Below, in pieces: positions 1 to 40,450 of a DNA stretch of 40,450 nt. Both the position numbers and the translations under genes were made by a program. The DNA is from Magnetococcales bacterium (lineage in GTDB: Bacteria > Pseudomonadota > Magnetococcia > Magnetococcales > Magnetaquicoccaceae): the NCBI GenBank assembly GCA_015231915.1, contig JADGAR010000032.1, forward strand, positions 1 through 40,450, in the 5' to 3' direction. Positions within the stretch are counted from its first letter, which is position 1. Every line of letters begins with the position of its first letter. The notes under the pieces are model-generated. The model did not search any database, was not told where the DNA came from, and saw only the letters and a list, made by a program, of their open reading frames with translations.

Positions 1-42
1 GGGCTTCGCCCTTGGATCCCACCAGGGGGATAATCCCCCTGG
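1..42. repeat. REP-like double hairpin upstream of glmS
   Basis: Two adjacent palindromes are visible. GGGC-TTC-GCCC lies at 1-11, possibly cut by the window edge. A perfect 9-bp stem CCAGGGGGA / TCCCCCTGG lies at 22-30 and 34-42 with a three-base loop. The pair resembles the short GC-rich intergenic palindromes dispersed in many proteobacterial genomes. It could also end transcription from an upstream gene, but no T-run follows it. Only one copy is seen in this window. Confidence 0.45.
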
Positions 43-114
43 ACCCCTAATAATGAAAACCGTGCATGCCAGATTCCACACGGAACACGGTTTAGCAGGA
101 TGAGGGATCAAAAC

Positions 115-1941
115 ATGTGCGGCATTATCGGTGTCATCGGCGAACGTAACGCCACCCCCATCCTGGTGGAAGGACTCAAACGACTCGAATACCGGGGATA
201 CGACTCAGCCGGCATCGCCGTCCTGGCCCGCAACGGGGACCTGCTCATCACCCGCTCCAAAGGCAAATTGATCCACCTGGAAGAAAAACTGGCAACGTCA
301 CCTGTGACCGGCTACGTCGGCATCGGCCATACCCGCTGGGCAACCCACGGCCCCCCCACCGAACAAAATGCCCACCCCCACCTCACACGCCGCACGGCAG
401 TGGTCCATAACGGTATCATCGAAAACTACCAAGAACTGCGCCGGGAACTGCAAAACCAAGGGATTGTATTTGCCTCGGATACCGACACCGAAGTTATTCC
501 ACACCTCATCGACCGGGAACTGGATCAGGGCGTGCCACCCGCAACGGCAGTACGCATGGCCATGCGCCGCCTGCACGGCGCCTTCGCCCTGGGCGTGCTG
601 ATCCGCGACACAAACCTCCTCATCGCAGTACGCCGCGGCTCTCCCCTCATCCTCGGCCTGGGCGACGGAGAAAACTTCATCGCCTCGGATGCCACCCCAC
701 TGGTCCCCTATACCCGCCGCATGGTCTACCTGAACGACGATGACCTGGCAATCCTCACCCAGGAACGGGTTGACATCCTCGATATCAACGGCAATGCCGT
801 CTCACGACCAATCAAAATCTCCCAGGTCAGCGCCGACCTCACCGACAAATGGCCCTATCGCCATTTCATGCAGAAAGAGATTTTCGAACAACCCACAGCC
901 GTTGCGGAAACCCTGAAGGGATTGATCAATCCCTCGGAACAAACCGTGGACCTCCACGAAATGGAAGGCAACATCAATGCGTCACAGGTGGAAGCAGTCA
1001 ATATCATCGCCTGCGGAACCTCCTACCACTCGGGACTGGTCGCAGCCTACTGGCTGGAATCCCTGGCCCACCTGCCGGTCAGCGTCCATATCGCCTCGGA
1101 ATACCGCTACCGGGAACCCCCCTCCCTGCCAGGCGCCATCACCGTGGTGATCTCCCAAAGCGGCGAAACCGCCGATACCCTGGCCGCTCTGCGCTTTGCC
1201 CGCTCCCAGGGGGAGAAAGTCCTGGCCATCGTCAACGTGCCGGAATCCACCATGGCCCGAGAGGCGGACGCAGTCCTCTACACCCAGGCCGGCCCGGAAA
1301 TCGGCGTGGCCTCGACCAAAGCCTTCACCACCCAACTGACCGTGCTGGCCTGCCTGACCCTCTCCCTCGCCCGCGCCAGAGGACGACTGAACCGGGAACA
1401 AGAAACAACATGGGTCGCGGAACTGGTGCGCATCCCGGCCCGCCTGGAACAGGTGCTGCTCCACGACGAGGCGGTGCAACGGATCGCAGGTCACTTCATG
1501 AATGCCAGAGGCTTTCTGTTCATGGGACGCGGCACCTGCTTTCCCATCGCCCTGGAAGGCGCATTGAAATTGAAGGAAATCTCCTACATCCACGCCGAAG
1601 GATACGCAGCCGGCGAAATGAAACATGGCCCCATCGCCCTCATCGACGCCCACCTGCCGGTGGTGGCGGTCGCCCCCAGAGATCCCCTGTTCGACAAACT
1701 TGTCAGCAACCTGGAAGAGGCCCGCGCCCGGGGCGGTCGCCTGGTGGTGATCACCACCGACTCCGACGCCCAACCCCCGTTCCGGGCCGATCATGTCATT
1801 CCCATGCCAGAGTGCGGCGCCCTGGCCGCCCCCATCCTCTACGTCGTGCCCCTGCAACTGCTCGCCTACCACATCGCCACCCTCAAGGGCACAGACGTGG
1901 ACCAACCCCGCAACCTGGCCAAAAGCGTCACCGTGGAATAG
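115..1941 (+). CDS. glmS: glutamine--fructose-6-phosphate aminotransferase (isomerizing)
   Basis: This enzyme makes glucosamine-6-phosphate from fructose-6-phosphate and glutamine, the first step toward UDP-GlcNAc for peptidoglycan and LPS, in the cytosol. The start at 115 gives MCGIIGVIG, placing the class II amidotransferase nucleophile Cys directly after Met. An in-frame ATG at 100 would bury that Cys and is rejected. The N-terminal glutaminase domain contains the RGYDSAG and GHTRWATHG motifs. Two SIS sugar-isomerase domains follow (CGTSYHSG and SQSGETADT, then the GRG and EGALKLKE segments), ending in AKSVTVE. At 608 aa it has the usual family length. An AGGATGAGGG stretch lies upstream. 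No glmS-ribozyme-like structure is seen. A 7-bp inverted repeat (58-64/86-92) lies in the leader. The stop abuts the convergent GGDEF gene with no spacer. Confidence 0.97.
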   Translation: MCGIIGVIGERNATPILVEGLKRLEYRGYDSAGIAVLARNGDLLITRSKGKLIHLEEKLATSPVTGYVGIGHTRWATHGPPTEQNAHPHLTRRTAVVHNGIIENYQELRRELQNQGIVFASDTDTEVIPHLIDRELDQGVPPATAVRMAMRRLHGAFALGVLIRDTNLLIAVRRGSPLILGLGDGENFIASDATPLVPYTRRMVYLNDDDLAILTQERVDILDINGNAVSRPIKISQVSADLTDKWPYRHFMQKEIFEQPTAVAETLKGLINPSEQTVDLHEMEGNINASQVEAVNIIACGTSYHSGLVAAYWLESLAHLPVSVHIASEYRYREPPSLPGAITVVISQSGETADTLAALRFARSQGEKVLAIVNVPESTMAREADAVLYTQAGPEIGVASTKAFTTQLTVLACLTLSLARARGRLNREQETTWVAELVRIPARLEQVLLHDEAVQRIAGHFMNARGFLFMGRGTCFPIALEGALKLKEISYIHAEGYAAGEMKHGPIALIDAHLPVVAVAPRDPLFDKLVSNLEEARARGGRLVVITTDSDAQPPFRADHVIPMPECGALAAPILYVVPLQLLAYHIATLKGTDVDQPRNLAKSVTVE

Positions 1942-3729
1942 TTACAGACGTACCACCTTGTTGCGCCCCGTGGACTTGGCCCGATACAAGGCCATGTCCG
2001 CCCGCTCCATCGCCTTCTCCATGGCCTCCCCAACCTGACGGCAGGCAATGCCGCAACTGATGGTCACGGTGCGCTCTGCCATGGGAGGGGCGAAACGCTG
2101 CCGCGCTACCCGCTCACGAATCCGCTCCGCCACATCGATGGCGATTTCATCTGGCGTTGCCATGAGAAACAGAAAAAATTCCTCCCCGCCCAGGCGTACC
2201 GGAATGTCCTCGTTGCGCACCCCTTCGGCCAGAATCCGCGCCACGATGCGCAACACTTCATCCCCCCTGGCATGCCCGTAAGTATCGTTGATCGATTTGA
2301 AATGATCGATGTCAAAGGCCAGAACCGTGATGGAGGCAGCAGGATCCCGGTCGTGAATGCGGCACAGACGGGCAAGGGCCTCGTGCATGTAATAACGGGT
2401 GTAAAGATTCGTGAGAGGATCGCGGATGGAACGTTCGTAGTTCCTTTTTTGCTCAATTTCCATGATTCGGAGAATGATCTCCCGCTCCAAGGCCACTCCC
2501 AGCGGGATGCTCAATTGCGTCAGGATGTGGGCCATCTCGTCATCCATGGTCAGCGTTCCGGTCAGCCGGAAGAGAACCACGGCCTGCACCAGATCGTTGT
2601 GCGGCGCGAAGAGGGGCAGCACCAGCCCCTGGGCGATCTCCACGTTTCCGGAGATGCCGGGGATGGCAGGATAGGGGGTGATGAGATAGGGACCGGCATG
2701 ATTCCGTTGCCAGTGGTCGCGATGCATCCCCAGAAACGCCCGGCACTCCGGGGGAGGCGCGGCGATGACGCCATGAAAACCGTTTTCCGGGGCCAGGTGC
2801 AACGTCTCCCCGGTTTCGGTCAGGGCAAAGAACTCCAGATCGATGACCGGAATCAGGGGCTTCGCCAGTTCCAGAATGCGGCTGGCAACCTCGCTGAAAT
2901 CCCGATGGATGACCAGCGAATGCAACATCTCCCGCAACATGCGGTTGAGATTGGAAAGACGCTGGTAGTCGGAATTGGTGCGCGTGAGCAAAAACAGCCC
3001 GCATTCGAGATTCTTGAGCGCCTGAAAAACCGTGTCGATCAGAGGCGGCTGCAGGATGGAGCCATGCTGGGGCGCGATGAGACGCAACGGCAGGCTTTCC
3101 AGATGGCTCAAGCCGTGCCGCAGAATCTCCTGGCTGGGCATGTAATGTTCATGAAAGGTCCGGATTCCCTCCAGGACGGTCTCATCACGGGCGAAAAGGG
3201 GGGTGTCGTGGGCGAGAGCGCCGAAAAGGTCGCTGGAAAACAGGGTCCCGGTGGCAGGATCGAAGGTGCAAAAGGCCCCGCTGAAATGCAGGTACGGCGT
3301 GAAGACAAATTGCAACTCCCGCCCGCCGAGATCCAGACGCCAGTTGCGTTGCTCGACACAGGCGAGGGGAAGGCGCTGCAGCGCCAGGTGCTTGAGCAGG
3401 GCATTGGCCCGCCAGTGGCTGAGGACCACGGCGTCCGCACGGGTCACGAGCTGGTCGAGCTGTGGAAGAATGCCGGTGATGTCCGGATCCTGATGGTGAC
3501 AGATGAAATAGCGAATGCGCTCCAGGGGGATGACCTCCCGGATCTTGCGCAGGGTGGTGTCGAAGGTGAGCGCGGAACCGGGATCCAACAGCACCGATTG
3601 ATCGCCGTGCTCGATCAGATAGCTGTGGCATTGAAAGGGGTCATCTGGAAAGTGGTGCCCAACCCACCAGATGCGCCAGGCAATCTCGATGGCATGTTCA
3701 AGGTCCGGTTGCGTCGTTGCGTGGGACAT
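1942..3729 (-). CDS. diguanylate cyclase with N-terminal ODP (flavodiiron-like) and GAF domains
   Basis: Three modules are visible in 595 aa. Residues 20-230 are a metallo-beta-lactamase/ODP domain with a near-complete diiron ligand set: H79, D81 (usually Glu) and D83 in HQDPD, then H148, D167 in LFSSDLFG and H222 in APQHG. The His that normally follows D83 is Ile. Residues about 250-420 look like a GAF domain. Residues about 430-595 are GGDEF, with an intact GGEEF active site and an RxxD inhibitory site (RNED) five residues before it. Known ODP proteins bind non-haem iron and oxygen, so oxygen- or redox-controlled c-di-GMP synthesis is a sound inference. There is no signal peptide or membrane segment, so it is cytosolic. 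It is last in the minus-strand run after tsaC, with a 36-nt gap. Confidence 0.88.
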   Translation of the reverse strand: MSHATTQPDLEHAIEIAWRIWWVGHHFPDDPFQCHSYLIEHGDQSVLLDPGSALTFDTTLRKIREVIPLERIRYFICHHQDPDITGILPQLDQLVTRADAVVLSHWRANALLKHLALQRLPLACVEQRNWRLDLGGRELQFVFTPYLHFSGAFCTFDPATGTLFSSDLFGALAHDTPLFARDETVLEGIRTFHEHYMPSQEILRHGLSHLESLPLRLIAPQHGSILQPPLIDTVFQALKNLECGLFLLTRTNSDYQRLSNLNRMLREMLHSLVIHRDFSEVASRILELAKPLIPVIDLEFFALTETGETLHLAPENGFHGVIAAPPPECRAFLGMHRDHWQRNHAGPYLITPYPAIPGISGNVEIAQGLVLPLFAPHNDLVQAVVLFRLTGTLTMDDEMAHILTQLSIPLGVALEREIILRIMEIEQKRNYERSIRDPLTNLYTRYYMHEALARLCRIHDRDPAASITVLAFDIDHFKSINDTYGHARGDEVLRIVARILAEGVRNEDIPVRLGGEEFFLFLMATPDEIAIDVAERIRERVARQRFAPPMAERTVTISCGIACRQVGEAMEKAMERADMALYRAKSTGRNKVVRL

Positions 3730-3765
3730 GGCTGGGCCTCGCTTCGGTTCGGGGATGTCAGGGTG

Positions 3766-4353
3766 TCATGCCAGAGGCACTCGCAGCGCTTCCGTCGGGA
3801 TGGCGCCCGCGCGCAACAGGGTGACCCGTTCCCCCTCGACCCGCAGCAGGGTGGAAGGGAGTCCATCCGGTCGGATGGGACCGTCGATGACCAGCAGTTC
3901 CTCTTCCGGCCAGAGGGCGCGCACATCCTCGGCGCGGGTAGGGGTGGGCTGGCCGGAACGGTTGGCGCTGGTGGAGACCAGAGGTCGTTGCCACAGGGCC
4001 ATCAGGGCCATCACCTGCGGGGCGGAAGAGACCCGCGCGGCAATGAAGCCGGTTCCCCCCGTCAAACAGGCTGCCAGATGCGACCGGGCAGGAAGCGCCA
4101 GGGTCAACGGCCCTGGCCAGAAACGCTCCATGAGGTCGCGCGCCACCGGGGAGGGGGGCAGGATCAACGGTTCCAGCCGTTCCAGATCCGGGACCAGCAG
4201 GATCAAACCCTTCGCCGGCGGGCGCCCCTTCATGGCCAGCAGACGCGCCATGGCCCCAGGATGATCCGGGTCGATCGACAGGCCGAAGAGGGTCTCCGTG
4301 GCCAGGGCGATCACCTCGCCCCGGCACAGGGCATCCACGGCAGCTCGTGACAC
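3766..4353 (-). CDS. tsaC: L-threonylcarbamoyladenylate synthase (Sua5/YrdC/TsaC family)
   Basis: This enzyme makes threonylcarbamoyl-AMP from threonine, bicarbonate and ATP for the universal t6A37 modification of ANN-decoding tRNAs. The 195-aa product is a single YrdC domain without the extra Sua5 C-terminal domain. Family marks visible are the N-terminal TETLFGL segment, the KGRP nucleotide-binding motif near residue 42, the FWPGPLTL segment and the STSANRSG (SxN) motif. It starts 6 nt after the purE stop, so it is probably co-transcribed with purD and purE. The short form favours the TsaC name over Sua5. Confidence 0.92.
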   Translation of the reverse strand: MSRAAVDALCRGEVIALATETLFGLSIDPDHPGAMARLLAMKGRPPAKGLILLVPDLERLEPLILPPSPVARDLMERFWPGPLTLALPARSHLAACLTGGTGFIAARVSSAPQVMALMALWQRPLVSTSANRSGQPTPTRAEDVRALWPEEELLVIDGPIRPDGLPSTLLRVEGERVTLLRAGAIPTEALRVPLA

Positions 4354-4359
4354 GGCGGA

Positions 4360-4869
4360 TCAGATCTCCCTCTGTTGCAGCCGCTCGTTCTTGAGGAGCA
4401 CCTCTTCCGCCATCCTGGCCTTGTATTGCACCAGTTTTTCTTGCAGGTTGGCATCCTGCAAGGCCAGGATGCGCAGGGCGAACAGGGCGCCGTTTTTCGC
4501 CCCGGCCTTGCCAATGGCCATGGTGGCCACCGGAATGCCCCCCGGCATCTGCACGGTGGCCAGCAGGGCATCCATTCCCTGGAGTTCCGTGGCGGCCAAA
4601 GGGACGCCGATCACCGGCAAATTGGAGGTCGCGGCCACCACCCCGGCCAGATGCGCCGCCGCCCCGGCCCCGACGATCAGAATGCGCACCCCGCGACTTT
4701 GCGCCGATGACGCATACGCGTGGGTGCGTTCCGGCGTGCGGTGCGCCGAGGTGACCAGCATCTCGAAGGAAACATTGAACTCCTTGAGAACCTTGCCGGC
4801 CTCCTTCATCACCTCCCAGTCCGAATCGGACCCCATGAGGATCCCCACCAGGGGTGCGTCATTGATCAT
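4360..4869 (-). CDS. purE: N5-carboxyaminoimidazole ribonucleotide mutase
   Basis: Class I PurE converts N5-CAIR to CAIR in purine synthesis and forms cytosolic octamers. The 169-aa product shows the N-terminal GILMGSDSDW motif, the SAHRTP catalytic loop with its His, and the GAGAAAHLAG and MPGGIPVATMAIG segments. Class I PurE normally needs PurK; no purK is adjacent and it is not in this window. purD lies 11 nt upstream and tsaC 6 nt downstream on the same strand, suggesting one transcript. Length and motifs are typical. Confidence 0.96.
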   Translation of the reverse strand: MINDAPLVGILMGSDSDWEVMKEAGKVLKEFNVSFEMLVTSAHRTPERTHAYASSAQSRGVRILIVGAGAAAHLAGVVAATSNLPVIGVPLAATELQGMDALLATVQMPGGIPVATMAIGKAGAKNGALFALRILALQDANLQEKLVQYKARMAEEVLLKNERLQQREI

Positions 4870-4880
4870 GGTTGTTTCTC

Positions 4881-6155
4881 CTAGGCCACGGCCCGATATC
4901 CGATGTCCCGGCGGAATTGAGCGCCCTCCCAGGCGATCCGCTCCACCGCCTCATAGGCCCGGCGTTGCGCCTCGGCAACCCCGTGCCCCAACGCCGTGAC
5001 CCCCAGAACCCGTCCCCCGGAGGTCACGACCACGCCGTTCTCTTCGCGGGTTCCGGCATGAAACACCTGCACGTCCGGCAGCAGCGCGGCAGCTTCCAGA
5101 CCGGTGATCGCATCCCCCTTCGGCGAGGATCCCGGATAGCCGCGAGCGGCCATCACCACGCACAGCGCCGCACGTTCGTCCCATTCCACCTGCATCCCCT
5201 CCAGAGAGCCATTGGCGCAGGCCAGCAAGAACGGCATGATATCGGATTGCATCCGCATGAGCAAAGGTTGGCATTCCGGGTCGCCGAAGCGCACGTTGAA
5301 TTCCAGGACACGCAACGCCTCGCCATCGATCATCAGGCCGGCATAGAGAATGCCCCGGTAGGGATATCCTTCCGCCGCCATGGCACGCACCGTGGGCAGC
5401 AGAATCTCCTCCACCGCGCGTCGGGTCAAGGCCGGGGTCAGGCAGGGGGCCGGAGAGTAGGCCCCCATCCCCCCGGTATTGGGACCGCGATCCCCGTCGA
5501 AGATCGCCTTGTGATCCTGGGCGCCCGCCAGGGGCACCACCCGTTCCCCGTCCACGAAAGCAAGCAGCGACGCCTCCTCGCCGCGCAGAAAACCCTCCAC
5601 CACCACCTCGTCGCCAGCCGTGCCGAACTCCCGTTGCACCATGATCCGTTCCACCGCCTCCATGGCTTCCTCCAGGGTGGCGCAAACGATTGCTCCCTTG
5701 CCGGCGGCCAGTCCGGAGGTCTTGACGACGATGGGCGCTCCCTGCGTTCGGATCCAGGCACGAGCCGCCTCCGCATCGCGAAAGGTCCGATAAGGTGCGG
5801 TGGGAATGGCATGCCGGGCCAAAAGATCCTTCATGAAGACCTTCGAGCCTTCCAGGGCCGCCGCCGCCCGCGACGGGCCGAACACCGCAATGCCCCTGGC
5901 CCGCAGGGCGTCGGAGAGTCCCAAAGTCAAAGGGGTTTCCGGTCCCACCACCACCAGATCCACCCGGTGTTCGTCGGCAAAATGGGTCAACGCCTCCACC
6001 TCCTCGACCCCGATCGGCACGCATTCGGCCAATGCCTTTATGCCCGGATTCCCCGGCGCGCACCACAAACGGCTCACCAGCGGGGAGCGGGCGATCTTCC
6101 AGGCCAGGGCGTGTTCCCGTCCGCCACCACCGATCAGCAATACCTTCATACCCAT
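4881..6155 (-). CDS. purD: phosphoribosylamine--glycine ligase (GAR synthetase)
   Basis: PurD joins phosphoribosylamine and glycine with ATP to form GAR in purine synthesis. The N-terminal Rossmann segment is KVLLIGGGGREHALAW. It is followed by the ATP-grasp part (KTSGLAAGKG, about residues 140-150) and the GDPECQPLL motif. AAGGAG lies 7 nt before the ATG at 6155, giving MGMKVLL and 424 aa. The ATG at 6149 (MKVLL) is also possible, while the further upstream start at 6179 adds residues unlike the family. This is the first gene of the purD-purE-tsaC run and is transcribed away from the histidine kinase at 6284 across a roughly 130-bp divergent region. Confidence 0.95.
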   Translation of the reverse strand: MGMKVLLIGGGGREHALAWKIARSPLVSRLWCAPGNPGIKALAECVPIGVEEVEALTHFADEHRVDLVVVGPETPLTLGLSDALRARGIAVFGPSRAAAALEGSKVFMKDLLARHAIPTAPYRTFRDAEAARAWIRTQGAPIVVKTSGLAAGKGAIVCATLEEAMEAVERIMVQREFGTAGDEVVVEGFLRGEEASLLAFVDGERVVPLAGAQDHKAIFDGDRGPNTGGMGAYSPAPCLTPALTRRAVEEILLPTVRAMAAEGYPYRGILYAGLMIDGEALRVLEFNVRFGDPECQPLLMRMQSDIMPFLLACANGSLEGMQVEWDERAALCVVMAARGYPGSSPKGDAITGLEAAALLPDVQVFHAGTREENGVVVTSGGRVLGVTALGHGVAEAQRRAYEAVERIAWEGAQFRRDIGYRAVA

Positions 6156-6283
6156 GCGCGTACTCCTTGTTGCAACCAAGATCTCATTTCACTGGACGAC
6201 CCGTTTCGATTAATGCAAAACTGTGCGCGCAAGTCCAGTGTTTCAATGGCCATGACGTTTTTTCGCTCAGGATCGGACCAGAC

Positions 6284-7699
6284 ATGCGCATCCGCAAGTG
6301 GCTGATCGGTTTTCCCCAACTGGGGATCTTCTGGCTGGTGGTGATCCCGATCCTGATCGCCATCGACAAGATCACCATTTTCGAAACCTTCATCCACTGG
6401 GCGCGGCAACACAATGTCTGGTATCTGGGCAAGCTGGTCTCCGTCCTGATCCTTTCGCTGCTGCCGTTTCTGGTTTATCTTTCCTACTGGCTGTACCGCA
6501 TGAACAAAACCTTGCGGGAAAACGTCACCACCATTGCCCGGCTCAACCAGCGCAATGACTGGCTGGCCTCGGCGGTGCGGCAGAGCGCGGATATGATCCT
6601 GATCACCGACGACCTCGGGATCGTCCGCTACGTCAATCCCGCGTTCGAGGCCCTCTCCGGCTACACCGAGGGGGAGGTGATCGGCCATGACGCCGGATTC
6701 CTGCGCAACAATCAGCACCCCCCGGCCTTCTATGACCGCATGGTCCAACGGCTGCAATCCGGGGAGAGCTGGCAAAACCGTTTCGTGACCCGGCGCAAGG
6801 ACGGCTCCACCATGCATCTGGACCTGACGATTTCCCCCATCCGGAACCGGATGGGGCGGGTCACCCACTTCGTCGGCGCGGGCCGGGATGTCACCCGCGA
6901 GGAGGAACTGGGCTGGCAGTTGCGCAAATCCCAGCGCATGGAGTCCATCGGGGTGCTGGCCGGGGGGATTGCTCATGATTTCAATAATATCATGACCGCG
7001 ATCCACTCCTATGCGGAGTTGGTCCTCGATGACGTGGAGACCAACAGCCAGGCCCACCACAACCTCAACGAGATCCTGGTGGCCGTGGTGCGGGCCAAGG
7101 AGGTGGTCAAGGGATTGTTGACCTTCAGCCGGCGGGACGAGGGGGAGCGGGCGCCCATCCTGCTGGGGCCGGTGCTCCGGGAGGCGATGAAGCTGTTGGA
7201 TATCATGGCCCCGGACAGCGTGCGGGTCAACGTGCGGGTGGCCGGGGACGAGTGGCCGGTGCGGGCCGATTCCACCCGCATCTACCAGGTGATCATGAAC
7301 CTGGGCAACAACGCGGCCCAGGCCATGTGGGAAAAGGGGGGCGTTCTGGAGGTGGAACTTTGCCGGGTGCTGGTGGACGAGGAGTGGATCGCCGGCAGCG
7401 TCCCGTTGGCGGGCATGGAAAGCGGCTGGTACATGCGGCTCATGGTGAAGGATACGGGGGTGGGGATCGAACCGGAGGTGCTGGAGCGCATTTTCGAGCC
7501 GTTTTTCACCACACGTGGCCTGGGCAAGGGGAGCGGGTTGGGGTTGTCGGTGGTCCATGGCATCGTGCAGGGCCACGACGGGCGGATCGTCGTGGAGAGC
7601 GAGGTGGGCAGGGGCAGCACTTTTTGGGTCTATTTTCCGGCGGTTCGGCCTTCGAGCGGGAGTGGGGATCATGCAACGGATTTTGATCATCGACGATGA
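6284..7699 (+). CDS. membrane-bound PAS-domain sensor histidine kinase
   Basis: The 471-aa kinase has two predicted membrane spans (about residues 11-29 and 48-70), a PAS domain (about 91-205, with the NPAFEALSGYTEGEVIG segment) and a transmitter. The transmitter H-box GGIAHDFNNIM has phospho-acceptor H231, followed by N-box NLGNNAAQAM, G1 DTGVGIEPE, F-box FEPFFTTRGLG and G2 GSGLGLSVV. The start at 6284 (MRIRKW) directly precedes the first membrane span; the longer upstream frame runs into purD antisense and is rejected. The 3' end overlaps the response regulator by 29 nt, so the two are translationally linked and are probably cognate partners. The ligand is unknown. Confidence 0.9.
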   Translation: MRIRKWLIGFPQLGIFWLVVIPILIAIDKITIFETFIHWARQHNVWYLGKLVSVLILSLLPFLVYLSYWLYRMNKTLRENVTTIARLNQRNDWLASAVRQSADMILITDDLGIVRYVNPAFEALSGYTEGEVIGHDAGFLRNNQHPPAFYDRMVQRLQSGESWQNRFVTRRKDGSTMHLDLTISPIRNRMGRVTHFVGAGRDVTREEELGWQLRKSQRMESIGVLAGGIAHDFNNIMTAIHSYAELVLDDVETNSQAHHNLNEILVAVVRAKEVVKGLLTFSRRDEGERAPILLGPVLREAMKLLDIMAPDSVRVNVRVAGDEWPVRADSTRIYQVIMNLGNNAAQAMWEKGGVLEVELCRVLVDEEWIAGSVPLAGMESGWYMRLMVKDTGVGIEPEVLERIFEPFFTTRGLGKGSGLGLSVVHGIVQGHDGRIVVESEVGRGSTFWVYFPAVRPSSGSGDHATDFDHRR

Positions 7700-8048
7700 A
7701 CGGCAGGTGCGGGATGTTTTGCAGCAGATTCTGGATCGGGCCGGCTATCAAACCGAGGTGGCCGAGGACGGGGAGGAGGGGTTGCGCCGTTTTCGCGAGC
7801 AGCCCGCCGATCTGGTGATCACCGACATCCTCATGCCCGGCAAGGACGGCCTGGAGACCATCGAGGAGATGGTGCGGGATCACCCCGGTCTGCCGATCAT
7901 CGCCATCTCGGGCGGCGGTCCCGGCGAGAAGGCCCAATTCGCCCTGGAGACCGCGCAGGTGTGCGGGGCCGGGCGCATCCTGGCCAAGCCCTTTTCCCGC
8001 CAGGAGATCCTGGCCATGGTGCGGGATGCCCTGGCGGGGGCGTCATGA
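7671..8048 (+). CDS. single-domain response regulator (CheY-like receiver)
   Basis: This is a 125-aa stand-alone receiver with acidic pocket D8/D9, phospho-acceptor D52 in ITDILMPG, switch residue S80 and K106 in LAKPF. There is no output domain, so it presumably acts by protein-protein contact or in a phosphorelay. It starts inside the 3' end of the PAS kinase gene (29-nt overlap), making that kinase its likely donor. Its TGA overlaps the stop of the convergent glycosyltransferase gene in the shared sequence TCATGA. Confidence 0.93.
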   Translation: MQRILIIDDERQVRDVLQQILDRAGYQTEVAEDGEEGLRRFREQPADLVITDILMPGKDGLETIEEMVRDHPGLPIIAISGGGPGEKAQFALETAQVCGAGRILAKPFSRQEILAMVRDALAGAS

Positions 8049-8792
8049 AGGGGGAGGGGCCTTTTCCAGGGTTTTTGCGTACTTGGTAAAACTGTTCATG
8101 CAGCCGATCAGGATATGGATCAGGCCAGGGGTCCCGTCCAGAAAGCCCAGGCGCAGGCAATAGAACTTGACGAAGCGAAACAGCGGGCTGAAGAGCATCC
8201 GCGCCGCGCCGGGCCGTTTGCCGCAGGCGGCCAGCCGTTCGGCCTGCAGGGAGGTGTAGCGGTTCTGCTTGGCCAGGTAGGACTCCAGGGTTTGCGCCGA
8301 TTCGTGGAGCAGGTCGCCGGTCAGGGTGCCGACCGGGACGGAGGCGGTCACCCCTTCGTGGATGGGATCGTCGCTCCAGCGGGCGTGGCCGCGATGAAAA
8401 AGGCGCAACTGCCAATCCGGATAACCCTCGCCGTGGCGCAACCAGCGGCCCAGGAAACGGTTGCAGCGGGGAAAACGGTAAGCCAAATGGCGAGGGGAGC
8501 GGAGTTCTTGTTGCATCTGCTCCTGCAGGGGTGGACTCAGGCGCTCGTCGGCGTCCAGGCAGAGCACCCAGTCGTTGCTGGCCAGGGAGACGGCCAATTG
8601 CTTCTGCCTGCCATAGCCCAGCCATTCCTGGTGGATGACCCGCGCCCCCCGTGCCTGCGCCAGCGCAACGGTGGCGTCCCGGCTGCCGGAGTCCACGATC
8701 AGGATTTCCGCAGCGAAGGGCACGGAGTCCAGACAGGCGGGCAGCCGGTCGGCTTCGTCCTGGGTGATGACGACCAGGGAGAGCGGGATCAT
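8043..8792 (-). CDS. family 2 glycosyltransferase, WaaE/KdtX-like
   Basis: This 249-aa GT-A fold glycosyltransferase has N-terminal PLSLVVITQDEADRL, the nucleotide-sugar site LIVDSGSRDAT and the LCLDADERL (DxD) metal site near residue 90. A C-terminal part rich in aromatic residues follows. The architecture matches the WaaE/KdtX group that adds glucose to LPS inner-core heptose. The exact sugar cannot be read from sequence. Its ATG overlaps the waaC stop by four bases (ATGA), so it is the last gene of the lpxL-like-waaC-GT2 operon. The C-terminal hydrophobic stretch suggests association with the inner membrane. Confidence 0.88.
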   Translation of the reverse strand: MIPLSLVVITQDEADRLPACLDSVPFAAEILIVDSGSRDATVALAQARGARVIHQEWLGYGRQKQLAVSLASNDWVLCLDADERLSPPLQEQMQQELRSPRHLAYRFPRCNRFLGRWLRHGEGYPDWQLRLFHRGHARWSDDPIHEGVTASVPVGTLTGDLLHESAQTLESYLAKQNRYTSLQAERLAACGKRPGAARMLFSPLFRFVKFYCLRLGFLDGTPGLIHILIGCMNSFTKYAKTLEKAPPPS

Positions 8793-9781
8793 GGGATCTC
8801 CTTCAGGGCGTTCCAGACCGATTCCGGATCGAGGGCGTCCAGGCAGGGGGGAATGGGACGCAAGGGACACTGGCGTGCGCGGCAGGGGGCCATGGGGCAG
8901 GGTCCGCTCAGGCGGCGCACGTGGCGTCCCACAATGCCGATGCGCGCCTCCGGGGTGGGGCCGTAGAGGCAGAGGGTCGGGGTGCCCAGGGCAGCGGCCA
9001 GATGCGCAGGACCGGAATCCACCGCCACCACCCCCCGCGCCCCGGCCAGGGTCGTGGCCAGCGCGTCCAGGTGCAGGCGAGGCAGAACCCGGCAAATGTC
9101 AGGGGCTGCGGCGCGGATGCGATGGGCGCGTTGCTCCTCCTCCGGATTGCCCCAGGGGAGCAGGACCGTGTTCCCCTCTGCTTGCGCGCGCCGGGCCAGG
9201 GCCTGCCAGTGGCTCTCCGGCCATTGCTTGCTGGCCCAGGTGGTGCCGTGCAGGAAGACCAGGTGCCCCCCGCCCGGCGTGGTCTGCCGCTGCCGCAAGC
9301 CGAAATCGGGGGGACCGTCGGGCGATGGGAGGTTCAAGGCGGCTGCGAACAGCAGTCGCAGCCGCTCCACGGCGTGCAGGTCGGTCGCAACAGGATGGCC
9401 GAAATGGTATAAAAAACCGCAGATCGCTTCCCTGGCGCTCGCTCGGTCGAAGCCGTGGCGGGGGGTGCCGGCCAGCAAGGCGAGGAGCGCGCTCTTGAAC
9501 AGCAGTCCCTGGGCGTCCAGGATCAGGTCGTGACGATGGCGGGTCTCTTTGGCGAAATGTCGCAGAAAGGGGATAAGACGCCAGGGGCGGGCACGCAGGC
9601 GGCGCAGGGGCACCGGGATCACCCGTTCCACGTTGGGCGCCCAGGCGCCGATACTGGTAAAATTCTCCTCGATCGCCCAGTGGACCCTGGTGGCGGGTTG
9701 CAGGCGATGGAGGTCGCAGAGCGCGGGCAGGGTGTGAATGAGATCCCCCAGGGAGGAGGTCTTGATCAGGAGGATCTTCAT
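8789..9781 (-). CDS. waaC: LPS heptosyltransferase I
   Basis: This 330-aa GT9-family enzyme probably adds the first heptose to Kdo2-lipid A at the cytosolic face of the inner membrane. The start MKILLIKTSSLGDLIHTLPAL is the classic WaaC N-terminus with the conserved GD. The C-terminal part has FLHGTTWASKQWPE and VDSGPAHLAAALGTPTLCLYGPT, the ADP-heptose binding region. The start at 9781 is fixed by the family N-terminus and by a 4-nt overlap with the lpxL-like stop. Heptosyltransferase I is preferred over II from this N-terminus and because a waaF-like gene is present at 12400. Confidence 0.9.
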   Translation of the reverse strand: MKILLIKTSSLGDLIHTLPALCDLHRLQPATRVHWAIEENFTSIGAWAPNVERVIPVPLRRLRARPWRLIPFLRHFAKETRHRHDLILDAQGLLFKSALLALLAGTPRHGFDRASAREAICGFLYHFGHPVATDLHAVERLRLLFAAALNLPSPDGPPDFGLRQRQTTPGGGHLVFLHGTTWASKQWPESHWQALARRAQAEGNTVLLPWGNPEEEQRAHRIRAAAPDICRVLPRLHLDALATTLAGARGVVAVDSGPAHLAAALGTPTLCLYGPTPEARIGIVGRHVRRLSGPCPMAPCRARQCPLRPIPPCLDALDPESVWNALKEIP

Positions 9782-10740
9782 GAGATCAGGTCGAGCACCC
9801 GTTGCGAGGGGATGGAATGGCTGGCGTTGGCAAAGGAGGCGGTCTCCTGCGGGGTCCAGAGGGATCCGTCCGGGCGGGCGCGCCAGCGGGCGTGAAGCCA
9901 GTTGTACTGCTCGGCGAACTCGTGAACCCAGGGGATGAAGGCGTCGTTGATCTTGCGGGTGAGGATGGCGACCCGGTCGGGATCGTCGCCGCCGGCAAGG
10001 GGGTCGATGGGTTCGCCGACGCGAAAGATGGCACGACCAGGCGCCTGGCGGGTGGCGATGATGGGGACCAGCGGCGTGCGGAAACGCATGGCCAGGCGCG
10101 CCGGACCGGGAAAGCACTGGGCGGGGATGCCGAGGTAGGGCGCAGTGACGGCCCCTTCGCGGGTATTGATGTCGGTCATGAAGCCCACCACCTTTTTTTC
10201 CTGGAAGGCGCGCATGATGTCGCGGGTGTTCTGGCGGGAGATCCATTCCACGCCGTAGCTGGCGCGCAACGCCATGAAGGTCTTTTCGCTCAGGGGGTTG
10301 TTGGCGTGGCGGTAGAGGATGGCGGCGGGGGAGGCGATGCTGGCCAGGCGCTTGAGTCCCGGTTCCCAGCAGCCGATATGCACGCCGCAGATGAGCACGC
10401 CGCGCCCCAGGGCGTGGGCCGCGCGCAGGCGTTCCGGGTGTTCGTCCTCGAACCCGATTTCATGGACGCGCATCCCCTCCATGTAGCTGTAGAAGATGTT
10501 CTCGAAGGCCAGGCGGGCCAGTCGCTGGCGTTGGGATTCGCTCAGATTGGGGCCGTAGACCAGGCGCAGGTTGGCGTTGGCCCAGGCCCATTCCGAGGCG
10601 AAAATGCGGGTGCCCACGCCAGAAAGCCAGCGCGCCTTGCGGTAGGCGGACGGGAACTCGCCGGAGCGGATCCAGGCGATCAGCCCCCGCAGCAGCAACC
10701 ATTCTCCCCAATGGCCGGGTGTGTGTGACAAAATCTTCAT
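9778..10740 (-). CDS. lysophospholipid/lipid A acyltransferase (LpxL/HtrB family)
   Basis: The 320-aa product belongs to the lipid A biosynthesis acyltransferase family, which transfers secondary acyl chains from acyl-ACP to Kdo2-lipid IVA at the inner membrane. The HX4D/E catalytic motif is present as HIGCWE in the LICGVHIGCWEPG segment. Later conserved parts are GFMTDINTREGAVTAPYLGIPA and the PLVPI strand. The N-terminal LLLRGLIAWI stretch is only moderately hydrophobic. It overlaps waaC by four bases and is first in that operon. Whether it adds laurate, myristate or another chain cannot be told. Confidence 0.88.
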   Translation of the reverse strand: MKILSHTPGHWGEWLLLRGLIAWIRSGEFPSAYRKARWLSGVGTRIFASEWAWANANLRLVYGPNLSESQRQRLARLAFENIFYSYMEGMRVHEIGFEDEHPERLRAAHALGRGVLICGVHIGCWEPGLKRLASIASPAAILYRHANNPLSEKTFMALRASYGVEWISRQNTRDIMRAFQEKKVVGFMTDINTREGAVTAPYLGIPAQCFPGPARLAMRFRTPLVPIIATRQAPGRAIFRVGEPIDPLAGGDDPDRVAILTRKINDAFIPWVHEFAEQYNWLHARWRARPDGSLWTPQETASFANASHSIPSQRVLDLIS

Positions 10741-10859
10741 GACATATCATGCACAAGCCCGCGCGGTTTATGCAAGTCTTGCCAGCGATCGGCTTGCGGC
10801 AAGGGTGCCTGCCGGTGTAAACTTTGATGCCATCCACCGACATCGCATGAGTCTCTTCC

Positions 10860-12410
10860 ATGAGTCTTATCCACAGCAATTTTACCCAGATATGGAGTCA
10901 ACTCCGGTTCAAGAAGCCGCATCTGCAGTATTTTCTCGAATCGATCCGCATCAGGAATCATCGCGGCATCGCCGACCTGCTGATTCCGTTTTCCTATCCG
11001 GTAACCGTGATCGCCGGACCCAATGGTTGCGGCAAATCGACCATTCTGTTCGCCTGTGCCTGCGCTTACGAGGTTCCTGGCGCGCGTACACACAGCCCGG
11101 CAAACCTCTTTCCTCATCTCAACGCGAGCAATGGCCACGCAATTGCCGATCCATTGGACAATCCGGTCTTCAGGTATCACTTTTTCGAGGATGGCGATCG
11201 GTTGTCCATGACCTGGAGCCGAAAGCGGGCCTGGAGTCGGAAGACCTATAAGGGCGGCACTCTCGTGCCACAGCCAAGGCGGGATCTGTATCTTCGCACC
11301 CTGGCCACTCTGACCAGTCCTGCCGAAGTGCGCGGCATATTGAGATTTGGCGGCAAGGATTGCACCCTGGAGGAACTGGATGCCGAATTGTTCTCCTTTG
11401 CCCACAGGGTGCTGCCATCTCGCTATCGGGGGTTCAAGCTGCTCAGTCTCAAGGGCAGGGACCTGCTGTTCGCGGAGCGCGAGGAGATCCCGGTCGCCTA
11501 TTCGGAATACCACATGTCCGCCGGGGAACGTGCCCTGCTGCGTCTTTCCAAGGAGATCGCACTGTTGCGCAATGCCTTGATCCTGATCGACGAAGTGGAA
11601 GCCGGGCTGCATCCCCACACCCAGCAGCAGATGATGCTGGAGTTGCAGCGGCTGGCGCTGCGCAATGATCTGCAAATCATCGTCACCACACACAGCCCGG
11701 TGGTTCTGGACAGCGTGCCGCCCGAGGCGCGCATCTTTCTGGAGAGGACGGCGGAGAACGTGTCGGTACAGCCCGCCTATCGGGATATCATCCAGCGCGC
11801 TTTTTACGGACGGCCCCAGAAACGGCTCTCCGTTTTGTGCGAGGATGCGGTGGCCGAGGCGGTGATCCTGGGAGTGCTGGATCGCGTCATTCCGGTCATG
11901 CAACTCACCCCCGACGATATCACGGTGGGCCGGGACACCGGGAAGGAGCAGTTTCCTCAGCATGTGGAAGCCTTGGGCAAGTTCGGCATGCTGGACGAAT
12001 TCCTGTTCGTGCTGGATGGGGATGCCCGCTCCATGACAGGCGCGCTCAATCAGGTCGCCGCACGGTTCAATTGGATCGTCAACCCGCTGTTCCTGCCCGG
12101 CACACACCCTCCGGAGGATTGGATCTACCGGACACTCGAGCAGTTCAGCGACCGTTACACCCAGGAATTGAGCGCGCCCAACCTCGCAGAATTGCTTCGG
12201 TATTTGCGCCAATACTTCGATAACGCTTCTGATCGTCCCGCCAACATCATGAAGGCCCGATTCGCTGCCCTTGCCCACGACCTGCAACGCCCACCCGAGG
12301 AGATCGCCCGTCTGGTGGCGCGCCTCGAATCGGAACGGGGGGAGATGAGGCGATTCGCCGAGGAGTTGCGCATGGCCATCTCCAACTGGCGCAGCCGCGT
12401 CAGCGGTTGA
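10860..12410 (+). CDS. OLD-like AAA ATPase with C-terminal TOPRIM-type nuclease region
   Basis: The 516-aa product has an SMC/ABC-like ATPase: Walker A GPNGCGKST (residues 53-61), signature-like MSAGERALLRLS (about 219-230), Walker B LILIDEVEAGLHPH and the H-loop VTTHSPVVLDS. The C-terminal third keeps TOPRIM landmarks: E328 in LCEDAVAEA and the DGD triad D386/D388 in FVLDGD, followed by LPGTHPPEDWIY. This is the architecture of OLD-family nucleases and of fused ATPase-TOPRIM defence proteins. No GajB-like helicase, methylase or retron partner lies beside it. It is opposite in strand to the LPS genes on both sides and overlaps the waaF 3' end by 11 bp. A role in phage defence is inferred, not shown. 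Confidence 0.8.
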   Translation: MSLIHSNFTQIWSQLRFKKPHLQYFLESIRIRNHRGIADLLIPFSYPVTVIAGPNGCGKSTILFACACAYEVPGARTHSPANLFPHLNASNGHAIADPLDNPVFRYHFFEDGDRLSMTWSRKRAWSRKTYKGGTLVPQPRRDLYLRTLATLTSPAEVRGILRFGGKDCTLEELDAELFSFAHRVLPSRYRGFKLLSLKGRDLLFAEREEIPVAYSEYHMSAGERALLRLSKEIALLRNALILIDEVEAGLHPHTQQQMMLELQRLALRNDLQIIVTTHSPVVLDSVPPEARIFLERTAENVSVQPAYRDIIQRAFYGRPQKRLSVLCEDAVAEAVILGVLDRVIPVMQLTPDDITVGRDTGKEQFPQHVEALGKFGMLDEFLFVLDGDARSMTGALNQVAARFNWIVNPLFLPGTHPPEDWIYRTLEQFSDRYTQELSAPNLAELLRYLRQYFDNASDRPANIMKARFAALAHDLQRPPEEIARLVARLESERGEMRRFAEELRMAISNWRSRVSG

Positions 12411-13410
12411 GGGCGTTTTTCACCTGTTCCGGGGTGATCTTGCGCAGGCAATCCAGATGGCCGAGGGGGCACTCCCGTTTGAAGCAGGGGGCGCAGGGCA
12501 GGCCCAGCGAGAGAATTTGCAGTCGTCCACCCAGGGGCGGGGTGTGGGCCGGATCCGAGGAGCCGAAGATGGCCACCCCGGGTCGATCCAGCGCGGCGGC
12601 CACGTGCATCAGGCCGGAGTCGTTGGTCACCACCGCATCGGCCAATGCCAGCACGTCCAGCGCCTCTTCCAACGCGATCCTGCCCGCCAGATTGATCGCT
12701 CCGGGCATCTCCCCGGCCAGGATCTCTTCGCCCAGGTCGGTCTCCTTGGCGGACCCCAACACCACCACCCGCCACCCTTCCATCGTCATGTCGTGCGCCA
12801 GACGGGTGAAAAAATCCACGGGCCAGCGTTTGGCCGGGCCGTATTCCGCGCCGGGACACAAGGCCAGCAGGGGGGCGGTGGTTTCCGTTCCGGCGAATCT
12901 GGCGAGGATGGCGTGTCCTGCCTCCGGGTCGGCGTGCAGGCGTGGCTGTGGCAGTGGATTCGGCAGGGAGGCGCCCTGGGGACGCGCGAGGACAGAAAAA
13001 CGATCCACGGTGCGCGGCCAACGCCGTTTGTCCAGTCGGCGTGCGTCGTTGAGCAACCCGAAGCGCATCTCGCCCACGAAGCCGGTGCGCCTGGGGATCG
13101 CGGCAAACCAGGGTATCAGGGCCGATTTCAGGGAGTTGGGCAACACGATGGCCTGGCCGTATGCGCCACGCAACCCGCGTCCCAGATGCCAGCGCGTCGC
13201 CAGGCCCAACTCCCCATGCCCGACCGGCAACGGGATCGCCCGCCGCACTTCCGGCATGCGCGCCAGCAGAGGCAGGCTCCAGGGCGGGGCCAGGACATCG
13301 ATGGCCACTCCGGGTTGATCTTGAGAGAGGATCCGCAACATCACCTGCGCCATCACCATGTCCCCCACCCAGGAGGGACCGATCACCAGAACCGCATCCC
13401 CTCCGGTCAT
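12400..13410 (-). CDS. waaF: LPS heptosyltransferase II
   Basis: The 336-aa GT9-family product has N-terminal VLVIGPSWVGDMVMAQ, the WaaF signature PGAEYGPAKRWP, and the ADP-heptose site NDSGLMHVAAALDRPGVAIFGSSDPAHTPP. The C-terminal Cys cluster (LPCAPCFKRECPLGHLDCL) is common in this family. It adds the second heptose of the inner core. The start at 13410 gives a 4-nt overlap with the hldD stop. It follows hldE-hldD in one operon, so ADP-heptose supply and use are coupled. Its last 11 bp overlap the convergent ATPase gene. Confidence 0.94.
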   Translation of the reverse strand: MTGGDAVLVIGPSWVGDMVMAQVMLRILSQDQPGVAIDVLAPPWSLPLLARMPEVRRAIPLPVGHGELGLATRWHLGRGLRGAYGQAIVLPNSLKSALIPWFAAIPRRTGFVGEMRFGLLNDARRLDKRRWPRTVDRFSVLARPQGASLPNPLPQPRLHADPEAGHAILARFAGTETTAPLLALCPGAEYGPAKRWPVDFFTRLAHDMTMEGWRVVVLGSAKETDLGEEILAGEMPGAINLAGRIALEEALDVLALADAVVTNDSGLMHVAAALDRPGVAIFGSSDPAHTPPLGGRLQILSLGLPCAPCFKRECPLGHLDCLRKITPEQVKNALNR

Positions 13411-14360
13411 GGAACCGGGCACGGCTCGGCCCGCAGATAGGCCCGGATTCCCTCCTCCAGGGTGTGGAACGGCGTGTCGTAGCCCACCGAGCGCAGGCGG
13501 TGGATGTCGGCGCGGGTGAAGTTTTGATATTTGGTTTGCAAGGCTTCCGGCATGGGAAAATAGTGAATCTCGCCGCGCCCCATTTCGCGGATGAGGATGC
13601 GGGCCACGTCGTTGAAGCTGCGGCTGACGCCGGTCCCGACATTGAAGATGCCATGGACCACCCCCCCCTCGGCCAGGAAGAGATTGACCTTGACCACATC
13701 CTCCACATGGATGAAATCCCGCTGCTGCTCTCCGGGGCCGTAACCGCCGCTCCCTTCGAACAGCCTGGCCACGCCGGTGGTGCGAATCTGGGTGGCCAGT
13801 TGATGCACCATGGAGGCCATGCGCCCCTTGTGACACTCGCGGGGGCCGTAGACATTGAAATAACGCAACCCGGCCACCGGGGCGGTGGCGCGGGGGAGCA
13901 GGCGCTGCACGTATTGATCGAACAGCAGCTTGGAGTAACCGTAGACGTTGAGGGGCTTTTCGTTGTCCGGATGCTCCCGGAAGGTGGAGGACCCTCCGTA
14001 GGTGGCGGCGCTGGAGGCGTAGATGAAGGGGAAGTTCTGCTCCAGGGCGAAGTGGAACAGCTCCTTGGAATAGGTGAAATTGTTTTCCATCATGTAGTGG
14101 CCGTCGGATTCCATGGTGTCGGAGCAGGCCCCCTGATGGAACAGGGCGCGGATGCGGACATTGCGGAACAGCCCGTTGCGGATGGCCTTGCGGAACTCCG
14201 AGATATCCATGTAATCGGCGATGGAGAGGTCGCGCAGGTTGAGGAACTTGTCTCCCTGTCTGAGGTCGTCCACCACCAGGATGTCGGTGTCGCCCCGGCG
14301 GTTGAGGACGTCCACGAGATTGGCGCCGATGAATCCGGCGCCTCCGGTCACGATGAACAT
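13407..14360 (-). CDS. hldD: ADP-L-glycero-D-manno-heptose 6-epimerase
   Basis: The 317-aa extended short-chain dehydrogenase epimerizes ADP-D-glycero-D-manno-heptose to the L,D form used for the LPS inner core. The NADP-binding glycine motif TGGAGFIGAN is at residues 5-14. The catalytic Ser and YxxxK are seen in YASSAATYG and VYGYSKLLFD. Further family marks are HQGACSDTMESDG and YFNVYGPRE. The 5' end overlaps hldE by 13 bp and the stop overlaps waaF by 4 bp. Length is typical. Confidence 0.97.
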   Translation of the reverse strand: MFIVTGGAGFIGANLVDVLNRRGDTDILVVDDLRQGDKFLNLRDLSIADYMDISEFRKAIRNGLFRNVRIRALFHQGACSDTMESDGHYMMENNFTYSKELFHFALEQNFPFIYASSAATYGGSSTFREHPDNEKPLNVYGYSKLLFDQYVQRLLPRATAPVAGLRYFNVYGPRECHKGRMASMVHQLATQIRTTGVARLFEGSGGYGPGEQQRDFIHVEDVVKVNLFLAEGGVVHGIFNVGTGVSRSFNDVARILIREMGRGEIHYFPMPEALQTKYQNFTRADIHRLRSVGYDTPFHTLEEGIRAYLRAEPCPVP

Positions 14361-15859
14361 GGTGCGGCTCCTTGCACGGATTGGATGTGTTGCATGATGG
14401 TGCTGCTGCTGCGCCCCTCCTCGAGGGGGATGAGTGCCACCCGGCAGCCCCAGGCCTTGCCTTCGGCGCCGCCCACCACTCCTTCTTCGGTGTAGTCAGC
14501 GCCCTTGGCCAGAATCGCGGGCCGCACCGCGCGGATCAGTTCCAGCGGGGTCGGCTCGTCGAAGAGAATCACCAGATCCACGGACTCCAGGGCGGCCAGG
14601 ACGCGGGCGCGGTCCTCCTGGCGGATCACCGGACGGGCAGGCCCCTTGATGGCCCTGACCGAGCGGTCGGTGTTGAGTCCCACCACCAGTCGGGAGCCGA
14701 GTTTGCGGGCCTTTTCCAGGTAGGTGACGTGGCCGGCGTGCAACAGGTCGAAGCAGCCGTTGGTGAAGACGATGCGATCGCCCTTGTGCCGCCATCCCTC
14801 GATGATGGTCATGGCCGTTTCCTGGTTGCGGATTTTGTCGGCCTGGGCCAGGGCCGCCTCGGAGGAGAGGGCGGCGAGCAGTTCGTGCCGCTGGATCGGG
14901 GATGTCCCCACCTTGCCCACCACCACCCCGCCGGCGAGGTTGGCCAGATGGATGGCGTCCAGACGGGAAAAGCCGGCAGCGATGCCTGCCGCCAGCACTG
15001 CGATCACCGCGTCGCCTGCGCCGGAGACATCGAACACCTCCTTGGCCGTGGCCGGAATGCGTACCGGAGGCCGATCCGGTTCCAGCAGGGCGATGCCGAG
15101 TTCGCTCAGGGTGACGGTGAGGAAATCGGCCTGGATGCGGGCGCGCAGGGCCTCTCCGGAGGCGAGCAGGGTGTCGAGGTCGCCGCCCGGCATGGGAATG
15201 GCTTCGGCCAGTTCTCTGCGGTTGGGGGTGAGGGTGGAGGCCCCCCGGTATTTGGTATAGTCCATGCCTTTGGGGTCCACCAGCACCGGGACGCCGATGC
15301 GGCGGGCCGCCTGGATGATGGCCTGACAGACCGGTTCGGTGAGGGTCCCCTTGCCGTAGTCCGACAGGACCACGGCGCCTGGCAGGGGTTCCCGCTGGAG
15401 TTGGGCGAGGACTCCTGCCACAAAGGCGGTCCAGACCTCCTCGGCTGGGGGATGGGTTTCTTCGCGGTCCAGGCGCAGCATTTGTTGGCGCGAGCCGATG
15501 ACTCGCGTCTTGACGATGGTGGGCCGGTCGTCGAGGACGTGAACCGCTGTCGTATCCACGCCGGCGCGTATCATGAGTTGTTTGAGGCGTTCCCCGTCCG
15601 GGTCGTTGCCCACCCAGCCGCAGATGCGCGGGACGATGCCGAGGTTGGCGAGGTTGACCGCGACATGGGCGGTGGCCCCGCAGGTTTCGGTTTCCCGAAG
15701 GATCCGCACCACCGGCACCGGTGCCTCCGGCGAGATGCGGGTGACCTCGCCCCAGATGTAGCGGTCCAGGATCAGGTCGCCGGCCACCAGGATGGGCCGG
15801 CCATGAAATCCGGCGGCCAGGGCGTTGCGGATGGCCGCCTGCTCTTGAAAATTCTCCAT
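14348..15859 (-). CDS. hldE: bifunctional heptose-7-phosphate kinase/heptose-1-phosphate adenylyltransferase
   Basis: The 503-aa fusion makes ADP-D-glycero-D-manno-heptose. The N-terminal ribokinase-like domain (about 1-330) includes GDLILDRYIWGEVTRISPEAPVP split by normal spacing, and the anion-hole motif FDVSGAGDAV. The C-terminal nucleotidyltransferase domain (about 345-490) has FTNGCFDLLHAGHVTYLEKA with the HxGH active site. AGGA lies just before the ATG at 15859. It is the first gene of hldE-hldD-waaF. The upstream side opens into the AT-rich accessory region, so its promoter may lie in 15860-16020, where I see no clear sigma-70 boxes. Confidence 0.96.
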   Translation of the reverse strand: MENFQEQAAIRNALAAGFHGRPILVAGDLILDRYIWGEVTRISPEAPVPVVRILRETETCGATAHVAVNLANLGIVPRICGWVGNDPDGERLKQLMIRAGVDTTAVHVLDDRPTIVKTRVIGSRQQMLRLDREETHPPAEEVWTAFVAGVLAQLQREPLPGAVVLSDYGKGTLTEPVCQAIIQAARRIGVPVLVDPKGMDYTKYRGASTLTPNRRELAEAIPMPGGDLDTLLASGEALRARIQADFLTVTLSELGIALLEPDRPPVRIPATAKEVFDVSGAGDAVIAVLAAGIAAGFSRLDAIHLANLAGGVVVGKVGTSPIQRHELLAALSSEAALAQADKIRNQETAMTIIEGWRHKGDRIVFTNGCFDLLHAGHVTYLEKARKLGSRLVVGLNTDRSVRAIKGPARPVIRQEDRARVLAALESVDLVILFDEPTPLELIRAVRPAILAKGADYTEEGVVGGAEGKAWGCRVALIPLEEGRSSSTIMQHIQSVQGAAPCSS

Positions 15860-16024
15860 GCGATTCCTGTTGGCAAGTGCGATTGCGTGACCCGATCCAG
15901 ATTACTCCCAATGCGCCCCAAAGGCAATCCAAATGGTGCGTGGATTCAGGGCAAGCGCATTTGAAATTGATAATCAATATATTTTATGTGCGCCAAATGA
16001 TCATGAAATCGACATGGAAACTCA

Positions 16025-16212
16025 CTACTGTCCGGTATCATAATTAAATAAAATCAATTTGTTATGCTTGTTTTTTTAGTTATCTTGTTAATTGATTTAT
16101 TTATAGATATTTTCTCAAAAGGAATAACTGAAAAAATCTGTAGCAAAGTGTAGAGGGATGCGTCGATCTTGATGCGCTTTCTGATGATGGCAACCAGCAC
16201 GTAGACGGACAT
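16025..16212 (-). pseudogene. C-terminal fragment of an IS4-family transposase
   Basis: Reading the minus strand from 16212 gives SVYVLVAIIRKRIKIDASLY then TLLQIFSVIPFEKISIN. From memory this matches the conserved C-terminus of a common IS4-type transposase group (typically VYVLVAIxKKR, DASLYTxLQIxS, FEK). The frame stops at 16054. Shifting by one base continues as NKLILFNYDTGQ to a stop at 16025, like the usual NQLxLF ending, so at least one frameshift lies near 16060. The catalytic domain upstream is absent. This is a dead remnant. No ends or target-site duplication were identified. Confidence 0.72.
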
Positions 16213-16541
16213 TGCGGGATCTTCCGGCGGAAGCGTACCTGAGGGGGGTAAGAGGCGCCGTCACGGGAAGAGACACTGGGAAAACTGGTGGCCAAGGTGC
16301 ACCGGTGGTTGCGATGATGGAGAGCGGTCAATTCCGCTTCATCAAGGATCTGGTGGCCCAGGAGCAGATCGACGATGCCGGTCTGGCCCGAGTGCGGCGC
16401 CTGACCCTGCTCGCTCTGGACATTATCGTCATCCTGGACGGGCGGCAGCCGGACGTGCTGACGTGGCGGGAGTTGAAGAATCCGTTTCCGATGGAATGGG
16501 AGCAGCAAAGGGAGAAGTGGGGGATGACTCATCCCGGCTGA
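16213..16541 (+). pseudogene. frameshifted remnant of a recombinase-associated C-terminal region
   Basis: From 16261 one frame reads EETLGKLVAKVHRWLR and stops at 16315. The next frame then reads MMESGQFRFIKDLVAQEQID from 16314 and continues through RLTLLALDIIVILDGRQPD and FPMEWEQQREKW to 16541. A single missing base at 16313/16314 separates the two halves. From memory the joined text resembles C-terminal segments found with site-specific recombinases in phage and island regions; this is not verified. No N-terminal catalytic domain is present. Its 3' end overlaps the RAYT gene by 13 bp on the other strand. Confidence 0.55.
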
Positions 16542-17203
16542 TCGGGCTTGGTGGGCTTGCGTCCTGGCTTTTGGGGCTTGAGAATCCGTTTCAGTTGGGT
16601 TTCCAGTTTGTCCAAAAACAGTTCACCGCCCAGGGGTCTTCCTGTTTGTTCGTGTCTGCGCAGGGTTTCCATGGTTTCATCAGCCAACCGGCTGGCCAGA
16701 AAGAGAGACCAATCCGGGACCAACTCCAGCATGGGTTTGGTTTTGACCAGCCTGTCGTCTTGCCCAGACAAATGAGCGCGTGCGCTACTCCATGGGTATT
16801 CTTCAGGCAAGGCGGTCAAACGTGCCCTTACCGGATTGAGTTCGACGTACCGGGTAGCGGCCAGAAGGTGCTCTTCGTCCAGAGGGAACGAAGCAAACCG
16901 GCCTTGCCAAAGATGCCCTCGCCATTTTTGGCGGAAATTGACATGCCGGGTGTAACGCCGGTGCGCCTCGCCGATGGCCAACCGCATGCTCTCCTCCGTC
17001 CGAGGCACAGCAATCAAGTGGACATGGTTGGGCATCAAACAGTAGGCCCAGATCTCCACCCCGAAACGCTCGCACCCCTCTGCCATCAGATCGAGATAGA
17101 CCTGATAATCCTGCTCCACAAAAAAGGTCTGCTGCCTCCGATTGCCGCGTTGGGTGATGTGATGCGGCAATCCAGGAGCAACAACGCGAGCGATTCTGGC
17201 CAT
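16529..17203 (-). CDS. REP-associated tyrosine transposase (RAYT, Y1_Tnp/IS200-like)
   Basis: This 224-aa single-strand HUH transposase-like protein has N-terminal PGLPHHITQRGNRRQ, the HUH motif H60-V-H62 in MPNHVHL, and catalytic Y119 in ATRYVELNPVRARL followed by the WSSARAH segment. The C-terminus is Lys/Pro-rich. RAYTs are single-copy, domesticated relatives of IS200/IS605 transposases that act on REP-type palindromes. The gene begins about 24 bp from repeat array A (17227 onward), so the array lies at its 5' side. All catalytic residues are present, so it may be active. Confidence 0.92.
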   Translation of the reverse strand: MARIARVVAPGLPHHITQRGNRRQQTFFVEQDYQVYLDLMAEGCERFGVEIWAYCLMPNHVHLIAVPRTEESMRLAIGEAHRRYTRHVNFRQKWRGHLWQGRFASFPLDEEHLLAATRYVELNPVRARLTALPEEYPWSSARAHLSGQDDRLVKTKPMLELVPDWSLFLASRLADETMETLRRHEQTGRPLGGELFLDKLETQLKRILKPQKPGRKPTKPDQPG

Positions 17204-17226
17204 GAGACCATCATATCAGATTATGG

Positions 17227-17606
17227 CAATAAGGGAAATAGGTATGGTGTCACCGGATTTCGGAGGTAAGGTATGGTGTCACCGGATTTCGGAGGTATGG
17301 TGTCACCGGATTTCGGATTTCGTCCCCAATAAGGGAAATAGGTATGGTGTCACCGGATTTCCAATAAGGGAAATAGGTATGGTGTCACCGGATTTCGGAT
17401 GCAATAAGGGAAATAGGTATGGTGTCACCGGATTTCGGATGGTGTCACCGGATTTCGCGAAATAGGTATGGTGTCACCGGATTTCGTAAATAGGTATGGT
17501 GTCACCGGATTTCGTCCCTGTCACCGGATTTCGTCCCTGGTGTCACCGGATTTCGTCCCGGATTTGGGACGGATTTCGGGATTTCGGTTTGGTGTCCCCG
17601 GATTTT
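17227..17606. repeat. repeat array A between the RAYT gene and the kinase
   Basis: The core TGTCACCGGATTTC occurs about eleven times exactly, plus one late variant with TGTCCCCGGATTTT. The longest unit is CAATAAGGGAAATAGG followed by TATGG and the core (about 37 bp), seen near 17227, 17327, 17361 and 17402. Other units are truncated and spaced 20-35 bp apart. There are no unique spacers of constant length, so it is not CRISPR. The array starts next to the RAYT start and ends 2 bp before the kinase stop. Its units match the reverse complement of those in array B. Confidence 0.9.
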
Positions 17607-17608
17607 GA

Positions 17609-18925
17609 TCATTTCTTTAAATGAGAAAAATTATTAACTTTATCTAATAAATCTCCAATTGCATCAGAGTGCTGATCGCTGCATACATCATTAACTAAAA
17701 GATTGTTAAGTATGCTTCTTAGATCGTGATAATACCATTTATCTTTATTTTCAAAATTTTTCAAATTATTAAAAAATTTTAACAATTCCTCTGTTGTGCA
17801 TGCATGTGATTCTTTGTCATACTCCTTAGATGAAAGAATTAACGCGTCTCGAATCTCTGGATTTCCAAACCATTTTTCACTGTATTGCTTCTCGAATCCA
17901 TATTCAAGAGCAGATGAAACAATAAACTGATAATTACTATTAGATTTGTGACTAATTATTATTAAAGATGCTATTAAAGATGCAACAGCATTCCTTCTTT
18001 TGTCTTCATCTACATTAACAAGATCCTTTATCCTTGACAAAATGGCACGCTTCTTTCCGCTAGATAACGTTTGGTAACGATTTGCATCCATGTCACGCAA
18101 TGTAGCTTTAATATCAGAAAGACTACCACTCGAAAAAATATCAGCCATTGATGTGTATGGTTGCAAAGATTTTGATAATGCAAAAATAAAATCATCTATA
18201 TTGTTTATCCTATTTTTTCTTGGCTGTAAGCATTTTTTTATCAGTTCATCAATCGCAGTTGGAATTGTGTCATTAATGTCATTTAGTGGAGCATATTCAC
18301 CGATAGATGGTCTTGATCCAGACAGACATTCATAAAGAACTACTCCTAAGGCATAAATATCATCTGAAGGTTCTGCAGACTCTCCTTTTTCTTGTTCTGC
18401 GGACATATATCCTGGCGAGCCTAAAGTTGTAATTGTGGGATATGTTTCAAGGTCTGTCTTGCTAAGAGATATCCCAAAATCTACCAAGTAGTAAGATTCA
18501 GAAACAGATGAATGAATGATATTTGATGGCTTGACGTCTCTATGTATAATATTATTGCTATGCGCACACCTAAGAGCGGAACATATATCTATCAACATTG
18601 ACTTTGCTTGGTCCAAGGACATCGGTCCTCTCTCAACAAGATATTTCCTTAAATTTAAACCGTTAATTAGCTCAAAAATGATTTTAAACTCAGATGGTTC
18701 TGTTAATATGTCATAAATCGCAGGAACGTTTGGGTGTGATAATTTTGCAAGAGCTTTTGCCTCTCTAATAAATCTCGCTTTATCACTCTCAGATGGAGCT
18801 GATTTAAATAAGGGGTCAAGAGTTTTGATCGCGACATCTCTATCAAGCAATATGTCTTTTGCCTTAGAAATCTTTCCGAATCCTCCTTCCCCAATATTCT
18901 CTTCAATAATATTGAATCGAGACAT
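17609..18925 (-). CDS. eukaryotic-type serine/threonine protein kinase, low GC
   Basis: The 438-aa product has a complete kinase domain (about residues 6-265): glycine loop IGEGGFG, K34, E55, catalytic loop IIHRDVKPSN (D130, N135), DFG at 149-151 and SAEQ in place of APE. Residues about 270-438 form a soluble, probably helical region I do not recognise. There is no membrane segment, PASTA or extracellular sensor, so it is cytosolic. GGAG lies 8 nt before the ATG at 18925. The gene is strikingly AT-rich beside GC-rich neighbours, a sign of transfer. It stands alone between the two inverted repeat arrays with no adjacent phosphatase. A defence or toxin role is possible but unproven. Confidence 0.9.
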   Translation of the reverse strand: MSRFNIIEENIGEGGFGKISKAKDILLDRDVAIKTLDPLFKSAPSESDKARFIREAKALAKLSHPNVPAIYDILTEPSEFKIIFELINGLNLRKYLVERGPMSLDQAKSMLIDICSALRCAHSNNIIHRDVKPSNIIHSSVSESYYLVDFGISLSKTDLETYPTITTLGSPGYMSAEQEKGESAEPSDDIYALGVVLYECLSGSRPSIGEYAPLNDINDTIPTAIDELIKKCLQPRKNRINNIDDFIFALSKSLQPYTSMADIFSSGSLSDIKATLRDMDANRYQTLSSGKKRAILSRIKDLVNVDEDKRRNAVASLIASLIIISHKSNSNYQFIVSSALEYGFEKQYSEKWFGNPEIRDALILSSKEYDKESHACTTEELLKFFNNLKNFENKDKWYYHDLRSILNNLLVNDVCSDQHSDAIGDLLDKVNNFSHLKK

Positions 18926-18995
18926 TTAAATAACTCCATTAAACATAAAATTATCAAAGATTTCTCAAACTTTAGCCCAAATGCACCGTCCAGAA

Positions 18996-19163
18996 GTGTC
19001 ATAGATCCAACCCGGCCCCACTTTCGAATCCTCCCCCCATTCTCCGCAACCAAGTTTCACATCAAACCAGTCCAGCATCAGAAGTCAATAATATTCTCCC
19101 AATATCATAACATTAAGTGGGTCCGTAATTTCCGGACTCACCCATAGCGGGTCCACAGGTTTT
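18996..19163. repeat. 168-bp direct repeat, copy 1
   Basis: From GTGTCATAG to ACAGGTTTT this 168-bp block is repeated at 19443-19610 with the same length and roughly a dozen differences. It lies between the kinase start and repeat array B. Near its right end is a hairpin GTGGGTCCG / CGGACTCAC with one G-T type mismatch. Copy 2 has the perfect version. Confidence 0.92.
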
Positions 19164-19164
19164 G

Positions 19165-19440
19165 CGCAATCGGGGGACACCATACACATTTCCCTTATCA
19201 CATTTCCCTTATAGCTATAAATTTAATCCGAAATCGGGGGACACCATCCGAAATCGGGGGACACCATACACATTTCCCTTATAGCTATAAATTTAATCAA
19301 AATCGGGGGACACCATACACATTTCCCTTAATCAAAATCGGGGGACACCATACACATTTCCCTTATAGCTATAAATTTAATCAAAATCGGGGGACACCAT
19401 ACACATTTCCCTTATGGAAATCCGGGGACACCATACGCAA
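19165..19440. repeat. repeat array B, inverted relative to array A
   Basis: CGGGGGACACCAT occurs six times, plus one variant CCGGGGACACCAT near 19422. The core is usually followed by ACACATTTCCCTTAT and, in three units, by AGCTATAAATTTAATC (48-bp full unit). The reverse complement reads ATAAGGGAAATGTG, TATGGTGTC, CCCCGATTT. This corresponds block by block to array A (ATAAGGGAAATAGG, TATGGTGTC, ACCGGATTT). The array lies exactly between the two 168-bp repeats. Confidence 0.9.
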
Positions 19441-19442
19441 TA

Positions 19443-19610
19443 GTGTCATAGTCCCACCCCGGCCCCACTTTCGAATCTGCCTCCCATTCTCCGCAACCAA
19501 GTTTCACATCGAACCAGTCCAGCATCAGGAGTCAATGATATTCTCCCAATATCATACCATTAAGTGGGTCCGTAATTTCCGGACCCACCCATAGCGGGTC
19601 CACAGGTTTT
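19443..19610. repeat. 168-bp direct repeat, copy 2, with perfect hairpin
   Basis: This is the second copy of the 168-bp block at 18996-19163. It contains a perfect 9-bp stem at 19564-19572 and 19580-19588 (GTGGGTCCG / CGGACCCAC) around a 7-base loop. No T-run follows on either strand, so a classical terminator is not indicated. The 180 bp between this copy and the tRNA hold no gene I can support. Confidence 0.92.
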
Positions 19611-19790
19611 GGAGAATGTGGCCGGAGAGAGAATGATATCCGACCATTTCGACTCCCGCAAGTCCAAAATTCGACCAAGTGCGTTTTCGAACCGTCCCGC
19701 GTAACCATTGGAAACATTGGGATTTTTCAGCCTCACAAAACCCACCCCAAAACCCACTCCAGACACCGAGAAAACATCCTATCACAAAAA

Positions 19791-19866
19791 TGGTGGGCCC
19801 ACCAGGATTCGAACCTGGGACCGACCGGTTATGAGCCGGCGGCTCTGACCGCTGAGCTATAGGCCC
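19791..19866 (-). tRNA. tRNA with CAT anticodon, probably tRNA-Ile2 (lysidine type)
   Basis: On the minus strand the 76-nt gene starts GGGCCTATAGCTCAG and ends TGGGCCCACCA. The acceptor stem GGGCCTA/TGGGCCC, the T-arm with GGTTCGAATCC and the encoded CCA are clear. The anticodon loop is CTCATAA, giving anticodon CAT. The acceptor stem and the position just after rpoD are like alphaproteobacterial tRNA-Ile2 genes, where C34 becomes lysidine. Elongator tRNA-Met has the same anticodon and is the main alternative. The 5' end is 15 nt from the rpoD stop, so it may be processed from the dnaG-rpoD transcript. Confidence 0.93.
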
Positions 19867-19881
19867 ATTGATGAAACCAAC

Positions 19882-21837
<1,956 letters not shown>

Positions 21838-21900
21838 GTTTCCTGTCCACTTTTCCCAGATTGTTCATGTCCGCCCCAAGACCACTCGAGACTGCCGTAG

Positions 21901-23697
21901 TCAATGCACCCCTTCGCCCGCCTTTTTGTTGCAAAGCATCCGTTCTTCTTCCAGCTTCAAGGCGCAACAGCGCTTCAGCAGGGAGCCATCCTCGTCACCT
22001 TCCCGCTCCAGTCGCCGCATCAGCCGACCGCGTTCCAGGCGCAACGCCTTCAGGTGAAGGCTGACCAGGCACCCCTCGAACTCCTCTTCCGCCAGTTCCA
22101 GGGGTGTTTCCTCGGCGGCCAGTATCGACCGCGCGCGCAGGGACAACTCCCGGGTCGGAAATTGCTCCAGGGGCCAGCTCGACGGCGGGTCCGCAAATCC
22201 ATGCCCCAACTCGATCATTTCGGTCAGCAGTTCCAGGAGTTGAGCGTTTTCCAGCTTCAGACGGCTCAACTCCTCTTCACGTTCCATCACCAGGCGCGGC
22301 TGCCGCAAAAGCAAAGCCAACAACGCCTGCTCGTGATTGCGCTCCATCACGGCAACCGCCCGCGTCGGGCGTTCCACCCGTCGCGCCATGGGCACGGGGG
22401 GGCGCGTCTCCGGCTCCAGGGCGTATTGCACCGGGATCTCCAGTCGTTGACCCAGGGTCTGCGCGTAAAGTTCCCGCAGCAAGGGATCCCTGATCCGCCC
22501 CAGCATCGGACGCGCCCGATGCGCCAGGGCCGCCCGGCCTTCCGGGGTGTGCAACTCCAGGCCGTTCCCCAGATGGCGCAGCAGAAATTCGATCGGCGAG
22601 ACCCCCTTGCGCAGCCGGGCCGCAAACCCTTCCGCTCCCTCGCGCCGCACCACCTGATCCGGGTCCTCTCCCTTCGGCAAAAACAAAAATCCCACATGAC
22701 GATCCGCGTCCAGACCGTCCAGGACCAGTTCCAGGGCGCGCCATGCCGCTTTTTCTCCCGCCGCATCCCCGTCGAAGCAGAAATGAATCCGGTGCGTCCG
22801 TTGCCACAACAGACGCAGATGCTCCGGGGTCATGGCCGTGCCCAGCGTGGCCACCGTGTGCTCCAGGCCGTGTTCCGCCAGGGACAGACGGTCCATGTAC
22901 CCTTCCACCACGATGACGCCGCCCTCCTTGCGGATCGCCTCCTGGGCGGTATCCAGACCGTAGAGCAGCTTGCCCTTCTGAAACAGTTCGCTTTCCGGCG
23001 AGTTGAGGTATTTCGGCTCGCCGGCATCCAGAACGCGTCCCCCGAAGGCCACGCAGCGACCCTTGAGATCCGCGATGGGAAACATGAGCCGGTTGCGAAA
23101 GCGGTCGTACCACTTCTCCCCAGGCGCCTTGCGGGTCACCAGGCCCGCTTGGGCCAGCAGTTCCGCCGCCGCCTCCCCGCCGCCAAAACGATCCAGCACC
23201 TGGCTCCAGCCGGGTGGCGCGAAACCCAGGCCAAACCGCCTTGCGGTTTCCTCCTTCATCCCCCGTTCCGCCAGGTAGTGCCTGGCCCGCGCGCCCACCG
23301 GGGAGGCCAATCTCTCCTGGTAGAACCCCCGTGCCGCTGCCAGCAACTCCAGCAGCCGGTCCTGGGCCTGGCGTTTGCGGGCCGCTTCCGGGTCCTCCTG
23401 GCGGGTGTCCGGCAGGCGAATCCCCGCCTGACCCGCGAGCTCCTCTACCGCAGCGTTGAAATCGAGACTTTTCGATTTCATCACGAAATCGAAAAGATCC
23501 CCGCTCGCGCCGCAGCCGAAACACTTGTAGCCCCGATCCGGACGCACACTGAACGACGGGGTCTTTTCATTATGGAACGGGCACAGACCCAGCCAGTTGG
23601 CGCCCTGTTTCTTCAGGTGAACCTGACGACCCACCAACTCCAACAGATCGACCCGATCCCGAATCTGGTCGATCAAGCTTTCCGGATAGCGCGGCAT
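21901..23697 (-). CDS. dnaG: DNA primase
   Basis: The 598-aa primase makes RNA primers at the replication fork. The N-terminal zinc ribbon is seen as WLGLCPFHNEKTPSFSV and GYKCFGCGASGD (about residues 35-70). The RNA polymerase core has the TOPRIM signature VVEGYMDRLSLAEHG and the FCFDGDAAGEKAAWRAL segment. The C-terminal 150 residues are the variable helicase-interaction part. It is upstream of rpoD on the same strand with 63 nt between. A sigma-70-like promoter is visible just before it. Confidence 0.97.
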   Translation of the reverse strand: MPRYPESLIDQIRDRVDLLELVGRQVHLKKQGANWLGLCPFHNEKTPSFSVRPDRGYKCFGCGASGDLFDFVMKSKSLDFNAAVEELAGQAGIRLPDTRQEDPEAARKRQAQDRLLELLAAARGFYQERLASPVGARARHYLAERGMKEETARRFGLGFAPPGWSQVLDRFGGGEAAAELLAQAGLVTRKAPGEKWYDRFRNRLMFPIADLKGRCVAFGGRVLDAGEPKYLNSPESELFQKGKLLYGLDTAQEAIRKEGGVIVVEGYMDRLSLAEHGLEHTVATLGTAMTPEHLRLLWQRTHRIHFCFDGDAAGEKAAWRALELVLDGLDADRHVGFLFLPKGEDPDQVVRREGAEGFAARLRKGVSPIEFLLRHLGNGLELHTPEGRAALAHRARPMLGRIRDPLLRELYAQTLGQRLEIPVQYALEPETRPPVPMARRVERPTRAVAVMERNHEQALLALLLRQPRLVMEREEELSRLKLENAQLLELLTEMIELGHGFADPPSSWPLEQFPTRELSLRARSILAAEETPLELAEEEFEGCLVSLHLKALRLERGRLMRRLEREGDEDGSLLKRCCALKLEEERMLCNKKAGEGVH

Positions 23698-23727
23698 GAG
23701 GACTCGGCTTTTTCAGGTTAACAGTTC

Positions 23728-23756
23728 ATGTAACCCCAATATTGTGTTTTTGTCAA
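23728..23756 (-). promoter_or_regulatory. candidate sigma-70 promoter for dnaG-rpoD
   Basis: On the minus strand, TTGACA (23756-23751) is a perfect -35 box. It is followed after exactly 17 nt by TTACAT (23733-23728), a weak -10 box with three of six consensus bases. Transcription would start about 25 nt before the dnaG ATG. The -10 quality is the main doubt. Confidence 0.42.
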
Positions 23757-23787
23757 GTCTTTGGGATGCCAAATTTTCGTTGGCTGC

Positions 23788-24138
23788 CTACCGGCAGACC
23801 ATCGGCCCGATGCGCGCGCCGCCCAGAATATGAACATGCAGGTGATCCACCTCCTGGCCACCGTGCGCCCGGGTATTGATCAGCGTGCGATAGCCGTTTT
23901 GCGCCACATTCAGCAGCCGCGCCACATGAGCCGTCCGTTCCAGGAGATGGCCGACAAGCTCCCGATCCGCCTCTTCCAGGTCGTCCATGCAGACGATATG
24001 CCGTTTGGGAATCACCAGGGCATGCACCGGGGCCTGGGGGTGGATGTCGAGAAAGGCCAGGACCAGATCATCCTCGTAAATTTTTTTTGACGGGATGGCG
24101 CCAGCCACGATCTTGCAGAAAATGCAGCTGTCCGACAT
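23788..24138 (-). CDS. hinT: HIT-family purine nucleoside phosphoramidase (HinT-like)
   Basis: The 116-aa product is a short HIT protein with N-terminal CIFCKIVAGAIPSKKIYEDD and the C-terminal histidine triad DHLHVHILGG. HinT proteins hydrolyse AMP-lysine and related phosphoramidates. It follows hisE by 13 nt, an arrangement common in proteobacteria (hisIE beside a HIT gene). It is the last gene of the his run, with 90 nt of non-coding DNA before the dnaG start. Confidence 0.93.
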   Translation of the reverse strand: MSDSCIFCKIVAGAIPSKKIYEDDLVLAFLDIHPQAPVHALVIPKRHIVCMDDLEEADRELVGHLLERTAHVARLLNVAQNGYRTLINTRAHGGQEVDHLHVHILGGARIGPMVCR

Positions 24139-24151
24139 GCGAGGATCTCCT

Positions 24152-24463
24152 TCAGGGGTTGGGAGGGGCAGGGGAGGCCGCGAACCGGCGTGCCAGCTCC
24201 TCCAGGATGGCTTCGGCGCCGATTCCCAGATGGGTCAGCATCACCAGGGTGTGAAACCACAAGTCTGCGGTTTCGTGGATGATGGCCTCGGTTTGGCCGT
24301 TCTTGGCGGCCAGCACGGTTTCGATCGCCTCTTCGCCGACTTTTTCCAGGATCCGGTCCAGACCCTGGGCATACAGTCGGGCCGTATACGAGGTGGCCGG
24401 ATCGGCCTGGCGGCGCTCCTCCAGGCGTCTGCACAATTCGAACAGAATCGAGGCGTCGCTCAT
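24152..24463 (-). CDS. hisE: phosphoribosyl-ATP pyrophosphatase
   Basis: The 103-aa MazG-like all-helical enzyme removes pyrophosphate from PR-ATP in histidine synthesis. It shows SYTARLYAQGLDRILEKVGEEAIETVLAAK (read in two parts around KVGEEA) and ETADLWFHTLVML, with the acidic metal ligands in EEAIE and ETADL. The start at 24463 shares one base with the hisI stop (TGATG). A longer in-frame extension upstream is hisI antisense-frame noise and is rejected. Confidence 0.96.
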   Translation of the reverse strand: MSDASILFELCRRLEERRQADPATSYTARLYAQGLDRILEKVGEEAIETVLAAKNGQTEAIIHETADLWFHTLVMLTHLGIGAEAILEELARRFAASPAPPNP

Positions 24464-24843
24464 CAGGCGCCGTAGAGGGTGTTCGGATCGATTTCCGGGG
24501 CGGCGATCTCCTGCCAGCCCTCCTGCTGCGCCTCCAGATAGAAGCAGTTGCGTCGCCCCGTGTGGCAGGCCACCCCCACCTGATCCACCAGCAGCAGCAG
24601 GGCATCCCGGTCGCAATCGGTGCGGATGGCCCTGATTTTTTGGATTTGACCCGAGGTTTCGCCTTTTTTCCACAATTTCTGCCGGCTGCGCGACCAGTAG
24701 CAGGCCACGCCGCTTTTCAGGGTCTCCTCCAGAGAGGCGCGGTTCATCCAGGCCAGCATCAGGGTCTCGCCAGTGTCGTGCTGCTGGGCGATGGCCGGAA
24801 TCAGTCCCTGTTCGTTGAATTTCAGTGCATCCACTAAAGACAT
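24463..24843 (-). CDS. hisI: phosphoribosyl-AMP cyclohydrolase
   Basis: The 126-aa zinc enzyme opens the adenine ring of PR-AMP. Conserved marks are LMLAWMNRASLEETL, YWSRSRQKLWKKGETSG, the DCDRDALLLLV metal site and the GVACHTGRRNCFY Cys cluster. hisI and hisE are separate genes here rather than the fused hisIE of enteric bacteria. They overlap by one base. It lies 11 nt after hisF. Confidence 0.96.
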   Translation of the reverse strand: MSLVDALKFNEQGLIPAIAQQHDTGETLMLAWMNRASLEETLKSGVACYWSRSRQKLWKKGETSGQIQKIRAIRTDCDRDALLLLVDQVGVACHTGRRNCFYLEAQQEGWQEIAAPEIDPNTLYGA

Positions 24844-24854
24844 CCCGGTCTCCT

Positions 24855-25631
24855 TCACAGGCGGACTTCCACACCGTGTGCCCGCAGATAGCTTTTGACC
24901 TCCGGGATGGTGTGTTGGCGAAAATGGAAGATGGAAGCGGCAAGAACCGCGTCGGCCCGCCCGGTTTGTAACCCTTCCAGCAGGTGGTGCATGGTGCCGA
25001 CGCCGCCGGAGGCGATGACCGGAATGGTGACGGCATCGGCGATGGCGCCGGTCAATGGCAGGTCGTAGCCGATGCGGGAGCCGTCCCGGTCCATGGAGGT
25101 GAGCAGGATCTCGCCGGCCCCGTACTCCTCCATGCGTTTGGCCCAGTCGATGGCGTCCAGGCCGGTCGGCTTGCGTCCGCCGTGGGTGAAGATCTCCCAG
25201 CGTATGGGGTTTTGCCGCTCGTCGCGGGCCACGCATTTGGCGTCGATGGCCACCACGATGCACTGGGAGCCGAACTGGCTGGCCGCTTCGCGCACGAATT
25301 CCGGACGGAACACCGCCGCCGTGTTGATCCCCACCTTGTCCGCCCCGGCCTGCAGCATGCGCCGCACGTCTTCGTTGGTGCGGATGCCGCCGCCCACGGT
25401 CAGGGGGATGAAGACCTGTTCCGCCGTATGCCGCACCACTTCCAGGATGGTGTCGCGGTTTTCGTGGGAGGCGGTGATGTCCAGAAAGGTGAGTTCATCC
25501 GCCCCTTCCTCGTCGTAGCGGCGGGCCGCTTCCACCGGATCGCCGGCGTCGCGCAGGTTTTCGAATTGCACCCCCTTGACCACGCGGCCTTCGCGGACAT
25601 CCAGGCAGGGAATGATGCGCTTGGCGAGCAT
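24855..25631 (-). CDS. hisF: imidazole glycerol phosphate synthase cyclase subunit
   Basis: The 258-aa TIM barrel is the synthase partner of HisH and uses ammonia to form IGP and AICAR. The N-terminal [20 protein letters not shown] holds the catalytic Asp at residue 11. The second catalytic Asp is in VVAIDAK near residue 130. Phosphate-binding glycines are seen in [12 protein letters not shown] and IASGGVGT. A good AGGA ribosome-binding site precedes the ATG. It sits between hisA and hisI. Confidence 0.97.
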
Positions 25632-25656
25632 TGTGTGAATTCCTGTTGCTTAAACT

Positions 25657-26400
25657 TTAGTTTTCGGAAAGCCAGGTGGCGGCGGTGCGGAACTCCAGCC
25701 TGCCGTCGTAGATGGCCTTGCCGGTGATCACCCCGGAGATGCGACCGCCGTTGGCAAAGGGACCGGCGTTGGCGTGGGCCTGGCGCACGTCCTCGAAGCA
25801 GGAGACCCCCCCGGAGAGGATGACCGGAATGGTGACTGCCTCGGCCAGGGCGCGGGTGGCGGCGATGTTGGGGCCGCTCAGGGCGCCGTCGCGGGAGATG
25901 TCCGTGAAGATGATCTCGGTGACCCCTGCGTCCTCGAAGCGGCGCGCCAGGTCGACGGCGCGGATGGTGGTGGTTTCCGACCAGCCTGCCACCGCCACGT
26001 AGCCGTCGCGGGCATCGATCCCCACGGCGATCCGACCGGGATAGTGCCGGCATGCCGTTTTCACCAGTTCCGGATTGCGGCAGGCGGCGGTCCCCAGGAT
26101 GACGCGCCTGACCCCGGCGGTGACCCAGAAGGAGATGGTCTCCAGGGTGCGGATTCCGCCGCCGAGCTGCATGGGGATGGTGAGTACGGAAAGAATGGCC
26201 CGTACCGCTTCGGCATTGACCGGTTCGCCGGCGAAGGCGCCGTTGAGGTCCACCACGTGCAGCCGTTGGGCGCCTTGTTCCTGCCAGTGGCGGGCCATGG
26301 CGCGCGGGTCGTCGGAGTAGACCGTGGCCTGTTCCATTTCGCCCTGGAACAGGCGCACGCACTGACCGTTTTTCAGGTCGATCGCCGGGATGAGGATCAT
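25657..26400 (-). CDS. hisA: ProFAR isomerase (phosphoribosylformimino-AICAR-P isomerase)
   Basis: The 247-aa TIM barrel has [17 protein letters not shown] with catalytic Asp8, the second catalytic Asp in [16 protein letters not shown], and [12 protein letters not shown] and [12 protein letters not shown] phosphate sites. The start at 26400 gives the canonical N-terminus; upstream in-frame sequence belongs to hisH in another frame. It begins 5 nt after the hisH stop. Confidence 0.97.
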
Positions 26401-26405
26401 GGTGT

Positions 26406-27041
26406 TCAGGGTCTCCAAGCCACGAAATTTTTCAGAAGCCGCAAGCCCACCGCCTGGCTTTTTTCCGGGTGAAACTGGGTGCCGAACAGGTTGTCGTTGG
26501 CCACGGCGGCGGTGAAGGTCACGCCGTAATCGCTGACTGCCGCGACCATGCCGGGGTCGTCGGCCACCCCGTGATAGGAATGCACGAAGTAGAAGTGGGC
26601 ATCCTGGGGGATCTCTTGCCACAGTGGGTGGGATCCGGTTTGCCGCACCCGGTTCCAGCCCATGTGGGGGGTTTTGAGGCAGCGGCCTTCCTGTCCGGGG
26701 GCGGGCATGGTCTTGGAAAACGGGATCACCCGTCCGGGGATGCGGTCCAGGCCGGAATGGATGCCGAATTCGTGTCCCTCGCCGAAGAGCAGTTGCATGC
26801 CCACGCAGATGCCCAGAAAGGGTTTGCCGGCCTGCATGTGGGTCAGGATCGGTCCGATCAGGCCGGCGGTTTCCAGGTTGTGGCGGCAGTCGGCGAAGGC
26901 CCCGACGCCGGGCAGTACCAGATGGCCGGCCTGCTGCACTGCGGCGGCCTCGCCGCTGACGCGCACCGTGGCACCGGCGGCTTCCAGGGCCTTGGCCACG
27001 GAACGGAGATTGCCGGAACCGTAATCGATGACGGTGATCAT
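26406..27041 (-). CDS. hisH: imidazole glycerol phosphate synthase glutaminase subunit
   Basis: The 211-aa class I glutamine amidotransferase supplies ammonia to HisF. The nucleophile Cys is in [12 protein letters not shown] and the His-Glu pair in [11 protein letters not shown]. The N-terminus [15 protein letters not shown] is standard. It is first of the contiguous his genes and follows murA by 15 nt. hisB, its usual upstream neighbour, is absent. Confidence 0.97.
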
Positions 27042-27056
27042 GGCGTCAGTGGACCA

Positions 27057-28316
27057 TCAGGAGGTGGTACGTTGAATATCGGCGCCCAGGGCTTGCAGTT
27101 TTTCCTCGATTCTTTCATAGCCGCGGTCGATATGGTAGACCCGCGAAATGGTGGTGGCCCCGCGTGCGGCCAGGCCTGCCAGCACCAGGGAGGCCGAGGC
27201 GCGCAGGTCGGTGGCCATGACCGGGGCGCCCAGCAGGTGATCCACCCCATGGACTTCGGCGATGTTGCCATGCACACGGATGTCGGCACCGAGCCGTTGC
27301 AATTCGGAGACGTGCATGAAGCGGTTTTCGAAGACCGTTTCCGTGATGCGGCTGGTGCCTCTGGCGAGGCTGTTGAGAACCAGCATCTGGGCTTGCAGGT
27401 CGGTGGGAAAGCCGGGATAGGGACAGGTTTCCAGGTTGACCGGTCGCAGTTGTTCGGGGACATGGACGCGGATGCGGCCTGGTTCCGGAAGTTCCACGGC
27501 CATGCCGGCGTCCCGCATGATCTGGATGGGGGTTTCCAGTGCTTCGGGGTCGGTATCGGTGAGCAGGATGTCTCCGCCGGTGACTGCGGCGGCCACCATG
27601 AAGGTGGCGGTTTCGATGCGATCCGGGATGATGCGGTGTTCGGTGCCGTGGAGTTCGTCCACCCCGTCGATGACGAGGATCGAGCTGCCCAGTCCCTGGA
27701 TGCGGGCGCCCATTTTGTTGAGGAAGATGGCCAGATCGGTCACTTCCGGTTCTCTGGCGGCGTTTTCCAGGATGGTGCGTCCCTTGGCCAGGGTGGCGGC
27801 CATCAGGAGGTTTTCCGTGCCGGTGACGGTGACCGGGTTCAGGATGATGTGCGCGCCGTGGAGGCGGTCGGCGCGGGCGCGGATGTAGCCTTCGTCGAGG
27901 GTGATCTCCGCGCCCATGGCGCGCAGGCCGTCGATATGGAGGTTGACCGGTCGGGAGCCGATGGCGCAGCCGCCTGGCAGGGAGATTTCCGCCATGCCGT
28001 GGCGGGCCACCAGGGGTCCCATCACCAGGATGGAGGCGCGCATGGTGCGCACCAGGTCGTAGGGGGCGCGAAAGTTGTTGACGCCGCTGTTGTCGATCTC
28101 CACCCCCAGGCGTTCGTCCACCGTGATGGCGGAGCCGTGCTGGCCGAGCAGTTCCAGCATGGTGGTGACATCCTTGAGGTGGGGAATGTTGGACAGGTGG
28201 ATGCGCTCGCCCGTGAGCAAGGTCGCGGCGAGGGCGGGGAGCGTGGCATTCTTGGCGCCACTGATCGGGATTGTGCCTTTCAGGGCGTGTCCGCCCCTTA
28301 CGATGATTTTGTCCAT
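27057..28316 (-). CDS. murA: UDP-N-acetylglucosamine 1-carboxyvinyltransferase
   Basis: The 419-aa enzyme transfers enolpyruvate from PEP to UDP-GlcNAc, the committed step of peptidoglycan synthesis and the target of fosfomycin. The start at 28316 gives [20 protein letters not shown] with the KN catalytic pair soon after (SGAKNATLP). The active-site Cys is present in [12 protein letters not shown], so fosfomycin sensitivity is expected at the target. Later parts include the [12 protein letters not shown] loop. murA leads the his genes, as in many proteobacteria, but here runs straight into hisH. Confidence 0.97.
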
Positions 28317-28401
28317 CCGGTCAGCATACCGGATGCCGGCCTGGCGGGCAAGGTTTCTTTGCGGGTTTTCAGGGCAATCGCATCGCAAAATCCATGGCAA
28401 G

Positions 28402-28430
28402 ATTTTTTCTTCCTGTCAGGCAAATTTCAA
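28402..28430 (-). promoter_or_regulatory. weak candidate promoter for murA-his
   Basis: On the minus strand, TTGAAA (28430-28425, five of six consensus bases) is followed after 17 nt by AAAAAT (28407-28402, four of six). It lies about 86 nt before the murA ATG in the only AT-rich part of this intergenic region. Confidence 0.3.
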
Positions 28431-28449
28431 ATATTATTGTCATGCGTAT

Positions 28450-29475
28450 TCAGGAGTTTCCATGGTGCGGACCGTCGAACACCTCTTCGAGGGTGCGCGC
28501 CATCAGGATGCGCGTGCTCCAGGTTTCCAGATGGGCCGGTTCGGCGGCTTCGATCCTGGCCTTGACCCATGCCGGAAGTTGGCCGAAGAGGTGTTGCAGT
28601 TGCCGCAACATCACCGCGCCTTCTCCCTTCAGGATACCTCTGGCTTCTCCCCTGGCTTCTCCCCTGGCTTCTCCCTTGACCAACAACTCTTGCGCATAAA
28701 TGGACAGCATGGCGTGATCCTCCTGATGGGTGACGTGTACAATGATCTTTCGGACGGTCTCCTGCCGCACTTCCGGAAAGGTGGTGATCAGATAGAACAC
28801 GACGGGGACCAGCAGTTCCGGGGCTTCCTGCAGGGCATCGGCGATCTGGCCGAGGGCGATTTCCTGTTCGCGTGGCGAGCGGGTACCGTATTTCAGGGCG
28901 AGAAAACCGGCGCGCAGGCGGGCGTGGCTGGAGAGATTGGGATCGGCGGTGGCGCTCAGGTCCACCAGAATATAGCGGACATTCAGCAGCCAGGGGTGGA
29001 GTTCCGGTTCGGCGCGGACCAAAGAGAGCAGGTCCGCCGGAAAGGACCATGGGGCGGCCCCGTGATAGACCACCATGGGGATCACTGCCGGCAGGAGATC
29101 CCATGCGTCGTCCATCTCGCGCACCGCCTGTTCGGCGACGGCCATTATTCCCCGCGTGACCTGCCACCCCACCTTGCGATCCGGGTAGCTCTTGTGTTCG
29201 ACGAGGAGATGGACGAACAGAGAGTCGCCGTTGAGCAGGCGTACCCGGAACAGCTTGTCGGAAAGGAACTCCCCCATGGCATCGGGCACGAAGGAGCCTT
29301 CCACCGGTTCGGGGAGATCCGGGGCCAGTCTGCTCGCGACTTCCGGCGGCAATCTTTCGCGCAACAGGTGGGCCACACTCTCCGGGTGGGAGAAGAGGAT
29401 CTTGAAGAGGCGATCATGCGGTCGGGCGATATCGAACAGAGGATCGTTCCGGTTTTGCAGTTCCGGCGTGCTCAT
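28450..29475 (-). CDS. Rpn-family PD-(D/E)XK nuclease/transposase-like protein
   Basis: The 341-aa product belongs to the Rpn/YhgA-like group (PDDEXK_2, recombination-promoting nuclease or putative transposase). The N-terminal part has HDRLFKILFSHPESV, and the nuclease core has PDAMGEF then HLLVEHKSYPDRKV, the E-x-K of the fold. A middle helical part (about 190-270) follows. Near residue 270 is GEARGEARGEARG, encoded by a 12-bp tandem repeat, as is common in this family's charged linker. The start at 29475 is chosen because GGAG lies 9 nt upstream; an ATG at 29502 is possible. The gene stands alone. Confidence 0.87.
   Translation of the reverse strand: MSTPELQNRNDPLFDIARPHDRLFKILFSHPESVAHLLRERLPPEVASRLAPDLPEPVEGSFVPDAMGEFLSDKLFRVRLLNGDSLFVHLLVEHKSYPDRKVGWQVTRGIMAVAEQAVREMDDAWDLLPAVIPMVVYHGAAPWSFPADLLSLVRAEPELHPWLLNVRYILVDLSATADPNLSSHARLRAGFLALKYGTRSPREQEIALGQIADALQEAPELLVPVVFYLITTFPEVRQETVRKIIVHVTHQEDHAMLSIYAQELLVKGEARGEARGEARGILKGEGAVMLRQLQHLFGQLPAWVKARIEAAEPAHLETWSTRILMARTLEEVFDGPHHGNS
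28642..28676. repeat. 12-bp tandem repeat inside the Rpn-like gene
   Basis: GGCTTCTCCCCT is repeated three times (the last copy ends in CCCTT). It encodes the GEAR unit on the minus strand. The unit is a multiple of three, so slippage would change the linker length without breaking the frame. Confidence 0.85.
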
Positions 29476-29898
29476 CGACAAAGACTCCATGGGGGTGGAC
29501 AACCGGCGATGGGGGTATTATTTTCCGGAACTGTTTGGGATGTCAAAGTTTTCGTCCATGGCGTCATTATCGTGCGGTCCGTGTCAAACGGATTCCGCAT
29601 GCAATTGCCCTGAATTTCCCTTGACATGCCGACAATCGAACCACAAAGTTGGACCTTGCCGGGATGTGTTCGGGAATGGGTGATCCCATATGCCTGGAAT
29701 TGTCGCGGCATGCCTTGTACGGATTGAAAAAAGCTTCTGTGAGAAGACTGAGTAGACGAAATCTCTATGGTTTTGCCTGGGATGGTCATCGTCTCTCGAT
29801 CATTGACTCGACATCACGGCGCGCGGAGTCGAACGGATCATGGAAGTCGCACAGGTGCAATTCTGCCAGGGAGTCGTGGATCCCGTGCTCCTGGATTC
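29476..29898. other. intergenic stretch without a supported gene
   Basis: These 423 bp separate the divergent Rpn-like gene and the broken response regulator. Short open frames exist on both strands, but none has a recognisable motif or ribosome-binding site. The region has a slightly lower GC content than its neighbours. No terminator or convincing promoter is seen. Confidence 0.5.
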
Positions 29899-30316
29899 AT
29901 GGAGACAAGACGCGAGACCGTGCTGCTCGTCTATGACGAGCGGATCAACCTGCAGGTGTTGCAGGAGTTGTTGGAGCCGCATTACGAACTCCTGCTGGCC
30001 AAGAGTGGCGCACAGGCCCTGAACAGGATGGGGGTGGTGCCACCTCCCGATCTGATCCTGCTGGACATCATGATGCCGGGAGTGGATGGTTATTCCCAAC
30101 CGTCGGCGTTTCGATCGAGACCTGGCGCAGGAGTGGAGTCACGCCATGGGTGGCGCAGGCCCTGGCGGGAGCCATGTCGCGCCCGGTCGATCTGCTGGCC
30201 CGTTACGGCGGGGAAGAGTTTGTCTGTCTGCTGCCCGGTGCCGATCCGAACGGCCTGGCGGTGGTGGGCCAGAAGTTGCTGGAGAGCGTCCGGAATCTGA
30301 ATCTGGAGCAACGACA
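29899..30316 (+). pseudogene. degenerate response regulator-GGDEF (diguanylate cyclase)
   Basis: From 29899 the frame reads METRRETVLLVYDERINL and continues to LILLDIMMPGVDGY, most of a receiver domain with its phospho-acceptor Asp. The usual first acidic-pocket Asp is Tyr (VYDE for VDDE). After DGY the frame is lost. Another frame gives IPNRRRFDRDLAQEWSHA (30088 on), the start of a GGDEF domain, and a further frame gives VAQALAGAMS through ARYGGEEFVCLLPG to about 30316. The central GGDEF helices and the final strand are missing. The gene thus has at least two internal deletions with frame changes and a 3' truncation at the TRAP operon. It cannot make a working cyclase. Confidence 0.85.
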
Positions 30317-30319
30317 GGG

Positions 30320-31603
30320 TCACAGCATGCCCAACCGGGTGGGCAGCCACAAGGAGAGGGCGGGCCAATAGGTGACCAGGACCAGAAATGCCAGCATGGC
30401 CATCATCCAGGGCAGGGCGGCGATGGTCACCTCGGTGAGGCCCATCCGGGTGAGGCCGCTGGCGATGTAGAGGTTCAGGCCCACCGGCGGGGTGACCATG
30501 CCGATCTCCATGTTCACGGTGAGGATGATGCCGAAGTGGACCGGATGGATGCCCAGTTTCGTGGCCACCGGGAACAGCAGCGGCGCCATGATCAGGATGA
30601 TGGACGAGGGTTCCATGAAGTCGCCGGCCAGCAACAGCAACAGGTTGACGGTCAACAGGAACATGATCGGCCCGAATCCCTGATCCAGCATCCATGCGGT
30701 CATGGTTTGGGGGATGTTTTCATAGGTCAGCAGAAACGAAAAAAGGATTGCATTGGTGATGATGTAGAGCAGCATGGCGCTCATGTTGGCCGCCTCGAGC
30801 AGCGCCTTGGGAACATCGGCCCATTTCAGGTCCCGATAGACGAAGACCGCCACGATGAAGGCGTAGACCGCGCTCATGGCCGCCGCTTCGGTCGGGGTGA
30901 AGACGCCGGAATAGATCCCGCCCATCACCACGAAAATCAGCGCCACCCCCCAGAGGCTCTCCCGCAGGGTGACCCAGCGTTCCCGCCAGCCGGCCTTGGG
31001 CTGCCGGGGATAGTTGAAGCGCCTCGCCCGCTCCCAGGTGACCACCCCCAGCAGGATGGCCAGCACGATCCCAGGCACGATCCCGGCCATGAACAGCGCC
31101 CCGATGGAGGTGTTGGTGGAGACCGCGTACATCACCAGGACGATCGAGGGGGGAATGAGAATCCCCAAAGCACCGGCAGTGGAAATGGCCCCGGAGCCGA
31201 ACTCCTTGGGAAATCCGGCCCGCGCCATGGCCGGCAGCAATATCGAGCCGATCGCCACCACCGTCGCGGGCGAGGAGCCGGATATGGCCGCGAACATGGC
31301 GCACGCCACCACCCCGGTCAATCCCAATCCGCCGTGCCAGTGGCCGACCAGGGCGTTGGCGAAGCGGATCATGCGCCGCGCCACCCCGCCATGGGTCAGA
31401 AACGTCCCGGCAAGAATGAAAAAAGGGATCGCCATGATCTCGAACCGCTCGATGCCGGTGAAGAGCTTCAGGGCCACGGCCTCGATGGGGACCCTGGTGA
31501 AGGCGAACAGGTAGATCAGGACCGTCATGCCCAGGGCGATGGAGATGGGCATGCCGGTAATCAGCAGCAGGGCCAGCAGGCCAAAGATGATCAGCGCGCT
31601 CAC
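30320..31603 (-). CDS. dctM: TRAP transporter large membrane subunit
   Basis: The 427-aa DctM-type protein carries about a dozen hydrophobic segments, with family motifs such as GMPISIALGM, MAIPFFILAGTFLTHGG, ISGSSPATVVAIGSI and GMVTPPVGLNLY. TRAP systems use an ion gradient to import carboxylates or related organic acids. The start overlaps the dctQ stop by four bases. The substrate cannot be read from the sequence. It is the last gene of dctP-dctQ-dctM. Confidence 0.95.
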   Translation of the reverse strand: MSALIIFGLLALLLITGMPISIALGMTVLIYLFAFTRVPIEAVALKLFTGIERFEIMAIPFFILAGTFLTHGGVARRMIRFANALVGHWHGGLGLTGVVACAMFAAISGSSPATVVAIGSILLPAMARAGFPKEFGSGAISTAGALGILIPPSIVLVMYAVSTNTSIGALFMAGIVPGIVLAILLGVVTWERARRFNYPRQPKAGWRERWVTLRESLWGVALIFVVMGGIYSGVFTPTEAAAMSAVYAFIVAVFVYRDLKWADVPKALLEAANMSAMLLYIITNAILFSFLLTYENIPQTMTAWMLDQGFGPIMFLLTVNLLLLLAGDFMEPSSIILIMAPLLFPVATKLGIHPVHFGIILTVNMEIGMVTPPVGLNLYIASGLTRMGLTEVTIAALPWMMAMLAFLVLVTYWPALSLWLPTRLGML

Positions 31604-32148
31604 AGGGCGCCCTCTTCGTGGAGTCCGGCCACCTGGAGCGGATCATGATGGGGCAGTTGCCGGGTGTGGATGAAACGCCACCCTACCTGAAGAAAGCGAA
31701 AACACATCAGAAACGACCCCAGCGGAATGCACAGATAGACCAGCCACACGGGGATCTCCAGGTCCGGCGAGGTCTGGTCGGTGTGGGCGATGGCCCAGAC
31801 GAAATGGGCGCCGAGGCTGCCGATCACCGCCGTGAACAGCGCCCCGCACCCCAGACCGAACAGGATCACCCGGTTGCGCAGGCCTTCCGAGAGCTTGAGG
31901 ATCACCACATCCACCCCCACATGGATACCGGTGCGCACCCCGTAGGCCGCGCCGAACTTTGCCATCCAGATGAAGAGATAAATGCACAACTCCTGCGCCC
32001 AACTCGTGGAGTATTGCGTCAGATACGGAAAAAGAAATGCAATCCCCAGCGCGTAGCGATGGGCGACGGCCACGAAAACGATCAGCGTGGCTGCCGCCAT
32101 CAGCAGGGTGATCAGCCACTCCTCCAGGTGATCCAGGACCCTGATCAT
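31600..32148 (-). CDS. dctQ: TRAP transporter small membrane subunit
   Basis: The 182-aa DctQ-type protein has four predicted membrane spans and the family segment WAQELCIYLFIWMAKFGAAYGV followed by RTGIHVGVDVV. The start at 32148 (MIRVLDHLEEW) is preferred over an upstream ATG at 32187, which would lie inside dctP. It begins 4 nt after the dctP stop. It couples the membrane subunit DctM with the periplasmic receptor. Confidence 0.93.
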   Translation of the reverse strand: MIRVLDHLEEWLITLLMAAATLIVFVAVAHRYALGIAFLFPYLTQYSTSWAQELCIYLFIWMAKFGAAYGVRTGIHVGVDVVILKLSEGLRNRVILFGLGCGALFTAVIGSLGAHFVWAIAHTDQTSPDLEIPVWLVYLCIPLGSFLMCFRFLQVGWRFIHTRQLPHHDPLQVAGLHEEGAL

Positions 32149-32152
32149 GCGC

Positions 32153-33163
32153 TCACAGTTTGTCCGGGTCGAAGCCGGTGACCTCATGAATCGAGCGGAT
32201 CAGTTCCGCGCCGATGCGGCCTTCCATCTCCCGGTGGGTTTTGACCATGACCTTTTTCCAGGCCAGACGCTGTTCCGGGGTGAGGGGCGTGATTTGGGTC
32301 TTGCCGGACTGGCGGACCTGCTCCAGCGCCTTGTCGTTTTCGTCCTTGGCGATGGTGTTGGCGAATCGGGTGGCCTCGGCCATCGCCTGCTCCAGCTGGC
32401 TGCGGATCGCTTCCGGCAGCTGATCCCAGAACGCCTTGTTGACGATCACGGCGTAGCCCAGATAGCCGTGATTGGACAGGGTCATGTGTTTTTGCACTTC
32501 GTGCATTTTTTGGGTGTAGAAGTTCGACACCGGGTTTTCCGTGCCGTCCACCACGCCGGTCTGCAGGGCCTGGTAGACCTCGGAGAAGGGCAGCACCTGC
32601 GGATTGGCCCCCAGGGAGCGCATTTGCGCCTCCAGGACTTTGGAGGATTGAATGCGCAGCTTCAATCCCTGAAAATCGGCTGGCGTCTGCAGGGGCCTGT
32701 TGGCGCTCATCTGCTTGAAGCCGTTGTCCCAGTAGGCCAGTCCGAGGATTTTCCTGGCGGTCAGTTTGTCGAGCAGGCTTTTCCCCACCGCGCCCTGGGT
32801 GACCTTGTGCAGATCCTCGTAGTTGTCGAAGAGAAAGGGCAGGTCGAAGACCTCGAACTCCTTGACCCCCAGCGGGCCGAATTTGGCCAGGGAGGGGGCC
32901 AGCATCTGCACCGCGCCCATCAGCAGGGCTTCCATCTCCTCCTTGTCCTTGTAGAGCTGGCTGTTGGGATAGAGTTCCACCTTGACCTGGCCTGCGGTAT
33001 AGCGATCCGCCAGGTCGCGGAATTTTTCCGCCGCCTTGTGCTTGGGGGTATCCACTGCCACCACGTGGCTGAACTTGATGACGATCGGCTCCCCTGCCTG
33101 GGCCGGATCGGGTGTCACCAGCAGCAATGCGCAGAGCGTCAGAACGAGTTTCCAGGGTTTCAT
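32153..33163 (-). CDS. dctP: TRAP transporter periplasmic solute-binding protein
   Basis: The DctP-family receptor has a signal peptide (MKPWKLVLTLCALLLVTPDPAQA) and then EPIVIKFSHVVAVDTPKHKA. The mature part has LRIQSSKVLEAQMRSLGANP, including the Arg that commonly binds a substrate carboxylate, and FSEVYQALQTGVVDGTENP, the family signature. The start at 33163 is chosen from GGAG 9 nt upstream; an ATG 15 nt earlier is possible. It heads the TRAP operon and is divergent from the hybrid kinase gene across about 240 bp. Confidence 0.94.
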   Translation of the reverse strand: MKPWKLVLTLCALLLVTPDPAQAGEPIVIKFSHVVAVDTPKHKAAEKFRDLADRYTAGQVKVELYPNSQLYKDKEEMEALLMGAVQMLAPSLAKFGPLGVKEFEVFDLPFLFDNYEDLHKVTQGAVGKSLLDKLTARKILGLAYWDNGFKQMSANRPLQTPADFQGLKLRIQSSKVLEAQMRSLGANPQVLPFSEVYQALQTGVVDGTENPVSNFYTQKMHEVQKHMTLSNHGYLGYAVIVNKAFWDQLPEAIRSQLEQAMAEATRFANTIAKDENDKALEQVRQSGKTQITPLTPEQRLAWKKVMVKTHREMEGRIGAELIRSIHEVTGFDPDKL

Positions 33164-33406
33164 GCGAGGCGTCTCCATGGTCGAGGATCGGGTGGAACGG
33201 GAACCGGCGTCCCGTTAGAATAGGTCACAATTCCTCGCCGTCAAGTTTTTTGTGTCGCGGAATGTGAGCCGGGCATCGTGCAATTGGCAGGCCCCGCACG
33301 GTTTTCGCTTTGACTTTTTGCCCCCAAAGGGGGCATGATGTTCTTGTTTGCAAAAAAGAGAGGGTCCACCTTCCAAACCAAAGTTTGATCTAGCGGCAGG
33401 GAGTGG

Positions 33407-36400
33407 ATGAAAATGGTTCGCTGGATAGCTCTGCTCACCTTGAGCATGCTCCTGCTCCTGTCGGTTCCCCAGTGGGGCAGGGCGTGGGCCGCCACAGAGG
33501 CGGTCACGGGTGGGGAGGGGATGCGCCTGACCCCGCAAGAGCAGGCCTGGCTTGCAGACCATCCACGTCTGCGACTGGGGGATGATTTCACCTGGCCCCC
33601 ATTTGTCTTCATGGACGACAAGGGGGTCTTCAGCGGCATCAGCGCCGACTACATCGCAACCGTTGCCAAAGCGCTTGGCGTAGAGATTCAACCCGTTCGG
33701 GACCTGACCTGGGCCGAGGTGCTGGCCAAGGTGAAACAGGGTGAAATCGACCTGTTGCCTGCCGTGGCGCGCTCTGCGGAACGCGAGGCGTTTCTGCATT
33801 TCACCAGGCCCTACATCTCCTTTCCGGTGGTGATCGCCAGCCACGAGCATGGCGTGTTTGTCCACGATTTGTCCGGCCTGGTCGGGCGCAAGGTTGGCGT
33901 GGTGAAGGGGTATATCACCCACGAGTTGCTGGCCAAGGCCTTTCCGGCCATGCGGCTCGTGCTCTTCGATGGTCTCGCCGCCGGGTTGCAAGCCCTGGAA
34001 TCCCGTCACATCGACGCTTTGGTGGACAATCTGGGGGCCATTACTTATGAGATTCGCCGTCTCCGTCTGGCCCATGTCAAAATCGTTGCCCCCACACCCT
34101 ACACATTCGAACTCGCCATGGCCGTGCGCAAGGATTGGCCGGAACTTGCCAACCTGCTCGACCGGATCCTGGATGACATGAGCAGCCGGGAAAAGATTGC
34201 CATCGAGAACCGCTGGCTGGCTGTCGATGTCCATTTTGGCATGGATTTCAAAACGGTATGGCGTTGGGCGCTCCCGGTCGGTCTGGCGGGGTTGCTGGTT
34301 CTGGTCACCTTTGTGGTCTGGAACCGGAAACTGGCTGCGGAGGTCGCCGAGCGTTTGCGGGTGCAACAGGCTCTGGAGGCGGCGGCCCTCCTGCTGACCC
34401 GGGAGATCGATGAGCGGAGCCAGATTCAAGAGGAGCTGCAACGGGAGCGGGACAAGTTGTATGGCATTCTGAACGCCATGCACGACGGGGTGTACATCGT
34501 GGATCAGGAGTACCATCTCGAGTTTGTCAATGGGGTGGTGGAGCAGCGTTTCGGCCCGCCTGGCGGACGCAAATGCCATCGCTATTTTCTCGACAGTGCC
34601 GCACCGTGCCCCTGGTGCAAAATTGCACAGGTGCTCCATGGCGAATCGATCCGCTGGGAGTGGCACTCCGCCCAGAGCGGTCAGACCTTCGACCGGCTGG
34701 ACACCCCCTTGCGCCACGGCGATGGCGCCATTCGCACCATCGCGTTTCTGCACGATATTACCGCGCGCAAGGAGCAGGAGCGCGAGTTGAAACAGCTCGA
34801 GTGGCTGTTGAAGCCGAAAGTATTCACGGCTGACGCCTTTCAACCCGTATATGGGGACATTACCCGCTTCAACACCGACCGTACCATCCTGGATGCGTTG
34901 GGCGCGGCAACCCTCGAGACCATCGTGAGTGAATTCATGGGGATGCTGTCCACCTCCTCGGCTGTTTACGAGATCAATGGCGACTATGCAGCCGGCATTT
35001 TTTCCTCCGGGTGGTGCCAGATGATGGATTCCGCCTCTTTCCGGCTGTGCGGAAGCGATGATCCGGTTCAGGCGCTGGGTTCCGGCAAGTGGCTCTGTCA
35101 TGAATCCTGCTGGTCGGAAGCCGTCCGGCCTGCGCTTGCCAGCGGGCTGCCCAACGATATCGAATGCAAAGGCGGCATCCGTCTCTACTCGGTGCCCATT
35201 CGCCTGGGAGAGCGGATCATCGGTGGCATCAATTTCGGTTATGGATCGCCACCCAACCGCCGGGAAAAATGGCTTGCGCTTGCAGAAGCGTATCGTCTGG
35301 ATATCCGGGAAATCGAAAAACAGGCCAGGGAATACCAGCCCAGGCCGCAGTTCGTGATCGACCTGGCCAAACATCGACTCGCCGAGGCCGCCAACCTGAT
35401 CGCCTTGCTGGTCGCCAAGAAAGAGAGCGAAGACGCCTTGCGTCATGCCAAGGAACAGGCCGAGGGAGCTGCCCAGGTCAAGGGGGATTTCCTGGCCGCC
35501 ATGAGTCACGAGATCCGCACCCCCATGAACGTGGTACTGGGCATGTCGGAGTTGTTGCTGGAAACCGATCTTTCCCCTGTGCAGCGCCGTTTTGCCCAGA
35601 CCATGCACCATTCGGGCAAGGCCATGCTGGGGGTGATCAACGATGTCCTGGATTTCTCCCGCATCGAGGCGGGGCGCATCACCCTGGTGGATGTGCCCCT
35701 TTCCCCCCGTCAGGTGGTGGTGGAAACCGCCAATCTGATGCAGGTGGTCGCCGAGCAGAAGGGACTCACCCTGGGGCATCGGGTGGCCACCGACCTGCCG
35801 GAGGCCGTGTTGGGAGACGATACCCGGATCCGGCAGATTCTCATCAATCTGCTGGGCAACGCGATCAAGTTCACCCAGCAGGGGGGAGTGGAGGTGGTTT
35901 TGACCCGCCATCCCGACGAACCGGAAACCCTCCTGTTTCAGGTCACGGACAGCGGCATCGGCATTGCCCCGGAGCAGATGGAGACCATTTTCGAACAGTT
36001 CACCCAGGCCGACGCGGGGATAACCCGGCGGTATGGCGGAACCGGACTGGGACTGACCATCTCCCGGCGTCTGGTGGGGATGATGGGCGGTCGCATCGGC
36101 GTGACCAGCGTCTTGGGGCAAGGGAGTACCTTTTCGTTCACGCTCCCCATGCGCGCTGTCGAGCCGTCATTGTCCATCGCCATCCCTCCCGAACCCCTCC
36201 CCGCAACCCGGCCCTTTTCTCTGAATCTTTTGCTGGCGGAAGATGTCGAGGAGAACCGGATCCTCTTCGAGGCCTATCTCATGCAAACCCCGCATCATCT
36301 GGTGATGGTCCAGGACGGGGTGGAGGCGGTGGAACGTGTGCAGGCGGAGCATTTCGACGTGGTAGTCATGGACGTGCAGATGCCCAGAATGGACGGTTAT

Positions 36401-36604
36401 ACCGCCACCCGCCGGATTCGCCAGTGGGAGCGGGAAACGGGCTGCGCCCCCGTGCCGATCATCGCCCTGTCCGCCCATGCCCTGGAGGGCGAGAAGCAGC
36501 GCAGCGAAGAGGCCGGATGTACGAGTTATCTTGCCAAACCCGTCAACAAAAAGGAGTTGCTGGATCGGTTGCGCCACGTCGCCCAGTTGTCTGCCCTGCA
36601 CTGA
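33407..36604 (+). CDS. hybrid sensor histidine kinase: SBP_bac_3-PAS-PocR-HisKA-HATPase-REC
   Basis: The 1065-aa protein begins with a signal peptide (1-28) and a periplasmic SBP_bac_3 domain (about 40-265, starting [19 protein letters not shown]). One membrane span (about 285-305) and a coiled coil follow. A PAS domain (about 345-455) contains a Cys-rich CPWC segment. A PocR-type domain (about 468-612) has [11 protein letters not shown] and GGINFGYG. The kinase core has H701 in [26 protein letters not shown] and [12 protein letters not shown]. The receiver domain has D989 in [11 protein letters not shown] and [10 protein letters not shown]. It thus has an outside and an inside small-molecule input. 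Divergence from dctPQM suggests it may control or sense the TRAP substrate. No output partner is adjacent. Confidence 0.92.
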
Positions 36605-36660
36605 GGCACGATTCGTATTGCTGCTGTCTGCGGAATGATCTTTTTCTCCCGGTATTCGTC

Positions 36661-37536
36661 ATGCATCGTGTCATCTGCATAATTCTATTCCTGTTTTGTT
36701 TGCCGGCCTGGGCCGGCGGGCCGTCGCTGGCCAGGGGCAAGCTGCTGGCGGCCTCCATCTGGCGGGAGCGACCGGTCACCTTTCTGTGCGGGTGCGCCTA
36801 CGACGGGGAAAACGTGGTCAATCCGTACTCCTGCGGTCTGGAGGTGCGCGGGGATCCGGAGCTGGCCACGCGCCTGGAGTGGGGGCACGTGGTGGCGCCC
36901 GTCGAGTTCGGCTCCGGGCGCCGCTGCTGGCGAGAGGAGATCTGCACCGCCAACGGTCAGCCCTACAAGGGGCGGCGCTGCTGTTCCAAGAGCGACCCGG
37001 AGTTCCGGGCCATGGAGGCGGATCCGGTCAATCTGGTCCCCATGGAGGCGGCCTTGCGCCGGGCACGCGGGGAGCTTCCCTTCGGTCTGGTTCGGCAGGG
37101 AGAGGCCCCATTCGGGGGGTGCGGTTTCAGGGTGGATGGGCAAAACGGCATCGTGGAGCCACCGTTGGCCGCACGGGGAGAGATCGCCCGGATCTATTTT
37201 TATTTCGCCGACCGCTACGGGCTGTCCATTCCGGACTGGCAAAAAAAAATCTTCGCGCAGTGGGATCAGGAGGACCCGGAGGATGGGTGGGAAAAAGGCC
37301 GGATGCTGCTCATCCGCCGGCTCCAGGGAAATCCGCCAGTGCCTGGGCCAGCCGTTCCACCACGTCGTCCCACGCATCGCAGCGGGTCTGCCGGAACAGG
37401 CGCATCACCCCCGGATACCAGGGGGAGTCGTCACGGTCGTGCATCCAGCGCCAGTCGGTCCCCCAGAGGGGCAGCAGCACCCAGCAGGAAATCCCCAGCG
37501 CCCCGGCCAGGTGGGCGCAGGCGGAATCGATGGTGA
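36661..37536 (+). CDS. endonuclease I (EndA/NucM family), probably inactive and with aberrant C-terminus
   Basis: The 291-aa frame has a signal peptide (MHRVICIILFLFCLPAWA) and EndA marks: LEWGHVVAP, a Cys-rich middle (RRCWREEIC, GRRCCSKSDPEF), DPVNLVP and the C-terminal GEIARIYFYFADRYGLSIP with RLQGN. In active relatives the first motif reads EWEHV; here the Glu is Gly75 (codon 36883-36885). That Glu is a catalytic metal ligand in the Vibrio homologue. The family normally ends soon after QGNHNP. Here about 68 unusual Pro/Arg/Ser-rich residues follow, all antisense to the TPR gene (227-bp overlap). The native 3' end looks lost by a junction near 37330. Confidence 0.72.
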   Translation: MHRVICIILFLFCLPAWAGGPSLARGKLLAASIWRERPVTFLCGCAYDGENVVNPYSCGLEVRGDPELATRLEWGHVVAPVEFGSGRRCWREEICTANGQPYKGRRCCSKSDPEFRAMEADPVNLVPMEAALRRARGELPFGLVRQGEAPFGGCGFRVDGQNGIVEPPLAARGEIARIYFYFADRYGLSIPDWQKKIFAQWDQEDPEDGWEKGRMLLIRRLQGNPPVPGPAVPPRRPTHRSGSAGTGASPPDTRGSRHGRASSASRSPRGAAAPSRKSPAPRPGGRRRNRW

Positions 37537-39352
37537 TCACCAGGTCCAGCCGGCTCATGACGGCGGCGGTGCGGGCGAAATCCGTCAACGCTTCGTCCGG
37601 CGGCAGCAGGGGCTGTCCCGGCGGGGGATGACGGACCTCCTCCTCGCCGGCCCCCTTTTGCAGTCCGACGAAGGTCACGCCCGGCACCCGCCAGAGGGGG
37701 GCGAGGGTCGTCAGGCCGGGGAGCGAGCGGCTGCGGTCGTTGGGATGGCGCGGATTGCCTTTCCAGACCAGCCCCACCCGCAACCCCGCCCTGGGCGTGC
37801 GGGCGACCCCTGGGGCGCGCAGATAGGGCAGCCGCGCCGGGATGGTCGCCAGCGTGGTCCCAAGATGCAGTGGCAAAGAGAGGGGATAGCACCAGTAGTC
37901 GTCCGGAATGGTGTAGTCGCACTCCTCCCCCTCCACCAGCAGCCGGTCCAGCCCTGGCAACGAGGAGAGCAGTTCGGCGAGCGCGGCGGGGCAGATCAGG
38001 CTGACCCGGCTGGCCCCGCGCTCTTTGAGCAGCGGGATGTAGCGGCAAAACTGGATCAGGTCCCCGGCCCCCTGTTCCGGAACCAGCAGCAGCGCCTTGC
38101 CGCGCAGTTCTTCGCCCCGCCACATGGGAAACGGCAGGCGAACCGGGGTCACCTGGCTGCCGGTTCGCTGCGGATGATAACGGAATTCGTGCAGGGGCCA
38201 CCCTGCGGCGAAGCGGCCCGTGGACAGATAGAGCAGGCTCAGATTCCACGCCGCATCGGGAAAGCCGGGCTGGATGTGCAGGCATGCCAGGCCGGTCGCC
38301 TCGGCTTCGTCGAAACGGCGCAGCTCCTTGAGCAGCAGGGCCAGATTGTTGTACGCCCTGGCCATCCCCGGCTGCAGGCGGATCGCCGCGCGGAAGGCCG
38401 TCTCGGCCTCGGCGAGGCGACGCTGACCGATCCACAGGATCCCGAGATTATAGTGGGCGTCGGCCAGCCCCGGTTGCAGCTCCAGGGCGCGCAGGAGGGC
38501 CGCCTCGGCCTCTTGCGGTCGGTCGAGGCCGATCAGCAAAACCCCCAGATTGAGCCAGGACGGGGCATGACCCGGTTGCAGGGTCAGGGCTTGCCGGTAG
38601 CATGCCTCGGTCTCGCGGGCGCGTCCCGCTTCGTTCAGCAGAACGCCCAGATTGTACCAGGCATCGACGTATCCCGGTTGCAGACCAACCGCCCGTCGCA
38701 AAATCGCCTCGGCGTCCTCCCGGCAACCACGTTCGCCCAGGATGAAACCGAGATTGTTGAGGATCATGACGTTTTCCGGCTGCATGGCCAACGCCGCCTC
38801 CAGGACCGGCTCCGCCTCGGTCAGACGCCGTTGACCCATCAGCAGCAGGCCCAGGTTGCACAACGCGTCCGCCAGGTCGGGTTGCAGATCCAAGGCGCGT
38901 CGCAACAGGGTCTCGGCCTCGTCGGCGCGGCCTGTCTGGTTCGCCAGCACCCCAAGATTGTTGCAGACCTCCGCCTGTTCCGGCTCCAGGGCCAGGGAGT
39001 GGCGAAAACACGCTGCTGCCTCGACGACGCGACCCTGGGACGCCAGGCACTTGCCCAGATTGTTTAACGCCAGGGGGGGACAGGGTTGCAGCCGCGCCGA
39101 TTCCCGAAAGGCGGCCTCCGCCTCGCCAAGACGACCGAGGCCCAGGTGCACCAGGCCCAGATTGTTCCATGCCTCCGCATGACCGGGGGAGCGGGTCAGG
39201 ATCCGCCTCAGAGCCGTTTCGGCTTCGGCAAGCCGGCCCTGTGCGATCATGGCCAGGCAGTGATTGTTGTCGGCCCGGAAATGATCGGGTCTAAGGTCCC
39301 TCCTGGGGGCGGCGGCATTGCCACTGCGCCGATGTCTGCGGGCAACGCTCAT
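37310..39352 (-). CDS. TPR protein with C-terminal GT9/heptosyltransferase-like domain
   Basis: The 680-aa product has about ten 34-residue TPR units (residues about 24-365) with the usual NNLG, A and P positions (for example AWNNLGLVHLGLGRLGEAE). A C-terminal domain of about 310 residues follows, starting near AAWNLSLLYLSTGRF. This domain has PFPMWRGEEL, LLLVPEQGAGDLIQF, GLVWKGNPRHPNDRSRS and ITIDSACAHLAGALG, like glycosyltransferase-B folds of the heptosyltransferase or OGT type. No signal peptide is seen. It may glycosylate a protein such as flagellin or a surface glycan; the target is unknown. The start at 39352 overlaps the upstream paralogue's stop by four bases. Confidence 0.87.
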   Translation of the reverse strand: MSVARRHRRSGNAAAPRRDLRPDHFRADNNHCLAMIAQGRLAEAETALRRILTRSPGHAEAWNNLGLVHLGLGRLGEAEAAFRESARLQPCPPLALNNLGKCLASQGRVVEAAACFRHSLALEPEQAEVCNNLGVLANQTGRADEAETLLRRALDLQPDLADALCNLGLLLMGQRRLTEAEPVLEAALAMQPENVMILNNLGFILGERGCREDAEAILRRAVGLQPGYVDAWYNLGVLLNEAGRARETEACYRQALTLQPGHAPSWLNLGVLLIGLDRPQEAEAALLRALELQPGLADAHYNLGILWIGQRRLAEAETAFRAAIRLQPGMARAYNNLALLLKELRRFDEAEATGLACLHIQPGFPDAAWNLSLLYLSTGRFAAGWPLHEFRYHPQRTGSQVTPVRLPFPMWRGEELRGKALLLVPEQGAGDLIQFCRYIPLLKERGASRVSLICPAALAELLSSLPGLDRLLVEGEECDYTIPDDYWCYPLSLPLHLGTTLATIPARLPYLRAPGVARTPRAGLRVGLVWKGNPRHPNDRSRSLPGLTTLAPLWRVPGVTFVGLQKGAGEEEVRHPPPGQPLLPPDEALTDFARTAAVMSRLDLVITIDSACAHLAGALGISCWVLLPLWGTDWRWMHDRDDSPWYPGVMRLFRQTRCDAWDDVVERLAQALADFPGAGG

Positions 39353-40450
39353 GGCAGGCCGGCCAGTTCCTCGGCCACGCGCCGGATCACCTCGGTCCAG
39401 TCGTTGGTGCGGGTCTGGCGGTAGACGCGCATGGTGGGGCCGTACCAGGCCGAATCCTCCCGGTTGATCTGCCAGCGCCAGTCGGTGCGGCGGGTCGAGA
39501 TCAGCACCCGGCAGGGCACGCCCAGCGCCCCGGCCAGATGGGCGATGGCGGAATCGATGGTGACCACCAGATCCAGTCCCATGAGAACCGCAGCCATGTC
39601 GGCGAAATCCCGCACCGCGCCTCCCAGATGGAGCAGGGGCTGTCCGCTGGGCGGGTGCATGGCCTCCTCCTCGCCGGCGATCTTTTGCAGGCTGATGAAA
39701 TGCACCCCGCGCGCCTCCCACAGGGGGGCCAGGGTGGCCAGGCCGGGCATGGAGCGGTAGGCGTCGTTCTCCAGGCCCGGATCTCCCTTCCAGTTCAGTC
39801 CGACCCGTTTGCCGCCGCGGGGCAGCAGCGGTTCCCAGCGGGCGCGCGCCTCCTGCGGGACGCTCAGATAGGGTCCCGTCCAGGGGGGGATGCCCAGATG
39901 CATGGGCAGGGAGTGGAGCGGAATCCAGAAATCATGGCGTGGATATTCCCGCGCCTCCTCGCGGATCAGCAGGCGGTCCACCCCGGCCAGGGAGGCGAAC
40001 AGGGTGGCCTGCACCGCAGGGCATTCCAGGGTCAGGTGGCTCACCCCCAGGGATTTGAGGCGGGGCATGTAACGGACGAGCATGATGTGATCGCCGAATC
40101 CCTGTTCCGGCACCACCAGCAGGGAGCGTCCGGTCAGATCCTCCCCGCGCCACATGGGGAAGGGGAGGTGTGGCAGCATGACGCGCCAGCCGGTCTTGAG
40201 GGGATGATGGCGGGCCTCGTGCAGCGGCCATGCCTCGCGGAAACGGCCCTGGATCAGGTAAAGCAGGGAGAGGTTCCAGCGGACATCCATGTTGTCCGGT
40301 TCGATGGCCAGCGCCCGCTGGAAGGTGGCTTCGGCCTCGGCGAACCGTTTTTGTTCCTGCAGGAGGATCCCCAGGTTGCCCAGGGTGCCGGTGTGATCCG
40401 GTCGGCTCAGGAGGGAGGCCTGATAGGCGGCGGCGGCCTGCGCGTCCCGC
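39349..40450 (-). CDS. TPR-glycosyltransferase-like protein, 5' part cut by the window edge
   Basis: This is a paralogue of the next gene downstream, in the same order. The frame stays open to the end of the window, so the N-terminus is missing. The visible part has at least one and a half TPR units (GTLGNLGILLQEQKRFAEAE) and then NMDVRWNLSLLYLIQGRF. The GT-like domain has PFPMWRGEDLTG, LLVVPEQGFGDHIMLVRYM, GLNWKGDPGLENDAYRS and VTIDSAIAHLAGALG, ending in AEELAGLP. Similarity runs along the whole shared length, so the pair arose by tandem duplication. The internal ATG at 40290 is within the TPR part and is not the real start. Confidence 0.87.
   Translation of the reverse strand, partial: RDAQAAAAYQASLLSRPDHTGTLGNLGILLQEQKRFAEAEATFQRALAIEPDNMDVRWNLSLLYLIQGRFREAWPLHEARHHPLKTGWRVMLPHLPFPMWRGEDLTGRSLLVVPEQGFGDHIMLVRYMPRLKSLGVSHLTLECPAVQATLFASLAGVDRLLIREEAREYPRHDFWIPLHSLPMHLGIPPWTGPYLSVPQEARARWEPLLPRGGKRVGLNWKGDPGLENDAYRSMPGLATLAPLWEARGVHFISLQKIAGEEEAMHPPSGQPLLHLGGAVRDFADMAAVLMGLDLVVTIDSAIAHLAGALGVPCRVLISTRRTDWRWQINREDSAWYGPTMRVYRQTRTNDWTEVIRRVAEELAGLP

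What the first reader, a model, noticed from the sequence alone, without database searches (positions are those of the whole stretch)
10860..12410. OLD-like ATPase-TOPRIM gene splits an LPS heptose operon
hldE-hldD-waaF and lpxL-like-waaC-GT2 share strand and function and both use 4-nt overlaps, yet a single opposite-strand ATPase with TOPRIM landmarks (E328, D386, D388) lies between them. Fused ATPase-TOPRIM proteins act in phage defence (OLD, GajA, PARIS-like). Placement inside the LPS core genes, which encode common phage receptors, is notable. No partner gene is visible, so it may be a stand-alone effector.
Basis: partly seen in the sequence, partly recalled or inferred. Interest (0 to 1): 0.58.

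Follow-up and report, generated by a model that had tools for sequence, protein, structure and literature searches.

The report
Solo phage-defence ATPase-nuclease in LPS operon
A single gene that looks like a stand-alone anti-phage protein (an ATP-driven switch fused to a nuclease) has been inserted into a cell-envelope sugar operon in two closely related Magnetococcales species, and its relatives include a plasmid protein reported to block phages.

Summary
The + strand ORF 10860-12410 (516 aa) encodes an ABC/OLD-type ATPase followed by a TOPRIM domain, with E328, D386 and D388 invariant across 14 homologues. It lies between waaF and the lpxL-like gene of a heptose/lipid A operon that is uninterrupted in 20 of the 22 relatives where both genes share a contig; only the window genome and its sister species carry the insert, at the same site. 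Orthologues in three more Magnetococcales genomes sit elsewhere, so the LPS placement is one landing site, not a conserved functional link. No partner gene travels with it. The best library match is HEC-04 (135 bits), and the closest tested relative is IbfA of plasmid R64, which scores about the same on that model (141 bits) and is reported to abort phage infection. Best explanation: a stand-alone abortive-infection effector, an ATPase sensor controlling a TOPRIM nuclease, in a new deep clade of the HEC-04/IbfA-like family. It is not Gabija, PARIS or a retron, and the Pfam OLD TOPRIM model does not hit it. One unusual point: the two sister alleles are about 90% identical except in codons 73-200 (55% at protein level), perhaps an exchanged or fast-evolving sensor segment. 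New member of a known kind.

The parts
10860..12410 (+). ATPase-TOPRIM gene, 516 aa, HEC-04/IbfA-like
11016..11042 (+). Walker A (residues 53-61, GPNGCGKST)
   Evidence: invariant G53 N55 G56 G58 K59 T61 in 14 of 14
11076..11459 (+). codons 73-200 between Walker A and ABC signature: 0.69 nt identity to the sister allele against 0.88-0.92 in the rest of the gene
11517..11528 (+). ABC signature SAGE (residues 220-223)
   Evidence: G222 invariant, E223 nearly invariant
11574..11594 (+). Walker B with E245 (residues 239-245)
   Evidence: E245 nearly invariant
11826..12023 (+). TOPRIM core, residues 323-388 (E328; D386, D388)
12093..12116 (+). residues 412-419, LPG...PE motif after the TOPRIM DxD; L412, P413, P418, E419 invariant
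10741..10859 (.). 119-nt gap between divergent lpxL and ATPase; would have to hold promoters for both; no sigma-70 consensus found
12400..13410 (-). waaF, last gene of the upstream half of the split operon
9778..10740 (-). lpxL-like lipid A acyltransferase, first gene after the insert

Best explanation
The gene encodes a stand-alone anti-phage effector of the HEC-04/IbfA-like family. It was acquired as a single gene and landed between waaF and lpxL, most simply in the common ancestor of the window species and its sister. The N-terminal ABC-type ATPase (Walker A, SAGE signature, Walker B, H278) should bind ATP, dimerise and hold the C-terminal TOPRIM nuclease (E328, D386, D388, Mg-dependent) inactive. 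A phage-made trigger would be sensed in part by the segment between Walker A and the signature, where OLD proteins carry an insert in the ATPase. The freed or rearranged TOPRIM domain would then cut nucleic acid (DNA as in OLD and Eco8, or tRNA as in AriB) and abort infection. Shown: domains, conserved residues, insertion, solo occurrence, family. Inferred: ATP gating, trigger sensing, substrate, anti-phage activity. The operon split is a side effect; lpxL presumably has its own promoter in the 119-nt gap.
For: PADLOC best hit is HEC-04 over residues 17-438, E 6.7e-40; in this genome it is the only strong HEC-04 match, the other 5 of 6 being weak ATPase hits. R64 IbfA, a homologue of the IbfA reported to abort phage infection (PMC12111858: abstract, passages and section 2.5 read), scores 141 bits on the same model against 135 for the window. 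Across 14 homologues 24 columns are invariant, including the Walker A residues and E328, D386, D388. TOPRIM: hhalign of 14 TOPRIM segments against P2-Old-type proteins is in register, E 6e-4 but probability only 28.7; the family profile hits GajA across the ATPase/TOPRIM join and TsOLD 6p74 best of all, E 4e-23; 6p74 is the third VIA row, Z 16.9, 316 residues, rmsd 6.5, model residues 25-443. Insertion: the waaF-lpxL gap is 1662 and 1666 nt in 2 genomes and 21-205 nt in 20 (22 of 48 genomes informative). Patchy: 5 of 48 genomes of the order at four different sites; lower GC (0.594) than the operon genes (0.618-0.690). Relatives are single genes on plasmids, several near restriction-modification or integrase genes, and on IMG/VR viral contigs. 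A PD-T4-6-like kinase lies just beyond the operon.
Against: No phage test exists for this clade; identity to R64 IbfA is 24% over 390 alignment columns. HEC-04 proper scores 626-719 bits, the window 135, so function is carried over a long distance. Pfam OLD-like_TOPRIM does not hit the C-terminus at E 0.1, and the second Glu of the OLD EGxxE motif is missing (A332). The structure models are weak (mean pLDDT 59-60) and the C-terminal 100 residues are unreliable. No promoter-like site was found in the 119-nt gap. The IbfA authors argue that the family may also have other roles.
Confidence: 0.7

Rival explanations
1. The gene is a regulator or quality-control ATPase of LPS synthesis, placed there for that function.
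For: Position inside the heptose/lipid A operon in two species; in G018 the N-terminal piece lies beside sugar-biosynthesis genes (named by reading).
Against: 20 of 22 informative genomes keep waaF-lpxL together without it; G032 and G014 keep it at unrelated sites; opposite strand; nearest families are defence families.
Confidence: 0.07
2. It is a chromosomal DNA-repair or genome-maintenance ATPase-nuclease, like the archaeal OLD protein Cran1 that serves the cell cycle (PMC12796447, search listing and start of abstract only).
For: Intact and under purifying selection; the IbfA authors propose co-option outside defence; the gene sits by a ruvB-like gene in G014 (named by reading).
Against: Patchy in the order (5 of 48), changing sites, plasmid and viral-contig relatives.
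Confidence: 0.15
3. It is a passenger gene without function, simply carried along.
For: No promoter-like site in the 119-nt gap; solo gene.
Against: Both alleles open over 516-517 aa with all catalytic residues; dN/dS 0.27.
Confidence: 0.08

Closest known systems
IbfA (plasmids R64 and pUA1135, PMC12111858)
   Same: single gene, 518 aa, ATPase then TOPRIM, about the same score on the HEC-04 model (141 vs 135 bits)
   Different: 24% identity; on conjugative IncI1 plasmids beside a ProQ-like gene; the window clade has an insert in the TOPRIM (around GRDTGKEQ)
HEC-04 (Hma-embedded candidate 04; Payne et al. preprint 10.1101/2024.01.29.577857, not read, cited in PMC12111858)
   Same: best model hit; ABC ATPase fused to TOPRIM; invariant residues shared
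   Different: canonical members score 626-719 bits; separate clade with 100/100 support; no Hma genes among the flanking genes scanned
Class 1 OLD (P2 Old, TsOLD 6p74)
   Same: solo gene, ABC ATPase then TOPRIM; 6p74 aligns 316 residues over model 25-443
   Different: no Pfam OLD-like_TOPRIM hit, second Glu absent, outside the branch of four OLD-type proteins, which is 100/99
PARIS (AriA/AriB) and Gabija GajA
   Same: ATPase-TOPRIM logic; weaker matches (AriA 81 bits, GajA 61 bits)
   Different: no separate AriB (DUF4435) and no GajB helicase beside it
Retron type I-B ATPase-TOPRIM (PDLC02914)
   Same: second-best PADLOC model, 86 bits
   Different: neighbours are waaF and lpxL, no reverse transcriptase next to it

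Membership tests
HEC-04 (PADLOC PDLC04149) | best match to the HEC-04 profile, ATPase and TOPRIM covered | tested here: met
   135 bits, residues 17-438; but canonical members reach 626-719 bits
HEC-04 (PADLOC PDLC04149) | lies within an Hma (helicase-methylase-ATPase) locus | tested here: not met
   the adjacent genes are LPS genes; R64 IbfA has no such genes listed beside it either
IbfA/HEC-04-like family (broad) | solo ~500-aa ATPase-TOPRIM with E-D, DxD and LP....PE | tested here: met
   14 of 14 aligned proteins
IbfA/HEC-04-like family (broad) | protects against phage | not testable with these tools
   needs plating
Class 1 OLD | single gene without partner | tested here: met
   four sites, no shared neighbour:
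Class 1 OLD | OLD-like TOPRIM (Pfam PF20469) | tested here: not met
   no hit at E 0.1; a distant in-register match by hhalign
Gabija GajA | adjacent UvrD-like GajB | tested here: not met
   neighbours waaF and lpxL
PARIS | AriB/DUF4435 TOPRIM | tested here: not met
   no DUF4435 hit in the C-terminus; hhalign with one DUF4435 protein, E 0.14
Retron type I-B | reverse transcriptase adjacent | tested here: not met
   neighbours waaF and lpxL
Retron type I-B | retron non-coding RNA | not tested
   no Rfam search run

The most novel reading that the evidence does not exclude
Codons 73-200, between Walker A and the ABC signature, form an exchangeable phage-sensing module. The two sister alleles at the same chromosomal site kept 88-92% identical catalytic parts but swapped or rapidly rebuilt this segment (55% identical), so they would answer to different phage triggers: a single-gene immune receptor with a swappable sensor in an ATPase-TOPRIM protein.
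Probability: 0.2. Interest if true: 0.55.

Novelty: new member of a known kind. Interest (0 to 1): 0.34.

Why it matters
The 2023 OLD review (PMC10568477, passages read) states that no solo bacterial OLD protein was known to give broad phage defence. HEC-04/IbfA-like proteins are candidates for that, and this clade adds a deep chromosomal branch with two natural alleles at one site that differ mainly in one segment, a ready pair for a sensor-swap test in a laboratory host.

Tried and rejected
One search covered the minus-strand translation by mistake; one search repeated it correctly. Viral-contig scans with the Magnetococcales alignment, IbfA and HEC-04 found no relatives. The scan with A2 gave 9 loci; I kept L117 and L118 as family members and left out the other 7 (L119-L125) by reading their length, sequence start and matched stretch. 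From (12 loci) L128, L132, L135, L136, L137 went into alignment A5; L129-L131 are copies of L128, L133 of L117, and L134, L138, L139 were left out as short or partial. The phage collection has no match. The C-terminal 200 residues hit no Pfam family, and the TOPRIM profile alone has no convincing PDB sequence hit (best rows are PDZ domains at E 0.011, taken as chance; primase at 0.44-0.50). Hypervariability of the middle segment as a family trait was rejected: across the other pairs with at least 38% identity the divergence ratio mid/rest is 0 to 2.0 (2.0 for one plasmid pair), and only the window/sister pair is 4.2. Recombination against rapid evolution is undecided: dS is raised too (0.76 against 0.19-0.45), but so it is in comparisons with G032. 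An LPS-linked role was set aside because of changing sites. Repeats flanking the insert were sought and none framing it was found; there is a 13-nt tandem at the start codon.

Dropped rows: of the 48 genomes of the order, 11 have waaF and lpxL on different contigs, 11 have only one of the two and 4 neither; these say nothing on the insertion. An earlier count said 21 and 19 genomes; the correct counts are 22 and 20. G018 carries the gene in two pieces at contig ends and was left out of alignments A1 and A2.

Full report
What is there. The + strand ORF at 10860-12410 encodes 516 residues. Pfam finds AAA_15 and AAA_21. The neighbours on the - strand are hldE, hldD and waaF on one side and a lipid A acyltransferase, waaC and a GT2 on the other. 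The overlaps are 4 nt at hldD/waaF, lpxL/waaC and waaC/GT2 and 13 nt at hldE/hldD. The ATPase runs against the operon; its tail overlaps that of waaF by 11 nt, and 119 nt separate it from lpxL.

Insertion. In the 48 genomes searched in the order, lpxL was found in 35 and waaF in 42. In 22 genomes both lie on one contig: the gap is 1662 and 1666 nt in the window genome and G027, and 21-205 nt in the other 20, among them 5 genomes of the same genus. In three of these (G030, G031, G033) the whole order hldE-hldD-waaF-lpxL-waaC was checked directly, 3 of the 5. In several relatives the junction is tight or overlapping.

Distribution. Orthologues occur in 5 of 48 genomes: the window genome, G027 (81%), G032 (66%), G014 (47%) and G018 (two pieces at contig ends, 61% and 48%). 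In a sample of 398 genomes of the phylum, 7 have a match at E 1e-25, the same five plus two partial ones. The sites differ: waaF|lpxL in two, after a Crp/Fnr-like gene in G032, between ruvB-like and lpd-like genes in G014, and between a sugar gene cluster and a peptidase-like gene in G018. These last names are by reading, not from a profile search. No neighbour is shared, so the protein probably works alone.

Family. The best defence model is HEC-04 (135 bits), then retron I-B ATPase-TOPRIM (86 bits). HEC-04 is the best model for all 10 proteins, for R64 IbfA and for the four viral-contig proteins. HEC-04 proper (two plasmid proteins) scores 626 and 719 bits; the window clade, IbfA and the others score 110-171. 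In a tree of 25 proteins the window clade (4), the HEC-04 clade (2) and the clade of IbfA with plasmid and viral-contig proteins (4) each have 100/100 support, and all are split from four OLD-type proteins by a branch of 100/99; several long branches meet, so the order among clades is open. The IbfA paper (PMC12111858: abstract, passages and section 2.5 read) reports that IbfA of pUA1135, 97.5% identical to that of R64, reduces plating and burst size of a P22-like phage, and cites HEC-04 as active against T4 and T5; I did not read the HEC-04 preprint.

TOPRIM. Pfam does not recognise the C-terminus. Three other lines support it. First, E328, D386 and D388 are invariant in 14 of 14 proteins. 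Second, profile comparison with P2-Old-type proteins aligns E328 with the Glu of VEG and the DxD with DxD (E 6e-4, probability 28.7, so weak alone), and the family profile reaches GajA through this region. Third, both structure models order strands and helices as 323-327, 330-347, 354-358, 362-374, 381-385 (381-386 in the second), the TOPRIM order as I recall it, and TsOLD aligns over residues 25-443. The models are of low confidence overall. The second Glu of the P2 Old motif is Ala here; an invariant Asp follows E328 instead.

Sister alleles. Over 10,975 aligned columns from purD to hldE, the most divergent 390-column stretch is 11071-11463 inside this gene (31% mismatch; the worst outside the gene is 19%). 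Shuffling codons within the gene never reached the observed cluster (121 mismatches against a maximum of 92 in 5000). Codons 73-200 have dN 0.317 and dS 0.76; the rest dN 0.04-0.065 and dS 0.19-0.45. In other clades this segment is not unusually variable. In TsOLD a dimerisation domain is inserted in the ABC ATPase (PMC10568477, passages read); that the window segment corresponds to it and senses phage is inference.

Mechanism. The most likely reading is a solo abortive-infection switch: ATPase dimer as sensor, TOPRIM as effector. Domain content and catalytic residues are shown; ATP gating, trigger and substrate are inferred from OLD and retron Eco8 (and listings) and PARIS (PMC12409363, passages read). 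The probability that it is anti-phage is put at 0.7.

Verdict. A real, well-read observation; a new, deep chromosomal branch of a known kind. Its place in the LPS operon is accidental as far as the evidence goes.

Noticed in passing
window 17609-18925 (-): Ser/Thr protein kinase gene of 34% GC in a 61% GC window, best PADLOC match PD-T4-6 (193 bits), just upstream of the heptose operon; possibly a second defence gene.
   Followed up: partly
L002 12413-14583 (G027): Upstream of hldE the sister species instead carries an AriA-like AAA_15 ATPase followed by a DUF4435 protein; the DUF4435 gene is in 1 of 11 genomes of the genus: a PARIS-like pair at a variable spot.
   Followed up: partly
window 16529-17203 (-), 17240-17559 and 19185-19436: REP-associated tyrosine transposase (below its cut-off) beside arrays of short repeats with the core GTGTCACCGGATTTC, 10 exact copies, and another repeat array on the other side of the kinase gene.
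   Followed up: no
IMG/VR loci L117, L118, L126, L127, L128, L132, L135-L137: Solo-looking HEC-04/IbfA-like genes on viral contigs; four of them (L117, L118, L126, L127) score 134-168 bits on HEC-04: possibly prophage cargo. Their neighbourhoods were not read.
   Followed up: partly
L108 3950-7526 (Burkholderia glumae plasmid): A HEC-04-like gene followed on the same strand by a second ATPase with a weak, sub-threshold OLD TOPRIM match.
   Followed up: no
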